From positions 1 to 56,927 of the forward strand of contig JAJRQY010000085.1 in the NCBI GenBank assembly GCA_024280015.1: 56,927 nt of DNA, given 5' to 3'. Below are positions 1 to 56,927 of this stretch, one piece after another. The position numbers were made by a program, and so were the translations under genes. A model generated the notes under the pieces. That model saw nothing but the letters and a program-made list of their open reading frames with translations. It was not told where the DNA came from and did no database searches. Position 1 is the stretch's first letter. The number at the start of each line of letters is the position of its first letter. Source of the stretch: Actinomycetes bacterium (GTDB taxonomy: Bacteria; Actinomycetota; Acidimicrobiia; Acidimicrobiales; SZUA-35).

Positions 1-653
1 CCATAGCGGATGGCATCATCGATTTCTTCGGTCGTTGCTACCCCATCGTTGACCAGCCACATGGCTTCACGCCAGACCGCTTCCAGCAAGCGGTCGGCAA
101 TGAAGGCATCGATCTCGACTCGAACATGCAGCGGCTTCATTCCGACCGAGGCATACAGCGCCATTGCTCGCGTGACGGATGAATCTGATGTCTTGGCTCC
201 CCCGACGACTTCAACCAGGGGTAGCAGGTAAACGGGGTTGAACGGATGGCCGACAACAAGCCGCTCGGGATGGTCCAGCTCAGCCTGTAGGACCGACGGC
301 TTGAATCCTGAGGTCGATGAGGCAATCAATGCCGTGGTAGACGCATGCTTTTCAATCTCGGCTAGCACCGACTGCTTGAGTTCGAGCCGCTCGGGCACAT
401 TCTCCTGAACGAAGTCAGCCCCAACAACTGCTTCTTCGATTGACGCGACGATCGAGAGAGATCCCTGCTTGTTGGTTGGTAGCCCAAGCGTGTCCCAAGA
501 CCGGGTGGCGTTGGCATGGACCTCACCCAGAATTCGTTCCGCATCAGGTGATGGATCAGAAACAACAACGTCAAGTCCGCTGAGGGCGAAGCGCGACGCC
601 CAGCCACTGCCAATGACTCCACAACCAATAACCGCTACTTGTGACACCGTCAT
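1..653 (-). CDS. lcdH: L-carnitine dehydrogenase, 3-hydroxyacyl-CoA dehydrogenase family (partial, 3' end beyond window)
   Basis: Expected to oxidise L-carnitine to 3-dehydrocarnitine with NAD+ in the cytosol. The protein opens MTVSQVAVIGCGVIGSGWAS, a Rossmann GxGxxG dinucleotide site, and continues with the family blocks VQENVPERLELK, IASSTSGFKPS, VVGHPFNPVYLLPLVEVVGG and FIADRLLEAVWREA. These are typical of carnitine dehydrogenases rather than fatty-acid HADs. About 217 residues are present; the C-terminal domain lies outside the window. The ATG overlaps the TGA of the upstream BKACE gene by 4 bases (ATGA), so the two are translationally coupled. Having a dehydrocarnitine-type BKACE as partner supports the substrate. 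A related 3-hydroxy acid is possible. Confident in the family, fairly confident in the substrate. Confidence 0.85.
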   Translation of the reverse strand, partial: MTVSQVAVIGCGVIGSGWASRFALSGLDVVVSDPSPDAERILGEVHANATRSWDTLGLPTNKQGSLSIVASIEEAVVGADFVQENVPERLELKQSVLAEIEKHASTTALIASSTSGFKPSVLQAELDHPERLVVGHPFNPVYLLPLVEVVGGAKTSDSSVTRAMALYASVGMKPLHVRVEIDAFIADRLLEAVWREAMWLVNDGVATTEEIDDAIRY

Positions 654-1567
654 TTCGGGCTCTTTAGTTGCAGATTTTCCCGAACCGCTTCCGGTCCGAG
701 CAAGTTGTAATTCATGCCTTCCAGAATGATCACCGCGCGGTTGACGAGATCTTCATTGCTGGCCAAGGTTCCGCGACCGAGGTAGAGGTTGTCTTCCAGA
801 CCAACCCGAACATTGCCGCCAACAAGAGCAGCGGCAGCAACATAGGGAAGTTGCTGACGGCCAATGGAAAACGCCGAATAGGTCCAGCCACTGGGGATGT
901 TGTTGACAAAGGCCATGAGGGAGTTCAGGTCATTGCCTGCCCCCCAAGGCACCCCCATGCACAACTGCACCATGACGGGGTCATCGATCAGGCCTTGTTC
1001 GACCATAGATCGGGCGAACATGAGGTGGCCAAGATCGAACAGTTCTAGCTCGGGCCGAACACCAAGTTCTTGAACCTGGCGGGCCATCGCCGTCAAGGTA
1101 GAGGGTGAGTTGACCATGATGTAGTCACCTTCACCGAAGTTCATGGTGCCGCAATCCAGGGTGCAGATCTCGGGCATCAGCTCTCGGATATGTTCCAGCC
1201 GTTCGGTTGCTCCAACCATGTCAGTCCCGGCCTGATCAACCGGGAACGGCTGCTCGGCTGAGCCAAAGGTCAGGTCCCCGCCCATACCCGCAGTCAGATT
1301 GATGATCACATCAACGTCCGTGCCACGGATTCGTTCGACTACTTCTCGGTAGTACTTCAGTTCTCGCGAAGGCTCACCGGTGAGAGGGTCACGAACATGA
1401 ATGTGGACGATGGCGGCACCGGCTTTCGCCGCGGCGATGCAGTCACTGGCAATCTGTTCTGGTGTTACCGGTACCTTGTCCGACTTGTTGACGGTGTTGC
1501 CGCTACCGGTCACCGCACAAGTGATGAAGATGCCGTCCGCTGTCGTTGCTATCGTTGTCGCGCTCAC
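650..1567 (-). CDS. Beta-keto acid cleavage enzyme (BKACE, DUF849 family), probably dehydrocarnitine-specific
   Basis: BKACE proteins condense a beta-keto acid with acetyl-CoA to give acetoacetate plus a new CoA ester; for dehydrocarnitine the other product is betainyl-CoA. At 305 residues it has the usual family length. The zinc site is visible as VHIHVRD (His55, His57) with the glutamate ligand in VRVGLEDN, which also carries the Arg and Asp that support catalysis in this family. Other family blocks are LTAGMGGDL and SLDCGT-like TLDCGTMNFG. It lies 47 bases after the glutamine-synthetase-like gene and overlaps the carnitine dehydrogenase start by 4 bases, so the three form one operon. Substrate assignment rests on that neighbour; the family itself is broad. 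Confidence 0.85.
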   Translation of the reverse strand: MSATTIATTADGIFITCAVTGSGNTVNKSDKVPVTPEQIASDCIAAAKAGAAIVHIHVRDPLTGEPSRELKYYREVVERIRGTDVDVIINLTAGMGGDLTFGSAEQPFPVDQAGTDMVGATERLEHIRELMPEICTLDCGTMNFGEGDYIMVNSPSTLTAMARQVQELGVRPELELFDLGHLMFARSMVEQGLIDDPVMVQLCMGVPWGAGNDLNSLMAFVNNIPSGWTYSAFSIGRQQLPYVAAAALVGGNVRVGLEDNLYLGRGTLASNEDLVNRAVIILEGMNYNLLGPEAVRENLQLKSPK

Positions 1568-1614
1568 GGCGGCGACAGTACACGAAAGGCCATGCCCGAG
1601 AACACTGCGTCAGC

Positions 1615-3042
1615 TCAGAACATGGAGAAGTACTCCTGGTGCTCCCAATCGGTTACCGCGGCATTGAAGCGATCGAGCTCAAACTGTTTGATCCTCACCA
1701 TGTAGTCCACGTACTCATCACCGAGCGCACCTCGGTAGAAGTCGCTCTGATCCAAGCAGTCAACCGCGTCACTCAGCATGGCTGGCAGTCTGGCTGCGTC
1801 ATCGTTGTAGGGCTCATTGGTTGGAGCCGGAGGCTCCAGCTCTCGTTCAATGCCGTCAAGCCCGGACAAGATCTGGGATGCCATGAACAGGTACGGGTTG
1901 GCCGCTGGTTCACCTACCCGGTTCTCAATTCGAGAGGCCGGGTCGCCAACTCCAGACAGGATCCGCAGCATGGCCCCGCGGTTGTCTCGTCCCCATGAGA
2001 GGCGATCAGGCGCCAGAGTATGAGGAGTGAATCGCTTGTATCCATTGATGGTCGGGGTGGAGAAGACGCAGCTGGCGGCGGCGTGGTCCAACACACCAGC
2101 GACATACTGCTTACCGACGGTCGAAAGGAGCTGATCGTCGCTGTCAGGAGCGAAGGCGTTCTGAGCTGAGTCAACATGGGTGATGGACTGGTGCAGGTGC
2201 CAGCCGTTGGACATCATGTTTGGCAAGGCGGGACGGCACATGAAGGTGGCGTGATAGCCGTGACGGCGACAGATTTGGCGGACCGCGGTTCGAAACAGGA
2301 CATAGTCATCGGCTGCTTCTAACGCGCCGGTCACACCAAAGGTCAGCTCGCATTGGGATGGTCCGAACTCGACCTCCATGGAGCGAAGCGGTAACCCAAT
2401 GGCGATCAGGTTGCGGCGAAGGATGGTGTAGATCTCGTCCAGTTCATCCAGAACCGAGTCGGTGAGGTACTGATGGCCGAGGGTGAGGGGTTTGACTGTC
2501 GGAGGTTGGCCAGGATGGGTGGTGTCAGAGAAGTCTCGTCGTTCTGGATCATCCAGCTTGAAGATCGACAGCTCGATCTCCAGACCACACCAGAAGTCAT
2601 AGCCAGCATCGTGCAGCTTGTTGACCGCATTGCGCAGGATCTGACGACTATCGAACCGGTTGGGTGTGCCATCGGGACCGACCAGGTCACACAAAACACC
2701 AGCTGTTCCTTCGGCCCATGGGAGGGGTCGGAAGGTAGCCAGGTCCGGCATCATGATGACATTGGCCGCACCGGAGAATTCGTCCAATCCGAGTCCGGCG
2801 CCGTCTTGCCAAACGGGAAATGCGGTGCGGTGGGAGGTGTCCTTGAGTAAGAGTGAGGAAGGCATGGTGCAGCCCTGTTCCACGATCGAGTCCAGCTCCG
2901 AGGCCATGAGGGCCTTGCCTCGAAGCACACCATGCTGATCAGCAAAGCTGAAGCGAATGACCTCGATCTGCTGCTCATCAATCTGGTCCTTGACCTCGGC
3001 CAGGCTGGTGGTGCGTTGTAGAGACTTTCGCTCAGAGTTCAC
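1615..3042 (-). CDS. Glutamine synthetase family ligase (GlnA-like, gamma-glutamylamine type)
   Basis: A 475-residue member of the glutamine synthetase superfamily with the N-terminal beta-grasp block FADQHGVLRGKALM and the C-terminal catalytic barrel (VEFGPSQCELTF, NGWHLHQSI, RIENRVGEPAANPYLFMASQ). The shape resembles catabolic or amine-modifying enzymes such as gamma-glutamylpolyamine or gamma-glutamylmethylamide synthetases rather than housekeeping GlnA, whose regulatory adenylylation loop I do not see. It would use ATP to join glutamate to ammonia or an amine. The start is GTG at 3042 with a TAGGGT hexamer six bases upstream. It heads an operon with BKACE and carnitine dehydrogenase, suggesting a role in catabolism of a quaternary or methylated amine. 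The substrate is unknown. Confidence 0.8.
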   Translation of the reverse strand: MNSERKSLQRTTSLAEVKDQIDEQQIEVIRFSFADQHGVLRGKALMASELDSIVEQGCTMPSSLLLKDTSHRTAFPVWQDGAGLGLDEFSGAANVIMMPDLATFRPLPWAEGTAGVLCDLVGPDGTPNRFDSRQILRNAVNKLHDAGYDFWCGLEIELSIFKLDDPERRDFSDTTHPGQPPTVKPLTLGHQYLTDSVLDELDEIYTILRRNLIAIGLPLRSMEVEFGPSQCELTFGVTGALEAADDYVLFRTAVRQICRRHGYHATFMCRPALPNMMSNGWHLHQSITHVDSAQNAFAPDSDDQLLSTVGKQYVAGVLDHAAASCVFSTPTINGYKRFTPHTLAPDRLSWGRDNRGAMLRILSGVGDPASRIENRVGEPAANPYLFMASQILSGLDGIERELEPPAPTNEPYNDDAARLPAMLSDAVDCLDQSDFYRGALGDEYVDYMVRIKQFELDRFNAAVTDWEHQEYFSMF

Positions 3043-3048
3043 TCGTTT

Positions 3049-3054
3049 ACCCTA
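3049..3054 (-). promoter_or_regulatory. -10 hexamer TAGGGT of the ligase/BKACE/carnitine operon
   Basis: Read on the minus strand, TAGGGT ends six bases before the GTG at 3042. Initiation about seven bases after the hexamer would fall on the start codon, so the mRNA should be leaderless. No convincing -35 is visible. It sits within 36 bases of the divergent MFS start. Confidence 0.45.
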
Positions 3055-3078
3055 GTCATATGCCAGGCTGAGGTGTAG

Positions 3079-4302
3079 ATGGCACCGCGATCAGATGGGC
3101 TCGGGCCCACATTCTCCGCCCTGTTGACCGCATCCTTCGTCACCAATCTGGGCGATGGCCTGCGGCTGGCTGCTCTGCCGATTTTGGCCAAGACCTTGAC
3201 CTCGTCCCCCTTGCTGATTGCTGGCGTCACGGCCGCCCAGTTCCTTCCCTGGATCTTGTTCGCTCCCTTCGGAGGTGTCATCGTCGATCGGTCCGATCGC
3301 AGGCGACTGATCATGATCACCCAGGCGTGGCGTTCCCTGGTGATGGCCGGACTAGCGCTGGCGGTTCTCACCGACCTTGTCCAGGTCTGGCAGGTCTTTG
3401 TCGTGGCCTTTGTGATCACGGTTGGTGAGATCCTGGTCGATCCGTCGGTGGTGGCGACCGTGCCAACCATTGTTGACCGAGCCAACCTCGACCGGGCAAA
3501 CAGTCGGATTACCGTGGTTGAAACCGTCACCAACGAGTTTGTCGGAGGGCCGATTGGCGCCGCCAGCTTTGCCCTGGTTCCCTGGCTGCCCTTCGTGCTC
3601 GATGCTGCAAGCTATGCGGGATCAATCGTGCCATTCAGCCGACTCCCGGCAACGGAGAAAACGCCGAGAAGCGACAAGACCGTGCACTCATTTCGAACCG
3701 AGATGGGTGATGGCTTGCGTTGGATCAAGAGCCACCCCTTCCTTCGGCCGCTCACCTTGGGTATCGCGGTGTTCCATCTCGGAACGGCTGGAGCATTCAG
3801 CCTCCTGGTCGTCTTGGTTGTTGACGTGCTCGATGCTTCAGGCATTGTCTTTGGCTTCGTGTTGAGTGCAGCAGCGCTCGGAGCGACGCTGGCAAGCCTT
3901 CTTGCTGCCAGACTGGTTGACCGATTCTCTCGACGAATCGTGATCACCGCTGGGTCGACGATTACTGCTCTCAGCGTCATCGCCAGCGGGCTGGTGACCA
4001 CCGAGTGGCAGCTCATGGTCACTTGGACGTTGAACGGGTTCGGGGGCGGGCTGAGCTTGTCTATTGGGCGGGGCTTCATCCAACGCCACACGCCAAACGA
4101 ACTCCTGGGCCGTACCGCCATTGCTTCGCGAATGTTGACTCGTCCCTCATTCGTGGTCGGGTCCTTATTAGCGGGAGTTATCGCCGTCTGGACCTCAGTT
4201 CGCTGGTCCTTTGTCGCCGCCGGCTTATTCCATCTGCTGGGAGCACTGCTGTTGTGGCGTTCGTTCAAACACGAACCAGAGGGAGATCTGCCGAAGATCT
4301 AG
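3079..4302 (+). CDS. MFS transporter, EntS/MefA-like exporter
   Basis: A 407-residue polytopic membrane protein with about 12 hydrophobic segments, opening FSALLTASFVTNLGDGLRLA and carrying the MFS loop APFGGVIVDRSDRRRL between helices 2 and 3. The overall pattern is that of the MFS_3 group (enterobactin, macrolide and similar exporters), which use the proton gradient to expel small molecules. The start has a GAGG element five to six bases upstream. It is divergent from the carnitine-type operon with only 36 bases between the starts, so the two promoters overlap and may be co-controlled. The transported compound cannot be inferred. The last residues are charged and cytoplasmic, so the gene looks intact. 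Confidence 0.8.
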   Translation: MAPRSDGLGPTFSALLTASFVTNLGDGLRLAALPILAKTLTSSPLLIAGVTAAQFLPWILFAPFGGVIVDRSDRRRLIMITQAWRSLVMAGLALAVLTDLVQVWQVFVVAFVITVGEILVDPSVVATVPTIVDRANLDRANSRITVVETVTNEFVGGPIGAASFALVPWLPFVLDAASYAGSIVPFSRLPATEKTPRSDKTVHSFRTEMGDGLRWIKSHPFLRPLTLGIAVFHLGTAGAFSLLVVLVVDVLDASGIVFGFVLSAAALGATLASLLAARLVDRFSRRIVITAGSTITALSVIASGLVTTEWQLMVTWTLNGFGGGLSLSIGRGFIQRHTPNELLGRTAIASRMLTRPSFVVGSLLAGVIAVWTSVRWSFVAAGLFHLLGALLLWRSFKHEPEGDLPKI

Positions 4303-4319
4303 AACCAAGAGGTTACGCT

Positions 4320-5624
4320 CTAGGACCAAGAAGCGGCATCGCGTCGCTCTTGTTCCCACACAACCCAATCGTCTTGCCAGGTGTCTGGCTTTCCGAAAGC
4401 GTCGATGGCTGGCGGGCCGGTGATCTTGGCTGAGTCTTCTTCAGAAAAGCGCAGGGGCGCGTCTTCACCGTTCTCTACAGCAGCCATGCCTGCTTCGAAC
4501 ATGCGCCGGAATTGCACGATGGCAATATCGAGCTTGGAGAGGTGCTCCTTGGTTCGGTCAGCGATTGGTCCCAATGATTCGACGGCCCACTGGTCATGCA
4601 CATTGATGTCATAGCCCATACCGGTGTAGATCTCGGTGGCCTGTTGCACTGGGTCAAAGCCGTACTTGTTGGCCTTGTTGAACTTGGATTTGTAGCCGGG
4701 CATTTCCAAGTCGGCCATGCGTTGGTCCCGCATGGTTTCCTTGTCAACCTCATCACCGAAGCTGGTGAAGACCGCATACCAGTAGCTACTGGTGTCATCA
4801 ATTGGAACATGCCATTGGGTGATGGCCATCTCTCGACTCATGGGGATGGTGATTGCGTTAGGGAAGACGCAGTTGGTGACGCGGACGTGGAGCTGGTCTT
4901 CGTTCAGTTCGCGCAAGGTGGTGAGGCGGATGCCGAAGTCGGTCTTGTCGGTCTTGATGATTGGCCGGGTGTATTCGCGAAGGAGCTGGGTGATTGGCAT
5001 GTCCGAGGAGGCAGCCTTGTCCCGGAACTGTTTGCCGTATTGCTCATCGGTGTCTTCGTCTTGAAAGAAGCGGTGCAGGAATGAGGCGTGGCTGGGATCA
5101 ATCCCAACTTCCATGGCCTGCATCCAGTTGCAATCCAGGTAGCCCTTGAAGGCAAAGGTGTGAGACTCCGGAGCGGTGAAGGCATCGAGGGAAGGCACCG
5201 GTGGCGGCTCGCCTTCACCCAGATAGGCAAAGACAATGCCATTGCGTTCGACGCAGGGGTAGGCCTTCTGGGAGACGTTGAGGTAGAACTTGGATCCGAT
5301 TGGTTCGGCTCCTTGTTCGATGCATTGGCCGTCGGAGTCAAAGACCCAGCCATGAAAGGTGCAGGTCAGCCCGCCGTTGTCCAGGCGGCCGAAACAGAGA
5401 TCGGCACCGCGGTGGGTGCAGTAGCGATCCATGAGACCATATTTGCCCTTGTCGTCTCGGAATAGGACCAGCTCTTCACCCAGGAGCGTGACCGAGACGA
5501 TGGGGCGTTCATCGTCCAGTTCTTCAACCAGGGCTGCTGGTTGCCAGTAGCTGCGGAGGAGGGCACCACCGGGGGTTTCGGGGCCGACGCGGGTGAGACG
5601 GATGTTCTGTTCTTCGGTTACCAC
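4320..5624 (-). CDS. Rieske non-haem iron oxygenase, alpha-subunit type
   Basis: A 434-residue oxygenase in the phthalate-dioxygenase-like group that hydroxylates or demethylates aromatic or amine substrates using electrons from a separate reductase. The Rieske centre is CTHRGADLCFGRL followed by CTFHGW (C-x-H...C-x2-H). The mononuclear iron site is DPSHASFLH (D-x2-H-x4-H), preceded by the bridging region NWMQAMEVGI. I chose GTG at 5624 because the open frame further upstream runs into the divergent IclR gene, AGGA precedes this GTG, and family proteins begin with a segment like TEEQNIRLTRVGPETPGG. No reductase is adjacent. The divergent IclR regulator at 5749 is the likely controller. The substrate is unknown. 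Confidence 0.88.
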   Translation of the reverse strand: MVTEEQNIRLTRVGPETPGGALLRSYWQPAALVEELDDERPIVSVTLLGEELVLFRDDKGKYGLMDRYCTHRGADLCFGRLDNGGLTCTFHGWVFDSDGQCIEQGAEPIGSKFYLNVSQKAYPCVERNGIVFAYLGEGEPPPVPSLDAFTAPESHTFAFKGYLDCNWMQAMEVGIDPSHASFLHRFFQDEDTDEQYGKQFRDKAASSDMPITQLLREYTRPIIKTDKTDFGIRLTTLRELNEDQLHVRVTNCVFPNAITIPMSREMAITQWHVPIDDTSSYWYAVFTSFGDEVDKETMRDQRMADLEMPGYKSKFNKANKYGFDPVQQATEIYTGMGYDINVHDQWAVESLGPIADRTKEHLSKLDIAIVQFRRMFEAGMAAVENGEDAPLRFSEEDSAKITGPPAIDAFGKPDTWQDDWVVWEQERRDAASWS

Positions 5625-5646
5625 GAGGTGTCCTACACTTCCCAAT

Positions 5647-5687
5647 TGCCCGTATTGTGGGCATGTGTCTGTATAGTAAAACTCTAT
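5647..5687. promoter_or_regulatory. Candidate IclR operators between the Rieske oxygenase and iclR-type gene
   Basis: Two inverted repeats lie between the divergent starts. TGCCC (5647-5651) and GGGCA (5659-5663) are separated by seven bases. ATAG (5673-5676) and CTAT (5684-5687) are also separated by seven bases. Short interrupted palindromes of this size suit dimeric IclR-type repressors. Assignment is inference from position. Confidence 0.35.
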
Positions 5688-5748
5688 CTGATCGATTGTT
5701 CTGGCGCCAGCAGGCGGAACAGAGGAGGGGCCGAAGGAGGGACTCGAG

Positions 5749-6396
5749 ATGTCAAGTCCGGTCCAAGCAGTTACGCGAGCCTTCAAGATCCTTGAGTGTT
5801 TCGCCACCAATTCAGGACCGCTCACCGTTGACGACGTGGCCCAGGCAACGGGTCTTCCCCGTGCGACTGCCTATCGACTGGTCCATACCCTGGAGTCAGA
5901 GGGCTACTTGCACCGCGATGGCAAGTCTTTCCGACTGGGAAAGCGAGTCCTTGGCTTGGGTTTCGCTCATATCAATCGCCGGGGATTCATTTCCGCGGCC
6001 CAGCCCGTTCTTGATCAGCTGGCATCCCAAAGCGGCCAAACGGTCGTGCTTGGCACCACCCCTCAGGGTGGCACTGCCAGCCAGGTCCTAATTGCTGCCG
6101 TAGCCCAAACCAGTGGCGCACTCTCGGTTGTTGTCGAGGTCGGACAGTACGTCGAAGCCGTCGACACGGTGCTGGCCCTGTCACTCGAATCGTCGGTGGA
6201 TAGACCCCCAATTCATGTTGGGGTTCATGGCGCCGGAGATGCCGTACAAGCACTCAGCGTCCCTATTGGAGATGGTGACGGCAAGACCATTGCCAGTTTG
6301 GCCATCGTCATGCCATCGCGACGAATGACCAATACAGAACTCTTGGAAACCTACGGCGACGCACTCCGCCGAGCGGCCGGGCAGCTGGGCTACTGA
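5749..6396 (+). CDS. IclR family transcriptional regulator
   Basis: A 215-residue regulator with the IclR winged helix-turn-helix at residues 5-60 (VTRAFKILECFA, LTVDDVAQATGLPRATAYRLV, GYLHRDGKSFRLG) and the C-terminal effector-binding domain after residue 75. IclR proteins bind a small metabolite and usually control a neighbouring catabolic gene. Here the divergent Rieske oxygenase at 5624 is the obvious target, with two small palindromes between them. The C-terminal domain is somewhat shorter than in most IclR proteins (usual total about 250). The 3' end overlaps the convergent mazF-like gene by 7 bases. Family call is firm; effector unknown. Confidence 0.88.
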   Translation: MSSPVQAVTRAFKILECFATNSGPLTVDDVAQATGLPRATAYRLVHTLESEGYLHRDGKSFRLGKRVLGLGFAHINRRGFISAAQPVLDQLASQSGQTVVLGTTPQGGTASQVLIAAVAQTSGALSVVVEVGQYVEAVDTVLALSLESSVDRPPIHVGVHGAGDAVQALSVPIGDGDGKTIASLAIVMPSRRMTNTELLETYGDALRRAAGQLGY

Positions 6397-6716
6397 CACC
6401 CGGTAGCGACTTCGAGGGCCTGGCAGATCTGTGCCATCCGCGAGCCGCTAATCAGCCCGATTCTCTCCACCAGTACTGCAACCGACACCGACTCAACCGA
6501 GTCTAGATTGGCAACACATCGCCGCGGAACCGGGTCCTCATCAGGTTCGAGGAGAACCTCGCTGGGTAGGCCCCTGATGGTCGTGGTGCAAGGCGCGATT
6601 AGAACTCTCCGCAGGAGGGGGATCGCTGTGTCTCGAGACAGTACCACCACTGGGCGTCTGCCAATCTCTGGGGGCTCACACCACCAGATCTCACCCCGTC
6701 GAGGTAGCTCCATCAT
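6390..6716 (-). CDS. mazF: MazF/PemK-type mRNA interferase toxin
   Basis: A small toxin of 107-108 residues that would cut mRNA when freed from its antitoxin. It begins MELPRRGEIWWCEPPE and continues GRRPVVVLSRD, the conserved RGEvW and RPVVVLS strands of the MazF/PemK fold, then LIAPCTTTIRGLPSEVLL. Either of two adjacent ATGs (6716 or 6713) may be used; the first overlaps the antitoxin stop. It is the second gene of a two-gene operon, with an upstream ribbon-helix-helix antitoxin. The 3' end overlaps the convergent IclR gene by 7 bases. No truncation is seen. Confidence 0.88.
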   Translation of the reverse strand: MMELPRRGEIWWCEPPEIGRRPVVVLSRDTAIPLLRRVLIAPCTTTIRGLPSEVLLEPDEDPVPRRCVANLDSVESVSVAVLVERIGLISGSRMAQICQALEVATGCQ

Positions 6717-6949
6717 GGCGCCGCAGCATTTCGGAATGATTCCAGGTCACCCCATTCGTCTGGCTCATCCATTGGGAGATCACGGTACCCAACCTTGTAA
6801 GCCTCATCGGTCTCTGCGGAGCGGTAGAGGCGGAGCAAGGCCTGAAGGGCACTGTCAACTAGCTCTGCATCGGTCGTGCCAGAGTGAGCCCTCCTGGCAT
6901 TGGCCAGGAGCTCCTGATCAACGGTTGTGCTAATTCGAGTTCGGGCCAT
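6713..6949 (-). CDS. mazE: Ribbon-helix-helix antitoxin of the MazF pair
   Basis: The DNA-binding N-terminus MARTRISTTVDQELLANAR is a ribbon-helix-helix strand and helix, followed by an acidic tail (DLPMDEPDEWGDLESF) of the kind that wraps a MazF dimer. I start at the ATG at 6949, not the longer frame from 6976, because it begins at the canonical strand and because a CATAAT hexamer lies six bases upstream. That gives 78 residues. The TGA overlaps the toxin ATG by 4 bases. The protein probably represses its own operon through the palindrome at 6949-6964. mazE here means functional partner; the fold is not the AbrB-like fold of E. coli MazE. Confidence 0.82.
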   Translation of the reverse strand: MARTRISTTVDQELLANARRAHSGTTDAELVDSALQALLRLYRSAETDEAYKVGYRDLPMDEPDEWGDLESFRNAAAP

Positions 6950-6964
6950 GCCATGATTATGGCA
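6949..6964 (-). promoter_or_regulatory. Autoregulatory operator and -10 of the mazEF-type operon
   Basis: TGCCAT and ATGGCA form a perfect 6-bp inverted repeat with a 4-base centre. On the minus strand the repeat contains the -10-like CATAAT (6956-6961), whose end is six bases from the antitoxin ATG at 6947-6949. A repressor here would block both promoter and start codon of a leaderless mRNA. Confidence 0.55.
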
Positions 6965-7078
6965 CGTTTGTAGCATGATGGCCAGGCAATCTCAGGGTTC
7001 GCAGTAGAGCTCACTGTAAAAGGGGTAAGACCATGTTGAGCCTCGAAGAGCTCAACAAATGCAGGAGAACTCTGGGCT

Positions 7079-7732
7079 TCAATGCTTTGTTCGACCCAAG
7101 GCAACAGAGATGGCCGAGGCTGCCTGAATGGCTGGCGTGAGCATCTCATCAATGAGACGAATCATGGTGAAGTCGGGCTCGACCGTCACCATGGATAGTG
7201 CGCCGAGGAGGTCGCCGTCTTCTGACACGATCGGTACACCAATGGATCGCAACTGGGGATCGAACTCGCCTTCAACCTGCTGGTACCCAAACGTGTCACC
7301 GGCCAGCAGCACTTTGCCAAGCGATGTCACTGCCGCTGGCAGACGGGCGCCAACACTGGTCGATACCGACAGTGGCCCAACAGGCGAAGCAGCGGCAACA
7401 ACAATCACCTCATCCCAATCAAGAACACCGACCGCGCTATGCAGACCGGTGGTCAGAGTCAAGTCATCCAGCACCTGCTGGGCTACCGCTCCAAGCGGAT
7501 CCGTGCGTAGATAGCCGTGACCAAGCAAGAGAACCCGAGGGGTCAGTTGAAACGAACCCTTGTCCGCAATCAAATACCCCAACCCAACCAGCGTGTGCAA
7601 CAGCCGGTGGGCGGTTCCCCGACTGAGGCCAGCAGTCAACGCAACATCAGCTACGGTCAACGCCCGTTCGTCACCATCGAAACAACTCAGAACGTCCAGA
7701 GACCTCAAGACAGAGGCAACAGGCTTGCTCAT
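7079..7732 (-). CDS. IclR family transcriptional regulator
   Basis: A 217-residue IclR protein: winged helix at residues 4-60 (VASVLRSLDVLSCFDGDERA, LTVADVALTAGLSRGTAHRLL) and an effector domain ending at a heterologous tail. The start is ATG at 7732 with GGAG just upstream; the frame is open further upstream but that stretch belongs to the preceding gene. The ATG overlaps the TGA of the AraC-type gene by 4 bases, so two regulators from different families are made from one transcript. Its target is not evident; the divergent isochorismatase-like gene on the other side of the AraC gene is one candidate. The effector domain is about 30 residues shorter than usual. Confidence 0.85.
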   Translation of the reverse strand: MSKPVASVLRSLDVLSCFDGDERALTVADVALTAGLSRGTAHRLLHTLVGLGYLIADKGSFQLTPRVLLLGHGYLRTDPLGAVAQQVLDDLTLTTGLHSAVGVLDWDEVIVVAAASPVGPLSVSTSVGARLPAAVTSLGKVLLAGDTFGYQQVEGEFDPQLRSIGVPIVSEDGDLLGALSMVTVEPDFTMIRLIDEMLTPAIQAASAISVALGRTKH

Positions 7733-8751
7733 CTCACTCCTGCCGATTCTGGTACATGAAATGCGTTCCGGTACGCCGTTGGCGTCGTCGAAAGCTCCGA
7801 TCGAAAGTGTCGTCGAAGGGAAGGGGCTGAGCCAAGACCTGATCGGGCAGCAACAACATCCACGGAGAGCACCGTAGTCTCCAACAACAGTCTCGCCTGC
7901 AGAAGCCGCTGCGAGTTCAGCCACCTGGCCGGACTTACCCCCAACTCCTCAGCGAAGGCTCGTTCCAGTGAGCGTCGACTCATGCCGACCTGACCAGCGA
8001 GGTCCCCAACCGTTCGGATCGTTCCAAGACTTTGCATCGCCAGCTCCAGGGTGACAGCCAGCGACCGGTCCATGCGCCGCTCGAACTCACCAATTTGACC
8101 CTGCTTCATCTCCGATTGCGGGGGAACAAACTGGGTCTGACTACCTTGCCGGTGAGGTGGTGTAACCATGGAACGGGCAATCTTTGTTGCCACGGTGGCC
8201 CCGTGAGCCTGGCGAACAAGGTGAAGGCAACAGTCCAAGGCAGCCGCACTTCCGGCCGAAGTCACGACGTCACCATGATCAACATACAGCGCGTCACCTG
8301 TATAGGAGACCGAGGGGAATCGAGCAGAGAAGCGCTCCCGGTGGGCCCAGTGGGTTACTGCTTCTCGTCCATCCAGCAGACCGGCTTCGGCCACAGCAAA
8401 GGCCCCAAGGCAAAGGCCAACCACAACGGCACCCCGCTCACCAGCATCGCCAAGAGTCCGAAGAATCTCACTACAGCCTGGTCCTTCCACCGCAGGCCAG
8501 GTTGGGACAATGACAAGGTCGGCGTCGCTGGCCGCTTCGAGTGGCTGCAAACCTCCAAGCAGGATTCCACCAGTCGATTGGATCGCCTGGCCCGGGTCCG
8601 GTGACACAACAACAAGACGAAAGGGAGACGGTGCCGAAGGGCCATCTTGGTTCCCAACGGTTTCGCGCCCTGCACCCCAAACACCAATGGGGGTAGCAAC
8701 CTCGAACAGGCTCGCTTCTGGTGGAACAAGAACAGCAATGGTTTGGCGCAT
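7729..8751 (-). CDS. GlxA-type AraC family regulator with DJ-1/PfpI domain
   Basis: A 340-residue protein with an N-terminal DJ-1/PfpI (class I amidotransferase-like) domain at about 1-180 (IAVLVPPEASLFEVATPIGVW; elbow VVGLCLGAFAVAEAG) and a C-terminal AraC double helix-turn-helix at about 235-330 (TVGDLAGQVGMSRRSLERAF, WLNSQRLLQARLLLE). This is the architecture of GlxA, CdhR and GbdR, which sense amines or amino-acid derivatives. I use the ATG at 8751; the frame upstream overlaps the divergent gene. It is divergent from the isochorismatase-like gene by about 40-60 bases and probably controls it. The carnitine-type operon 5 kb away is a more speculative second target, since CdhR controls carnitine genes. 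Confidence 0.87.
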   Translation of the reverse strand: MRQTIAVLVPPEASLFEVATPIGVWGAGRETVGNQDGPSAPSPFRLVVVSPDPGQAIQSTGGILLGGLQPLEAASDADLVIVPTWPAVEGPGCSEILRTLGDAGERGAVVVGLCLGAFAVAEAGLLDGREAVTHWAHRERFSARFPSVSYTGDALYVDHGDVVTSAGSAAALDCCLHLVRQAHGATVATKIARSMVTPPHRQGSQTQFVPPQSEMKQGQIGEFERRMDRSLAVTLELAMQSLGTIRTVGDLAGQVGMSRRSLERAFAEELGVSPARWLNSQRLLQARLLLETTVLSVDVVAARSGLGSAPSLRRHFRSELSTTPTAYRNAFHVPESAGVR

Positions 8752-8793
8752 TCTGATCGAACATAGTCGCATGCGCCACTGGTAAGAAACTTG

Positions 8794-9447
8794 ATGGCCA
8801 TTGATACTGGCACCATGAATGACAGGACCTCCGCAAACACCAGCCAAGAACCAAAGACCCTCCGACAGATGGCTGGCGCACCAACAGCTCCCCCGCCCCT
8901 GGGCCAGTGTGCGCTCCTCATCATCGACGCCCAGCACGAATACCTGGACGGCAAGGTGGTGTTGCCAGAGATCAAGCACGCTCTCAACAAGATCGAGGAA
9001 CTACTGGTCGCAGCCCGAACGCTGGGCCGACCCATCATCCACATCGCCCATGTCGGGGCAAGCGGGGGCCTATTCGATCCGAATGTTGGTGGGCGCATCA
9101 TCGGACAGGTCGAACCCCACGATGGTGAGGTCGTTGTCACCAAGACCCTGCCAAACTCTTTCGCCAACACCACCTTGGGTGACGAGATAGCCAAGCTCGA
9201 TGATCCTCATCTCATCCTGTGCGGATTCATGACCCACATGTGCATCAGCTCCACCGCCCGCGCTGCCCTTGACCTCGGTCTTGGCACCACCGTGATCAGC
9301 GATGCCTCAGGAACCCGCGCCCTACCATTGACCGAAGAAGGAGGCAGTGCAGTCTCCGCTCAGGCTCTGCATCAAGCCTCATTGGCTGCACTGGCTGACC
9401 GCTTCAGTTTTGTGGCGACGACGGCTCAGGTACTTCCAGAATCCTGA
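8794..9447 (+). CDS. Isochorismatase-like cysteine hydrolase
   Basis: A roughly 217-residue hydrolase of the isochorismatase/nicotinamidase fold. The catalytic triad is visible: Asp in LLIIDAQHEYLDG, Lys in VVVTKTLPNSF, and Cys in CGFMTHMCISSTARAA, with the cis-peptide strand before it. Members hydrolyse amides, ureides or vinyl ethers. A TTG lies at 8791, ATGs at 8794 and 8815; the latter is closer to the domain and is an acceptable alternative. Residues 1-35 look disordered. It is divergent from a GlxA-type regulator, a common pairing for isochorismatase-like amidases. Its 3' end overlaps the convergent PEP-mobile-domain gene by 44 bases. Substrate unknown. Confidence 0.85.
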   Translation: MAIDTGTMNDRTSANTSQEPKTLRQMAGAPTAPPPLGQCALLIIDAQHEYLDGKVVLPEIKHALNKIEELLVAARTLGRPIIHIAHVGASGGLFDPNVGGRIIGQVEPHDGEVVVTKTLPNSFANTTLGDEIAKLDDPHLILCGFMTHMCISSTARAALDLGLGTTVISDASGTRALPLTEEGGSAVSAQALHQASLAALADRFSFVATTAQVLPES

Positions 9448-11077
9448 CCGTCCCCGCCTGTCCATCAACCTCAATCAATGCACCATCAGGAATCGTTGAT
9501 GCAGCCAAGGCAACACCGACCACGCAGGGAATGCCAAGCTCTCGCGACACGATCATCGAGTGGCTAAGGGCGGCACCGACCTCGACCACGACAGCCTCAG
9601 CCGACAAGAACAGTGGGGTCCACGACGGATCAGTGAGCGGAGCAACCAGGATGTCACCTGGTTGTAAGGCCGACGGATCACTGGGGTCTAACAAGACCCG
9701 AGCACGACCTTGGGCAACACCGGGCGAACCAGCCGCACCAGTCAGAACCTGACCAACCTCAACCGATCCATGGTCGGCTGAGCGAGGCACCCATTCCGAC
9801 ACTGGTGGCTGCACCCCCGAGAAGGCAAAGGGTGGTTCATGTTCACGCAAGGTTTGATACTGCTCACGGCGCGACTCAATCCGGTCAACCATGGAAGCCG
9901 GTTCCACCAAATACTGCTCAAACTCGATCCGAGTCAGCAGCATTGGGCCAATGGTGTCCGGTACCCCGCCGCGTTCCGCAGTCCGACGAAACATCTCCAG
10001 CACTGCATGTCGCACCGGCTGAACCGCTCGAATAACCTCGTCCTTGGAAGCTTCTCGAGCCCTGGACCAGAGGGCCGTCTTGGCAATGGCTGCGTCCAAA
10101 CGTTTCTTCTGCCAGCCCATTCGGCCATGAGCATCGGCCAATGCTGCTTCTCGGTTCAGCCTTGCCTGTTGTTGCTGAGCTTGAGGAGCTCGATCGGGGT
10201 TGGCGCCACGCAAGAGCTCGATCGCTGCCAGAGCGATTTCGGGGTAGGCGGCCCAGTCTTTGCCAGCGACACTGAACTCATTGGGTCCGCGGTGACCGTA
10301 CTGGAGAAGAAAGTCCGCGAACTCCTGGTCAAAGCGATCTTCCGAGGTGTCATTGGCCAAACGCCACATTTCTTGTGCTGGACTGGCCGAGCGGACCTCG
10401 CCAATTCCCGTGGTCAAGACAATGGCCAGATTGGGGTCACCAAACCGGGCCTGGCAGAGATCGGTGAGCTGTCCCGACGCAATCATTGCCTTGGTCGAAT
10501 TCACAACGTGAGAACGGATGAAGAAGGCCCAGTTGTCCGACATTGACCGCTTCACATAGGACCACAACTCATCGGTCGGGGCATCACAATTAGGAGCAAC
10601 AGCGATCTGAGCATCAGCCCGCAGTTTCATGTCGATCAGTAGCGGCACGTCCTTGGCCAACATGGTCGACAACGCGCTGCGGATGAGTCGGCCGGTGGCG
10701 GCCAAGTTGCGATCACCGGGTCTAGGAAGGTACGGCGGGACATCACTTTCACCCAAAAACTGCTGATCGATGAGATCAACGGCGACTCCAGGCGTGCGCA
10801 CCCCAAGTAGGCGCATGATGCTGGCGTTGAAGTAGGCATAGCCGCCAAAGACACCGATGAAGGTCATGTCCTCATCTGGATCAAAATCTGAAGCGGTCAC
10901 GAAACCAATCTCCGCCGCACCTTCCCGCCAGCCAAGTTCGCTTGGCGGGCCAGCCAGGTCCCATTCCAAGGGCAGAACCACCTCGGGATAGACCTCCCCG
11001 ATATTGCCCCGGGTGTACACGGGCCAGCGCGTACTTGACTCATTGTCAGCTGGCCACATCTGGTCCTCTCTCATCAT
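9404..11077 (-). CDS. PEP-utilising enzyme mobile-domain protein lacking an ATP-grasp domain
   Basis: A 557-residue protein whose C-terminus (about 465-545) is the swivelling phosphohistidine domain of PEP synthase, PPDK and rifampicin phosphotransferase. The block VGAALSHSMIVSRELGIPCV carries the phosphorylatable His, preceded by GDILVAPLTDPSWTPLF. The rest corresponds to the central and linker regions of rifampicin-phosphotransferase-like proteins (YGHRGPNEFSVAGKDW, RIEFEQYL). The usual 300-residue N-terminal PEP/pyruvate-binding ATP-grasp domain is absent, and none is encoded next door. It therefore needs a partner, or has another function. A strong AGGGGG sits directly before the second of two ATGs. 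Its 3' end overlaps the isochorismatase gene. Confidence 0.8.
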   Translation of the reverse strand: MMREDQMWPADNESSTRWPVYTRGNIGEVYPEVVLPLEWDLAGPPSELGWREGAAEIGFVTASDFDPDEDMTFIGVFGGYAYFNASIMRLLGVRTPGVAVDLIDQQFLGESDVPPYLPRPGDRNLAATGRLIRSALSTMLAKDVPLLIDMKLRADAQIAVAPNCDAPTDELWSYVKRSMSDNWAFFIRSHVVNSTKAMIASGQLTDLCQARFGDPNLAIVLTTGIGEVRSASPAQEMWRLANDTSEDRFDQEFADFLLQYGHRGPNEFSVAGKDWAAYPEIALAAIELLRGANPDRAPQAQQQQARLNREAALADAHGRMGWQKKRLDAAIAKTALWSRAREASKDEVIRAVQPVRHAVLEMFRRTAERGGVPDTIGPMLLTRIEFEQYLVEPASMVDRIESRREQYQTLREHEPPFAFSGVQPPVSEWVPRSADHGSVEVGQVLTGAAGSPGVAQGRARVLLDPSDPSALQPGDILVAPLTDPSWTPLFLSAEAVVVEVGAALSHSMIVSRELGIPCVVGVALAASTIPDGALIEVDGQAGTVRILEVPEPSSPQN

Positions 11078-11162
11078 TCCCCCTGAGTCAGCACCCTGTC
11101 TCGACCCGCCCTAACCCCAAACACCATAGGCAGGCTCGCTAGGCAACGATTCAACCTCGGCC

Positions 11163-11168
11163 TAGGGT
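11163..11168 (+). promoter_or_regulatory. -10 hexamer TAGGGT of the YbaK-SpoU fusion gene
   Basis: TAGGGT ends seven bases before the ATG at 11176 and no Shine-Dalgarno is present, consistent with a leaderless mRNA. Confidence 0.45.
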
Positions 11169-11175
11169 CACAGCC

Positions 11176-12324
11176 ATGTCCGAATCCAGCGCGGCTCCTT
11201 CACCTGCTGCTCACCCCAATACTGTTCACCCCAAGGTTGCTCACCCTAATGCAGCTCATCCCAACACTGTGGCCGTTGCCTCCGCGGCTGCTGCTCAAGG
11301 GGTCACGATCGAAATCTCGGAATACCCCGATGGCACTCGTACCGCTCAAGACGCCGCGACTGCGGTTGGCTGCCAGGTGGATCAGATCGTTAAGTCCATG
11401 ATCTTTGAAGCAGACGGTGACTTGGTGTTGGCCCTAACCTCTGGTTCAAACCAGGTGGACGGCCACCGTCTGGCCGAACTAGCTGGAGCCAAAACTTGCG
11501 GACGAGCTAACCCGGACCAGGTTCGAGCAACGACCGGCTATGCCATTGGTGGAGTTCCACCATTCGGCCATCAGACGCCAATCCGAACCTGGATCGATCC
11601 TCACCTCATGACGTTCGACCAGGTGTGGGCAGCAGCCGGAACACCACGCCATGTCTTTCCCATCGAACCTCGCGAGCTAGTTCGGCTCACCAAGGCCGCC
11701 ATTAGAGACTTCACCGACAACCCCCAAATCGGTGTTGGACCACATCCCAAACCCTGGCCCAGCGAAGCCAACTTCGACCCAGACCTGTTAAAGAATGGCG
11801 ACCGCCGCAACGTAACCGACCAGTATCGCTACTGGACCCTTGAAGCCATCGTCGCCGATCTTGACCAGCGCAGGCATAGCTTCCATGTCGCCATCGAGAA
11901 TTGGCAACACGACTTCAATATCGGCACCGTTGTCCGCAACGCCAATGCCTTCATGGCAGCCGAGATACACATCGTCGGCAAGAAGCGTTGGAATCGGCGC
12001 GGTGCCATGGTGACCGATCGTTATCAGCATGTCCGTCACCATCCCGACATTGAGGCATTTCAGGCGTGGGCAACAACGGAGGGATTGCCCCTCATTGGTA
12101 TCGACAACCTGCCGGGGTCAACCCCGCTGGAAACTGACCCATTGCCCAAGGAATGTGTACTGGTCTTTGGACAAGAAGGCCCCGGGCTCAGTGAGGATAT
12201 GCGACCGGTCTTAGACCAATGCCGCTCTATCGCTCAATTCGGATCAACCCGGTCAATCAATGCGGGAGTGGCCGCTGGCATTGCCATGCACAGCTGGATC
12301 CAGAGCCACGCACTGGACCAATAG
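11176..12324 (+). CDS. Fusion of a YbaK/EbsC aminoacyl-tRNA deacylase-like domain with a SpoU RNA 2'-O-methyltransferase
   Basis: A 382-residue two-domain protein. Residues 1-32 are a low-complexity HPN-rich tail (four imperfect AHPN-type units). Residues 35-175 match the YbaK/ProX editing fold that hydrolyses mischarged aminoacyl-tRNA: QIVKSMIFEADG with the key Lys73, then GYAIGGVPPFGH. Residues 235-378 are a SpoU (SPOUT) methyltransferase with all three motifs: FNIGTVVRNANAF, VLVFGQEGPGLS and STRSINAGVAAGIAMH, which form the knotted SAM site. The N-terminal part could edit tRNA and the C-terminal part methylate tRNA or rRNA ribose. It is monocistronic and divergent from the PEP-mobile-domain gene. 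Both catalytic centres look intact. The pairing is unusual in my experience. Confidence 0.85.
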   Translation: MSESSAAPSPAAHPNTVHPKVAHPNAAHPNTVAVASAAAAQGVTIEISEYPDGTRTAQDAATAVGCQVDQIVKSMIFEADGDLVLALTSGSNQVDGHRLAELAGAKTCGRANPDQVRATTGYAIGGVPPFGHQTPIRTWIDPHLMTFDQVWAAAGTPRHVFPIEPRELVRLTKAAIRDFTDNPQIGVGPHPKPWPSEANFDPDLLKNGDRRNVTDQYRYWTLEAIVADLDQRRHSFHVAIENWQHDFNIGTVVRNANAFMAAEIHIVGKKRWNRRGAMVTDRYQHVRHHPDIEAFQAWATTEGLPLIGIDNLPGSTPLETDPLPKECVLVFGQEGPGLSEDMRPVLDQCRSIAQFGSTRSINAGVAAGIAMHSWIQSHALDQ

Positions 12325-12348
12325 ATCCGGATAGGTAGAAGCTTGAAG

Positions 12349-12963
12349 CTAGCTAGCGCTCATTCGACTGCGAAACAGCCGCCACAAGATTTCAAGCATG
12401 ATGACCACGGCCAGCACGACGAATAGTACGGCCGCATAGTTCATGATCCGGCCGAATAGGGCTGGCCGTTCAACCACCAGCTCGACCGTGAGTTCGTGGA
12501 CAAAGGCACTGGCGGCACGGCCGGGGGCCAAACCAGATTCCGCCGCCTCAGATGCTCGGCTCGCCGCCTCGGAATACTCCTCACCGACGCTGGTAAACAC
12601 CTTGCCTTGGGCATCAACCAGAAGAACGGCATCAACATCTTCACCTGCTTGGCGAACCCGCAATGCAAAAGCCTTGGCACTTGGCTGCGGATCATCGGGC
12701 ACAACAACGACAAGGTTCAAGCCAGCAGAGTTGGCCGACGCCATCGCTCGGTCGAAGGTCGAAGGGTCAATGTCATGGCGAGACCGGGCAACGTAGATGC
12801 CGCTACCGGTCGACGCTTCGATGACCTCGGTCGGCGATTCTGCCGATGCAACCAGGTTGAACATGGTCTGGCCTGATCCGACTGCCCCGACGCTGAGCGC
12901 GACAAAAAGGCCAATAACGAGAGCAATGAGCCGAGCGAAAGATTGGAGGAACGTGCGAATCAC
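12349..12963 (-). CDS. Membrane protein with a TPM-like extracytoplasmic domain
   Basis: About 204 residues from GTG 12963: a membrane segment near the N-terminus (FARLIALVIGLFVALSVGAV), an outside domain of about 130 residues with GLNLVVVVPDD, VDAVLLVDAQGKVFTS and an Ala/Glu-rich helix, and a C-terminal membrane segment (AVLFVVLAVVIMLEILWRLF) with a short basic tail. The central alternation of strands and helices resembles TPM (Psb32/MOLO-1) domains but I cannot show homology. The frame is open upstream to 13068, overlapping the coiled-coil gene; which start is used is unclear. The gene lies just downstream of the coiled-coil gene and may be co-transcribed. Function unknown. Confidence 0.6.
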   Translation of the reverse strand: MIRTFLQSFARLIALVIGLFVALSVGAVGSGQTMFNLVASAESPTEVIEASTGSGIYVARSRHDIDPSTFDRAMASANSAGLNLVVVVPDDPQPSAKAFALRVRQAGEDVDAVLLVDAQGKVFTSVGEEYSEAASRASEAAESGLAPGRAASAFVHELTVELVVERPALFGRIMNYAAVLFVVLAVVIMLEILWRLFRSRMSAS

Positions 12964-13006
12964 TCCGGAGAGTGTGGCACGACTGGGGCGAAAAACGGCG
13001 CCAGTG

Positions 13007-13798
13007 TTACTTGAGGATCCACTCTCGGGACTTATCGTGATCGATGTCGGCGTCAAAGAAGCGTTCAAAGGCCGAATCGCTCTCGTCTACTTCGCCTTCA
13101 AAGTTGAACTCGGCGCCAGATGCCGGTTGAGAACTTTCGCCTACCGACGACTCTGGCTGGGCAACATATTCACGGCGACGCTCATTCAGTTCGTTGCTCA
13201 GACCTTCGACCTCCGTCCGGAGGGATTGGCGCTGACCCATGAGCGTCTCAACTTCGGAGCGCACAATGTGCAACGATTTCTCCAGATCAGCGCCGATGCT
13301 TCGAAGCTCGTTCTGACGTTGAGCAAGCATGTTCTGCTCAAGTTCGATTTCTCGACGATGAGCAGCGACCGTTTCTTGTTCGGCGGTCAAGCCATCACGT
13401 TCGGCCACCAGAGCGTCACGTTCGATATGGAGCGCATCACGCTCAGACTTCAACTGGTCACGAGTTTGCGAAAGACCCTCAACCTCGAACTTCAGGGCAT
13501 TGCTCTGATCATCATGCGTTTTCTTCTGGATCAGAAGGAGAGAGACCTCAGACTGGAGAGAATCTCGCTCGGCGCGAAGGTTCTCAATACGGGTTGTTGC
13601 ATCTTCTGACTCATTCCGAAGAATGTCCAGGGTTGCGGTGATGGCTACCGCCTCGGGCGTCGACTTCTGCAGCCGTGCAAGGTCTTCCAGCTGTTTGAAC
13701 GCGGCAAGGCGAGGTGCAGTCGCGGCAAAAGCCTGTTCATACTCAGCCAGCCGTCGACGCAAGGCCTCGACATCTGTTCCAATTTGCTCAGTTGACAA
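13007..13798 (-). CDS. Coiled-coil protein of unknown function
   Basis: About 263 residues, of which roughly 70-215 is uninterrupted heptad-type coiled coil rich in Glu, Arg, Gln and Leu (RDSLQSEVSLLLIQKK, SERDALHIERDALVAERD). The C-terminus is acidic (FEGEVDESDSAFERFFDADID) and ends REWILK. There is no signal peptide or membrane helix. I chose the TTG at 13798 because AGGAGG lies five bases upstream; the longer frame begins with an unlikely MLCCFNFGPW. The TPM-like membrane gene follows, so a scaffold role at the membrane is possible. Nothing identifies the family; a structural or cytoskeletal-type protein is the most that can be said. Confidence 0.7.
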   Translation of the reverse strand: MSTEQIGTDVEALRRRLAEYEQAFAATAPRLAAFKQLEDLARLQKSTPEAVAITATLDILRNESEDATTRIENLRAERDSLQSEVSLLLIQKKTHDDQSNALKFEVEGLSQTRDQLKSERDALHIERDALVAERDGLTAEQETVAAHRREIELEQNMLAQRQNELRSIGADLEKSLHIVRSEVETLMGQRQSLRTEVEGLSNELNERRREYVAQPESSVGESSQPASGAEFNFEGEVDESDSAFERFFDADIDHDKSREWILK

Positions 13799-13883
13799 CT
13801 CTGCCTCCTGCTCGGTCTCCCTTCTCTTCGGCAGCCAGGGTCCAAAATTGAAACAACAGAGCAAGTTGTGCCAAGCCAGTCAG

Positions 13884-14654
13884 CTAGTGGCCAAACATCA
13901 TCAGCCATTGCTCTAGAGACTCTGGCTTGTAAACCACGTTGGCTTGGCGGGTTTCACCCATCTGCTTGGACGGTTCGGGCGAGTATTGGTGCCCAGGGAA
14001 CAGGATTGTTTCGTCTGGAACCTTGCCAAGACGGTCATGCAGCGAGCGATAAAGCTCCTCTGGGTCACCACCGGGCAGATCTGTCCGTCCGCAGCCGTCG
14101 AGGAAAAGCGTGTCGCCAGAGACCAAGCAACCACGAACCAGGAAACACTGGCTTCCTGGCGTGTGCCCCGGGGTATGGATCAGTTCAATGTCTACTTCTC
14201 CGACCGAAACAATGTCGCCAGAAGCATGCTTCACAAAGTGATCCTCGCTGACCCCGGTCACCTTGGTCACCAGTTCGGCCTCGGCTGTCTGCAAGTGGAT
14301 GGGGACATCGGTCCGTTCCAACAACTGGGAGATCCCGTTGAGGTCAAATCCCATCATGGAACCGCCAACATGATCGGCGTGATAGTGGGTGGCCAGGACA
14401 CCAACCAGGCGCATGCCGTCGGCCTCGACGATGTCAACCAGGTCGTCGGTGTCATAGGCCGGGTCAACAACAACAGCCTCGCCGGTCTCCTTGTCACCAA
14501 TGAGATAGCTGAAGTTGACCATCTGCTTGGCGATCTGGTCCGAGGTGGCAAAATCTCGACCGGCCAGGAGTTGGCGAAAGTAGAGACGGTCTGGGTTGAT
14601 GTTTGGAGTGATGTTCGGCTTGTTGGTGGAATCGGGGGCTGACGGAGTCGACAT
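13884..14654 (-). CDS. Metallo-beta-lactamase fold hydrolase, persulfide dioxygenase/glyoxalase II-like
   Basis: About 256 residues with the MBL metal motif THYHADHVGG, the later ligands in IHTPGHTPGSQCF, the bridging Asp in LVSGDTLFLDGCGRTDLPGG and the C-terminal His in FPGHQYSPEP. The DGCGRTDLPGG block is seen in persulfide dioxygenases (ETHE1-like) as well as glyoxalase II relatives. It would act on glutathione- or mycothiol-type persulfides or thioesters in the cytosol. ATG 14654 is preferred over TTG 14660; a TAGCCT hexamer ends eight bases upstream. It is divergent from pheA with a symmetrical inverted repeat between them. No rhodanese domain is fused. Confidence 0.82.
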   Translation of the reverse strand: MSTPSAPDSTNKPNITPNINPDRLYFRQLLAGRDFATSDQIAKQMVNFSYLIGDKETGEAVVVDPAYDTDDLVDIVEADGMRLVGVLATHYHADHVGGSMMGFDLNGISQLLERTDVPIHLQTAEAELVTKVTGVSEDHFVKHASGDIVSVGEVDIELIHTPGHTPGSQCFLVRGCLVSGDTLFLDGCGRTDLPGGDPEELYRSLHDRLGKVPDETILFPGHQYSPEPSKQMGETRQANVVYKPESLEQWLMMFGH

Positions 14655-14662
14655 GAACAAGA

Positions 14663-14734
14663 AGGCTAGGCCAGACCACGGACCTAGGGGAACTACGAAA
14701 AAGCCACCAGGTGTCGCGTGTAGTTCCTTGGCCT
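14663..14734. promoter_or_regulatory. Nested inverted repeats between the MBL hydrolase and pheA
   Basis: Outer arms AGGCCA (14668-14673) and TGGCCT (14729-14734) enclose perfect inner arms GGAACTAC (14689-14696) and GTAGTTCC (14720-14727). The left outer arm overlaps AGGCTA (14663-14668), the -10 of the minus-strand hydrolase. The arrangement could be a shared operator or a hairpin; pheA's own -10 is downstream of it at 14779. Confidence 0.35.
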
Positions 14735-14778
14735 AAGCGAACGCGGAATATCGAGACATCACCTAGCCGCTGAAGTCC

Positions 14779-14784
14779 TAGGCT
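14779..14784 (+). promoter_or_regulatory. -10 hexamer TAGGCT of pheA
   Basis: TAGGCT ends six bases before the GTG start at 14791 with no Shine-Dalgarno, fitting leaderless transcription. Confidence 0.45.
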
Positions 14785-14790
14785 GAACCG

Positions 14791-15744
14791 GTGACTACGA
14801 ACAGCCGTCGAATCGGATTCCTTGGGCCAGTTGGGACCTTTACTGAAGAGGCGCTGCGCAGCCAGAACGACCTTCTGGATGCCGAGCTGATCCCGATGAG
14901 AACGTTCGTTGATGTTCTCAACGCCACCCAGAACCGAACGGTCGACCTCGGTTTTGTCGCTATCGAGAATGCCATCGAAGGTATTGTCAACGTCACCCTC
15001 GACACCCTGGCATTTGATACCGATCTGCGGATACAACGCGAGGTTGTGTTGGACATCAAGATGAACCTGATGGCCCCACCAGGAACCTCAATGGCTGATG
15101 TGCACACAGTTTTATCTCACCCAGTGGCCAACGCCCAGTGCCGGCAGTTCCTACGCGAGCATCTTTCCGAGGCCGACATTCAACCAGCCAACTCCACATC
15201 CGAAGGAGCCAGGCTGGCCAGTGAAGGGGTTGGTATCGCCGCCCTTGGCCCGGCAGCAGCAGGAAAGCTCTATGGACTGGAGACCATTACTGAGGATGTT
15301 GCTGACCTCAAGGGCAACCAGACCAGGTTTTTGCTGGTTGCTCCGGAAGGAATCCCAGCCAAGACTGGCCATGATAAATCAACCGTGGTTCTGGCCCAGC
15401 ACGAAAACAAGCCAGGCTCACTGGTTGCCATCCTCCACGAGTTTGCTGCCCGCAATATCGATCTAACCAAGCTGACCTCTCGGCCTTCGCGACCTACAGC
15501 TGGCGGGAACCACACCGCCCTTGGCCAATACACCTTCATTATCGACATCGACGGCCATGTCGATGATGATGTGGTTGCCAACTGCTTGATCAATGTGCAA
15601 GCCAAGCATGCCGACGTAAAATTCCTTGGTAGCTATCCGGCCGCTGGCAACGGTTCGAATGAGAAACTCTTCGCCGCCACCAAGGCATGGGGCGACGCGA
15701 CGGACTGGATGCAGGGCTTGCGAAGTCAGATCAGCCCGGCATGA
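14791..15744 (+). CDS. pheA: Prephenate dehydratase
   Basis: Converts prephenate to phenylpyruvate in phenylalanine synthesis. The 317-residue monofunctional enzyme has the periplasmic-binding-like catalytic domain at 5-185 (IGFLGPVGTFTEEAL, FVAIENAIEGIVN, SHPVANAQCRQF) with the catalytic TRF at 178-180, and a C-terminal ACT domain at about 197-275 (NKPGSLVAILHEFAARNIDL, LTSRPSR). The ACT domain's GALV and ESRP motifs appear as GSLV and TSRP, so phenylalanine feedback is likely but may be altered. The start is GTG at 14791. The stop overlaps the next gene's ATG by 4 bases, giving an operon of three genes (14791-17740). Confidence 0.92.
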   Translation: MTTNSRRIGFLGPVGTFTEEALRSQNDLLDAELIPMRTFVDVLNATQNRTVDLGFVAIENAIEGIVNVTLDTLAFDTDLRIQREVVLDIKMNLMAPPGTSMADVHTVLSHPVANAQCRQFLREHLSEADIQPANSTSEGARLASEGVGIAALGPAAAGKLYGLETITEDVADLKGNQTRFLLVAPEGIPAKTGHDKSTVVLAQHENKPGSLVAILHEFAARNIDLTKLTSRPSRPTAGGNHTALGQYTFIIDIDGHVDDDVVANCLINVQAKHADVKFLGSYPAAGNGSNEKLFAATKAWGDATDWMQGLRSQISPA

Positions 15745-16760
15745 CGGCGACACCCTCGCCAACTGCCGAGTCACTTTCTGACGGGCCAGCAGACCTGCAT
15801 TGCTCTGTCCAGACTGCTCTGCTGGCTGAGCCTCCGGGTGGGACCGCTGGTCACGCCGATCGGGTTGTGCTTGTTCAACTGGCTTTGCCCTGGCCCGCCA
15901 AGATCGATCGTCATCCAATGCTGGCCGGACTCAAACCAGCAAAGTCCGGGTCAGGCAAGGTGCAAGTGCTTGGCATCATCACCAGTGATGCGGACCAAGC
16001 AAACCAGTGTGGGCACATCATCTGCTACTCCCGACTCGGTGACGAGCAAACGATTGATTCATCCACCTTCGCTGGCTATGAGCGGCGGGAGGTCACGGTC
16101 ACGCCTGACGACTTGCTTGATTCGCTACAGGCCATCGTCCACGGCGACCTGACAGCCATGGACCTTGCCGATGACGATGTGGTTGACGTACTGATTTGCA
16201 CCCATGGCAGTCGCGACCGGTGCTGCGGGCAATCGGGAACACTCCTGTTCCTAGAGCTAGAAGATGCCCTGGCCGCTGACGAAGCCTCATCGCCGATAAG
16301 GACTTGGCGGACCAGCCACATTGGTGGACATCGATTCGCTCCGACGGCGCTGACGTTGCCTGATGGTTTGGCTTGGTCGAACCTGACGGCAGATGGCCTC
16401 GTCGGTATTCTGGATCGGTCGCTGCCGCTGGTTGAGGCCCACGGCCATTTACGAGGTGCTCTCGGATTCCCTGATCGCCCGGTCCAGATCGTTGACGGCC
16501 TCGGGTTCATGAAATTTGGGTGGGCGTGGTTCGATCAGCCGAGAACAGCCTCGCTCGCCAGCCAGCAAACAAACACCGGATCTGAGAGGCCGGTTGTGGT
16601 AACCGTAACCTCACCTCTGGGAGAGATCGAAGCCGAGCTGCACACTGATGGCGAGATCCCTGTTCCACCCTGTGGTCAGGACTTGGACCAGTCGAAGAAG
16701 TCTGTCCTCCAATGGGCAGTCACCGAGTCGCACTATCAACCGGTTTCGCCAGCCCAGTGA
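15741..16760 (+). CDS. Sucrase/ferredoxin-like family protein (thioredoxin-like ferredoxin)
   Basis: A 339-residue member of the sucrase/ferredoxin-like (Apd1/SUF-like) family. It has the thioredoxin-fold ferredoxin core with the cysteine cluster CTHGSRDRCCG at 153-163 and the family signature SHIGGHRFAPTAL at 192-204. In yeast Apd1 the corresponding Cys and His residues hold a 2Fe-2S cluster; this protein may do the same. ATG 15741 overlaps pheA's TGA (ATGA). The link with phenylalanine synthesis is only positional. The EEP-phosphatase gene follows with an overlap. Possible roles are redox sensing or metal stress defence. Confidence 0.8.
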   Translation: MTATPSPTAESLSDGPADLHCSVQTALLAEPPGGTAGHADRVVLVQLALPWPAKIDRHPMLAGLKPAKSGSGKVQVLGIITSDADQANQCGHIICYSRLGDEQTIDSSTFAGYERREVTVTPDDLLDSLQAIVHGDLTAMDLADDDVVDVLICTHGSRDRCCGQSGTLLFLELEDALAADEASSPIRTWRTSHIGGHRFAPTALTLPDGLAWSNLTADGLVGILDRSLPLVEAHGHLRGALGFPDRPVQIVDGLGFMKFGWAWFDQPRTASLASQQTNTGSERPVVVTVTSPLGEIEAELHTDGEIPVPPCGQDLDQSKKSVLQWAVTESHYQPVSPAQ

Positions 16761-17740
16761 AGGGCCCCAGTCGAGCGGTCCTGGTTCGCTCCTCTGCCGT
16801 TCTCGGAATTGGCCTTGTCCTCTTGGGACTTTTCGTCGTTGCGGTTCTGCGCGTCGCCAACCCGACTTCTTCGCTCATCGCCACCGGACTGATCGGAGTG
16901 GTACCGCTCGCCTTTCTCGGGACTCCCTTTCTGCTGGGCTACGGGTTGGCGAAGAAGCTTCGCTGGCTCAGCGTGACCAGTCTTGTGCTCGTAATGCTCT
17001 TTGGCTATTGGGCTTCTGCTGATCTTCGTTTCGGTGCTGGCCAAGGCGACAAGCCGGAGCAGGCGATCCGGCTTACCACTGCCAATTTGGCCATCTCGAA
17101 TCCCGATCCAGCACAGGCAGTCGTCGAACTGATCGCTGCTTCTCCCGACCTGATCTTGCTACAAGAGCTCACACCAGAGGCATGGAGCAGGATCGAGAAT
17201 CTGGCTGAGCTGGCGGAATATCCCTACCGCCAGGTGAATGCTCAAGGCAATCCCGACGGCACCGCCATCGTCTCCCGCCAACCCTTCTTGGACGAGGGGA
17301 CTCTGCATCTGGGAGTCACGCCCGCAACCTGGGTTGAACTCACCATTGGTCAACAAAGGGTCAGGCTCATCAATGTCCACATGGCTGCCCCGCTGAGCCC
17401 AAAGCTGATCGAACGAGGCGGCACCCAATACATGGCATTGGCGACAGTGGTGGAGGGCACGTCACTTCCTCTGGTCATCATTGGTGACTTCAACGCCACC
17501 GTGCAACATCGTCGGCTGCAGGACCTCATGGATCTGGACTTAGCCGACGCTCACCAGCAAGCGGGTCGTTGGTTCGGGGCGACATGGGGACAGCCTCGTC
17601 TCGCCCTGTTTCCGGCAATGCTGCGAATTGACCATGTCTTGATGACCGAAAAGATTGAGGCCGTTCACTCCTGGACCGAGCCTTTGAGCGGAAGCGACCA
17701 TCGAATGTTGGTCGTCGACCTCACTGTCCCCAGCGGCTAG
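16712..17740 (+). CDS. Membrane-anchored endonuclease/exonuclease/phosphatase (EEP) family protein
   Basis: 342 residues: three N-terminal membrane segments at about 25-110 (SSAVLGIGLVLLGLFVVAVL; LIATGLIGVVPLAFLGTPFL; LSVTSLVLVMLFGYW) and an EEP domain at 115-340 with LILLQELT (catalytic Glu), VIIGDFNAT (Asp/Asn), RIDHVLM and the terminal GSDHRMLVVDL (Asp-His). Such proteins are phosphodiesterases acting on lipids or nucleic acids on the outer face of the membrane. ATG 16712 overlaps the previous gene by 49 bases; a GTG at 16757 overlapping the stop as GTGA is an equally good start and removes 15 non-conserved residues. Third gene of the pheA operon. Confidence 0.8.
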   Translation: MGSHRVALSTGFASPVKGPSRAVLVRSSAVLGIGLVLLGLFVVAVLRVANPTSSLIATGLIGVVPLAFLGTPFLLGYGLAKKLRWLSVTSLVLVMLFGYWASADLRFGAGQGDKPEQAIRLTTANLAISNPDPAQAVVELIAASPDLILLQELTPEAWSRIENLAELAEYPYRQVNAQGNPDGTAIVSRQPFLDEGTLHLGVTPATWVELTIGQQRVRLINVHMAAPLSPKLIERGGTQYMALATVVEGTSLPLVIIGDFNATVQHRRLQDLMDLDLADAHQQAGRWFGATWGQPRLALFPAMLRIDHVLMTEKIEAVHSWTEPLSGSDHRMLVVDLTVPSG

Positions 17741-17790
17741 CCAAGTCAACCCGATCTTTGTCTCTTACCCGGCATCCGCCCTCCTCCAGT

Positions 17791-19755
17791 TCAGTAGCCC
17801 ATTCTTCGGTTGGCCTCTGATGAGTTGGAGATATGGAGAAGGAGCGCTGTCCGAGAGGCTCCGGTAGACAGCTGATTAACCCAATAGTTCAGTTCGCTTT
17901 CGCTGGGCGATCGGTCGAGGGCACCTTGATAGAGGGCGGTGACAATTCCCGCATCAGATCCATCGTGGCGAGCGGTGAACTCCGCTGAAGTCAACATCTG
18001 TTCCGCTACCCAAGAAAGCGGTTGTCCATCCTGCATCTCGGCCACGAAATAGCAGAAGCCTTCGATGTCGGCTGGCCGATCAAGAGCAGTTTCATAAAGA
18101 CGAGAGAGACCGCTCCATGCTGAGTTATTCGGTGCCAGCGAAGCGGTGGTGTTCACGAGTTCGGCAGAATCACTGAAGGCCAGCAAGACTTGGGCTCGGG
18201 TCAAGTCGCCCGATGTGAGTCGGCCGGTCCAATAGGCCAGGCCCCCAGAATCGGAGGGACGTCCAAGAACGTTTCCGTAGAGGATCTCGACAAAGCTCGC
18301 CTCGTCGGTGCTGTCATAGGTCGATCGGAACTCAGCCGATTGCACAAAGAGATCGGCCACAGAAACGATAGGCAAACCAGCAGCACGCTGATCCAGCCAG
18401 TAGCCAAGACCCGGTGTGTCGGGCGTCCGATTGAAGGCAGCACGATAGAGACGTTCCAGCTGGTCGACCTCGGCCCCCGCCTCGGGAACGGCGATCGGGT
18501 GAGGCAAAAGGCGGGCTTGGCTAACCTCATCGGCCGAGGACCACCAAGCACCAGAAAACACCCGGGCCCCGCCGGTCAAATCAACAAGCAATTCTGTTGG
18601 AGGAGGGTTTGATGGAACCTTGTTCAGGTCGATGACAGAAGTTGTGAACTCGCCTCGTTCCAGCGATTCGAAGTTGGGAAAGCGGTAGATGATTCCCGTC
18701 GGTCCCGCGTCCAACACGCGATCGAGAACCAGGACGAGGATCTCACCTGACGGCAGGGTCCGCACAACATCAACTGGTTGATAGGACTGGGCGGCCCGAA
18801 GATTGACTGGCGAAGAACCTACGACGTTGCCATCAAAGTCGACCAGCGACAGGGTCCTTCCTGTGCCGTCGTTGGCAGATCCGCGTAACCAGATTTCCGT
18901 TTCACCGCGACCAACTGGGTAGAGGGAGGTCTGGACCAGAGTCACACCATTCCCGAGATCCAAACTCGAAGTGACATCTTGCAGCTGGCCGTCGACAATC
19001 TCCTCGGGACTGTTTCCAACGATGAGTATCCGACCACTTGGATCCAAATATGACCCAAAAATGCTAGCAATTGGAAATCCGGCGGTTGACACCTCCCGTA
19101 CCTGGCCCTGATGGTCAATCTCAAGGTGGGATAGCATCGAAGTCGCACGTTCGTAGGAGAAGAGGTCAGTCTTACTCGCTCCGACAACTCCGGTGAGTTC
19201 GCCATTGATTGCCTTACCTCGCGGCCCCAGGCTGGCTACCCCATTCGTCCCAAAGTCAGCATCCAATTGACCCGAGTACGTGAGACGAGCAATCGCAGCC
19301 TCACTACCACCGGAGAACTGCGACATCAGAGCAAAAATGCCTCCTTCCACCAGGGACATCGACACCACAGGCCCCGCGAGCGGCAAGTAGGCGAAGCCAT
19401 TGTCGCCGTAGCTTCGGTCAATTTTGCCGTCGACTCCGAAGCGAATAATGCTGAGTCGACTGCTACCAAGGGGGAGGTCATCTCCGAAGATCAGTTGGTG
19501 GACTGAGGCATAGGTCAGGCCATCCGGCCCGAACACCGGATTGCTTACCGTGACCGGGAACATGTCGCCAAGGTCAACCAGGTTGGCTACCGAGCCGCCA
19601 AATCGGGGATCAAAGTCGCAGCGACCACGCTCGGCCTGGGGTTCAGCTCTTGCCGCTACCGGCGGTACCTGGAACGCTGCGACGAGGCTCAAGACGCCCA
19701 GGCAAAGCAAGAGGATTCGGGGCCGAAGAGCACGAACAACAAGTAAGGGCCGCAT
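17791..19755 (-). CDS. Secreted protein with C-terminal DUF4214 repeats
   Basis: About 654 residues with a signal peptide (RPRILLLCLGVLSLVAAFQV...ARA). Residues 45-430 form a repetitive beta-rich region of propeller type (IIRFGVDGKIDRSYGDNG, LTYSGQLDADFGTNG), similar to delta-60-type repeats with the phrase D.DFG..G. Residues 435-650 hold DUF4214 units with the pattern LYRAAFNRTPDTPGLGYWLD, ILYGNVLGRPSDSGGLAYW, LYETALDRPADIEGFCYF, LYQGALDRSPSESELNYW. DUF4214 occurs in surface-layer and secreted proteins of aquatic bacteria. I use ATG 19755 because the signal peptide begins there. Likely extracellular or surface-attached. Monocistronic, facing the convergent EEP gene. Confidence 0.8.
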   Translation of the reverse strand: MRPLLVVRALRPRILLLCLGVLSLVAAFQVPPVAARAEPQAERGRCDFDPRFGGSVANLVDLGDMFPVTVSNPVFGPDGLTYASVHQLIFGDDLPLGSSRLSIIRFGVDGKIDRSYGDNGFAYLPLAGPVVSMSLVEGGIFALMSQFSGGSEAAIARLTYSGQLDADFGTNGVASLGPRGKAINGELTGVVGASKTDLFSYERATSMLSHLEIDHQGQVREVSTAGFPIASIFGSYLDPSGRILIVGNSPEEIVDGQLQDVTSSLDLGNGVTLVQTSLYPVGRGETEIWLRGSANDGTGRTLSLVDFDGNVVGSSPVNLRAAQSYQPVDVVRTLPSGEILVLVLDRVLDAGPTGIIYRFPNFESLERGEFTTSVIDLNKVPSNPPPTELLVDLTGGARVFSGAWWSSADEVSQARLLPHPIAVPEAGAEVDQLERLYRAAFNRTPDTPGLGYWLDQRAAGLPIVSVADLFVQSAEFRSTYDSTDEASFVEILYGNVLGRPSDSGGLAYWTGRLTSGDLTRAQVLLAFSDSAELVNTTASLAPNNSAWSGLSRLYETALDRPADIEGFCYFVAEMQDGQPLSWVAEQMLTSAEFTARHDGSDAGIVTALYQGALDRSPSESELNYWVNQLSTGASRTALLLHISNSSEANRRMGY

Positions 19756-19796
19756 GTTCGAAGTGTGGCACAACCGGCAGACCCACTTGTGCTCTT

Positions 19797-21953
19797 CTAG
19801 GTCTGGCCATCACCTGGTTCGGAGATCACGTGGATGAGGGGCAAGGTCAATTGCTGTTTTGCCCGAACCGCCAGATCTGAGCGCAGCCAACGAGACTGTC
19901 CCACCGGCAAGGTCGACAAGATCACCCCTTCGGTCTCATCAGCCTTGATAGCTGACTCGATGGCCACCAGCGCATCACCATCGGTGACATCGCCAGATGC
20001 CCGTGCCCCCATGGCATCAATCAGCTCCAGCTGTAACTCGAGTCGGCCACGCACATCGGTCAGGCTGTCGTTCTGATGCATGGGGACAATGACATGGAAC
20101 CGGGCGGAGCCAGGTTCGGCGATTCGTTCAGCAATGGCTGCACCCAGCTCCGCACTACCCAACGTCTTGTTGCCGACTACCAGATAGCGCCGGCCTCCCG
20201 CTCCCGGTCGCTGCAGAACTGGAGCCAACCAGCCAGTCTCTAGGCGTTCCAACGCAAACTCTTGACCCCGGGCCCGGAGGATGTCGGTGCGGGTACAGAT
20301 CCCCATGAGGATGTTCTCTTCATTGATTACTGGCAAGTGGCTAACATCTTCGTCGACCATCAGCTTGAGGGCGTCAACGAGTCTCGCATCCGGTGTTGTT
20401 GTCACCACATCCGAAGTCATGACCGAAGTGAGGTCGGCCTCATCATCCACGTGAACAGCCAACAGGTTGCGCTTGGACACCATCCCAATGCAATGGCCCT
20501 CCTCATCCACCAACGGATAGGCGCCTCGCCCGCCCCGAGCAATCCGTTCGGCCACTTCTGTGACCTTTGTTTCCGGAGAGAAGGTATCGACAACCCGGTT
20601 CATGACGTCAGATACGGGGGTTGTCCGCAGTGCGTCGACGGTCAATTCGCCACCGACTCGAATACCTCGCCGGGCCAGCTTCTCGGTGTACAGGCTGTAC
20701 TCGGACAAGGCGGTTGCCACCAGAGCCGCCAGCACCGTTGCCATCATGAGAGGCAACAACACATTGAAGTCGCGGGTGAGTTCGAAAACAAAGACAATGG
20801 CGGTAAATGGAGCCCGCGTCGCCGCACCAAAAACAGCGGCCATAGCCACCACGGCGTAGACACCGGAGTTGACTTCAAAGCCGGGCAGGATCTCGTTGGC
20901 TATTGCGGCAAACAGGCCGCCAAAGGTTGCCCCCATCAACAAGATTGGGGCCAAGGTTCCGCCTGAGGTACCCGAACCAAGGGCCACCCACCATGCCACC
21001 ATCTTGGCTACCAGTAAGACGGCAAGGGTGGCCAGGGCTAGCTCACCGGCAAGAACTGCTTCCACCACATGAGTACCGACTCCCAGACTTCGAGGAACGA
21101 GCAACCCAATGGCCGCAAACCCAAGAGCACCAACTGCTGGTTGCCAGAATTCGGGCAGGCTCCATTCTCGAAAGAAACGTTCTGATGCGAACAACCCCTC
21201 TTGGATCAGGATGGCAACCAATCCACAAGCCAACCCAAGGACGGCATAGAGTGGGATGTTGCTGAGGCCGGCGTAGTCATGTACCGGCACCCGGAACAAT
21301 GGACCGTTCTCGAAAATGGAGGAGTGCACGCCACCGGCAATGCTGGCCGAAACCACCAGGGGTATGAGGGAGCGCATCGAGAATTCGAAGAGGAGCAGTT
21401 CAATTGCCAGCAAGACGGCGGCAAGCGGAGCACCAAAGATGGCCGCCATACCCGCAGCAGCTCCTGAAGCCAGCAAGATCTTTCGCTCCGAGGGCGAAAC
21501 CGGGACTACCTGACCAACCATGGAACCAATGGCACCGCCAGTAACAATGATCGGGCCTTCGGCGCCAAAGGGTGCTCCGGTACCAATGGCGATGGCAGCC
21601 GAGACTGGCTTGGCCACCGCTGCCCGGGGCTGGACCCGGCTTTGGCGACGAAGCACGGCCTCCATAGCCTCGGGAATGCCATGTCCCTTGATGATGGGCG
21701 CCCACCGGGCAATACCAGCGATGACGATGGCGCCGAGCACCGCAATGATCGGGAGACGGGGTGATGCTTCAATGTGAGACAGGTCAGGGATTTCGCCCCA
21801 GCCGACTTTCCCGAAGAAAGCCAGGTTGGTGAAAAGGCTGATGAGGCGGACTAGCAGATAGGCAGCACCACCAGACAAGACACCAATACCCGCACTCAAC
21901 ACGACGAGCAAGAGCAGTCGTTTGGAATCAGTAACTGATGGGCGAGAGGCCAC
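19797..21953 (-). CDS. ClC-type chloride channel/antiporter with CBS pair
   Basis: 718 residues. The ClC membrane domain (about 10-430) shows GHGIPEAMEAV (selectivity motif GxGIPE at 90-95), GAPFGAEGPIIVTGG with gating Glu132, and GSGTSGGTLAPILLMGA. A CBS pair follows (VSDVMNRVVDTFSPETKVTEV; LTSVMTSDVVTTTPDARLVDA) at about 445-560. The last 150 residues are a soluble alpha/beta region (YLVVGNKTLGSAELGAAIAE) I do not recognise as standard; it ends LPLIHVISEPGDGQT and could be nucleotide-binding or USP-like. It would exchange Cl- for H+ or conduct chloride. The start is GTG 21953 with GAGG ten bases upstream. The gene is divergent from the AEC carrier. Confidence 0.88.
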   Translation of the reverse strand: MASRPSVTDSKRLLLLVVLSAGIGVLSGGAAYLLVRLISLFTNLAFFGKVGWGEIPDLSHIEASPRLPIIAVLGAIVIAGIARWAPIIKGHGIPEAMEAVLRRQSRVQPRAAVAKPVSAAIAIGTGAPFGAEGPIIVTGGAIGSMVGQVVPVSPSERKILLASGAAAGMAAIFGAPLAAVLLAIELLLFEFSMRSLIPLVVSASIAGGVHSSIFENGPLFRVPVHDYAGLSNIPLYAVLGLACGLVAILIQEGLFASERFFREWSLPEFWQPAVGALGFAAIGLLVPRSLGVGTHVVEAVLAGELALATLAVLLVAKMVAWWVALGSGTSGGTLAPILLMGATFGGLFAAIANEILPGFEVNSGVYAVVAMAAVFGAATRAPFTAIVFVFELTRDFNVLLPLMMATVLAALVATALSEYSLYTEKLARRGIRVGGELTVDALRTTPVSDVMNRVVDTFSPETKVTEVAERIARGGRGAYPLVDEEGHCIGMVSKRNLLAVHVDDEADLTSVMTSDVVTTTPDARLVDALKLMVDEDVSHLPVINEENILMGICTRTDILRARGQEFALERLETGWLAPVLQRPGAGGRRYLVVGNKTLGSAELGAAIAERIAEPGSARFHVIVPMHQNDSLTDVRGRLELQLELIDAMGARASGDVTDGDALVAIESAIKADETEGVILSTLPVGQSRWLRSDLAVRAKQQLTLPLIHVISEPGDGQT

Positions 21954-22043
21954 TAGCTATGGTCCTCAAGGCAATAGAAAGGTGGGCACGACGGCAGGTT
22001 CATCGGCGTCAAGGATGCCACGGGCCGCTAGATTCTGCTCGCT

Positions 22044-22952
22044 GTGTCGGTGATCCTTCTTCTACTCAATGTGCTTGGGCCAGTGGTTGTCATCATTGCG
22101 GTTGGTGCCCTGGCCGGGCGCCATCTCGAAGTCGAGATCCAGTCCTTGTCTCGCCTGGCCTATTGGATCCTCGGCCCGGCATTCGTTTTCGACCTGTTTG
22201 CTAGTACAGATTTGGCTGGCAGCATCGCCTTTCGTCTGGTTGCCGCTGGGGTTGCCGGCACACTGGCGGCGGGGGTTTTCACCCTTGGTACCAATCGATT
22301 CTCGAGCTCAACGCCGTCGGAGAAGGCCGCTGACCTGATGACTTCAGTTTACGGCAATGTTGGCAACACGGGTTTGGCTGTGTCGGTGTTTGCCCTCGGT
22401 GAGGACATCCTTCCCGCCGCTGGAGTCTTGATGGTCACCATCAATGTGATTGGTATGTCCACTGGTGTCGGCCTGGCAGCGTCGCAAACTGTTGGTGTGC
22501 CGGCTGCGTTGAAGCGTGCTCTGTTGGCGCCAATGACGGTGGCTGCGGCCCTCGCTGTGCCGGTCAATCTTGTATCGCTGAATATTCCTACCCTGGCTGA
22601 CCGCAGTATTGGTCTGCTCGCCGGAGCACTCATCCCGGTCATGTTGTTCACCCTGGGGATGCAGCTTGCTGAAGCTGGTGGATGGTCACCAACACCTGGG
22701 CTTAGCACCAACGCTGTGGCCAAGCTCATCATTGCCCCTATCGGTGCCGTTCTCGTTGGCTCAGCCTTTGGATTGCACGGCGACAATCTCGGGGTTATTG
22801 CCATTCAATCAGCTATGCCACCAGCGGTGTTCTGCCTGATTGTTGCCCGCGAGCATGGCCTAGAACCAGCGCGAGTCACCGCCAATGTGGTGGCCTTGAC
22901 CTTGCTTTCGTTGCTGACCTTGCCGATTGTCCTGATTCTTTTCGTCCCCTAG
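22044..22952 (+). CDS. AEC family (auxin efflux carrier-type) transporter
   Basis: 302 residues with about 10 membrane segments arranged as two halves, the pattern of the AEC family: LNVLGPVVVIIAVGALAGR at the N-terminus, SVYGNVGNTGLAVSVFALG in the first half with the conserved N-x-G-x-x-G, and IAIQSAMPPAVFCLIVAREH in the second half. Bacterial members export organic acids or small metabolites. The start is GTG 22044; TAGATT ends nine bases upstream, close to leaderless geometry. It is divergent from the ClC gene by 90 bases and convergent with the PPOX gene. Substrate unknown. Confidence 0.83.
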   Translation: MSVILLLLNVLGPVVVIIAVGALAGRHLEVEIQSLSRLAYWILGPAFVFDLFASTDLAGSIAFRLVAAGVAGTLAAGVFTLGTNRFSSSTPSEKAADLMTSVYGNVGNTGLAVSVFALGEDILPAAGVLMVTINVIGMSTGVGLAASQTVGVPAALKRALLAPMTVAAALAVPVNLVSLNIPTLADRSIGLLAGALIPVMLFTLGMQLAEAGGWSPTPGLSTNAVAKLIIAPIGAVLVGSAFGLHGDNLGVIAIQSAMPPAVFCLIVAREHGLEPARVTANVVALTLLSLLTLPIVLILFVP

Positions 22953-22993
22953 ATTCGTGACCGGGATAGATCGACTGGTTACTGGATGACGCT

Positions 22994-23377
22994 CTAGTGG
23001 ATGACTTCACGGTCGGGCAGGATTCGCAGGATCACTCGCTCAGACTGCACCTTGGCGGCATAGTCGGCGCCCGTGTACTTCTGGGAGAGCAGGTCAATGC
23101 TGGTGCGGGCCTCGTCGCCACCGACAGTTTCAACCACGTGTCCTCGTACCTCGACATAGGAATAGGGGCTTGCGGCGTCGATCACCGTGACCGTCACCCG
23201 ATTGTCGGCTTCGATATTGCGAAACTTGGCGCGATGGATTTCGGTGTTGATCAGAACATGCTCGTCATCGCACCCAACCCACATCACCTGCGTCTGTGGC
23301 GTACCATCAGCAAACAACGTGGTTAGTACCGCAAAGTTCGGGCCCTCACAGAGGCTGCGTGTTTTCTCATGAAGCAT
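22994..23377 (-). CDS. PPOX-class, F420-dependent flavin/deazaflavin-type oxidoreductase
   Basis: 127 residues of the split-barrel flavin-binding fold, in the F420-type PPOX group common in actinobacteria (Rv1155-like). Landmarks are NFAVLTTLFADGTPQTQVMW, VLINTEIHRAKFRNI and the dimer segment VEVRGHVVE. Such proteins bind F420 or FMN and reduce or bind unsaturated substrates. A clear Shine-Dalgarno (AGGAG, five bases before ATG 23377) marks the start, unlike many genes here. Single gene, convergent with the AEC carrier. The exact cofactor is inferred. Confidence 0.82.
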   Translation of the reverse strand: MLHEKTRSLCEGPNFAVLTTLFADGTPQTQVMWVGCDDEHVLINTEIHRAKFRNIEADNRVTVTVIDAASPYSYVEVRGHVVETVGGDEARTSIDLLSQKYTGADYAAKVQSERVILRILPDREVIH

Positions 23378-23500
23378 GGCTTCTCCTTTAGGGAATCACT
23401 CGAACCTACACCAGAGAGAACACAGTTTGTGCCCATTAGACACCTCACCTCACTGGCCTTGGGCCGAACAAGCCGACTCCTGGGGAATCGGTAGCTGATC

Positions 23501-24700
23501 ATGGGACAAGCCCACTTCTCCGTGCTCGGTTTCCCGGTGCGTATCGACACCAGCGCCTTGTTTATTGGTCTGTTCATTGGAATGCGGTTGGGCCGAAACG
23601 CACCAATGATCCTTGGAGGGTTCTTCTTCTCCATCTTGTTGCACGAGCTTGGTCATGCCCTGGCCTTCCGAAAGTTTGGAGCCTCTTCCTTCATCACCCT
23701 GCACGGCATGGGAGGAACGACCGCTTCCTTCAACGCTCAAGGGCTAACTGATCGTCAACACATCTTCGTCTCCCTCGCCGGACCCTTGTCTCAGCTCATC
23801 CTGCTTGGGCTGCCAGCGTTGGTCGCCAACTACTACTACGGTCCCTACGGCCAGCTTGGGTACTTCCTCAGTACCATGATTTTCATCAACGTTGGGTGGG
23901 CATTGGTGAATCTCCTGCCCATCTATCCACTGGATGGCGGCCAGGTTCTGCACCGACTTCTTCGAGTTCGGAACGTGTCTGACCCGTGGCGAATCAGTCA
24001 GATCGTCACCGTCGCCGTCGGCATCCCCCTCGCCCTTGTCGCCTACCAGTTCGGCTACAGGATCGGGGCCTTCCTCGTTGGCTACATGGTGTTGCGTGGG
24101 GTAATGAGTGGGCAGCCGGGCCGGTCAAGCAACAACATCACCGATGCTGCTTCACGAGCCCGAGCCGATCACAAGACCAACACGGTCAAGGCGGCCAACA
24201 AAGACGACGTGCTTCGAGAGGCCTATGACTGCCTGATCAACGGCAATTCCAATCGGCTTGCCTCCCTCAGCGAGCAACTCAACAAGGGCAAACACTTCAG
24301 CGAACTTCAGACCCTTCAGGCCTGGCAGAGCGCCCTGTATGGCCCCTTACCCGATCAGGCACAGGGAGCAGTGGCCCAATCAGACACCGCTCCCCAATCA
24401 GACTCAGTCATCTTGCATGCCACCCGGCTGGCATTGTCTGATACGGCACCGGGCCATGGTGGTGGAGTGGCCGATTCTGGGATCGGAATCGTGCTTCAAC
24501 AATCCCTGGATTCACCCGAGCTGTTGGCTGCGGTTGTCACCCTGGCCAAACACGGCCTACTCGAAGCCGCCTTAGCATCTACAGCCGATGATGGTGTTAC
24601 TGCGATCCGCGAGGCTCTGGTCAAGGGTGGTCTACCTCAAGAGCAGATGGCAGTTAGCCGGATTCTTCGGCTCCGCCGCGAGGCTGCGTCGGGGGGCTAG
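23501..24700 (+). CDS. Site-2 protease (M50) family membrane metalloprotease
   Basis: 399 residues. The membrane core (about 1-205) carries the zinc motif LLHELGHALAFRKFG (HELGH, 48-52) and the second metal motif NLLPIYPLDGGQVLHRLL, both inside hydrophobic segments, typical of intramembrane site-2 proteases that cut anti-sigma factors or other membrane regulators. The C-terminal 195 residues are soluble, Ala/Ser/Gln-rich and helical (LREAYDCLINGNSNRLASL; SPELLAAVVTLAKHGLLEAA), resembling a repeat or substrate-docking extension rather than the usual PDZ or CBS domain. No sigma/anti-sigma pair is nearby, so the substrate is elsewhere. Confidence 0.87.
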   Translation: MGQAHFSVLGFPVRIDTSALFIGLFIGMRLGRNAPMILGGFFFSILLHELGHALAFRKFGASSFITLHGMGGTTASFNAQGLTDRQHIFVSLAGPLSQLILLGLPALVANYYYGPYGQLGYFLSTMIFINVGWALVNLLPIYPLDGGQVLHRLLRVRNVSDPWRISQIVTVAVGIPLALVAYQFGYRIGAFLVGYMVLRGVMSGQPGRSSNNITDAASRARADHKTNTVKAANKDDVLREAYDCLINGNSNRLASLSEQLNKGKHFSELQTLQAWQSALYGPLPDQAQGAVAQSDTAPQSDSVILHATRLALSDTAPGHGGGVADSGIGIVLQQSLDSPELLAAVVTLAKHGLLEAALASTADDGVTAIREALVKGGLPQEQMAVSRILRLRREAASGG

Positions 24701-24706
24701 GTCAAT

Positions 24707-25099
24707 TCAGGCCGGGGCGACAACAGATATCCCGAGTGCGATCGCCGCGTCGGCAAGCCGCGTGTCATAGGTAACGAGTCCAACAAGATCATCACCCAGA
24801 TCAAGGGCCGCCGCGAGATGAACCGCATCAAGTGTTCGTAGGACAACCGGGTCCAGTCGACCAGCCTCCTCAAAGATTGCAGTCGACACTCTGGTGAGAA
24901 TGACCGAGTCCAAAACCTCTCGTGCCTTCACAACCTTGTCGGGATCAGCTCGAGGCACAGCACGGAGAAGCTCCGAGCGAGTCAAATCACAGGTGACGGC
25001 GATCAGATCTTCCTGCGCCATCCAATCTCGCAGAGGACCGGACTCGGCTTCCCGGACGACCAGCTTCACCAAGGCTGAGGTGTCGAAGTAATAAGCCAA
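24707..25099 (-). CDS. vapC: VapC-type PIN-domain toxin
   Basis: 130 residues of the PIN ribonuclease fold with its acidic residues: YYFDTSALVKLV (Asp), CDLTRSELLRAV (Glu), RTLDAVHLAAALDLG (Asp) and LVTYDTRLADAA (Asp). It would cleave tRNA, rRNA or mRNA when not held by the antitoxin. The start is TTG 25099, with GAGAGG upstream; the antitoxin stop is three bases before it. The toxin appears intact. The 3' end is 7 bases from the convergent protease gene. Confidence 0.9.
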   Translation of the reverse strand: MAYYFDTSALVKLVVREAESGPLRDWMAQEDLIAVTCDLTRSELLRAVPRADPDKVVKAREVLDSVILTRVSTAIFEEAGRLDPVVLRTLDAVHLAAALDLGDDLVGLVTYDTRLADAAIALGISVVAPA

Positions 25100-25102
25100 C
25101 TC

Positions 25103-25366
25103 TCAATACCTCTCAGCTTCGCGCATCCTTGTCAGCTCACCGGTCACATCGGCCCCCTTGGTCGGTGGCGACAACTCGGTAATATCGCGAAGGGGGCGAC
25201 GAGCCAACCCCGAGCTCAAGAGGAGTTCGAGGCGTGAAGTTGGAATGGCTGTCATCTGGGCCACCGGCCGTCCACGATCAGTAATGGTCACGGTCTCTCC
25301 TGACGCCGCATCGGCAACGACACTTGAGGCGTTTTGCTTCAGGGCTCTGATACCTACTTGAGACAT
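25103..25366 (-). CDS. vapB: Phd/YefM-type antitoxin (VapB)
   Basis: 87 residues from ATG 25366: SQVGIRALKQNASSVVADAASGE is the Phd/YefM DNA-binding N-terminus, followed by TVTITDRGRPVAQMTAI, and a disordered acidic/basic tail that should wrap VapC. An upstream in-frame ATG at 25375 lies inside the -10 element, so I prefer 25366. Together with the downstream PIN toxin it forms a VapBC operon. Repression probably acts through the long palindrome at 25361-25389. Confidence 0.88.
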   Translation of the reverse strand: MSQVGIRALKQNASSVVADAASGETVTITDRGRPVAQMTAIPTSRLELLLSSGLARRPLRDITELSPPTKGADVTGELTRMREAERY

Positions 25367-25401
25367 GTGCTTCATTGTAGCACATGTCTTGTTCGTGGCA
25401 A
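25361..25401 (-). promoter_or_regulatory. vapBC promoter with an 11-bp-arm operator
   Basis: Perfect inverted repeat AGACATGTGCT (25361-25371) and AGCACATGTCT (25379-25389) with a 7-base centre. On the minus strand the repeat centre holds the -10 TACAAT (25374-25379), and TTGCCA (25396-25401) sits 16 bases upstream as the -35. The antitoxin ATG (25364-25366) lies in the downstream arm, seven bases after the -10, so the mRNA should be leaderless and the repressor would cover -10, start point and start codon. Confidence 0.65.
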
Positions 25402-25426
25402 CCGGCGAGCATTTCAGCGTCTGCGC

Positions 25427-26179
25427 TCAGCCAGACACGTCGTAGTTGAGGGAAAGCCGGTCTGAGGTTCGATCGGCGGAGATCGTGCAGCGGCCACCTA
25501 CCAGCAAGGCCTCGTCGTAGAGGAAGGGTTGCTCGAACTGGTTGATGGAGACTCGGATCGACAAGATCGCCGGATGGGCCTTGGGTGCTGCCAGCAGTTT
25601 GGCGTCACCTTGGTTCAGACTTACAGCCGCCATCGATTCGGTTGCTCGGGCCACGACCCAGCCAGTCGCTGCCTCGATGGCCTCATAGAGAGACTCATCG
25701 GTGAAGTCTTGGCCCGGTGTTGCCACACCGAGTTCGGGTGAGAGATAGCTGCGTTGCAGGCTGAATGGTTGATCATCAACTGACCGAAGCCGGGCGATAC
25801 ACACCAAGTCACTCTCGGTATCCAGTGCCCGCATTTGTTGTTGATGCGAAGAGATCGGGACCGAGCTGACCCCAACAAGATCGGTTGTCATCTGGATTCC
25901 TGCCCCCTTCATCTGTTGGGCAAAGCTGGAGAGGTTGCCGAGGCTGATGTCGATTGGGTTGTCGGAGATGAAGGTTCCCTTGCCTCGAAGGGCAATGACC
26001 AGACCGTCAGCTTCCAGCGCCCCAATGGCCTGACGAAGAGTCATCAAGGTGACCTTGAACGAAGCCGCTAGCTCTGCCTGAGGGGGCAACTGGGATCCGG
26101 GAGCAAACTCACCGTCCAAAATCCTTTGCCGGAGCAAGGAGTAGATCGCCTGATACTTGGGCACCTGAGGAGACGACAT
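25427..26179 (-). CDS. GntR family transcriptional regulator (HutC subfamily, UTRA domain)
   Basis: 250 residues: GntR winged helix at 8-75 (YSLLRQRILDGEFAPGSQLP, ELAASFKVTLMTLRQAIGAL, GKGTFISD) and UTRA effector domain at 90-245 (ARLRSVDDQPFSLQRSYLSP). HutC-type regulators respond to sugars, amino acids or related small molecules. ATG 26179 has TAGTCT six bases upstream. The glycosidase-type GH5 lipoprotein gene lies upstream on the same strand 50 bases away, so they may share a transcript or be functionally linked. Effector unknown. Confidence 0.87.
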   Translation of the reverse strand: MSSPQVPKYQAIYSLLRQRILDGEFAPGSQLPPQAELAASFKVTLMTLRQAIGALEADGLVIALRGKGTFISDNPIDISLGNLSSFAQQMKGAGIQMTTDLVGVSSVPISSHQQQMRALDTESDLVCIARLRSVDDQPFSLQRSYLSPELGVATPGQDFTDESLYEAIEAATGWVVARATESMAAVSLNQGDAKLLAAPKAHPAILSIRVSINQFEQPFLYDEALLVGGRCTISADRTSDRLSLNYDVSG

Positions 26180-26185
26180 GTCCAG

Positions 26186-26191
26186 AGACTA
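26186..26191 (-). promoter_or_regulatory. -10 hexamer TAGTCT of the GntR gene
   Basis: On the minus strand TAGTCT ends six bases before ATG 26179. This gives the GntR gene its own likely leaderless promoter, in addition to any read-through from the GH5 gene. Confidence 0.4.
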
Positions 26192-26230
26192 CATCGTGAC
26201 TGTGAACAGGACCGGCGATTCGGCCACGAC

Positions 26231-27376
26231 TCAGGAACCCATCAGAGCTTCGAGCATCTCCTCGTCCCACTTGCCGCTGGCATGGCCGTACAACCCGAAA
26301 CCGGGGGTGGCCCAATCCCAATAGGCCCAAGAGAACTCGTACTGTTCCGATTGCTGGCGTACAAACCGGGTCCACGCCAGGCGGTCTTGTTGTGCTGCTC
26401 GGTCCAATGCCCCGAACTCACCAACAAAGACTGGCACATTGTTCTCGGCTGCCCATTCGGCCACCAGGATGAACTCTTCTTCGATGACTACGTGATCCTC
26501 GGGCTCACGAAATCTGGTCCCGATCCAGGCATCAGATCCGTCAACCCAGCTCGCTCCCTGGTGAGTAAAGGGAAACGGTTCGTAGTAGTGCACGGTGACG
26601 ATCAAGTTGTCGTCATCGGGTAGTTCAAGGTCAATCAGTTGGAGCGGTGAGTACCACTGGTCAGGCCCGATCATGATGGTTCGGTCCGGGTTGGACTGGC
26701 GAATGATGGGCACCACTTGGTCAAGTAGAGCGTTCAGAACATCACCGCTGAACTGGTCGTGGGGCTCATTGCTGACTTCGAATACAACTGATGGTGGCGT
26801 GTCTTGATAGTGCTCAGCGATTTGGAACCAGATGGCCAGGAAACGTTCGGCTTCGGCTTCGGGGTTGGCGTCCAACTCTTCATAGTGGTGGACATCAATG
26901 ATGACGGAGAGATCGTTCTCCAAGGCGCGATCGATGACGGCGTCAATTTCTTGGTAGATGGCCTCATCGATGCTGAATGTTGGTGCGGGTTCAGCCCAGT
27001 CAGACCACTTGATGGGGATACGGACTGCCGTGAATCCTTGGGCCGCGATGTCATCCAAATCTTGAGGAGCGAAATCATTGCCCCACGTTTCACCCCTAGC
27101 CACTTCGTAGACGGCACCGATATTGAGGGTGCGGGCTAACCCTTGATTGACCATGAAAGGGTCAGTCTTTTGGACCGACTGCTCCTCGGTCGTCACGCTT
27201 GATTTCGTCGTGGGTGGCCGAGTATCACTGGTGCTAGCCAGGGGTTCAGTTGTCGTTGGGTCACTAGCAATTGCTTCAGCTGCTAGCTGTTCACCACTGG
27301 TTGAGTCATCCCTCGTGGCGGTGCAAGCGCCGGCAAGAAAGGTGATTGCAACGAGGGCAAGAAGAGTAGATCGCAA
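26231..27376 (-). CDS. Glycoside hydrolase family 5-like lipoprotein
   Basis: 381 residues. Signal sequence RSTLLALVAITFLAG with a lipobox-type Cys18, a Thr/Ser-rich linker to about 70, then a GH5 (beta/alpha)8 barrel at 80-375. The acid/base is Glu204 in VFEVSNEPHD and the nucleophile Glu320 in VFVGEFGAL; also VRIPIKWSDW and IIDVHHYEEL match the family. It should cut beta-1,4-glucan or a related polysaccharide at the cell surface. The start is TTG 27376, with TAGCGT seven bases upstream. The lipobox (AGAC) is not the most canonical. GntR regulator follows on the same strand. Confidence 0.85.
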   Translation of the reverse strand: MRSTLLALVAITFLAGACTATRDDSTSGEQLAAEAIASDPTTTEPLASTSDTRPPTTKSSVTTEEQSVQKTDPFMVNQGLARTLNIGAVYEVARGETWGNDFAPQDLDDIAAQGFTAVRIPIKWSDWAEPAPTFSIDEAIYQEIDAVIDRALENDLSVIIDVHHYEELDANPEAEAERFLAIWFQIAEHYQDTPPSVVFEVSNEPHDQFSGDVLNALLDQVVPIIRQSNPDRTIMIGPDQWYSPLQLIDLELPDDDNLIVTVHYYEPFPFTHQGASWVDGSDAWIGTRFREPEDHVVIEEEFILVAEWAAENNVPVFVGEFGALDRAAQQDRLAWTRFVRQQSEQYEFSWAYWDWATPGFGLYGHASGKWDEEMLEALMGS

Positions 27377-27383
27377 GTGCTCG

Positions 27384-27389
27384 ACGCTA
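27384..27389 (-). promoter_or_regulatory. -10 hexamer TAGCGT of the GH5 gene
   Basis: TAGCGT on the minus strand ends seven bases before the TTG at 27376. The same hexamer serves the SCO6745-family gene at 28762. Confidence 0.4.
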
Positions 27390-27433
27390 CTGGCTGGAGC
27401 CGAAGTGACACCATCCTGGGGCGACTGACCTGT

Positions 27434-28636
27434 CTAGTTGTCGTCGAGCTGAAACAAGAACGGGAGGTCTCTGGAAAAAACCATCGACAGAGTTATCCCT
27501 GGAGTGGAATCTGGGGCCACCCGCAGCGAAACCACAACCAACTGGTTCTGCACTTCCACCTGGTCAAGAATCAGCATTTCCGACAGAGACCGGCTATTGG
27601 CGAGGGAGACACCATGCAAGAACGTGTCTTCAATAGCGGGGGCCATGGCCTTGGCCGCTGCTCCCTCATCGAAGCCATACACAATGGTGATCGCTGCCTC
27701 ACCGTCGGCAACACCCCAACCAAGGCCAATGGTGTCAAAAGGTTCGCTTATCGGGATGGTTAGAGCCTCGGCCACAGCCGGATCCAGGTACTCCAGAATG
27801 CCGCCGGCGGAGAAGTCGCTCTGAAAGAGAGCCGCACCAAGCAAACCTTGTTGGTCCAAGGCCTCTGCAACCGAAGCCAGCTCGGGAACACTGTCCAGTC
27901 TGGGGATTTCTTCGTCCAGCCAGGCAGAGACTGCTGCGGTCGAGCGGCTCAGCAAAACCAGGTTGTTCTGCGAAGCCACCCGCAGGGGCCGTCCCAATTG
28001 ACGAGCTGGGGTCCGCTCCTCAATGTTCGCCGCGAAGTCCTCTCCCTCCCCAAAACTAAAGACTCCATCGGCGACCTCAGAGGTACTGGCATGCTCAAGA
28101 CTTCCCGCCAACAACGTGAAGGAGTTAGGAGCCGGACCAACCTCGATTGAGGCATCAACATCGGTGATGCCGAACCCAATCTCCTCCTTGTACTCAAGAA
28201 GTTTGGCCAGACTACTTTGCATATCGAAAGGAATAGGGACGACAACGACAGACTCCTCATAGCCAGTGATTGACGTGAGCCAGTCCGACGCTTCACCGAC
28301 ATCGGTCGAACCGGTTGGTCGTGGATGACCAGCTGCCTCACTGGCAGCAAGAAGATCCGTGACATAGATTTCGATCTTGCTGTCCTCCGGTAACCCGTCT
28401 GGCAACGGAATCTCAGCCAGCGCAGACAGGACTGAGAAGTTTTGGCCCGTTCCGAATGGGCCAAGGGCAATGTTTGATTCTGACTGATCCCGATCAACGG
28501 CCGAGTCGTCCACCACCGCTGTCGCTGCTCCCCCACCACTGGAAACATCACCCGAACTACTACCGCAGGCCGTCAATGCTCCAAGACCTAGCGCAAGTCC
28601 AAAACGAAGCACCCCATTTAGTCGTGCCTTACTCAT
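27434..28636 (-). CDS. Lipoprotein of unknown function
   Basis: 400 residues from ATG 28636, chosen because GGAGG lies seven bases upstream; a slightly longer frame exists. Signal sequence LRFGLALGLGALTACGSSSG with lipobox LTAC, then a Gly/Ser/Asp-rich linker and a mature domain of about 340 residues (FSVLSALAEIPLPDG, GFGITDVDASIEVGPAP, LGAALFQSDFSAGGILEYL). The alternating duplicated pattern of strands resembles a two-lobed binding or inhibitory domain, but I do not recognise a family. Anchored on the outer face of the membrane. It precedes the GH5 lipoprotein by 57 bases on the same strand. Confidence 0.7.
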   Translation of the reverse strand: MSKARLNGVLRFGLALGLGALTACGSSSGDVSSGGGAATAVVDDSAVDRDQSESNIALGPFGTGQNFSVLSALAEIPLPDGLPEDSKIEIYVTDLLAASEAAGHPRPTGSTDVGEASDWLTSITGYEESVVVVPIPFDMQSSLAKLLEYKEEIGFGITDVDASIEVGPAPNSFTLLAGSLEHASTSEVADGVFSFGEGEDFAANIEERTPARQLGRPLRVASQNNLVLLSRSTAAVSAWLDEEIPRLDSVPELASVAEALDQQGLLGAALFQSDFSAGGILEYLDPAVAEALTIPISEPFDTIGLGWGVADGEAAITIVYGFDEGAAAKAMAPAIEDTFLHGVSLANSRSLSEMLILDQVEVQNQLVVVSLRVAPDSTPGITLSMVFSRDLPFLFQLDDN

Positions 28637-28749
28637 GTCATTCCCTCCGAATGACTTCACCATGCCATATCACCATCAATCGGCACGAAACTAGGAGCCC
28701 TGAGGTCGATGGTCCAGTGTCCGCCCCCGTCTCCTTCGGCCAGTTCGGC

Positions 28750-28755
28750 TAGCGT
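28750..28755 (+). promoter_or_regulatory. -10 hexamer TAGCGT of the SCO6745-family gene
   Basis: TAGCGT ends six bases before ATG 28762; no Shine-Dalgarno is seen. Confidence 0.45.
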
Positions 28756-28761
28756 CAGGCC

Positions 28762-29535
28762 ATGCCCGAATTGAACGAAACTGCTCCTTCATCATCAAAC
28801 CTGGCCGATCAAGCCGGGCTGGCAATTCTGGAGTTCGGACGCGGCTGGATGCTAGATCCGGCAACCATTGAACGTTCCGACGAGCTCGACTTGGGTGGGG
28901 CCTTTGGGTTCTGGGTCAATGGTCGAGCCGGGGTTCTTGGCAATGTCGAGTCAGACATTGTTGCTTGCGCTATCAGCTTCATGCATCAGGATCTTGTTCA
29001 CCAGTTCTGGGAGGGCCGGCCGACAACCATGTCTGCTCTCGCCGCGGCAGATCTCTATGCCGAAGCTGCCGCCAACTGGGGCCGTCAGAAGCTTGCTGAC
29101 ACTTCCAGCGACCGCCTCGTCCGCCTCAACGAGTTGAATCATCGGATCGCCGACAGCACGGTTCCTTCCATGGGCGCGCTGTTCACGGGCTGGAAAGCCC
29201 TCAGTCCTCCGACCGATCCGGCTGGGGCGGTCACCATCAGCCTTAACGTGTTGCGAGAAATGCGGGGCGGGGCCCATATCCACGCGGTCCACGCCGTTGG
29301 CCTTGGTCCCAATGGCGCCATTGCCTCCAGCGATGATCCAGTTCGAGGGGGTTCCAACGGCTTGACCAGATTCGGTTGGCCACTGCCTCACCCCGAGGCA
29401 AACACCGAAGCCCTGGACGAAGCCGAGCGGCTGACATCACTCATGGTTCAACCGGCCTTCGCCGTGCTTGAAGGGGCAGAACAAGGTGAGTATCTGGAAC
29501 TGGTCACCGAGGTGCGGGCCACCATGGATGCCTAA
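28762..29535 (+). CDS. SCO6745-family protein
   Basis: 257 residues similar in pattern to the actinobacterial SCO6745 family: LGGAFGFWVNGRAGVLGNVE, ISFMHQDLVHQFWEGRP, and near the middle REMRGGAHIHAVHAVGLGP with paired His residues. The family is mostly helical; it is often annotated as helix-turn-helix but the function is not established. Leaderless-type start. Its stop is back to back with the stop of the convergent PPOX gene at 29536. Confidence 0.7.
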   Translation: MPELNETAPSSSNLADQAGLAILEFGRGWMLDPATIERSDELDLGGAFGFWVNGRAGVLGNVESDIVACAISFMHQDLVHQFWEGRPTTMSALAAADLYAEAAANWGRQKLADTSSDRLVRLNELNHRIADSTVPSMGALFTGWKALSPPTDPAGAVTISLNVLREMRGGAHIHAVHAVGLGPNGAIASSDDPVRGGSNGLTRFGWPLPHPEANTEALDEAERLTSLMVQPAFAVLEGAEQGEYLELVTEVRATMDA

Positions 29536-30210
29536 CTACGACGTTCCTTTTGCCAGTCGCTCCAGATAGTCCTCGATGGTAATTTCGCCTCCCGCTTCAG
29601 CCGCCTTGCCCTCGTCGGAGGCGGGAAGGAATGGTTGCATCAGGTCAATGCGTTTCCAGGATGCATAGGGTTGTTGGCCATCCTCGTCCGGCACATACGG
29701 TGAGTCTTGGATCCGCTGATGTTTGTGGATGTAGCGGGCACAGTTCAAGAAAACATTGTCGACCGTGGCCTCAATCACCAGTTGAGCTCCAGGGAATTGG
29801 TCCAACACCTCGGGCGATTGGCTGAGGGTCGCGGTGGCGTGAAGACGTAAGCGGTCGGGCCGCTCGAAGTCGATGAAGAGCATGCCAATCTTGGCCGTTG
29901 CCTCGATATTGCCGCCCGAGAGGAACATGCCGTTGCCGTCATAGAGCGGGAAGGAGATGCTCTGTTCGCTGCTGACCTTCACGAACCCGGGCGCACCTCC
30001 CTTGTAGGAAACCGTTGGCCAGCCTTCGGCGTTGACGGTGGAAAGGAAGAAGAAGTCTCGGCTCTCGATGAATGCCCGTTGCTCATCGGAGATCGTGTCG
30101 CTAATGATGGTGGCGGCATGAACATCAGCCATATTGGTGCTGTCAAAGGAGGCTTGTAAGGCGCGCTGCGCCTCCCCATAGAAGGATCCTGACTGTTCAA
30201 GAGATGGCAT
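29536..30210 (-). CDS. Pyridoxamine 5'-phosphate oxidase family protein
   Basis: 224 residues with the FMN-binding split barrel (about 40-180): ESRDFFFLSTVNAEGWPTVS, FPLYDGNGMFLSGGNI, IGMLFIDFERPDRLRLHATA and VFLNCARYIHKHQRI. The family includes general stress proteins and flavin-binding oxidoreductases; the real PNPx enzyme is shorter and has other C-terminal motifs. The start at ATG 30210 has no clear Shine-Dalgarno. Its 5' neighbour on the same strand is the FAD monooxygenase, 45 bases away, so it could be the last gene of that catabolic transcript. Confidence 0.82.
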   Translation of the reverse strand: MPSLEQSGSFYGEAQRALQASFDSTNMADVHAATIISDTISDEQRAFIESRDFFFLSTVNAEGWPTVSYKGGAPGFVKVSSEQSISFPLYDGNGMFLSGGNIEATAKIGMLFIDFERPDRLRLHATATLSQSPEVLDQFPGAQLVIEATVDNVFLNCARYIHKHQRIQDSPYVPDEDGQQPYASWKRIDLMQPFLPASDEGKAAEAGGEITIEDYLERLAKGTS

Positions 30211-30255
30211 GGTGTCTGCTTTCGCCGTCGGGTCCAGTCACCCTACGGAATGGGA

Positions 30256-31956
30256 CTAGCCACCAATCGAACGTCGAAGCGCGGCACCAAGGTCACGCCG
30301 CAAATCATCGGCACTGGACTCGGTTGACGATGCTGCCCGGAAGGCAATGTGCCCATCAGGACGAACAAGTAGACACCCGCTGGCATCGATTCCCATGCCA
30401 GGACAGAACCCACCGGCCGGATCCTCCACATCGACACCAACCCGCACCACCCGAGTCGGGACATCGCCTTGGACCTCCGTCAAAGCCGCGACCCAACCAT
30501 CACCATCGGTCCCAGTAAGTAGGAGGAAGTCAGCACCAACCAGATCGAGTGTCGAGATGGTCTCCCCCTCTTGTATGAGCTCCAGGTGAGGCAGCCTTGC
30601 TCCTGGTTGTGCGTCGCTATCGAAGTCTCTGGCTCGGTTGCTGGGGACATAGGTCGGTGTGCCATCAGAGGTAACAATGGAGCTCTTCTCATAGCGGAAG
30701 CCAAGTTCAAGATTGAGGGCATCAAAGTGAGGAAGTTGCTTGGCTATCTCGCCAGCCAGCGTGGCCCGTTCGGCCTCGGCAACGCTGGCATCGCCGCTCT
30801 CAAGCCGGGCCGCAACCTCGGCCCCATTGGGACCAATACCGGTTCCCGCCATACCAATGGCGTTAGTGACACTCTGTTGGGCGTTGGAGAGGGCGACCGG
30901 CTTACGCTCGGGGCCGTAGGAATCCAAGAGTCCAGGGTCGGCCCAGCCATTGATCACCCCGGCCAGTTTCCACGCCAGGTTGTCGGCATCTACCAAGCCC
31001 GTGTTCATGCCAAGACCTCCGGTTGGAGGGAAACGATGGGCGGCATCACCACAAAGGAAGACTCGACCGGAGCGATAGGACGCCGCAGTCTCTGCGCTCA
31101 TGGTCCAGGTACCAACCGATTGCACCTCAATCTCAACGTCGCTGCCAATAGCGTTTCGCAGGATGTCAACACAGCGCTCGGGGGTGTAGTCCTCAACGGT
31201 TTCTAGGGCGGGGTTGTACTCGATATTGAAGGTCCAACGGGTCTTGCCATCCATGGCAATAAACACCCCGCGGGCTTGAGAGTTGATGACCCAATGAAGG
31301 ACTCCAGGGTCATCACCAATCAGGCTTGAAAGGTCGGCGAGGAAGTACACATTGATCTGGCGTCCAAGCGGCGGCATGCCCCGCATCTTGATGCCGACTT
31401 GATCACGGACCCAACTCAAAGCACCATCGGCCCCGATCACATAGTCAGCCGTCACTGTCGAGGACGAACCATCTTGATCGAGGGTGACGACGGCTCCTCC
31501 ATCGTTCGCGTCAAGGCCAACGACCTTGACTCCTCGGCGTACGTCGGCCATCCCCTGAGACAAGACGGCATCCAGCAGGTGTCGTTCAACCCTGTCCTGG
31601 GCACAGGACTGAACACCTTCGACTGAGGCGAACATCCTCCTCAAGACATCTGCTTCGGGCAGGTTCATCAGTGAGACTCGGCCCAGTTCTTCGCCGGCAA
31701 TTGAGGTCTTCCAAATGAAGTTCAGGAGCCACGATGTATCAATGGCATCCTCGGTTACTGGTTGGGAGATTCCCCAGGACCGAAAGAGTTCCATTGAGCG
31801 AGTGTTGACCACATGCGCCCGCGGGTGGGGGTTGATGGACTCATGTTGTTCGCAAACAATGCTGGAAACTCCGTGCCGGCCAAGCACGAACGCCGCAGCC
31901 AGCCCAACAGGGCCTCCGCCGACGATGAGAACGGTCGTGTGGTTGTTTTCGCTCAT
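30256..31956 (-). CDS. FAD-dependent aromatic monooxygenase (class A flavoprotein hydroxylase)
   Basis: 566 residues: FAD-binding TVLIVGGGPVGLAAAFVLGR (GxGxxG), the DG motif region YVIGADGALSWVRDQ and the GD motif VFLCGDAAHRFPPTGGLGMN, followed by a thioredoxin-like C-terminal domain at about 420-560. This is the three-part structure of phenol hydroxylase/MhpA/TfdB-type enzymes that hydroxylate phenolic rings using NAD(P)H. The ATG shares one base with the TGA of the upstream VOC dioxygenase gene (TGATG). With that dioxygenase and a FAH-family hydrolase it forms a catabolic operon. Substrate unknown; phenolic acids are likely. Confidence 0.88.
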   Translation of the reverse strand: MSENNHTTVLIVGGGPVGLAAAFVLGRHGVSSIVCEQHESINPHPRAHVVNTRSMELFRSWGISQPVTEDAIDTSWLLNFIWKTSIAGEELGRVSLMNLPEADVLRRMFASVEGVQSCAQDRVERHLLDAVLSQGMADVRRGVKVVGLDANDGGAVVTLDQDGSSSTVTADYVIGADGALSWVRDQVGIKMRGMPPLGRQINVYFLADLSSLIGDDPGVLHWVINSQARGVFIAMDGKTRWTFNIEYNPALETVEDYTPERCVDILRNAIGSDVEIEVQSVGTWTMSAETAASYRSGRVFLCGDAAHRFPPTGGLGMNTGLVDADNLAWKLAGVINGWADPGLLDSYGPERKPVALSNAQQSVTNAIGMAGTGIGPNGAEVAARLESGDASVAEAERATLAGEIAKQLPHFDALNLELGFRYEKSSIVTSDGTPTYVPSNRARDFDSDAQPGARLPHLELIQEGETISTLDLVGADFLLLTGTDGDGWVAALTEVQGDVPTRVVRVGVDVEDPAGGFCPGMGIDASGCLLVRPDGHIAFRAASSTESSADDLRRDLGAALRRSIGG

Positions 31957-32468
31957 CAGATGGCCACCAGTTGTTCGAAGGACTCACCGGACTCAAAGCG
32001 GGCAACCAGATCTTCAGGATCAAAGGTGATACCAATGGGATTGGCATCAAACTTACCACTGGCAAAGAACGCTTCGAGATCTTCGTCTCTCAGGAAATTG
32101 TCGATCTGAAGCTCAATCTGGTTTCCATCGGGATCTTCGAAATACATGGAAGTTGTTGGTCCATGGTTGACACACCAGAAGGGCTCAAGGTCCTGGGCTT
32201 GCAACCGCTGGAAGGTGCCGAGCAAATCCTCAAGGGAGGCGTAGGTGAACGCCATGTGATGCAGCCCAGAATGCCCTTCGGTTGGTTTGACCGCGGCCCC
32301 GGTGGCCACGAAAGCAACACGATGGTGTTCGTCGTCGTAGGTTACGAAGGCCAACATGTCATTGGCGTAGACCACCCGGCCTTCCAGCACATTGCAATAC
32401 CACTGGACCATCTCTTTGAGACGACCGGTCTTGAAGACAACGTGAGCGAGTTTGACTGGTGCGGCCAT
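31956..32468 (-). CDS. VOC-family extradiol dioxygenase-like protein
   Basis: 170 residues of the vicinal oxygen chelate fold: LAHVVFKTGRLKEMVQWYC (His9), EGHSGLHHMAFTYASLEDLL (His70/71), SMYFEDPDGNQIELQIDNF (Glu119). This 2-His-1-Glu set is that of extradiol ring-cleavage dioxygenases, and the length fits the one-module group. It would open a catechol-type ring made by the neighbouring monooxygenase. A purine-rich stretch precedes ATG 32468. Middle gene of the FAH-VOC-monooxygenase operon. Confidence 0.82.
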   Translation of the reverse strand: MAAPVKLAHVVFKTGRLKEMVQWYCNVLEGRVVYANDMLAFVTYDDEHHRVAFVATGAAVKPTEGHSGLHHMAFTYASLEDLLGTFQRLQAQDLEPFWCVNHGPTTSMYFEDPDGNQIELQIDNFLRDEDLEAFFASGKFDANPIGITFDPEDLVARFESGESFEQLVAI

Positions 32469-32545
32469 GGGGTTCTTTCTCTTTCTTTCGGCGTTAGTTC
32501 ATGAGTTTGAGTTCATGGATTGACAGTGATCTGGCTCGGCTCGTG

Positions 32546-33409
32546 TTAGCCAGCGCGAACGGTATTGCGGAGAGTTCCGATGCCTTCGACCGTGATCTCA
32601 ATCTGATCTCCGGGAGAAAGGAATGAGCCCAGGTAGAAGCCGACTCCCCGTGGAGATCCCGTACTGAGAACGTCTCCCGGCTCCAGCGTCATGAACTGGG
32701 AGACGTAGGCGATGAGTTCGGAAACCTGGTAGACGAAGTCGTTGGTTCGGGCGTCTTGTCGCAGCTCACCGTTCACTCGGGTTTGCAGACCCAAATCAAG
32801 GGGCTCACTGAATTCATCGGCGGTGACCAAGCACGGTCCCAAGGGTTTGAATGTGTCCAAACTCTTGGCGTGACCAACCGACACGGTGACATCTCCGGTC
32901 ATGGCCCGCAACTGGATATCGCGGGCGGAGACATCGTTGAGGATGCTCAACCCGGCAACACAATCCCAAGCTTGAGACTCATCAACCCGCTGAGCCTGCT
33001 TGCCAATAATGACGGCAACCTCACCCTCATAGTCCACCTGGGACGGTGCAACCGAAGGGAGAACAATTTCCGCGTCAGGACCAATAACCGCAGATCCGGG
33101 TGTGAGGTGATAGTTCGGCTCCGTCGGAGGGGACATCTCTCGGCCGAGTTTGGCCAACCATTCCAGGACCTCTTCGGTATGGCTGTGATAATTCAGCCCG
33201 ATGATTGGCACCTTGCCCGGACGCGGGATCGGAGCCAGCAGCTTGACTTCAGAAAGCGGGGCCCGTTCTCGCACCACCGCTGAAGCAACGACATCCAGAT
33301 CAGTGTGGCGAAGCAGCTGACCAAGGTCGGTGTAGGGAAGGTCGAGCAGAGAGAGTTCGCCGACACTGTCCTCGCGAGCAATGCCCCTGACGGTTGAGTA
33401 GATACGCAA
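32546..33409 (-). CDS. Fumarylacetoacetate hydrolase family protein
   Basis: 287 residues with the FAH C-terminal fold: KVPIIGLNYHSHTEE, PSQVDYEGEVAVIIGKQAQ (metal-binding Glu), GLSILNDVSARDIQLR, LDTFKPLGPCLVTADEF, LSTGSPRGVGFYLGSFLSPG. Members hydrolyse C-C bonds of acylpyruvates or isomerise and hydrate ring-cleavage products. As first gene of the operon with a VOC dioxygenase and an FAD monooxygenase it would process the ring-opened product. The start is TTG 33409 after GAGG. It is divergent from the TetR gene with a palindrome between. Confidence 0.88.
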   Translation of the reverse strand: MRIYSTVRGIAREDSVGELSLLDLPYTDLGQLLRHTDLDVVASAVVRERAPLSEVKLLAPIPRPGKVPIIGLNYHSHTEEVLEWLAKLGREMSPPTEPNYHLTPGSAVIGPDAEIVLPSVAPSQVDYEGEVAVIIGKQAQRVDESQAWDCVAGLSILNDVSARDIQLRAMTGDVTVSVGHAKSLDTFKPLGPCLVTADEFSEPLDLGLQTRVNGELRQDARTNDFVYQVSELIAYVSQFMTLEPGDVLSTGSPRGVGFYLGSFLSPGDQIEITVEGIGTLRNTVRAG

Positions 33410-33446
33410 GCCTCGTCCCCTCTTCGTTTCTTAACTCTCAGTCAAG

Positions 33447-33501
33447 ACCCATCTCGATCCATTGTCAAGATGGGTATAGCAAACCCCGAAGCCACTACCC
33501 T
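33447..33501. promoter_or_regulatory. Operator palindrome and -10 between the FAH operon and tetR-type gene
   Basis: ACCCATCT (33447-33454) and AGATGGGT (33468-33475) form a perfect 8-bp inverted repeat with a 13-base centre, placed between divergent starts, as expected for TetR autoregulation. TCAAGA occurs at 33442 and 33465 as a direct repeat. TACCCT (33496-33501) ends six bases before the tetR ATG. Confidence 0.5.
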
Positions 33502-33507
33502 GAGGCG

Positions 33508-34110
33508 ATGCCAAGGAATCGACGCAACGTTCCCCGAAAGGAACGAGTCGAGGAGATCGTTGCCGCGGCAACCGCACGATTCGTCCAACACGGCTATCGC
33601 GCCACCAGTATTTCCGATATTGCGGCTGATATTGGGATTGCATCCGGAGCAGTGCATTGGTATTTTCCGACCAAAGACGACCTCTTTGCCGCGGTGTTCG
33701 CCAGGATTGTTCAAGACGACACCTCGGGCGAAACCAGCGATCCAGTGATGGGTGCTGGGGCTGAGAGCAAGGCAGATTCTGAGGCAGAACTTGTGGCCTT
33801 CCTGGTTGAGCGGGAACCATTCAAGCTTCTCCACCATGATGCCCACGCCTTGTTAGAACAGTCAGATGCAGTGGCCCAGGTGCATGACCAGATGCACCAA
33901 CAACTCAACACCATGCTCCTCAATGCGGTGGCTGAACACTGTCCTGAAGGAACCAGTTTGACGAGGATTGCCAATACGGCCCACTTCCTTCTGGAAGGAA
34001 TACTGTGCACACCCAAACGTGAGCAATCAATCGACGAGGTCATCTCCTTCGCCGTCGACGCGCTAGTGGCTGCCGCTGGCTCAACCCAACGACAGGCCAC
34101 CCATTCGTAG
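33508..34110 (+). CDS. TetR family transcriptional regulator
   Basis: 200 residues from ATG 33508: TetR helix-turn-helix at about 10-58 (VEEIVAAATARFVQHGYRAT, SISDIAADIGIASGAVHWYF, PTKDDLFAAVF), then a helical ligand domain. The longer open frame starting at 33394 overlaps the divergent gene and lacks similarity. Likely represses the FAH-VOC-monooxygenase operon and itself through the palindrome at 33447-33475, released by an aromatic intermediate. The dienelactone hydrolase gene follows on the same strand 87 bases later and may belong to the same regulon. Confidence 0.86.
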   Translation: MPRNRRNVPRKERVEEIVAAATARFVQHGYRATSISDIAADIGIASGAVHWYFPTKDDLFAAVFARIVQDDTSGETSDPVMGAGAESKADSEAELVAFLVEREPFKLLHHDAHALLEQSDAVAQVHDQMHQQLNTMLLNAVAEHCPEGTSLTRIANTAHFLLEGILCTPKREQSIDEVISFAVDALVAAAGSTQRQATHS

Positions 34111-34197
34111 TCAGCGCCCTCGTCTCGCACACCATCATCGAGTACGGGCCTTGCTCGGTCATTTTGATCTGCCAGCCTGGTGAGGCAAGATGGCCCC

Positions 34198-34917
34198 ATG
34201 ATTCAGACTGAACCGATTGTCTATGACGGCCCTGGTGGAACCTTTGCGGGAACGGTCAGTTGGGATGACTCGATAGATGGGCCTCGCCCCGGAGTGATGA
34301 TCTCCCACGCCTTTGGTGGCCAGTCTCAGTTCGACACGGACAAGGCGGAGAAGCTAGCAGCGATGGGCTATGTCGGTTTTGCCCTCGACATGTATGGACA
34401 GGGCGTCCGCGCCAGTTCGCCCGAGGAAGCCTCGGAGTTGATGCACGTTTTGCTTGATGATCGAGCATTATTGACGGCCAGAATCAACCGGGCGCATGAG
34501 GTTCTGGTCGAGCATCCGTTGGTCGACCCAGACCGCACCGGGGCCATCGGATTTTGCTTCGGTGGGCTTTGCCTGCTGGACCTGGCTCGCTCGTGTGCCG
34601 ACATTCTGGGAGTCGCTAGCTTCCACGGAATCTTCACGCCGCCCGAGCAGACCAAGACCGAACCCATTGGCGCTTCAGTTCTGGTCCTGCACGGCTGGGA
34701 TGATCCCCTGGCCCAACCCGACGATGTGGTTGCTTTGGCAGCTGAGTTGACCGAGCGTCAGGCCGACTGGCAGATACTGGCCTTTGGCAACACCGGTCAT
34801 GCGTTTACCAACCCGACAGCTCAATCGCCCGAAGCTGGCATGCAGTTCAATGAGCAATCTGATCGTCGCGCCTGGCGGGTCATGACTGATTTCTTTGCCG
34901 ACTTGTTCGCGGATTAG
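34198..34917 (+). CDS. Dienelactone hydrolase family protein
   Basis: 239 residues of the alpha/beta hydrolase fold: GVMISHAFGGQSQFDTDKAE, GFALDMYGQGVRA, the nucleophile Cys in GAIGFCFGGLCLLDLA, Asp in LHGWDDPLAQPDD and His in GNTGHAFTNP. The Cys-Asp-His triad is that of dienelactone hydrolases, which open lactones in aromatic ring degradation. A GTG at 34180 in frame is an alternative start. It lies next to the FAH-VOC-monooxygenase/TetR cluster, consistent with aromatic catabolism. Confidence 0.85.
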   Translation: MIQTEPIVYDGPGGTFAGTVSWDDSIDGPRPGVMISHAFGGQSQFDTDKAEKLAAMGYVGFALDMYGQGVRASSPEEASELMHVLLDDRALLTARINRAHEVLVEHPLVDPDRTGAIGFCFGGLCLLDLARSCADILGVASFHGIFTPPEQTKTEPIGASVLVLHGWDDPLAQPDDVVALAAELTERQADWQILAFGNTGHAFTNPTAQSPEAGMQFNEQSDRRAWRVMTDFFADLFAD

Positions 34918-35036
34918 GAAACGGCCAACTTCTCTACCAAACACGTTATTTCAAACCAGAGCGGCTTCTCCTTAACAACAGGGAGCCCTAGTAAATCCCG
35001 CTTGCACACTCCAACTGACCAGATTTCAGTCCCGTT

Positions 35037-35606
35037 TCATTCCCCGCAGGAGTAACCAATTGATGAATGATTGGCCCTGCTCATTGCGTTTCGGGCAGCC
35101 TTTAGCCGTCCAACAAGCAATCCGATTGGGGCAGCCAGGGTTAGGACCACCAGCAAGACTGACACAACTGAGAAGTCGTCAACCGCAGAAGCCGAGCCGT
35201 CCTGACCAAGGAAAGCTGTCACAAGAACAGCGAGGACCAGAGCAGCGAGCACTCCGAGGGTCACAAGAAAAGTTCGGCGCCGACCGCCAAGAACTTCTGG
35301 GCCGACATGAAGACCGATCACGCCGTACATGAGCGAGAGCGGCGTTGGGAGGAAAAGCACCAGGGTTCGAGCCACCCTGCCAAAGGTCTGGCTAGGTCGC
35401 AGCTCGGGATGGACTCGCCAAGCCTCGAAGTGCAAGGAGGTCAAGAGCTTGACTTGAATCAGTGCCAGCACCATCAGGAACACCGTTATGACAAGGGTCC
35501 ACAACATTCGACGCCACTCTGCTTTTGTCATCGGTCGATCGCGGCGGCGCCTATTGTGTCGCAATCTCCGGCTCCGTATGGAACCGCCCGTTAGTCGTAT
35601 TGCCAT
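35037..35606 (-). CDS. Membrane protein of unknown function
   Basis: 189 residues, or 164 if the ATG at 35531 is used. A basic N-terminus (RSRRLRHNRRRRDRP) precedes four hydrophobic segments: MLWTLVITVFLMVLALIQV, LVLFLPTPLSLMYGVIGLHV, FLVTLGVLAALVLAVLVTAF and VVSVLLVVLTLAAPIGLLVG. No family is recognised and neither start has a good Shine-Dalgarno. Isolated between the dienelactone hydrolase gene and the YciI gene, both with opposite or separate transcription. Probably an inner-membrane protein. Confidence 0.55.
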   Translation of the reverse strand: MAIRLTGGSIRSRRLRHNRRRRDRPMTKAEWRRMLWTLVITVFLMVLALIQVKLLTSLHFEAWRVHPELRPSQTFGRVARTLVLFLPTPLSLMYGVIGLHVGPEVLGGRRRTFLVTLGVLAALVLAVLVTAFLGQDGSASAVDDFSVVSVLLVVLTLAAPIGLLVGRLKAARNAMSRANHSSIGYSCGE

Positions 35607-35733
35607 CAGCCAAGCTTAGGCACCGAACCATTGTCACCTTTCGCGGCTGGCACTCCGGGCGAGCTCACAATACTGTCTGGGCAAGCGGCTGGCCGATCCA
35701 CAGCGGTCAGCTTAGCAACAGGGCTTTCGCTGC

Positions 35734-36024
35734 CTAAAGATTCTCCAGATGGCGGAGGCCGGGGGAGAACATGGTGGGAACGAATTCGGTTATCTCATAG
35801 CTGGCTATACCAGCGACGAAGAACGGATCATCCGCCAAGATCTCATCAAGCAGGTCCCGACTCGGAGCAGTGGCGAGTATGACTCCGCCTGTGCGTGGTT
35901 CCTTGCGGCCCGAGGCTAAGAAGTTGCCGCGCTCATAGTTCAGGTTCAGGTAGTCAATGTGGGCGGGGATGTGCTGGTCAACTTCACTGAGGTCGACCAG
36001 GTAGTGGAGAGATACCACAAACAT
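35734..36024 (-). CDS. YciI-family protein
   Basis: 96 residues of the ferredoxin-like YciI fold: MFVVSLHYLVDLSEVDQHIP, HIDYLNLNYERGNFLASG, ATAPSRDLLDEILADDPFFVAGIASYEI. The conserved His-Asp pair of YciI proteins, of muconolactone-isomerase-like fold, is visible in the first and second halves. Function in most members is unknown; catalytic roles in aromatic or chlorinated compound breakdown are known for a few. Last gene of the EamA-nitroreductase-YciI operon, 25 bases after the nitroreductase stop. Confidence 0.78.
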   Translation of the reverse strand: MFVVSLHYLVDLSEVDQHIPAHIDYLNLNYERGNFLASGRKEPRTGGVILATAPSRDLLDEILADDPFFVAGIASYEITEFVPTMFSPGLRHLENL

Positions 36025-36048
36025 ATTTGCTGCTCAGTTTCCGGGGGA

Positions 36049-36678
36049 TCAAGCGGATTGGAAGAACATGTCCTCACGGTCGAAGCGAAGCTTCCCACGT
36101 GGGTCACTATCGGCGTAGCCAATGGGCATCAGAACTGTTGGTATCAAGTTGTCCGACAAACCAAGTATCTCGGCGAAGCGAGCCGAATCGAACCCTTCCA
36201 TAGGGCAAGAATCGAACCCAAGAGACTTGGCTCCATTGATGCCGTTGCCCAGGGCCAAGTAGGTCTGTCGCTGAGCCCAAGCCAATCGATTGTCACCTGT
36301 CAGCCCAGCAGTGAAACCTTGGACCATGTCGATGTAGGCGGCAACACTCTCCGCAGGCAGACCAGCTTCAGTCGACTTGACCTCCAGTCGACTGACCAGG
36401 GTCTCTAGATCCGTGTTGGCGCAATAGACAAAGAGATGGGAACAACTGGTGATCTGGGGTTGGCCGTAGGCGGCTTCTGACAGAGCTTCCTTCTGAGCAT
36501 CACTTTCGACTACCACCACTCGCCATGGCTGGACATTGAAGGCCGTCGCCGCGTGACGAATAAGATCTTGCAGGTCGCCGACCAGTTCGGCGGAAACCTT
36601 GCGGTCACTAAACAGCTTGGTTGCGTGGCGACTCATCACTATCTCGCCGAAGGTCAGATCGTTTGCAGTCATGGTCAT
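36049..36678 (-). CDS. Nitroreductase family FMN oxidoreductase
   Basis: About 209 residues from ATG 36678 (an ATG at 36672 is also possible). NfsB-like features: FGEIVMSRHATKLFSDRKVS, IRHAATAFNVQPWRVVVVES, AWAQRQTYLALGNGINGAKSLG, FDSCPMEGFD and a C-terminal PRGKLRFDREDMFF. It would reduce nitro groups or quinones with NAD(P)H and FMN. The start lies inside the 3' end of the EamA transporter gene (about 70 bases of overlap), so they are co-translated. The divergent MarR regulator probably controls both, a common arrangement for drug or quinone detoxification. Confidence 0.85.
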   Translation of the reverse strand: MTMTANDLTFGEIVMSRHATKLFSDRKVSAELVGDLQDLIRHAATAFNVQPWRVVVVESDAQKEALSEAAYGQPQITSCSHLFVYCANTDLETLVSRLEVKSTEAGLPAESVAAYIDMVQGFTAGLTGDNRLAWAQRQTYLALGNGINGAKSLGFDSCPMEGFDSARFAEILGLSDNLIPTVLMPIGYADSDPRGKLRFDREDMFFQSA

Positions 36679-37579
36679 TCTCCTGGGGTGTGGCTGAGGG
36701 TTGAGCCTTCTGGGTCTGGCCAATCCATACTGCTATGAGGATAAGCATCATTCCTAGCAACTGGCCAAAGCTCAGACTCTGACCAAGAACAACCCATCCA
36801 AGGGTTGCGGCCGTGGCCGGGCTGAGCAGACCAAGCAGGCTGACCTGGGCGACGGGAAGACGTTGAATGCCGCGGAACCACAGGGTGTAGGCCAAGGCAG
36901 TTCCGATGGTGATGAGCCAGGCAAACCCGACCAGATTGGACGTCGTCATCGCGGCGGGTACTCCTTCAAGGGCGAGAACCAGTGGGAGAAGGAAGAGGCC
37001 GCCGGCGATCAGTTGCCAGGAGGTAAACGCAAGCAAGGAAACCGGCCGCCCCCAATACTTGGTGAGGACCACTCCGGTGGCCATGGCCGTCGCCCCAGCG
37101 AGGCCGGCGACAATTCCCAAGAGGTCCAACTGGGCATCAGAACGCAGAACCAGCATGGTCACTCCTGCAATTCCTAGGCTTCCGGCAAGAACCACCGAGG
37201 CCCGGAGCTTTTCATGGAGAACGGTGGCGGCAAGACCGGCGGCGATGAGGGGTTGAACTGAGCCGAGCATGGCGGCGACACCACCAGGCAGATGGAAGGC
37301 GGCATAGAAGAGGAGGGCAAAGAACCCACCGATGTTCAGTACTCCGAGTACCGCCGCCTTGAGCCACCAGTTCCCAGTGGGGCGAGTGCGAGTGATGGCA
37401 GCCAATCCAAGGCCAGCGGGCAACGCTCGTAGAAGTCCGGCAAAGAGAGGTCGGTCAGCGGGCAGCAACTCGGTGCTGATGATATAGGTGGTTCCCCAGG
37501 CCAGGGGGGCAGCCGCGGTGGCAACCACCAGTGCCATCTGCTGTGGTCCGTGCCTGGGCGAGGATTCCGAAGTACTCAC
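36608..37579 (-). CDS. EamA/DMT-family transporter
   Basis: 323 residues with ten hydrophobic segments in two EamA repeats: VVATAAAPLAWGTTYIISTE opens the first; the second carries LLAFTSWQLIAGGLFLLPLV and AQVSLLGLLSPATAATLGWV. The protein exports metabolites such as amino acids or amines. GTG 37579 is preceded by AAAGG five bases upstream. The C-terminal 30 residues are hydrophilic and overlap the nitroreductase start. It is divergent from the MarR gene with repeated operators at 37591-37638. Substrate unknown. Confidence 0.85.
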   Translation of the reverse strand: MSTSESSPRHGPQQMALVVATAAAPLAWGTTYIISTELLPADRPLFAGLLRALPAGLGLAAITRTRPTGNWWLKAAVLGVLNIGGFFALLFYAAFHLPGGVAAMLGSVQPLIAAGLAATVLHEKLRASVVLAGSLGIAGVTMLVLRSDAQLDLLGIVAGLAGATAMATGVVLTKYWGRPVSLLAFTSWQLIAGGLFLLPLVLALEGVPAAMTTSNLVGFAWLITIGTALAYTLWFRGIQRLPVAQVSLLGLLSPATAATLGWVVLGQSLSFGQLLGMMLILIAVWIGQTQKAQPSATPQENDHDCKRSDLRRDSDESPRNQAV

Positions 37580-37590
37580 GGGCGCCTTTC

Positions 37591-37655
37591 TCTCGATGTC
37601 AAGATAGATTCTCCTTTGACACTATCTCGATGTCAAGAGATTATTCTGGTATTGT
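37591..37655. promoter_or_regulatory. Repeated MarR-type operator between EamA and marR-type genes
   Basis: TCTCGATGTCAAGA occurs twice as a direct repeat (37591-37604 and 37625-37638). TTGACA (37616-37621) and TGTCAA (37631-37636) form an inverted repeat with a 9-base centre; TTGACA may also act as a -35. TATTGT (37650-37655) ends six bases before the MarR ATG at 37662. Confidence 0.55.
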
Positions 37656-37661
37656 TCCAAT

Positions 37662-38213
37662 ATGAGCCAGGACAACGGCAACAAAGAGCGCTTCGCCCAG
37701 GCCGACCACGTCGATCTGATTCTGGCGCAATGGGCCCGCGAACGACCCGACCTTGATGTTTCCGGAATGGACATCATCGGACGTTTGGGCCGGCTCACCA
37801 AGACCATCGGCCCTCACCTGGATGCCGTCTTTGCCCAACACGGGTTGGAGTCCTGGGAGTTTGATGTTCTGGCCACCCTGCGCCGTTCCGGCGATCCCTA
37901 TCGGCTCACCGCCGGACAACTGCTGGGATCAATGATGATCGCGTCCGGAACCATGACTAATCGAATCGATCGACTGGAGAAACGAGGACTCATCCAGCGG
38001 GTAAAAGACCCCTCCGACGGCAGGGTGGTATTGGTGGCGCTTACCGACGCGGGCATGGAAAAGGTTGATGCCGCCTTGGTCGACCATGCGACCAACGAAC
38101 TCCACCTAGTCCAGTCTCTCTCCAAGGATCACCGAGACCAACTGGCCCACCTTCTCCGACAGCTCCAGATCAGCCTTGACTCAGACACCAAAGACCCATC
38201 CCCCTTCGGATGA
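37662..38213 (+). CDS. MarR family transcriptional regulator
   Basis: 183 residues with the MarR winged helix: LESWEFDVLATLRRSGDPYR, LTAGQLLGSMMIASGTMTNR, IDRLEKRGLIQRVKDPSDGR, VVLVALTDAG. The N-terminal 30 residues are an extension of about 30 over many MarR proteins, with helical dimer segments at both ends. It likely represses the divergent EamA-nitroreductase-YciI operon and itself through the repeats upstream, responding to a phenolic or quinone ligand. Leaderless-type start at 37662. Confidence 0.88.
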   Translation: MSQDNGNKERFAQADHVDLILAQWARERPDLDVSGMDIIGRLGRLTKTIGPHLDAVFAQHGLESWEFDVLATLRRSGDPYRLTAGQLLGSMMIASGTMTNRIDRLEKRGLIQRVKDPSDGRVVLVALTDAGMEKVDAALVDHATNELHLVQSLSKDHRDQLAHLLRQLQISLDSDTKDPSPFG

Positions 38214-38282
38214 AGATGTGAAGCTTGGATCCTGCAAGTTTCGGCGCCCAACGAAGTACTTATGGTCTACGGTCGATTCTCT

Positions 38283-39035
38283 ATGAGTGATTCAACCATG
38301 CCGGAAGCCGCGGCGTTCATGACAACACTGGATGCCACTGAGCCGCACCAGATGACCAAGGCCAGTGATTGGACCACCCACGAGCTGGTCGCACATCTGG
38401 CCGCGGGAGCAGCCGAGATTGCCCGCAATGTTGTTGCCTTCAACAAGGGTGGAGCGGAAGCGGTTCCTGAGACCCGCGAGCTTGAGGAGCGAGAGGCTCC
38501 CTACCGTCAGATGGACTTCCCTTCCCTTTGTTCCTCATTGCGTGATCACCAAGATGAGATGATGGATGCAATCAACACCGCTGTCGCCAACGACGCTACT
38601 GCGGTAACTCCCTGGGCCGGCCGCCAGATGCCCGTTGGCGCATTCCTCAGCCATGTCCGCAGTGAGTTCACCCTCCACCGATGGGATCTCGTTGGCGATG
38701 ACGACGTCTCCAGTCAGCTACTGGCTCAACCGGAGATGACCGCCCACGCCGTGATGGCCCTTGGGCCTGCGCTCACCAGTCGAGGCATGGCGGCGGGCGC
38801 TGGAGGTCAGGTACGTCTGTCCAGCCCCGGCCAACCTGACATCCTGGCCAGCCCAAGCGGCGCAGTGTTCGCCGAACAAGAGCCGAGTTCGGACGAGATG
38901 CCAGCAATCGTGGCCGACCCGGCCGCTCGTCTCCTGCTCTTGTGGGGGCGCACTCCCGATCAACCTGGTCGAGTTTCGATCCCCGGAGGATTGCCGCAAC
39001 TCATGGTCCTGCGGGGATTGCTGGCCGGCTATTGA
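38283..39035 (+). CDS. Mycothiol-dependent maleylpyruvate isomerase-type (MDMPI/DinB fold) protein
   Basis: About 250 residues with the four-helix DinB-like metal-binding core of MDMPI_N proteins: WTTHELVAHLAAGAAEIARN (His), and HVRSEFTLHRWDLVGDD (Glu, His, Asp). The C-terminal 90 residues resemble the SCP2-like extension that follows (AVFAEQEPSSDEM, LLLLWGRTPDQPGRVSI). Members use mycothiol to isomerise maleylpyruvate or to conjugate reactive compounds, and are actinobacterial. ATG 38262 gives a seven-residue longer protein. The gentisate route would also need an FAD hydroxylase and a FAH hydrolase, both present nearby, but the ring-cleaving gentisate dioxygenase was not seen. Confidence 0.8.
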   Translation: MSDSTMPEAAAFMTTLDATEPHQMTKASDWTTHELVAHLAAGAAEIARNVVAFNKGGAEAVPETRELEEREAPYRQMDFPSLCSSLRDHQDEMMDAINTAVANDATAVTPWAGRQMPVGAFLSHVRSEFTLHRWDLVGDDDVSSQLLAQPEMTAHAVMALGPALTSRGMAAGAGGQVRLSSPGQPDILASPSGAVFAEQEPSSDEMPAIVADPAARLLLLWGRTPDQPGRVSIPGGLPQLMVLRGLLAGY

Positions 39036-39079
39036 GGAGAGCATCGGCCGTGGACGTCTACCGAGGAAGCGACAACTTC

Positions 39080-39111
39080 TCAATGACTGCCCGAGTGAAT
39101 GACTGCCCGAG
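39080..39111. repeat. 16-bp tandem duplication at the nitrilase 3' end
   Basis: Two adjacent 16-base units, 39080-39095 and 39096-39111, differ only at the second base (C or G). The unit contains AATGACTGCCCGAG. Sixteen is not a multiple of three, so the duplication changes the C-terminal reading frame of the nitrilase-family gene. Confidence 0.85.
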
Positions 39112-39807
39112 CGATAGTCCCGGTCTCCGCACCGGCTCGAGACACCACTAATCCATCGGGTCGCCAGATCCCCGAGCAACCGCGCTCTGATCAAACCCTC
39201 CCCCGGTTCGGCCGGCGAAGCTGGATATCACCACCCACACCCCATGCCTGGCGGCAATACGACGAGCTCGTTGTGCTGGAATCTGCGTGTCTTGCACCGA
39301 CTCCAGAACACCGGCAAGGTACCCGTCCATCCCCAGGGCCGCAGTGGCAGCAGCATGCTCCACAATTCCGGTGTCCTTGCAGATGGCCAGCCCCAGCCGC
39401 CATCCCTCAACCTCGATCACTACTGGTTTCTGGCCGGGATGAAACCGCTCGGCTTCCTCGTCCCCGAGATACATCTTGCGGTAGGCCACCCTCGCCCCCT
39501 CGCCATCAATCGCCAGAATGGCGATGTAGTCAGCAACAAGCCCATCGCCAAGTTGCTCTCGGATTGGAGCTCCGACCAAGGCCAGTGAACCATTCGCCCG
39601 ACAAGCCTTGATGAGTGGCGCGAGCACCGAATCCTCCAGTGAGACTGGTTGAGCCTCCAGTTCGTGACCAGTGAGGGACAGCTCCGGGAAGACAATCAGA
39701 CGGCAGCGGGCCGCCAAGACAGCGTCGGCATGACGAATGACATTACCGACAAGGTCATCAGAGATGGATTCGGGCTGGGCGGCCGCGACCACAAACGCAT
39801 CAGGCAT
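39080..39807 (-). pseudogene. Nitrilase-family carbon-nitrogen hydrolase, frameshifted
   Basis: The Glu-Lys-Cys triad is intact: LIVFPELSLTG (Glu), YRKMYLGDEE (Lys) and LGLAICKDTGIVEHAA (Cys). The open frame stops at 39148 with the odd ending RGSGDPMD. Reading one frame over from about 39175 downwards gives SGIWRPDGLVVSRAG and then AETGTIARAVI, which is the C-terminus expected for this family. So one base has been lost or gained near 39173-39180. The resumed frame ends at TGA 39080-39082, inside a 16-bp tandem duplication (39080-39111). Without the duplication the end would read AVIEKLSLPR. The start is ATG 39807 (39837 is possible). It would hydrolyse an amide or nitrile. Third gene of an operon with a 2OG oxygenase and dehydrogenase. 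A sequencing error cannot be excluded. Confidence 0.75.
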
Positions 39808-39891
39808 AGGAGAGTCTGTCACGCCACTCTCTAGCATCGCGAACTTGCCGACTGAGCGGCGGCGATGACGGGGGCCAACGACCATGGCCAG

Positions 39892-40746
39892 CTAATCGAG
39901 TAAGACGTCCTGGCGTACCGTCTGATCGGACTGCTCCTGGTGGATGGGCAGGACTCGCCCGAACAGTTGCTGGGTGCGGGTCAATCCGCCAATCAGGCCA
40001 TCTTCTTGGGTGTAGGCCAAGATGGCGGCGTGGCGTGGACAGGAGTCGGTTGACACACGTGTGACCTGATGCAGGGAGTACCGACCGCGGAAGATTTGCA
40101 GGTCTCCGGGGCGAAGGTCAAGGGTGGTCACCGGGCCGTCGTCGCCGAGCATGACCGCAGCCGCACCCGCAGCGTTCTCGTCGCTGCGGGATCGGGTGCC
40201 GGGGGCGTAGCGAAAGAGTCCACCGTCGTCGGCCTTGTCAACCAGCACCGTGACGGCAAAGTCATTGTTGTCATAATGCCAGGAGAATTGTTGCCCCGGG
40301 TTGAGGACATTGATGGTGAGGCAAGCCAGTGGGTCGGCGTAACAAAAGATCTCCTCAATCTCCAGGCAATCGGCAATGAACTGTATGAGCGGTGGCCAGC
40401 GATACAGCTGATCAATGATGGAGTCTTCGGAGAACGAATCTCCGGGAACGAATCCCGATGATCGTTCGAGGAAGATGTTGCCAGGATGCTCCGCGGGTAG
40501 GTTCGGATCAGATTCAGTACCGAAGTAGGCGTTGATCTCCGTCTCCGAGTAGTGGGTCGTTGGCTTCATCGTGGCCACTTCACCGGTCATCAAGGTGAGG
40601 GCATCGGGTCGAACCAGGTTGCGAATCACCGCGCAGCCATCGGCGCGCAAGCCGACTCGTGCCGCTTCTACTGAAGCCCAGTAGGCATTGCTCCCGTACT
40701 GATCCAGCGGATAGGTTTCCAGGTCCAATACAGCCTTGATGTTCAT
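39892..40746 (-). CDS. Fe(II)/2-oxoglutarate-dependent oxygenase
   Basis: 284 residues with the double-stranded beta-helix iron site SWHYDNNDFAVTVLV (His157, Asp159) and YSLHQVTRVS (His226), followed by PRHAAILAYTQEDG where Arg239 can hold 2-oxoglutarate. The block DDGGLFRYAPGTRSRSDEN resembles oxygenases related to the HalD/BesD amino-acid halogenases. Those lack the Asp ligand; here it is present, so hydroxylation is expected. Preceded immediately (TAG then ATG, no gap) by a hydroxyisobutyrate-dehydrogenase-like gene and followed by the nitrilase-family gene. It would hydroxylate a free amino acid or amine. Substrate unknown. Confidence 0.85.
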   Translation of the reverse strand: MNIKAVLDLETYPLDQYGSNAYWASVEAARVGLRADGCAVIRNLVRPDALTLMTGEVATMKPTTHYSETEINAYFGTESDPNLPAEHPGNIFLERSSGFVPGDSFSEDSIIDQLYRWPPLIQFIADCLEIEEIFCYADPLACLTINVLNPGQQFSWHYDNNDFAVTVLVDKADDGGLFRYAPGTRSRSDENAAGAAAVMLGDDGPVTTLDLRPGDLQIFRGRYSLHQVTRVSTDSCPRHAAILAYTQEDGLIGGLTRTQQLFGRVLPIHQEQSDQTVRQDVLLD

Positions 40747-41670
40747 CTACTTCTCCCAGTGAGGGACCCAGTCCCCGTCGAGCCGAAACGAGAGGTCCGA
40801 GCGGTCTTCCAGCCGTTTAGCGACATGTAGTTCACCAACATCTCGTCCATAGGTCTGTGCGGCGTCATCAAAGACTCCGTGAGCAGCCTCGGTCATGACC
40901 AGGTCGGTCCCGACATTGTTGGAAAGGTCCCGAATGAGGCCGAGGTCTTTGAGGCACAGATCCAGAGAGAACGACGGGTCATAGTGTCCGGCGAAGATGG
41001 AGGGGGCGTCGTGCCTGGCCACGAAGGAGTCACCGACACTGTCCTTGATGGCGTCCCACAGAACATTCAGTTCGACGCCGTTGGCCATGCCAAGAGCAAA
41101 GCCCTCACCAATGGAAGCGGCGTGGATGAACCAGAGCTGGTTGGTCACCAGCTTGACCACGGTGCCGGTGCCAAGCTTGCCGCAGGCAATGACTCGGCCA
41201 AGATGGTCAAGGGCAGTAGTTGCCCGAGCAGCCGGTGCTTCTTCTCCCCCAAGGAACAGGGTCATGGTCCCGTTGCGAGCACCGTCAACCGCGCCGGTGA
41301 CCGGGCAGTCAACAACGTCAACTCCCTCGGGGGCTTCGGCCGCAAGTTCTCGAACAAGCTCGATCCGATTGGTGGTCAGGTCGATCCACACCGACCCCGG
41401 CTTCAGCGCGGCCAGCGCTCCGCCGTCTCGCATAACGGCAATGACGTGATCGGGGCGAGGCAGTGAAGTCATGAACAGCTCCGCCTGAGCGGCGCAGTCC
41501 ACCGCTGAAGAGGCGGCAATTGCTCCTGCTTCAACCTGGATAGCTAGAGCTTCATCGTTCAGGTCGAAGGCCACCACTTCATAACCAGCCCGCAGCAGGT
41601 TGGTGCACATCGGCCCGCCCATGTTGCCCAGGCCAACAAAACCAACTCGTTCTCGTCCTGGTGAAGTCAT
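40747..41670 (-). CDS. 3-hydroxyisobutyrate dehydrogenase-like NAD(P)-dependent dehydrogenase
   Basis: 307 residues: Rossmann VGFVGLGNMGGPMCTNLLRA (GxGxMGxxM) at 9-22, the substrate-binding block CPVTGAVDGARNGTMTLFLGG, catalytic Lys in GTGTVVKLVTNQLWFIHA and the C-terminal FSLDLCLKDLGL. The family oxidises beta-hydroxy acids to semialdehydes or keto acids. First gene of a three-gene operon; the next gene (2OG oxygenase) begins directly after its stop. In that setting it might oxidise a hydroxylated amino-acid derivative. Start ATG 41670 with TACTGT seven bases upstream. Confidence 0.87.
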   Translation of the reverse strand: MTSPGRERVGFVGLGNMGGPMCTNLLRAGYEVVAFDLNDEALAIQVEAGAIAASSAVDCAAQAELFMTSLPRPDHVIAVMRDGGALAALKPGSVWIDLTTNRIELVRELAAEAPEGVDVVDCPVTGAVDGARNGTMTLFLGGEEAPAARATTALDHLGRVIACGKLGTGTVVKLVTNQLWFIHAASIGEGFALGMANGVELNVLWDAIKDSVGDSFVARHDAPSIFAGHYDPSFSLDLCLKDLGLIRDLSNNVGTDLVMTEAAHGVFDDAAQTYGRDVGELHVAKRLEDRSDLSFRLDGDWVPHWEK

Positions 41671-41677
41671 TGTCCTG

Positions 41678-41683
41678 ACAGTA
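41678..41683 (-). promoter_or_regulatory. -10 hexamer TACTGT of the dehydrogenase/2OG/nitrilase operon
   Basis: On the minus strand TACTGT ends seven bases before ATG 41670, again fitting a leaderless transcript. Confidence 0.4.
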
Positions 41684-41776
41684 TTGGATGGCCCTCAGCA
41701 GGCGCAATGGTCTGGCCAGCATCCGCTATGACAATGGTGCAGATTTTGAATGACGGATCATGATGCGCTGAGCTGG

Positions 41777-42922
41777 CTATGGACCAAGTTTGATGTCGGG
41801 GTAGGCCGACACAATGGAGAACCAGAAGGCCGTCCGACTGGGAACCAGGCGCCCGTCTTCGTCAACCACACTGCCACCGACTCCATCGAGGGTGACGGTG
41901 ACAACAAGGCCTCCTACCTCATCCTGGACGGTGCGTGCTGGGCTCGCAGCCCACGCCCGCGTCGCTCCGTTCTGGGTGACGACAACAACTCGGGCCGATG
42001 ATGCGAGGCGGTCATCATCCATCACTCCATCACTCACGGGGAATGGGGTACGACCCGAATCCAAGGTGTCGCCGTATGACGAGAAGGGATCTCGGGAGAA
42101 GTCGCGGCCAGCGGGGCGGACCATGACAACGGTGCCAGGGTTCTGTTCAGTCCAGCTTGACCAGGATGTGGTTTGGGAGGGCAGCAACTCCAGCAGGGAA
42201 CCTGATAGTTCACCGACCAGACCCGATCCTGCAACCTGCCACCAATAGGTTCCGGTTTCTCGGTCGACCATGACCATGTCGTTCTCATAGAGCGCGCTGG
42301 TGTTACTGAATGACAGTGGCTGCTCACCGGATGACTCATGCACCCGGCTGTAGACAACACCGCTGCCACAGAGGGGGCAGTAGCTGATGAGTACCGCCTG
42401 GCCGCCTAGTTCGTCGTTGACAATCTCACGGGAGTTCAGAATGCGGACCGGGTAGGCCCACGCTTGGCCTTGGGGGTCCAGGTAGCCAACAATCAGGTCA
42501 TCTTCGGTCAGCCAGCCCGAGGCGGCTGACGCCGACTCATAGGCCGGAGCGTCGATGGGAGCAATGACATCAAAGAGTCGGGTGGTGGTGTCTTGGTCGG
42601 CGTCAGCGAGGGCCACTCCTCCCCCATCAAAGGTGTCGAAGATGATCTGGTCCAACGGGACCTCGGCTCGGCTGCGATCAACCGGTGGGGTGTCGGCCGG
42701 TCGAGTGAAGTTGAGGGGCCGGGTAGCCCCCAGGGCTGCCAGGTCAATCTCGCTCACCGTGCTTGCTCCTTCGCCACCGCTCGAACCTGGTTGAGAGGCC
42801 AATCCAACGGAGCCGTCTTGGCCGCCCGCGCCATCTGAACCAGCGCAAGATGCACCAACAAGAACCAGAGCCAAACAAAGGAGCCAGGGTTCTTTTCGAG
42901 CTCGACGAACGGACCAGGTCAT
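41777..42922 (-). CDS. DUF3179-family lipoprotein
   Basis: 381 residues with a signal sequence (WLLCLALVLVGASCAGSDG) and a Gly/Ser-rich linker to about 55. The DUF3179 domain is clear: GWLTEDDLIVGYLDPQGQA, YPVRILNSREIVNDELGGQ, LISYCPLCGSGVVYSR (Cys pair), FSNTSALYENDMVMVDRETG, TYWWQVAGSGLVGELSG. Members are exported and have an invariant CPLC motif; function unknown. Its predicted lipobox residues (GASC) are weak but the position fits. Follows nnrD by 22 bases on the same strand, so co-transcription is likely though not functionally explained. Confidence 0.85.
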   Translation of the reverse strand: MTWSVRRARKEPWLLCLALVLVGASCAGSDGAGGQDGSVGLASQPGSSGGEGASTVSEIDLAALGATRPLNFTRPADTPPVDRSRAEVPLDQIIFDTFDGGGVALADADQDTTTRLFDVIAPIDAPAYESASAASGWLTEDDLIVGYLDPQGQAWAYPVRILNSREIVNDELGGQAVLISYCPLCGSGVVYSRVHESSGEQPLSFSNTSALYENDMVMVDRETGTYWWQVAGSGLVGELSGSLLELLPSQTTSWSSWTEQNPGTVVMVRPAGRDFSRDPFSSYGDTLDSGRTPFPVSDGVMDDDRLASSARVVVVTQNGATRAWAASPARTVQDEVGGLVVTVTLDGVGGSVVDEDGRLVPSRTAFWFSIVSAYPDIKLGP

Positions 42923-42944
42923 GACTCACCAACCCATCGGCGAA

Positions 42945-44381
42945 TCATGTTGTTCCGGGCCGTACTACTCCCAACGATTCCCCTGGCTCGCTAGTCTGCG
43001 ACAGGTAGCCGGCGACAAGGTCGGGGAGATCGCTGGCAACGAAGCCAACGGGTAGCCCGTCCCTGGCTGCCCGGCCGTGCAGTTCGGTCCCAAGAGCGGC
43101 AGTCAACTCTGGGACAAGCCCAAGAGCAAGACCGGCGCCGATCACGCCAGCCAACACATCACCAGTGCCGGCGGTCGCCAGCCGGGAGTCACCGGCCGTT
43201 GACAACCAGGTTCGTCCATCAGGTGCGGCCACAATGGTGGTTGGGCCTTTCAGCAGGACCACGGATCCGTAGTCGTTGGCCAGGGCGACCGCGACGCCAA
43301 CCCGGTCCTCGGTCGGGTCAAGCCTGCGGCCAAGAAGCCGGGCAAATTCGCCGTCATGGGGGGTGAGAATCGCGGGGATATCTCGTGCTCGCAACCGACT
43401 CTCCTGACCAACCACACAACCCAGCGGACCAGCGTCAACTACTACCGGACCGTCCCAACGACTGATCAGGTCCAATGCTTCGTCAGATTCTGAGTCTGGG
43501 AGGCCGGGGCCAACAACCAGTGCCCCCACCCGGTCTGACTGGGAAACAACATCGCTGGCCCAATGCTTTGACAAACGACGATGGACGACCTCAATCGAAT
43601 TGGTGAGAACAGTGTCCTGGTCCGCGCCCGGCGTTGATAACAAGACGTAGCCCGCACCGGCACGAGCCGCACCAGCGGCCGCCATCTGGGGAGCACCGGT
43701 CATGCCGGGGCTACCACCGATGACCCAGACCGCACTCTGCCACTTGTGCGCTACCTCCGGGCGCCGGGGCCAGGCAACCAGATCGGCCTTGTCCAACCAA
43801 TAACTGGACGTTGGGCCCGGGTCCAAGCCAATGTCGACTACCTCGATATCTCCAACACAGCCTGCCCCCGGCCTCAACAGCAGCCCAGGTTTGACGGCGA
43901 CAAAGCTGACCGTCCGGTCCGCTCGGAATGATCGCCCGCTGACCGCACCCGTTAGGCCATTGACCCCCGACGGGATGTCAACGGACAAGACTGGGGTATT
44001 TCCTGTGTCGGGAGCCTCGAACACCCGTCCATTCTTTGGGCGGTAGCCAGTCCCGAAGCAGGCATCAATGACGAGGTCGGCCGAGGCTATGGCCTTGCTG
44101 ACTTGGGGGTTCGCCTGTCGACAGTGTTGCTCCAACAATTCGGTGGTGACTATTTGGCAACGCACACCCCATTGCTCCAACACTTGGGCAGCAATCCGCC
44201 CATCGGCACCATTGTTTCCTGGTCCGACGAACACCACGACTCGACGCCCATAGGTCCCACCCAACATCTCCTTGGCCGACCGGGCAACAGCCCAACCAGC
44301 CCTGGCGACGAGAGTCTTCGTCGACTCGTCGGCGGCACCATCGACGGCACGCATAGCGGCGGGGGAAACAATGGGATGCAT
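42945..44381 (-). CDS. nnrD: Bifunctional NAD(P)H-hydrate epimerase / ADP-dependent NAD(P)H-hydrate dehydratase
   Basis: 478 residues that repair hydrated NADH and NADPH. The N-terminal epimerase (YjeF_N, 1-205) shows VVVFVGPGNNGADGRIAAQV and LVIDACFGTGYR, SVDIPSGVNGLTG. The C-terminal dehydratase (ribokinase-like, 215-460) shows VWVIGGSPGMTGAPQMAA, AGAGYVLLSTPG, ILTPHDGEFARLLG and ATAGTGDVLAGVIGAGLALG. The usual GNNGGDG is GNNGADG here. Length and order match fused NnrD/YjeF proteins. Start ATG 44381 with no obvious Shine-Dalgarno. The AbrB-VapC pair lies upstream with 16 bases between. Confidence 0.92.
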   Translation of the reverse strand: MHPIVSPAAMRAVDGAADESTKTLVARAGWAVARSAKEMLGGTYGRRVVVFVGPGNNGADGRIAAQVLEQWGVRCQIVTTELLEQHCRQANPQVSKAIASADLVIDACFGTGYRPKNGRVFEAPDTGNTPVLSVDIPSGVNGLTGAVSGRSFRADRTVSFVAVKPGLLLRPGAGCVGDIEVVDIGLDPGPTSSYWLDKADLVAWPRRPEVAHKWQSAVWVIGGSPGMTGAPQMAAAGAARAGAGYVLLSTPGADQDTVLTNSIEVVHRRLSKHWASDVVSQSDRVGALVVGPGLPDSESDEALDLISRWDGPVVVDAGPLGCVVGQESRLRARDIPAILTPHDGEFARLLGRRLDPTEDRVGVAVALANDYGSVVLLKGPTTIVAAPDGRTWLSTAGDSRLATAGTGDVLAGVIGAGLALGLVPELTAALGTELHGRAARDGLPVGFVASDLPDLVAGYLSQTSEPGESLGVVRPGTT

Positions 44382-44397
44382 GGTCAGTCTGAATTCG

Positions 44398-44817
44398 TCA
44401 CCGGGAGTCAGCAGGGACGATGAGTTTGATGGTGGGAAAGTAGGTGCGGTAGCGAGCCGTGTCGCGTGTCAGAAGTGCGAGCTCTGAAACCGCAGCGTGA
44501 GCGCCAATGAAGAAGTCAGGTAAAGCTGACGGTCGAGGGCCCTTGTTTCGTCGATAGCTGAGGAATACCTTGCCCGCCAAAAATGCGGCGGCCCACGGCA
44601 AGTCCAAGCGACGGTAGTCGGCTACTGGCAACGCATCATCCAGAGCTTCAATCTGGCTGAAGCGGGCCGAAACCTCACCATAGATGACCGGGTTGATAAA
44701 CAGGGGGCCGTCTTCAGCGGCCGCTGCTAGTGCATTGGCGGACCATGTAAGCCATGTCGCATCTTCAGTCATTACGTCCAGCAGCACATTGCTGTCGACC
44801 AGCGTCCCGTGACTCAC
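44398..44817 (-). CDS. vapC: VapC-type PIN-domain toxin of an AbrB-VapC pair
   Basis: 139 residues: PIN-domain acids in GTLVDSNVLLDVMTED, FINPVIYGEVSARF, ALPDFFIGAHAAV and LLTRDTARYRTYFP. The final block is typical of VapC paired with AbrB-type antitoxins. It would cleave a structured RNA. The start is one base from the antitoxin stop. Apparently intact. Confidence 0.9.
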   Translation of the reverse strand: MSHGTLVDSNVLLDVMTEDATWLTWSANALAAAAEDGPLFINPVIYGEVSARFSQIEALDDALPVADYRRLDLPWAAAFLAGKVFLSYRRNKGPRPSALPDFFIGAHAAVSELALLTRDTARYRTYFPTIKLIVPADSR

Positions 44818-44818
44818 A

Positions 44819-45046
44819 TCAATCTCCGCGAGTGAGGGCCATGATTTCGTCCGTGGTCAATTGCAGATCACCGCGACCTCGCAGGCGTTCGGCTAGCTGA
44901 TGACCGCGAGAGTTGGTGCTCACAACCTTCTTCAACAAGATGCCATCCTCAGCACGCTCAAACTCAACCTCAGAACCAGCCCCAAAACCCAAGGCATCTC
45001 GCAAGTCTTTCGGGATGGTGATCTGGCCCTTCTCCGTTACCTTCAT
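44819..45046 (-). CDS. vapB: AbrB/MazE-fold (SpoVT-AbrB) antitoxin
   Basis: 75 residues: MKVTEKGQITIPKDLRDALG, FGAGSEVEFERAEDGILLKK is a complete AbrB swapped-hairpin DNA-binding domain, followed by a helix and acidic tail (LAERLRGRGDLQLTTDEIM) to hold the toxin. ATG 45046 has TAGGAT six bases upstream and GTAGGA repeats around it. It is divergent from the serine-hydrolase gene at 45120. Confidence 0.9.
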   Translation of the reverse strand: MKVTEKGQITIPKDLRDALGFGAGSEVEFERAEDGILLKKVVSTNSRGHQLAERLRGRGDLQLTTDEIMALTRGD

Positions 45047-45075
45047 GTAGGAATCCTACTAGTCTTACTCCTACA
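45047..45075 (-). promoter_or_regulatory. abrB-vapC promoter with repeated GTAGGA half-sites
   Basis: GTAGGA and TCCTAC form a palindrome with a single central base (45047-45059), directly next to the start codon. Another TCCTACA half-site is at 45069-45075. On the minus strand TAGGAT (45053-45058) is the -10, six bases before the ATG. The repeats likely bind the AbrB-type antitoxin. Confidence 0.55.
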
Positions 45076-45119
45076 AGAACAACAATGCACATCAGACGTA
45101 TCTAATAGGAGGAGCACGA

Positions 45120-46286
45120 ATGAAGAACACACTGGACGAATTGTTGGCCGCCGGTATCGAGGACGGTGCCGCACCCGGAGTCGTCGCGGTTGTGGTCAGC
45201 CGAGACGGAGTGCTCTACGAAGGCGCATTTGGCGAACGTCAAATCGGTAGCGGCGCGGCCATGGAGGTCGACACCGTTGGTGCAATTTTCTCCATGACCA
45301 AGGCTTTGACTGCTGCTGCGGCGATGCAGCTGGTCGAACAGGGCAAGCTCGATCTGGACGCCCCAGCCTCAGACATCTGCGAAGAGCTTGGCCAGATCGA
45401 GGTACTGGACGGCTTTGATGACAATGGCCAACCAGTTACTCGACCACCGGCCTCGCCAGTAACCCTGCGCCAACTCCTGACCCACACGTCCGGTTTCGTC
45501 TATCACATGTGGAACGAGAACGCCTTGAAGTGGCATGGAGTCACGGGTTGCCCGGACATTTTCTCGGTAGAGAAAGCTTCCCTGATGGCGCCACTTGCTT
45601 TCGATCCAGGAACCCAATGGGAATACGGCATTGGTATCGATTGGGTTGGCCAGATGGTGGAGAAAGTTTCCGGCATGACTCTGGGTGAGTACTTCGCCGA
45701 GCATCTGACCGGCCCTTTGGGCATGAGCGACACCGCCTTCTCCCACTCGGATTCGATGCTGGAGCGAGCGTCGGCCATTCACGCTCGACTTCCCGATGGA
45801 TCCTTGACACCAATGGAGTTGCCAGCTCCGGAGAACCCTCAGTTTCAGATGGGCGGTGGCGGCCTGCAAGGAACCATGGGCGACTACGGACGGTTCATCC
45901 GCATGATGCTCAATGACGGTGAGCTTGACGGTGTCCGAGTGCTGTCGGCCGACACTGTTCAGCGGATGTCCACCAACCAGATGGGTGATATCCGAGTCAA
46001 GGAGTTGGTGACGGCGATGCCCGCCTACACCAACAACGCCGAGTTCTTCCCTGGTGATCCCAAGTCATGGGGATTGTCTTTCCAGATCAACGAGGTTCCC
46101 GGCAACACTGGTCGCCCAGCCGGAACCTTGATGTGGGCCGGACTGGCCAACAGCTTCTTCTGGATCGATCGGGAGAACGGGATTGGTGGAACCTTCCTCA
46201 CCCAGATCCTCCCATTCGCCGATGCGAAATCGGTTGGCTTGTACTACGACTTTGAACGAGCCGTCTACGCCTCAATCCAGGGGTAG
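45120..46286 (+). CDS. Serine hydrolase of the class C beta-lactamase/esterase family
   Basis: 388 residues with AIFSMTKALTAAAAM (SxxK catalytic Ser-Lys), WEYGIGIDWVGQMVEKVSG (Tyr of the YxN region) and MWAGLANSFFWIDRENGIGG near the C-terminus (the KTG-region equivalent is WAG). This pattern is EstB-like carboxylesterase rather than true beta-lactamase. No signal peptide is seen, so cytosolic. ATG 45120 has AGGAGG with seven bases of spacing, a strong Shine-Dalgarno. It is divergent from the AbrB-VapC pair and 75-80 bases upstream of the RM-like operon. Confidence 0.88.
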   Translation: MKNTLDELLAAGIEDGAAPGVVAVVVSRDGVLYEGAFGERQIGSGAAMEVDTVGAIFSMTKALTAAAAMQLVEQGKLDLDAPASDICEELGQIEVLDGFDDNGQPVTRPPASPVTLRQLLTHTSGFVYHMWNENALKWHGVTGCPDIFSVEKASLMAPLAFDPGTQWEYGIGIDWVGQMVEKVSGMTLGEYFAEHLTGPLGMSDTAFSHSDSMLERASAIHARLPDGSLTPMELPAPENPQFQMGGGGLQGTMGDYGRFIRMMLNDGELDGVRVLSADTVQRMSTNQMGDIRVKELVTAMPAYTNNAEFFPGDPKSWGLSFQINEVPGNTGRPAGTLMWAGLANSFFWIDRENGIGGTFLTQILPFADAKSVGLYYDFERAVYASIQG

Positions 46287-46316
46287 ACCTGGACCATATG
46301 GCTCACCAGCTAGTTT

Positions 46317-46359
46317 GCGCGCGCAGTAACGCGCGCTTGTCAGACCGTCTGACTAGGGT
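46317..46359 (+). promoter_or_regulatory. Two palindromes and a -10 upstream of the RHH/methyltransferase operon
   Basis: GCGCGCG (46317-46323) and CGCGCGC (46330-46336) form a 7-bp stem with a 6-base loop. GTCAGAC and GTCTGAC (46339-46353) form a 7-bp palindrome around one C. TAGGGT (46354-46359) follows directly and ends nine bases before ATG 46369. The second palindrome is a probable operator; the first may be an operator or a terminator hairpin for the esterase gene, though it has no T-run. Confidence 0.55.
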
Positions 46360-46368
46360 GTGCGTCTT

Positions 46369-46620
46369 ATGGCCCGCCCCCGAATCCACTCCGAAGAACG
46401 AGTCGCCACCGCTGTTCGCCTACCCGTTCCTCTACGCGACGAACTACACCGGGTGGCGGCCAGTCGCGACGTGTCGGTCAACTACCTCATCAACCGAGCA
46501 ATCGAGAACCTGCTCGAACAACTGAGCACCCAAGCAGACCCGCTTCTGCTGGACTTGACAACCGGCCAGTCAGCTCTGCCTGCACCAGCCTTGCACCTGA
46601 CCGATGGCGCCAATCCATGA
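46369..46620 (+). CDS. Ribbon-helix-helix (CopG/Arc-type) DNA-binding protein
   Basis: 83 residues from ATG 46369: MARPRIHSEERVATAVRLPV, PLRDELHRVAASRDVSVNYL, INRAIENLLEQL is the ribbon strand and two helices. The last 30 residues are flexible. It is translationally coupled (ATGA) to the methyltransferase gene. A role as controller of the operon, binding the GTCAGAC palindrome upstream, is inferred; restriction-modification systems usually use helix-turn-helix controllers instead. It could alternatively be an antitoxin-like protein, but no toxin follows. Confidence 0.82.
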   Translation: MARPRIHSEERVATAVRLPVPLRDELHRVAASRDVSVNYLINRAIENLLEQLSTQADPLLLDLTTGQSALPAPALHLTDGANP

Positions 46621-48062
46621 CAACTCCAGCCAAGAAACGCGGCACCTCAACCCCCAACTTCGGCTCATCCAAGCGAGAGAGCCATGATGCCTCCGGGTTT
46701 TACGATCGTTTTACCGCACCCGACGTATCGGCCGAAACCGAGATCAATCAGTCGCCAGTCATCAACACCATCCTCCACCAAGATGCCCGCAAGATCGACG
46801 AACTGCTGCCCGCCAACTCCGTCGCCCTAGTCGTCACCTCGCCTCCATACTTCGCCGGCAAAGAGTACGAAGAAACCTTGGGCGAAAACGGAGTACCGGC
46901 CAGCTACTTCGAGTATCTGGAACTACTCCGAGACGTTTTTGCTGCCTGCAAAACCGTGCTCGAACCCGGCGGGCGAATCGCCGTCAATGTGGCCAACCTC
47001 GGGCGACGCCCCTACCGGTCCTTGTCCGCCGACATCACCATGATCCTGCAGGACCTTGGCCTGTTGATGCGGGGCGAAGTTATCTGGTGGAAGGGTCGAG
47101 CCGCCGGTGGATCATGCGCCTGGGGATCATTCCAACGCCCAACCAATCCGGTTATTCGTGACGTCACCGAACGAGTCATCATTGCCAGCAAGGGCCGTTT
47201 CGATCGGGCTCTCACCCCCAAGCAACGCCTGGCCAAGGGGCTTCCATCAACCGCCAGCATTTCACGGGATGAGTTCCTGGAAGCAACAACGGACCTATGG
47301 GAACTGCCACCGGCAAGTGCCACCAGCGTTGGTCACCCTGCACCCTTCCCAATCGAGCTTCCCCAACGGCTGATCGAGCTTTACACCTATGAAGATGACC
47401 TGATACTCGATCCGTTCATGGGGGCGGGAACAACCGGCATTGCTGCAGTTCGCACCAGTCGAAGCTATGTAGGTTTCGAAACTGATCAGGCCTACATCGA
47501 CTTATCCAACCAAAGAATTGAAGCCGAACAAGCCCAGCGGCAATCGCCTGATCATGCCACCACTGGTCAAAGCCAAGTTCAGTTGCCAGCGTCCAAACTC
47601 GAAGCCGACGGTCCGGTAGAGGACCAGCTGACAGTTGCGGTACGCGAGGGTAGGCAGGCCAAATATCTGGCCCAGGTCTTACTTGAGCAGTCTGGCTTTA
47701 CTGACCTTCGCACTGATGTGAAGTTCCGCAAGCTTGGTATCGAACTCGGTTTGGTCGCTACCGACCAGGGTGGCCAAGACTGGGCCTTTGATGTTTCTGG
47801 CGGGCTAACGACCAGTCGAGCCGGCTTGAAACAGACCGACAGTCTTTGGCGGTCATTGGGTAAGGCCGGGGTACTGCACGCCAGCGAGCATGCTTTGCCT
47901 CTTGTGTTACTGACCACCGACAAGCCGGCACGTCGCTCCCCCGGAGATCTGGCTCTCAAAGCCGTAGTCGGTCCCGAGCTGCCAATTCAGGACGTGATTG
48001 ACCTGCTGGACCCCGCCGACCAAGCTCGGTTAGCGGGGTATGGCCAAGCCAAGCAAGGTTGA
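46617..48062 (+). CDS. Beta-class DNA methyltransferase with extra C-terminal domain
   Basis: 481 residues. The methyltransferase core (45-300) has motif IV VVTSPPYFAGKEYEE (TSPPY, 74-78) before motif I LILDPFMGAGTTGIAAV (265-273), the beta-class order of N4-cytosine or N6-adenine enzymes; FPIELPQRLIELYTYEDD is motif X. Residues 310-475 are extra: after a low-complexity linker comes FRKLGIELGLVATDQGGQDW, AFDVSGGLTTSRAGLKQTD, LGKAGVL and LVLLTTDKP, an alpha/beta unit resembling a degenerate restriction-nuclease fold. It begins 4 bases inside the RHH gene and overlaps the next gene by TTGA. I take it as the modification enzyme of a restriction-modification-like operon. Confidence 0.88.
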   Translation: MTTPAKKRGTSTPNFGSSKRESHDASGFYDRFTAPDVSAETEINQSPVINTILHQDARKIDELLPANSVALVVTSPPYFAGKEYEETLGENGVPASYFEYLELLRDVFAACKTVLEPGGRIAVNVANLGRRPYRSLSADITMILQDLGLLMRGEVIWWKGRAAGGSCAWGSFQRPTNPVIRDVTERVIIASKGRFDRALTPKQRLAKGLPSTASISRDEFLEATTDLWELPPASATSVGHPAPFPIELPQRLIELYTYEDDLILDPFMGAGTTGIAAVRTSRSYVGFETDQAYIDLSNQRIEAEQAQRQSPDHATTGQSQVQLPASKLEADGPVEDQLTVAVREGRQAKYLAQVLLEQSGFTDLRTDVKFRKLGIELGLVATDQGGQDWAFDVSGGLTTSRAGLKQTDSLWRSLGKAGVLHASEHALPLVLLTTDKPARRSPGDLALKAVVGPELPIQDVIDLLDPADQARLAGYGQAKQG

Positions 48063-49132
48063 TTGCTGTGGCCACCGATCGAACACTCATCACCGAGCTG
48101 GCAACAGGCCTGGGCATGCTGGGCCGAGACGACACCGGAGCCCTCATTGCTGAGCGCCCCCCGGTCTTTGCCAACCTGAATGCCGCCGACTGGGACCGAC
48201 TCGAGGGCCTATGGCTTAGTGGCGGCTATGGGGCAGAATTTGAGACTGCACTCGACAATGGTCGGGCATTTCTGGAATCACCCGATGCGTTGAATGGCCG
48301 TGTGCCTCGGATCATCGAGTGGATTGGAGGGCGCAATGCTCCCGGTGATGAGGTGGTTCCCGCTGACCTACGGGTCGATCACGTTTACCTGATTAGTTGC
48401 AAGTATCTGTCGAAGATCTTGCACAACCTGAGTCCATCGCGTCTGATGGAGGGTTTGCTGTCACGGGAAGCATCGACCGACTCGACCAATTGGTATGAGC
48501 GGGTCGCCCCCATCGAATTCCAAGCGCTCTACCACGCTTGTGTACAGGCCAACAGTTGGTCAGATCAGCTCCCGCAGATGGTGAGTGAGCTTGACCGAGA
48601 GATGCGACACGAGGTTGCTCATGCCCTCAAGGGAGAGTGGCCAGCCGAGGCCAAGCCCTTGTACTTGGAGTTGTGTTCGGTGGTGAGTGAACGCTCGGCC
48701 AAGATCTGGCGGAACAATGTGGTGTCGGGGTCAATGGAGCGGTTGACGTGGCGGATGCTGCGGATCGGGTCGGCTCCGTATTTCATCCTGGGTTCCAAGA
48801 AGGGTGGTGTGAACGAGCCAGCATCAATGCGGCTGCGGGTGGCGACCCCTTGGGATTTGCGACAGCAGTACGAGACCAAGGGTTTGCAGATTGATTCCCA
48901 AGAGGGAGGCCAACCGCGGGTCGGTTGGCAGGTTGTGTACAGGAACCGTTTCAGTGGCAACGAGGTGCGGGTATGCGGGCATGTCGAGGTTCGTTGGAGC
49001 CATGGTCGCTTCGGAAACCCACCCGAAGCCAAGGTCTATCTGGATACGCCTCCCGAAGACGTGCCCGGCTACATCCCTCTGGCCAGTCCCGCGCCGACGC
49101 GCGTAGTTCAGCAACGAACCTTGTGGAGCTGA
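48059..49132 (+). CDS. Possible restriction endonuclease partner of the methyltransferase
   Basis: 357 residues, not assigned to a family. The N-terminal half contains GAEFETALDNGRAFLES (Glu62), then PADLRVDHVYLISCKYLSKI (Asp103 to Lys115), an arrangement like E...PD...xxK of PD-(D/E)xK nucleases, with Ser in place of the second acid. The C-terminal half has strands such as GSAPYFILGSKKGG and VGWQVVYRNRFSG. The start is TTG 48059, overlapping the methyltransferase stop as TTGA; GTG 48068 is possible. Position last in an RHH-methyltransferase operon is the main reason for the endonuclease call. It could be a specificity or other nuclease-associated protein. Confidence 0.6.
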   Translation: MIAVATDRTLITELATGLGMLGRDDTGALIAERPPVFANLNAADWDRLEGLWLSGGYGAEFETALDNGRAFLESPDALNGRVPRIIEWIGGRNAPGDEVVPADLRVDHVYLISCKYLSKILHNLSPSRLMEGLLSREASTDSTNWYERVAPIEFQALYHACVQANSWSDQLPQMVSELDREMRHEVAHALKGEWPAEAKPLYLELCSVVSERSAKIWRNNVVSGSMERLTWRMLRIGSAPYFILGSKKGGVNEPASMRLRVATPWDLRQQYETKGLQIDSQEGGQPRVGWQVVYRNRFSGNEVRVCGHVEVRWSHGRFGNPPEAKVYLDTPPEDVPGYIPLASPAPTRVVQQRTLWS

Positions 49133-49177
49133 CTTCGGCAAAAATGTCCGAGCGGTCGGGCAATGAGGAACTCCGGA

Positions 49178-49708
49178 CTACGAAGTTTGAAGAACGCGGT
49201 CGGCGTAGCTAACAAATTGCCGTGCAATATCACAGGCCGGGTCCCGATCTTTTGTACTCACATAGGACTTGAGCACCGCGGCCAACGCACCGGCCAGAAA
49301 CTCTGGCAACACACCATCATCATCGATACCTAAGGCCTCAAGATGCTCCTTCCAACCGTGGACCAAGCTCTGGTGAAACAGAGCAGCAATCTCTCCCAGC
49401 ACTGGCTGGGTAAGCAGTGGCCGCAAGATGTCGGCCATCTCATCAACATGCTCAAATAGCGGACCAAGGTCGAGACCAGCGGCATCGGGATGGCGAAAGG
49501 GCACCGTTAGCTCGGGGATGGAAGCGGTGAGGAGATCAAACTTGTTGTCGTAGTGGGCGTAGAACGCCGACCGACTCACACCGGAACGGTCGAGGATGTC
49601 CTGCACCCGAATCTTGTCCCAACGCTGGGACTGGATCAGCTCGAAGAGTTCGCCGACCAGCAATGACTTGGTTCGTTGCACTCGGGGGTCAGTCTTGGTC
49701 TCGTTCAA
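49178..49708 (-). CDS. TetR family transcriptional regulator
   Basis: 176 residues: TetR helix-turn-helix at about 10-55 (TKSLLVGELFELIQSQRWDK, VQDILDRSGVSRSAFYAHYD), then a ligand-binding helical domain. Start TTG 49708. It is divergent from the small membrane protein/ABC exporter operon; a palindrome (TTCTGT...ACAGAA) lies between. Likely represses that exporter operon. Effector unknown. Confidence 0.85.
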   Translation of the reverse strand: MNETKTDPRVQRTKSLLVGELFELIQSQRWDKIRVQDILDRSGVSRSAFYAHYDNKFDLLTASIPELTVPFRHPDAAGLDLGPLFEHVDEMADILRPLLTQPVLGEIAALFHQSLVHGWKEHLEALGIDDDGVLPEFLAGALAAVLKSYVSTKDRDPACDIARQFVSYADRVLQTS

Positions 49709-49738
49709 CTCAACAGCACCTTTCGCACAATTGTCTGC

Positions 49739-49804
49739 TTCTGTTCGTTACTGGACAGAACAACAAATCTGTCGCTCGACGCCAGAACTAACAGCCCTTA
49801 AGTT
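49739..49804. promoter_or_regulatory. TetR operator and -10 upstream of the ABC exporter operon
   Basis: TTCTGT (49739-49744) and ACAGAA (49755-49760) form an inverted repeat with a 10-base centre, a common TetR operator size. TAAGTT (49799-49804) ends seven bases before ATG 49812. Confidence 0.45.
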
Positions 49805-49811
49805 ACCGAAC

Positions 49812-50042
49812 ATGACGTTCGATAACTCTCCCCCACCGACCACATCCACATGGACCACGATCAAGGATCACTTACCCATCTTCATTCTGGGTGGGGGTCT
49901 CATCGCCTTCTTCATTGGAAGCCATGCTGCCTCAACCGCGATTGTGGCTGGCGCCGCCTTCCATGTCATCGTCGGAATCATTGCTCTAGTTGCCACCGGG
50001 TTGCGGCAACGACACTCCAAGAGCGCCGGGGCCGAACAATGA
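49812..50042 (+). CDS. Small two-helix membrane protein
   Basis: 76 residues from ATG 49812: a short hydrophilic N-terminus (TFDNSPPPTTSTWTTIKDHL), two hydrophobic segments (PIFILGGGLIAFFIGSHAAS and IVAGAAFHVIVGIIALVATG) and a basic tail. The TGA overlaps the ATPase ATG by 4 bases (ATGA), so it is the first gene of the ABC exporter operon. Probably an accessory membrane subunit; no family recognised. Confidence 0.65.
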   Translation: MTFDNSPPPTTSTWTTIKDHLPIFILGGGLIAFFIGSHAASTAIVAGAAFHVIVGIIALVATGLRQRHSKSAGAEQ

Positions 50043-50779
50043 GAGCTACCTCTGCTCCGGCCATCTCCGTCGATGGTCTCACCAAGGACTTCGCTGGTGT
50101 GCGAGCCGTCGACAACGCCAGCTTCGAGATTCCCTTTGGCGCGGTCACCGGATTCATCGGTGGCAACGGTTCTGGCAAGACCACCACCATGCGCATGCTG
50201 CTCGGACTCACCATTCCCAGCTCGGGTCGGGCCCGGATCAATGGACAGTCCTACAAGTCGCTGTCCGAACCCCGCCAATCGGTTGGTGCGGTTCTAAATC
50301 GGTTGGGTGCCCACCCAGGTCTCACCGCAATCCAGCATCTTGAGATCGTTGCTGCCTGCGGCCAGATCAATCCCTCCACCGTTGCACCAACACTTGACCT
50401 AGTTGGCCTTGGTGAGACCGAGGGTCGCAAGCTCGGCACCTTTTCGACCGGTATGAAACAGCGACTCGCCTTGGCTTCGGCACTGCTGACCGACCCGAAG
50501 ATCCTCATCCTTGACGAGCCTGCAAGTGGCCTTGATCCCGGCGGTATCCGCTGGCTTCGCAACCTCCTTCGAGACAAGGCAGACCAAGGGGCAGCGATAT
50601 TCATCTCCACCCACCAGCTGGCCGAACTGGCCGAACTCGTTGATCACATCGTCGTCATTGACCGTGGCCACATTTTGGCTTCTGAATCCGCCGACTCCCT
50701 ACTGGCTCGAACCAAGCAAGACCGACTCGAAGAAGCAGTTTTCACCCTCACCAACGATCAATACAAGGAAACACCATGA
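50039..50779 (+). CDS. ABC transporter ATP-binding protein (BcrA/NatA-like)
   Basis: 246 residues: Walker A GGNGSGKTTTMRMLLG, signature LGTFSTGMKQRLALASALL, Walker B KILILDEPASGLDPGG, and the switch His in FISTHQLAEL. This DrrA/BcrA-type pattern drives ABC exporters of antibiotics or lipids. Coupled to the small membrane protein (ATGA) and to the permease (ATGA at 50776-50779). Confidence 0.9.
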   Translation: MRATSAPAISVDGLTKDFAGVRAVDNASFEIPFGAVTGFIGGNGSGKTTTMRMLLGLTIPSSGRARINGQSYKSLSEPRQSVGAVLNRLGAHPGLTAIQHLEIVAACGQINPSTVAPTLDLVGLGETEGRKLGTFSTGMKQRLALASALLTDPKILILDEPASGLDPGGIRWLRNLLRDKADQGAAIFISTHQLAELAELVDHIVVIDRGHILASESADSLLARTKQDRLEEAVFTLTNDQYKETP

Positions 50780-51585
50780 CAGGCAGTAGCCCATCCAACC
50801 TCCGATCCCGTCCAACAGTCGATTCACTCGAGGCACCAGACAGACCATCAGTAGGACTTGGGCCAAGCCTCTCCGCTGAACGACTAACTGCCCTGGCCAC
50901 CCCGGCGGCAAGGTTGCTCCTCGTTGCGTCGGTTGTGATGTCTGCCATCTCCGCAGTAGCCAATCTCAGCGCAGTGCAAGACATCTCCACTGACGATTCC
51001 ATCCGATTGGCCATGCACAGCTCGACTGTTGCCACCCTCATCTTCTCGGTTCTTGCCGGGCTGTACTCCGCCACAACCGATCACCGGTTTGGGATTGTCG
51101 ACCAGCGACTTCTTGGTCAGCCACGACGAGGAGTGGTTCTTGGCGCAAAAGCGACAATGACAGCCATGCTCGGCCTTGTCTACGGAGTGCTCGGGGCAGC
51201 TACCGCGGTCCTTGCTGCTGGCGGGTTCTATTGGGCGAAAGGAGTTTCCTTCGACCCAACATCACCCCTGGTTGTTCGGACATTGGTCGGTGTTGTACTG
51301 GCCGCGCCAATGTTTGCGGTGATTGGAGTGGCCGTCGGGACCATCGTGCGCAACCAACCAATCGCCATTGGCGGAACCCTCGCCTGGCTACTCATCATTG
51401 AGCCAACAGCAATTGTTGGCCTGCCAAGCATTGGTGGGTGGCTACCTGGGGCCGCTGGCCTGGCCCTCACCTACGGTCCAGACCAAGCCCTGCTCAGCCA
51501 GGTGACGGGTGGAGCAGTACTGGCGGGATACACCGCGGTCGCCTACCACCTCGCCACCCATTTCTTTGCTCGAGCCGACATCTAG
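50776..51585 (+). CDS. ABC transporter permease (ABC-2 type)
   Basis: 269 residues with a 40-residue hydrophilic start and six hydrophobic segments (RLLLVASVVMSAISAVANLS, VATLIFSVLAGLYSATTDH, MTAMLGLVYGVLGAATAVLA, LVGVVLAAPMFAVIGVAVG and two more), as in BcrB/DrrB-like exporters. The loop DHRFGIVDQRLLGQPRRG is the usual coupling-helix region. It forms a transporter with the preceding ATPase. Substrate unknown; TetR control suggests toxic compounds. Confidence 0.83.
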   Translation: MTGSSPSNLRSRPTVDSLEAPDRPSVGLGPSLSAERLTALATPAARLLLVASVVMSAISAVANLSAVQDISTDDSIRLAMHSSTVATLIFSVLAGLYSATTDHRFGIVDQRLLGQPRRGVVLGAKATMTAMLGLVYGVLGAATAVLAAGGFYWAKGVSFDPTSPLVVRTLVGVVLAAPMFAVIGVAVGTIVRNQPIAIGGTLAWLLIIEPTAIVGLPSIGGWLPGAAGLALTYGPDQALLSQVTGGAVLAGYTAVAYHLATHFFARADI

Positions 51586-51614
51586 AGATGAGCTTGGCTG
51601 AGGGTTGCTGAGGG

Positions 51615-53591
51615 TTATGGCACGAAGGACAGCTGTTGAAGGAACGCTTCAATCTCTGGAGTTAACTTCTCAACCATTGGGGCGCTGAGGTGGTTGTCGT
51701 CCAAGTAGACATAGGTGCCGTCAATCACCAGTGAACAATCGGTATCGGTGCAGAGGAATGGCAGCGGATCGAATAGGACTGGATCAACGGTGGTCCGTTC
51801 GAACGCCATCTTGCTCCAGTCGCCCTGCTTGATGGCCAAGGCAGTGGCCTTCCAAGCTGGGTTTTCACAATCCTCAACCGATCGCATCGAGAGGCATTCG
51901 ACGGGGTCAAAGTCCAGACTGGAGATAGGGGTAATCCAGCCAACATTCCGGTCAGTCATCCCACCAACGAGCTCTTCGGTCTTCTCGATCCACAAGGCTT
52001 GGCGTGCGGCTTCGGACAGGGCACCACCAGAGGCGTCGAGAGTGAGTTCGGCATATTTGCCGGTTTGAGAAATGATGATCACATCAGGATCGAGGGCTTC
52101 AATCATCTGGGCTGTTTCTGCCTGCAGATCAGAACACTTCTGTGGGTCAATGGTGCCGCGAGCGTTGATGGCAGGAGCGGGACAGCCACCGCGGGCACGA
52201 AGCGTTACGGCAAAGTCATGCTCGACGCCGAGGCTGTGGAATGCGGGAAGCCAATGCTCGGCGTTGGAATCGCCAAGAAGCAGAAGTCGTTGGCTTGAGT
52301 CAACCGCACCGAATGTGCATTTCTCTTGTAGCCCTTCCGGGTCAGAAATTGCGCAGGCAAAGTCTTCTGTTGCCTCGGCATACCAAGGATCTCGCAGCTC
52401 TTGTAGCGCTGCGAGTTCTGGCTCGGCCAGCTTCTGCTCGGCTGCCTTGCTGAGCAGGAACGCCCCACCAACGCCAATGACGATGGAGGTTGCGGCAAAG
52501 GCATAGCTTCGGCCGCGACTCTTGATCATTGGAGAATACCGAAGAGGGTTCTCGACTCCATGGTGAGTGATGACGGCGGCGCCAAAGCTGGCGATGATCA
52601 GGATGACTCTTGTCTTTGGGGAATCGGAGAGTAGGTACTGCTGGCCGAGAACAAGGAATGGCCAATGCCAGAGATACCAGCTGTAGGACAAGCGACCGAC
52701 GTACTGGATCACCGGATTGCCAAGCACGACACCGAGCGGAGAGTCCTTCGGAACAGCCGCCCAAACAAAGAGTGCGGTACCGGCGACGGGGAGGAGTCCA
52801 CTGGGAGCCGGAAACGGAGCGAAATCGATGGTGACCAGGCACAAGGCCAACATGCCGAGGCCGGCAATCGCTGCTGTTGAGCGAACTGCGACTGAGCTGT
52901 TGTTGGTCTTGTTCTGGAGATAGACGGCGAGAAGGGCGCCGACTGCGAACTCCCAAGCGCGGGAGGTAGTTAGGTAGTAGGCACTGGCGGAGCCACCGGC
53001 AGAAAGGACGTAGGAGTGCACGAATGAGATGGCGATGACCAAGGAGATCAACCCAAGTTGAAGGCTGCGTCGTTGGAATCGCTTAGACCGGGCAACGATG
53101 AGTCCAATTGCGCCAAAGACCAGCGGCCAGACAAGGTAGTACTGCTCCTCGACCGACAGCGACCAGAAGTGGAGCAGTGGATTCGTTTCGGTATTTGAAC
53201 CGAAATAGTCAGAAGCTTGGCTGACGAAGTAGTAGTTGGAGTAGTAGAGAATGGCGCTTGTTGCTGTTCCGCTTGTTTGGGACCACGACAGTGGTGAGCC
53301 GAACAGTCGGGAGAACGTGAGGACTGAGCCAACAACGACCAGTCCGGCCGGGAGGAGTCGACGGATTCGCCGGGACCAGAAGTTGAGGAGGTCAATGGTT
53401 CCGGTTGATTCCAACTCACGAGCGAGAACACCGGTAATCAGGCAACCTGAGAGAACAAAGAAAATGTCGACACCAACAAAGCCGGACTCAAAGCCGGGGA
53501 ACGACATGTGAAAGAGGACTACCAGGCCAACAGCCACCGCGCGTAGGGCATCAATGTCTGACCGGTGGGCACTGTTGTTCACGGGCTTCAT
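51615..53591 (-). CDS. OafA/YrhL-type acyltransferase with C-terminal SGNH domain
   Basis: 658 residues. The acyltransferase-3 membrane domain (about 8-385, ten to eleven helices) carries SDIDALRAVAVGLVVLFHMS with its catalytic His, SGCLITGVLA, RIRRLLPAGL and FWSLSVEEQYYLVWPLV. The SGNH hydrolase-like domain (about 430-655) has LLLLGDSNAEHWLPAF and, near the end, LDDNHLSAPMVEKL. Such proteins O-acetylate surface polysaccharide, using a membrane acyl donor, with the SGNH domain outside. Start ATG 53591. Monocistronic. Confidence 0.9.
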   Translation of the reverse strand: MKPVNNSAHRSDIDALRAVAVGLVVLFHMSFPGFESGFVGVDIFFVLSGCLITGVLARELESTGTIDLLNFWSRRIRRLLPAGLVVVGSVLTFSRLFGSPLSWSQTSGTATSAILYYSNYYFVSQASDYFGSNTETNPLLHFWSLSVEEQYYLVWPLVFGAIGLIVARSKRFQRRSLQLGLISLVIAISFVHSYVLSAGGSASAYYLTTSRAWEFAVGALLAVYLQNKTNNSSVAVRSTAAIAGLGMLALCLVTIDFAPFPAPSGLLPVAGTALFVWAAVPKDSPLGVVLGNPVIQYVGRLSYSWYLWHWPFLVLGQQYLLSDSPKTRVILIIASFGAAVITHHGVENPLRYSPMIKSRGRSYAFAATSIVIGVGGAFLLSKAAEQKLAEPELAALQELRDPWYAEATEDFACAISDPEGLQEKCTFGAVDSSQRLLLLGDSNAEHWLPAFHSLGVEHDFAVTLRARGGCPAPAINARGTIDPQKCSDLQAETAQMIEALDPDVIIISQTGKYAELTLDASGGALSEAARQALWIEKTEELVGGMTDRNVGWITPISSLDFDPVECLSMRSVEDCENPAWKATALAIKQGDWSKMAFERTTVDPVLFDPLPFLCTDTDCSLVIDGTYVYLDDNHLSAPMVEKLTPEIEAFLQQLSFVP

Positions 53592-53923
53592 GGTGTTGGG
53601 GTCGCCTTCAGGTACCGAGTATCTGCTGCGACGGGGACAACAGCGGGGACCAGTCTAGATTGTCTTCTTGGCCCCCGAACGGTTCGCGAGCATCATCTCT
53701 ATCGGCGGTTTTCGAGACGAATCAAGGCTGCGGACGTTGGCTCTGCTGACGTATTTCGGTGGCTTGACCGATCGAGTACATCCGAACGAACTCGGGGGCG
53801 AAGAGTCTAGACAGCCACCTCGCGTCGTCGGCCGTGTCAAAGGATTTTGGCAATCATCTGTAGAGCCCGAGTCAGGATACTGTTTAGAGCGGTAACGGGT
53901 CAACCAGCGCTGGGGGCAGGTAT
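53592..53923. other. Gene-poor gap, nothing recognised
   Basis: This 332-base stretch upstream of the acyltransferase has only short open frames with no codon pattern like its neighbours. No tRNA, clear terminator or repeat was seen. It borders the decayed region and is probably promoter plus remnant DNA. Confidence 0.5.
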
Positions 53924-54781
53924 CTACTCTTCCGTTGATCTGAGCACGTAGACAGTGCCATCTGTTGGTTCTTCTATAGACGTCGAACCCCCAGTGAGTA
54001 TTCGACGTATCCGCCACTTTCCGCTCGGGGCCTGAAGCAAGTCGAACGTAACCATCCCGGCACTTTCCTCTTCAACCACCACTACAGCCTCGGTTCCAGA
54101 TAGATCAACCGACAACACCTCAAATTCCCTGCGCAATTCGATCGTGTGGGCATTCAATTCATCTGCCAACAACAAGGCTCGTTCAAATTGAAAGAACGGC
54201 GATTGGTAAGTCAAGGGCCTTCCAGGCACAGTCGGTTTGTTGAGGCGGCCCGTAACTGCGCTAGTCACAAACGACTTCAAATCCGGCGTGAAGGCAGACC
54301 TCAGAACAAACCCCTGCGCCTCCGGACTGAAAATCAACTGAGTCGTCAAATAGTCGGACCGAATATTGGCATTAGCAGCAAGATCATTGGGGTGAAGACA
54401 CAAGCCCAGGACTCCATTGGCATCAACAGGAGCAAACGGAACAACCCGTGTCTGCCAACCACGAGCCAGACGGGCGGTGGCGGTTGTCACTCCATCCACA
54501 TGGAAGCCGTGAAGGTCATGAAAGGGTGAAAGTTCCCCGATCACTCCGTCAAGAACAGTCGCCTTCTTACCCTCAGGATCTTCAGGAGATACGAGGTCAG
54601 CCTCGATAGACAACGCCAGCTCTTGAGGAACTAGACCCGTCAACAGTGACGAGTTCCACTTCCGTACATGCTCAGCTGTTATCCCGACCAAAGTGAAACC
54701 GCCGAACTCCGGAAGGAGGTGGACTTTCAACTGACTGGCGTAGACCTCACGCATACGGTCAGGTAGCACTCTCTGGTCCAT
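53924..54781 (-). CDS. Mosaic open frame: recombinase stump, nucleotidyltransferase-like fragment, unknown C-terminus
   Basis: The 285-residue frame has no single-family match by eye. Residues 1-48 (MREVYASQLKVHLLPEFGG, LVGITAEHVRKWNSSLLTG) are the N-terminal core-binding domain of a tyrosine recombinase. Residues 50-137 (LALSIEADLVSPEDPEGKK, GELSPFHDLHGFHVDGV, ARLARGWQTRVVPF, GLCLHPNDLAA) resemble DUF6036-type nucleotidyltransferases but without their catalytic start. Residues 140-285 (FVTSAVTGRLNKPTV, YQSPFFQFERALLLADELN, APSGKWRIRRIL) look like an NTF2-type or similar small domain. The joins occur without a stop. I doubt that it is a working gene, yet the frame is open throughout. Confidence 0.5.
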   Translation of the reverse strand: MDQRVLPDRMREVYASQLKVHLLPEFGGFTLVGITAEHVRKWNSSLLTGLVPQELALSIEADLVSPEDPEGKKATVLDGVIGELSPFHDLHGFHVDGVTTATARLARGWQTRVVPFAPVDANGVLGLCLHPNDLAANANIRSDYLTTQLIFSPEAQGFVLRSAFTPDLKSFVTSAVTGRLNKPTVPGRPLTYQSPFFQFERALLLADELNAHTIELRREFEVLSVDLSGTEAVVVVEEESAGMVTFDLLQAPSGKWRIRRILTGGSTSIEEPTDGTVYVLRSTEE

Positions 54782-54945
54782 CCAATCTTCTGCATAGGCA
54801 GCAATCTGATCTTCCAGCGTTGGCTGTCCACCGGCGTGCCACCAGAGCAGAGCGTTGGTCTCTTCCGATGAGAGCCAAACATTCGCATCAGCCTTGGCTT
54901 TCCAAGTGGTCGGGCCCGGAACGCGCTTTCCCAGATGCGGGTGCA
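54638..54945 (-). pseudogene. N-terminal stump of a tyrosine recombinase (phage integrase)
   Basis: Reading the same frame upstream of the ATG at 54781 shows RVPGPTTWKAKADANVWLS, SEETNALLWWHAGGQPTLE and DQIAAYAEDWMDQRVLPDRM, running into YASQLKVHLLPEFGG and VRKWNSSLLTG. This is an arm-binding segment plus SAM-like core-binding domain of an actinophage-type integrase. The extreme N-terminus is cut by a TAG at about 54948 and the catalytic C-terminal domain (R...HxxR...Y) is missing, replaced by unrelated sequence. It marks a past mobile-element insertion or deletion. Confidence 0.7.
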
Positions 54946-54981
54946 GCTAGCTGGCTTACCACCGTCCTGACGGGAGACGCC

Positions 54982-55238
54982 TCACCGGGCATCCCACCTA
55001 CCTGTCTTGTCGCCCCCGATCAACAGAATCGCGTGCCGTCATGGATCAAAAGCAAACAGAACCCGTAGCTCACCATCCTTGGGGGTTCGCTGCTCTTTCA
55101 TGTTGAGGTGTCGACTGTTCTTGACATCACCAACTACTGGATGCTTAAGACGCGAACCGGTTCCTGGCCAGAAGCCGAACCCGGTCATCTAACGCTTCTT
55201 GCTGATCTTGAGTGAGACCACCCCACCAAACTTCGAAG
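54982..55238 (-). pseudogene. Decayed HigB-type toxin remnant
   Basis: Out-of-frame pieces match a RelE/HigB toxin: FEVWWGGLTQDQQEALDD from 55238, then a frameshift, then LKHPVVGDVKNSRHLNMKE, QRTPKDGELRVLFAFDP, a TGA at 55039-55041 and RHAILLIGGDKTG. A further stop soon follows, and the C-terminus is lost where the recombinase stump begins. The same blocks occur in the better-preserved higB at 55613-55969, so this is a second, paralogous copy in ruins. It lies directly downstream of higA. Confidence 0.7.
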
Positions 55239-55262
55239 CCCCGGCGAGCGGGCCACCCTGAT

Positions 55263-55610
55263 TCAGGACCTGACCGTGGTGTTGATGCTGGAATCCCAAT
55301 CAGCGATAGAGATCGGATCTTTGCCCTCTGGTGTCATAACCACACTCAACGAGGCCCCCAAAGCATCGGCGTAGCGAATCAGAGTTGACAGTTTCGGATC
55401 GGCGGAATTCTCCATACTGGACACAGTGCCCTGGCTGATATTGAGACGTTCAGCCAGTTCTTGTTGGCCGATCCCTTGAGCCTTGCGTACCTCCGCCAGT
55501 TGAAGAGCTACAAGGTGACGGCGAACCTCCTGGACCCCTCCGTCAATGTTTGCCCGATGTTCGGGGTTGGCCCTGAGTGGGGCAACGAGGTCGTTCCATT
55601 GTTTAGCCAC
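55263..55610 (-). CDS. higA: HigA-type antitoxin (XRE helix-turn-helix)
   Basis: 115 residues with an XRE helix-turn-helix: VRKAQGIGQQELAERLNISQ, GTVSSMENSADPKLSTLIRY, ADALGASLSVVM. The N-terminal 40 residues are helical and C-terminal tail short, as in HigA partners of phage-type HigB. GTG 55610 follows the broken toxin stop by two bases. Intact as an open frame; it may now act alone as a repressor. Confidence 0.83.
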   Translation of the reverse strand: MAKQWNDLVAPLRANPEHRANIDGGVQEVRRHLVALQLAEVRKAQGIGQQELAERLNISQGTVSSMENSADPKLSTLIRYADALGASLSVVMTPEGKDPISIADWDSSINTTVRS

Positions 55611-55612
55611 TT

Positions 55613-55969
55613 TCAGTGCCTTCCTTGCTTCGCTAGTTCTGTCAGGTGTTGGTCAAAGAGGTCATCGGCAATTGGGATGAACTCCTTGTGCCACTTGTTC
55701 CGTTCGCCGGTCTTATCGCCACCGATCAACAAGATTGCTGAGCTGGTCGGGTCGAAAGTGAACAAGATTCGTATGTGAGACTGGCGAAGTTCTTTCATGT
55801 TTTAGCGTCGGCTGTTGCTGATCTGATTGACATAGGGCCGACCGAGTTGAGGCCCAGTGTCTTGGAGCATGGCGACACGAATATCTGTCTTCTGTTGCTC
55901 GTCTTCGGTGAGTTCATTCCACCAATCTTCGAACTGATCGGTGTATTCAACGTTCCACATTGGGGTCAT
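55613..55969 (-). pseudogene. higB: HigB/RelE-type toxin interrupted by one in-frame stop
   Basis: MWNVEYTDQFEDWWNELTED, VAMLQDTGPQLGRPYVNQI and, after a TAA at 55802-55804, NMKELRQSHIRILFTFDPTS, SAILLIGGDKTGERNKWHKE, FIPIADDLFDQHLTELAKQ all lie in a single frame. Together they make a complete 118-residue phage-derived Gp49/HigB toxin. The stop replaces one codon between the SRR and NMKELR blocks. ATG 55969 has AGGTGG seven bases upstream. Reinitiation at ATG 55798 is possible but would lose the N-terminal half. The partner antitoxin follows and is intact. Confidence 0.8.
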
Positions 55970-56346
55970 TCTACTACCACCTGATATTGACCACAAGCAA
56001 TATGATGACGGTTGGTGTTCCTGAGGGCTCTGTTGCGTTGACGCATCACCTAGTCACCGGGAAAACTCCACCCGACACCAGCATCCAGCGCCTAGGAGTC
56101 TCTGACTGACAAGCCAAAGCTCATCTGTGCACGTTTGGTGACATCTGGACCCTCCTGTGGGGGTGCGCTAGTGGCATTTCGGCTGCAAGAGATGCCTTGG
56201 CGGCTCTTCCCTTGCGGCTCAGTTTTCTCGAACCACCTGAACCCGATGACGCGGTTGCTCAATCATCATTCTCACACCCTCAGGACGGATGTGGGCAGAA
56301 CAGAGTCAGCCGACTAAGGCCACAACCCGTTGTCGACTGAACCGGG
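55970..56346. other. Gene-poor gap, nothing recognised
   Basis: About 375 bases between the HigBA remnant and the DUF4143 gene. Short open frames only, no family patterns, no tRNA or repeat seen. The upstream end should contain the higBA promoter. Confidence 0.5.
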
Positions 56347-56927
56347 TCAGCTCCCAGATCGTGACGGGGTCCTCCATAAACAGCTGAGTGGAAGCGCCCA
56401 AATGCGTTCGTCAATCTGAAACGGGATAGTACCGCTATACAACACGGCGCCATAGTGGAAATCTTCGCCCATCTTGTCCCGTAGCCACATGAGCCCCCTG
56501 GCATCAGACCGGTCCACGGCTGTAGCTGACTTCACTTCCAACCCCACGACCCGACCCGCCTGTTCGAGCACCAGATCAACCTCGTGACCATCCCGGTCAC
56601 GGAAGTGGAACAGCGACGTCTGTTCAGCAGCGGTTTCTATGTGGCTTGCCAGCTCAGCGGCCACGAATGTTTCGAACATCTGACCAACCAGCGTGGCGTC
56701 TCGACTAAGAACTGATGCATCAGCGTTCAGAACGTGACAAGCCATGCCTGGATCGACAAGGTGGACCTTGGGCGCTTGGGTCAGCCGCTTCAAACGTTTC
56801 GAGTGCCACACCGGCAATTGGATGATTACCGATAGATCTTCGAGTAGGCCAATGTAGTACTCCGCCGTTCGGAAGTCGACATCAGCATCACGCGCTGTCG
56901 CCTTGCGGTTGAGTTCTTGTCCCGTCC
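56347..56927 (-). CDS. DUF4143-containing ATPase, C-terminal part (5' end beyond window)
   Basis: The frame runs from the window edge to TGA near 56347 and gives about 193 residues. It begins GQELNRKATARDADVDFRTA, EYYIGLLEDLSVIIQLPVWH, then RLTQAPKVHLVDPGMACHVL, GQMFETFVAAELASHIETA, LFHFRDRDGHEVDLVLEQAG, VVGLEVKSATAVDRSDARGL. These are the C-terminal DUF4143 (PD-(D/E)xK-like, with EVDLV...EVK) blocks of AAA ATPases of the YraN-less archaeal-type superfamily, common in accessory regions. The N-terminal AAA domain lies outside. The usual first ATG of the fragment (56817) is internal. Confidence 0.8.
   Translation of the reverse strand, partial: TGQELNRKATARDADVDFRTAEYYIGLLEDLSVIIQLPVWHSKRLKRLTQAPKVHLVDPGMACHVLNADASVLSRDATLVGQMFETFVAAELASHIETAAEQTSLFHFRDRDGHEVDLVLEQAGRVVGLEVKSATAVDRSDARGLMWLRDKMGEDFHYGAVLYSGTIPFQIDERIWALPLSCLWRTPSRSGS

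Follow-up and report, generated by a model that had tools for sequence, protein, structure and literature searches.

The stretch of DNA analysed here (the window) comprises 56,927 nucleotides of contig JAJRQY010000085.1 from an Actinomycetes bacterium of the class Acidimicrobiia (assembly GCA_024280015.1). Three genes, termed RHH, MT and P3, follow one another on the plus strand, with the following features:

46369..46620, plus strand: RHH, small ribbon-helix-helix (Arc/CopG-like) protein of 83 aa, by weak Pfam and PHROG matches
46617..48062, plus strand: MT, beta-class amino-DNA-methyltransferase of 481 aa, by PF01555 and PADLOC MTase_II
46836..46850, plus strand: catalytic motif IV of MT, TSPPY, residues 74-78; all five residues invariant in 28/28 aligned MTs
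47409..47435, plus strand: AdoMet motif I of MT, DPFMGAGTT, residues 265-273; D265, P266, G269 and G271 invariant in 28/28
47553..48056, plus strand: MTC, C-terminal domain of MT with predicted PD-(D/E)XK fold and degenerate site (FDVSG replaces the ExK strand), by AlphaFold2, VIA and alignment
48068..49132, plus strand: P3, candidate restriction endonuclease of 354 aa (357 from TTG 48059), by distribution, AlphaFold2 and PADLOC motif
48359..48403, plus strand: P3 motif 1, P101-x-D103-x-R-x-D107-x5-S-C-K115; named residues invariant in 80/80
48986..49033, plus strand: P3 motif 2, E310-x-R-W-S-H-G...P322-E-A-K325; invariant in 80/80 except E310 and A324 (79/80)

An earlier note on this DNA had described three genes joined by ATGA and TTGA overlaps and beginning at 46317. 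The three same-strand genes and the ATGA overlap between RHH and MT were found as described. No gene starts at 46317; RHH begins with ATG at 46369. Reading P3 from TTG 48059 yields the TTGA overlap with MT and a protein of 357 aa. This is probably not the real start, since the earliest possible start in many relatives (e.g. L062, L072, L073, L074) aligns with residue 4 of the window protein. Residue 4 is GTG 48068, preceded by AAGG 9 nt upstream, and is on these sequence grounds more likely to be the start (354 aa). The neighbouring toxin-antitoxin pair is present: on the minus strand, at 44398-45046, lie an antitoxin of MazE/AbrB type and a protein with a PIN domain. Beyond this pair, the proposed accessory surroundings found little support. 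No tRNA was found in the whole window, and the other neighbours scanned with Pfam belong to ordinary families (beta-lactamase-like, NAD(P)H-hydrate dehydratase, TetR).

MT was matched by Pfam N6_N4_Mtase (PF01555) with E 1.3e-33 and by PADLOC MTase_II with E 2.6e-80. Its best solved-structure match by sequence was the putative methylase 2zie (E 1.4e-30). In beta-class enzymes, motif IV (S/D/N-P-P-Y/F) precedes motif I (FxGxG). MT was assigned to this class because TSPPY is placed ahead of DPFMGAG, stretches which we take to be motif IV and motif I, respectively. S-P-P-Y is commoner in N4-cytosine enzymes. MT thereby supplies the methyltransferase with intact catalytic motifs that belongs to a type II restriction-modification (R-M) system.

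For distribution analysis, an MT profile was built from 28 of 35 MTs, all from P3-bearing loci. Relatives at E<=1e-60 were present in 241/296 genomes of the class and in 31/198 genomes of the phylum (17 outside the class, all within three families). Since 192 of the 241 MT-bearing class genomes are without P3, MT alone has a role of its own; a gene so widespread in the class is more than a mobile R-M part. In a quickly built tree of 76 MTs, 52 changes of family label were needed, where the minimum is 38 and shuffling gives a mean of 62.7. The labels thus cluster far from perfectly, which makes exchange of MT within the class likely, as judged from this tree. Little literature on DNA methylation in this class was found; for the Acidimicrobiia draft genome BS4, at 6.67x coverage, a metaepigenomic study reports neither a methylated motif nor an MTase (PMC6329791). 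The prevalence of MT mostly without P3 speaks for an alternative in which MT is a lineage-wide epigenetic methyltransferase of CcrM-like distribution, and P3 a non-nuclease partner that needs MT, e.g. a methylation reader or regulator. This alternative is taken up again below with the evidence on P3.

The C-terminal part of MT, already flagged as unusual in the earlier note, was aligned from the window copy and 45 of 51 further MTC stretches (46 sequences) and modelled with AlphaFold2 (46 sequences, pLDDT 84.4). In a VIA-align search of the PDB, 31 of 1000 chains reached Z>=8, and most of those listed are titled restriction enzymes or CRISPR-linked nucleases. Z was 10.7 for Cdn1, 9.9 for BsoBI (122 residues, 2.8 A), 9.9 for the XisH-family structure 2inb, 9.6 for BstEII and 8.2 for SgrAI; unrelated response-regulator entries reached 7.4. 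Foldseek was weaker, with no match at E<=0.001 (best SfsA, E 1.1e-3). The catalytic Lys is replaced in all 46 sequences (S 36, A 6, T 2, Y 1, C 1), and the first catalytic Asp is kept in 7. The model thus supports a PD-(D/E)XK nuclease fold, and the alignment reveals a degenerate active site in which neither the catalytic D nor (D/E)-x-K is conserved.

MTC was detected in 122/296 class genomes, namely in 44 of 49 with P3 and in 78 of 247 without (Fisher 1.4e-14, relatedness not corrected; the profile was built from P3-bearing loci, favours these and may inflate the contrast). It was not found in five P3-bearing genomes (G004, G134, G203 with a short contig, G268 and G283).

Against solved structures, P3 gave nothing at E<=10 by sequence. 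With no meaningful score for any Pfam, NCBIfam or PHROG family, it was rejected as a member of a known housekeeping family, the outcome that would have spoken against the earlier reading. The D...K core suggested for it is present and invariant in 80/80 sequences as P101-x-D103...S113-C-K115, and a second one lies at E310...K325. We take the SCK triplet to be reminiscent of NgoMIV and Cfr10I type enzymes.

The PADLOC REase_II model PDLC03456 matched 74/80 P3 relatives at E<=1, weakly (best 2e-4; window protein E 0.084 over 22 residues). The match spanned 21-31 residues in 9 of 10 members scanned in detail, and motif 2 falls inside the matched stretch. PDLC03456 also matched a fragment on viral contig L141 that lies 15 bp ahead of a C5-methyltransferase gene. 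No further such fragment was found with the fragment itself as query; of three DNA patterns, the first refound L141 and the other two had no match. A phylum-wide scan with PDLC03456 was uninformative (0/296 genomes, and also 0/14 controls). The motif shared by P3, the REase_II model and a fragment beside an unrelated C5-methyltransferase argues against a purely epigenetic role.

The AlphaFold2 model of P3 (80 sequences) had pLDDT 92.8 and pTM 0.88. Against the PDB it showed no clear fold match (Foldseek best E 0.078, VIA best Z 3.8). By itself, such a missing match still leaves a PD-(D/E)XK fold for P3 conceivable. In BFVD, three uncharacterised or unnamed viral proteins were matched with E 9.4e-8, 9.5e-7 and 1.3e-4 and probability 1.00, the TM-scores by query being just 0.41-0.49. 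With no solved relative and no clear fold match, the label "nuclease" for P3 does not rest on its fold, and the missing match among solved nucleases agrees with P3 being a non-nuclease partner of an epigenetic MT.

The predicted structure also bears on a very improbable reading, namely that P3 is a restriction glycosylase or other base-removing enzyme and not a phosphodiesterase, as is the HALFPIPE enzyme R.PabI. Base-removing restriction enzymes are described (PMC5059719, PMC10273834), and from residue 241 onward the P3 model consists mostly of strands. Against this, R.PabI was absent among the best 50 matches listed from each of the Foldseek and VIA searches of the PDB, and motif 2 of P3 contains E-x-K.

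P3 was found in 49/296 class genomes (38 of the 210 of good quality). Phylum-wide it occurred in 9/396 genomes, seven of them class members; of the two from other classes, one has just a 34-position piece. A contig search with the single P3 protein returned no relative; a P3 alignment (39 of 41 rows, two split copies excluded) used as query recovered relatives. Two sets of loci were examined. The class-sample set contained 40 regions out of the 48 other P3-bearing genomes. From a second genome scan with 256 matching stretches, the best 80 were retained; most come from MAGs labelled Acidimicrobi- or Actinomycet-. Some assemblies are common to both sets, e.g. L091 and L023 show identical genes.

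MT and P3 keep close company. MT lies in the same locus in 35/40 P3 loci of the class-sample set and in 54 of the best 80 of the 256 second-scan stretches. No class-sample genome has P3 without MT: all 49 P3-bearing genomes carry both (hypergeometric 1.5e-5, relatedness not corrected). Of the 26 second-scan loci without MT in reach, 24 were tested (L111 and L114 were left out), and 23 of the 24 genomes have MT elsewhere; in the remaining one, G677, no MT was found at E<=1e-30. One genome among the 24, G673, apparently duplicates the class-sample assembly G087, with identical MT contig and coordinates. Distances of MT and P3 correlate over 36 loci (r 0.64, 0/2000 permutations as high), for which shared ancestry alone could suffice.

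Within this company, P3 is the variable member. Its presence switches at least 17 times on the tree of 76 MTs. In G260 and G127 the gene is split across frames, and in G074 the match ends at residue 225; MT is readable beside each broken P3, and assembly error is possible. This patchy and in some genomes split occurrence counts against a P3 that merely reads or regulates a class-wide methylation. Ten P3 genes without nearby MT are all followed by one and the same gene, of 465-473 residues, which we take to be SufB. Such a constant neighbour suggests long vertical inheritance of P3 at these loci, unlike a typical mobile restriction enzyme, and thereby favours the epigenetic alternative. In L100 this gene stands behind an MT-X-P3 unit, suggesting that MT may have been lost from this site in the MT-less loci.

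The slot behind MT is shared. In many loci a gene of ~105 aa, termed X, stands between MT and P3. It is absent from the window locus and had no Pfam match (four proteins tested). X was present in 15/35 MT-linked P3 loci and in 4/35 MT loci of P3-less genomes, the latter 35 having been picked mostly from high-scoring MTs. No tRNA was found in the MT-P3 gap of 21 loci; the gap holds X.

In six loci the slot holds a different gene, Nuc, whose product is a stand-alone MTC relative (E 1e-18 to 1e-26). The order is MT-MTC-X-Nuc in L162, L214, L215 and L201 (genomes G084, G100, G191 and G468) and MT-MTC-Nuc in L190 and L216 (genomes G279 and G068), so that in four of the six Nuc stands behind the X that elsewhere precedes P3. 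Nuc carries the site GVE(I/V)D...WFEYKG, with D46 and E60-Y-K62 invariant in 5/5 aligned proteins; a sixth, outside the alignment, has the same D and EYK. A Nuc search of 188 class genomes gave three intact genes plus a fragment in G072; its other hits were MTC within MT genes. P3 is absent from all five class genomes with intact Nuc, numbers too small for inference.

A slot that also accommodates an ExK nuclease relative counts against P3 as a non-nuclease partner of an epigenetic MT. Weighing this, the REase_II motif and the patchy P3 against the MT distribution, the constant downstream gene and the unmatched P3 fold, we regard the epigenetic alternative as unlikely, albeit one to be reckoned with.

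RHH differs from MT and P3 in its distribution. Its Pfam matches are all under the cut-offs (best Antitox_RHH, E 0.0095), and the best PHROG match is an Arc-like repressor (E 1.4e-5). C proteins of R-M systems are described as binding via a helix-turn-helix (PMC3874152). No such controller was seen here, the best matches of the upstream gene being weak and of RHH/Arc type. RHH relatives lie upstream of MT in 20/130 MT loci (duplicates and the window counted). They precede MT in 3/35 MT-linked P3 loci of the class-sample set, in 1/5 MT loci where the genome has P3 elsewhere, and in 1/35 MT loci of P3-less genomes.

The earlier note had proposed an RHH controller as part of a distinct layout, and had counted on the three genes staying together in relatives. 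MT and P3 do stay together. RHH does not, and as a conserved controller it is ruled out by its rarity beside MT (3/35, and 14/80 in the second set). It is a minor, variable and optional upstream partner of MT, incidental to the unit.

This distribution also bears on the reading in which a mobile island brought in RHH-MT-P3 as a dedicated R-M system under RHH control. In its favour, the three genes recur jointly in 14 of the 80 P3 loci kept as best of 256 in the second scan, and the antitoxin-toxin pair lies nearby. Besides being rare around MT, RHH also occurs without adjacent P3 (L172, L189), and MT is class-wide. P3 had no relatives in phage and plasmid collections at E<=0.01. (At E<=10, weak plasmid matches lay in topoisomerase genes where annotated, among 30 matches listed, and were taken as chance.) A mobile RHH-controlled system is thus scarcely probable at all.

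With modest confidence, we favour a type II-like R-M unit built on a class-wide MT, with P3 as candidate restriction enzyme. The R-M-like part of the earlier reading is upheld by the genomic evidence, i.e. P3 with MT in 49/49 genomes, the slot shared with a PD-(D/E)XK relative and the REase_II motif; its RHH-controlled layout is not. Linkage and co-occurrence with MT would suit a cognate endonuclease, and the putative identification of P3 as a nuclease rests on the short motif and the shared slot.

In the favoured R-M unit, MT would methylate the exocyclic amino group of cytosine (N4) or of adenine (N6), and P3 would cut the site of MT when unmethylated. We infer that P3 acts as an exchangeable effector, a nuclease with an unrecognised fold, for which the free-standing PD-(D/E)XK protein Nuc, related to MTC, would stand in elsewhere. 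MTC, as a dead-nuclease domain, would probably aid DNA binding or dock the nuclease.

Restriction enzymes belong to a few folds (PMC2630997). A wider proposal would make P3 the founder of a new structural class of restriction endonucleases and the locus a modular platform, in which a class-wide MT with a dead nuclease domain is served by interchangeable effectors (P3 or a live MTC relative) in one operon slot, with or without the shared small adaptor X. We consider this conceivable and lean slightly against it. If true, a new restriction-enzyme fold would be notable and possibly useful, and a class-wide methyltransferase with a dead nuclease domain and a swapped effector would mark a path that links restriction-modification with stable epigenetic methylation.

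Compared with known systems, the locus resembles type II R-M in that a modification gene is followed by a candidate nuclease gene, which in the class sample never occurs without MT. It differs in that the methyltransferase is class-wide and bears a dead PD-(D/E)XK domain, and in that the candidate restriction enzyme is of unrecognised fold and exchangeable. With CcrM-like orphan methyltransferases MT shares the beta class and the presence in most class genomes, mostly without P3. The NCBIfam CcrM model also matched MT, with 67 bits (E 1.4e-18) against a cut-off of 830. MT differs in that a candidate nuclease accompanies it in a sixth of genomes, and its tree tracks family labels just partly. 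MTC has its predicted fold in common with BsoBI, BstEII, SgrAI and the XisH family (VIA Z as given above), but is without the catalytic Lys throughout and mostly without the first Asp. PDLC03456 and P3 share the C-terminal motif ExRWSHGxF..PE(A/S)K at a similar position in proteins of similar length (387 positions in the model), whereas the P3 match is confined to the motif in the members looked at and the rest is without seen similarity.

In three loci the core of the beta-class amino-DNA-methyltransferase (MT) and its C-terminal domain of predicted PD-(D/E)XK fold (MTC) were found as separate pieces without one clear fusion, either as two adjacent open frames (L083:3480-5308) or as separate neighbours (G674:C138 and G675:C106). 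A free-standing MTC relative (Nuc) with an intact D...ExK motif was encoded as a separate gene in six loci (L162, L214, L215, L216, L190 and L201), in each case immediately 3' of MT or of MT and the small gene X. Scanning of five Nuc proteins against Pfam yielded nothing meaningful in any of them. X itself (approximately 105 aa) was located 3' of MT at L032:6653-6964 and in 20 other gap loci. It follows MT both with and without the candidate restriction endonuclease P3, and its occurrence extends beyond Acidimicrobiia.

No MT was found near P3 in ten loci (L112, L122, L127, L130-L132, L134, L136, L138 and L139), each of whose genomes carries MT at another site. A gene of 465-473 aa, which we take to be SufB, lies 3' of P3 in all ten. 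Four of the host MAGs are labelled Microthrix.

In the window, the RHH-MT-P3 genes are accompanied by the following features:

44398-45046, minus strand: two genes that probably form a toxin-antitoxin pair, one encoding a MazE/AbrB-type antitoxin (8.6e-15), the other a PIN-domain protein (7.8e-8)
49178-49708, minus strand: TetR-type regulator, adjoining 49850-51585
49850-51585, plus strand: putative ABC transporter ATPase and membrane protein, as read from sequence only

Three viral proteins without known function (BFVD A0A6J7XKW6, A0A8D9C8Y9 and A0A1J0F9H5) matched P3 by predicted structure with a probability of 1.00. On a viral contig (L141:88-1680), the C-terminal motif of P3 was present in a fragment immediately 5' of a C5-methyltransferase gene.
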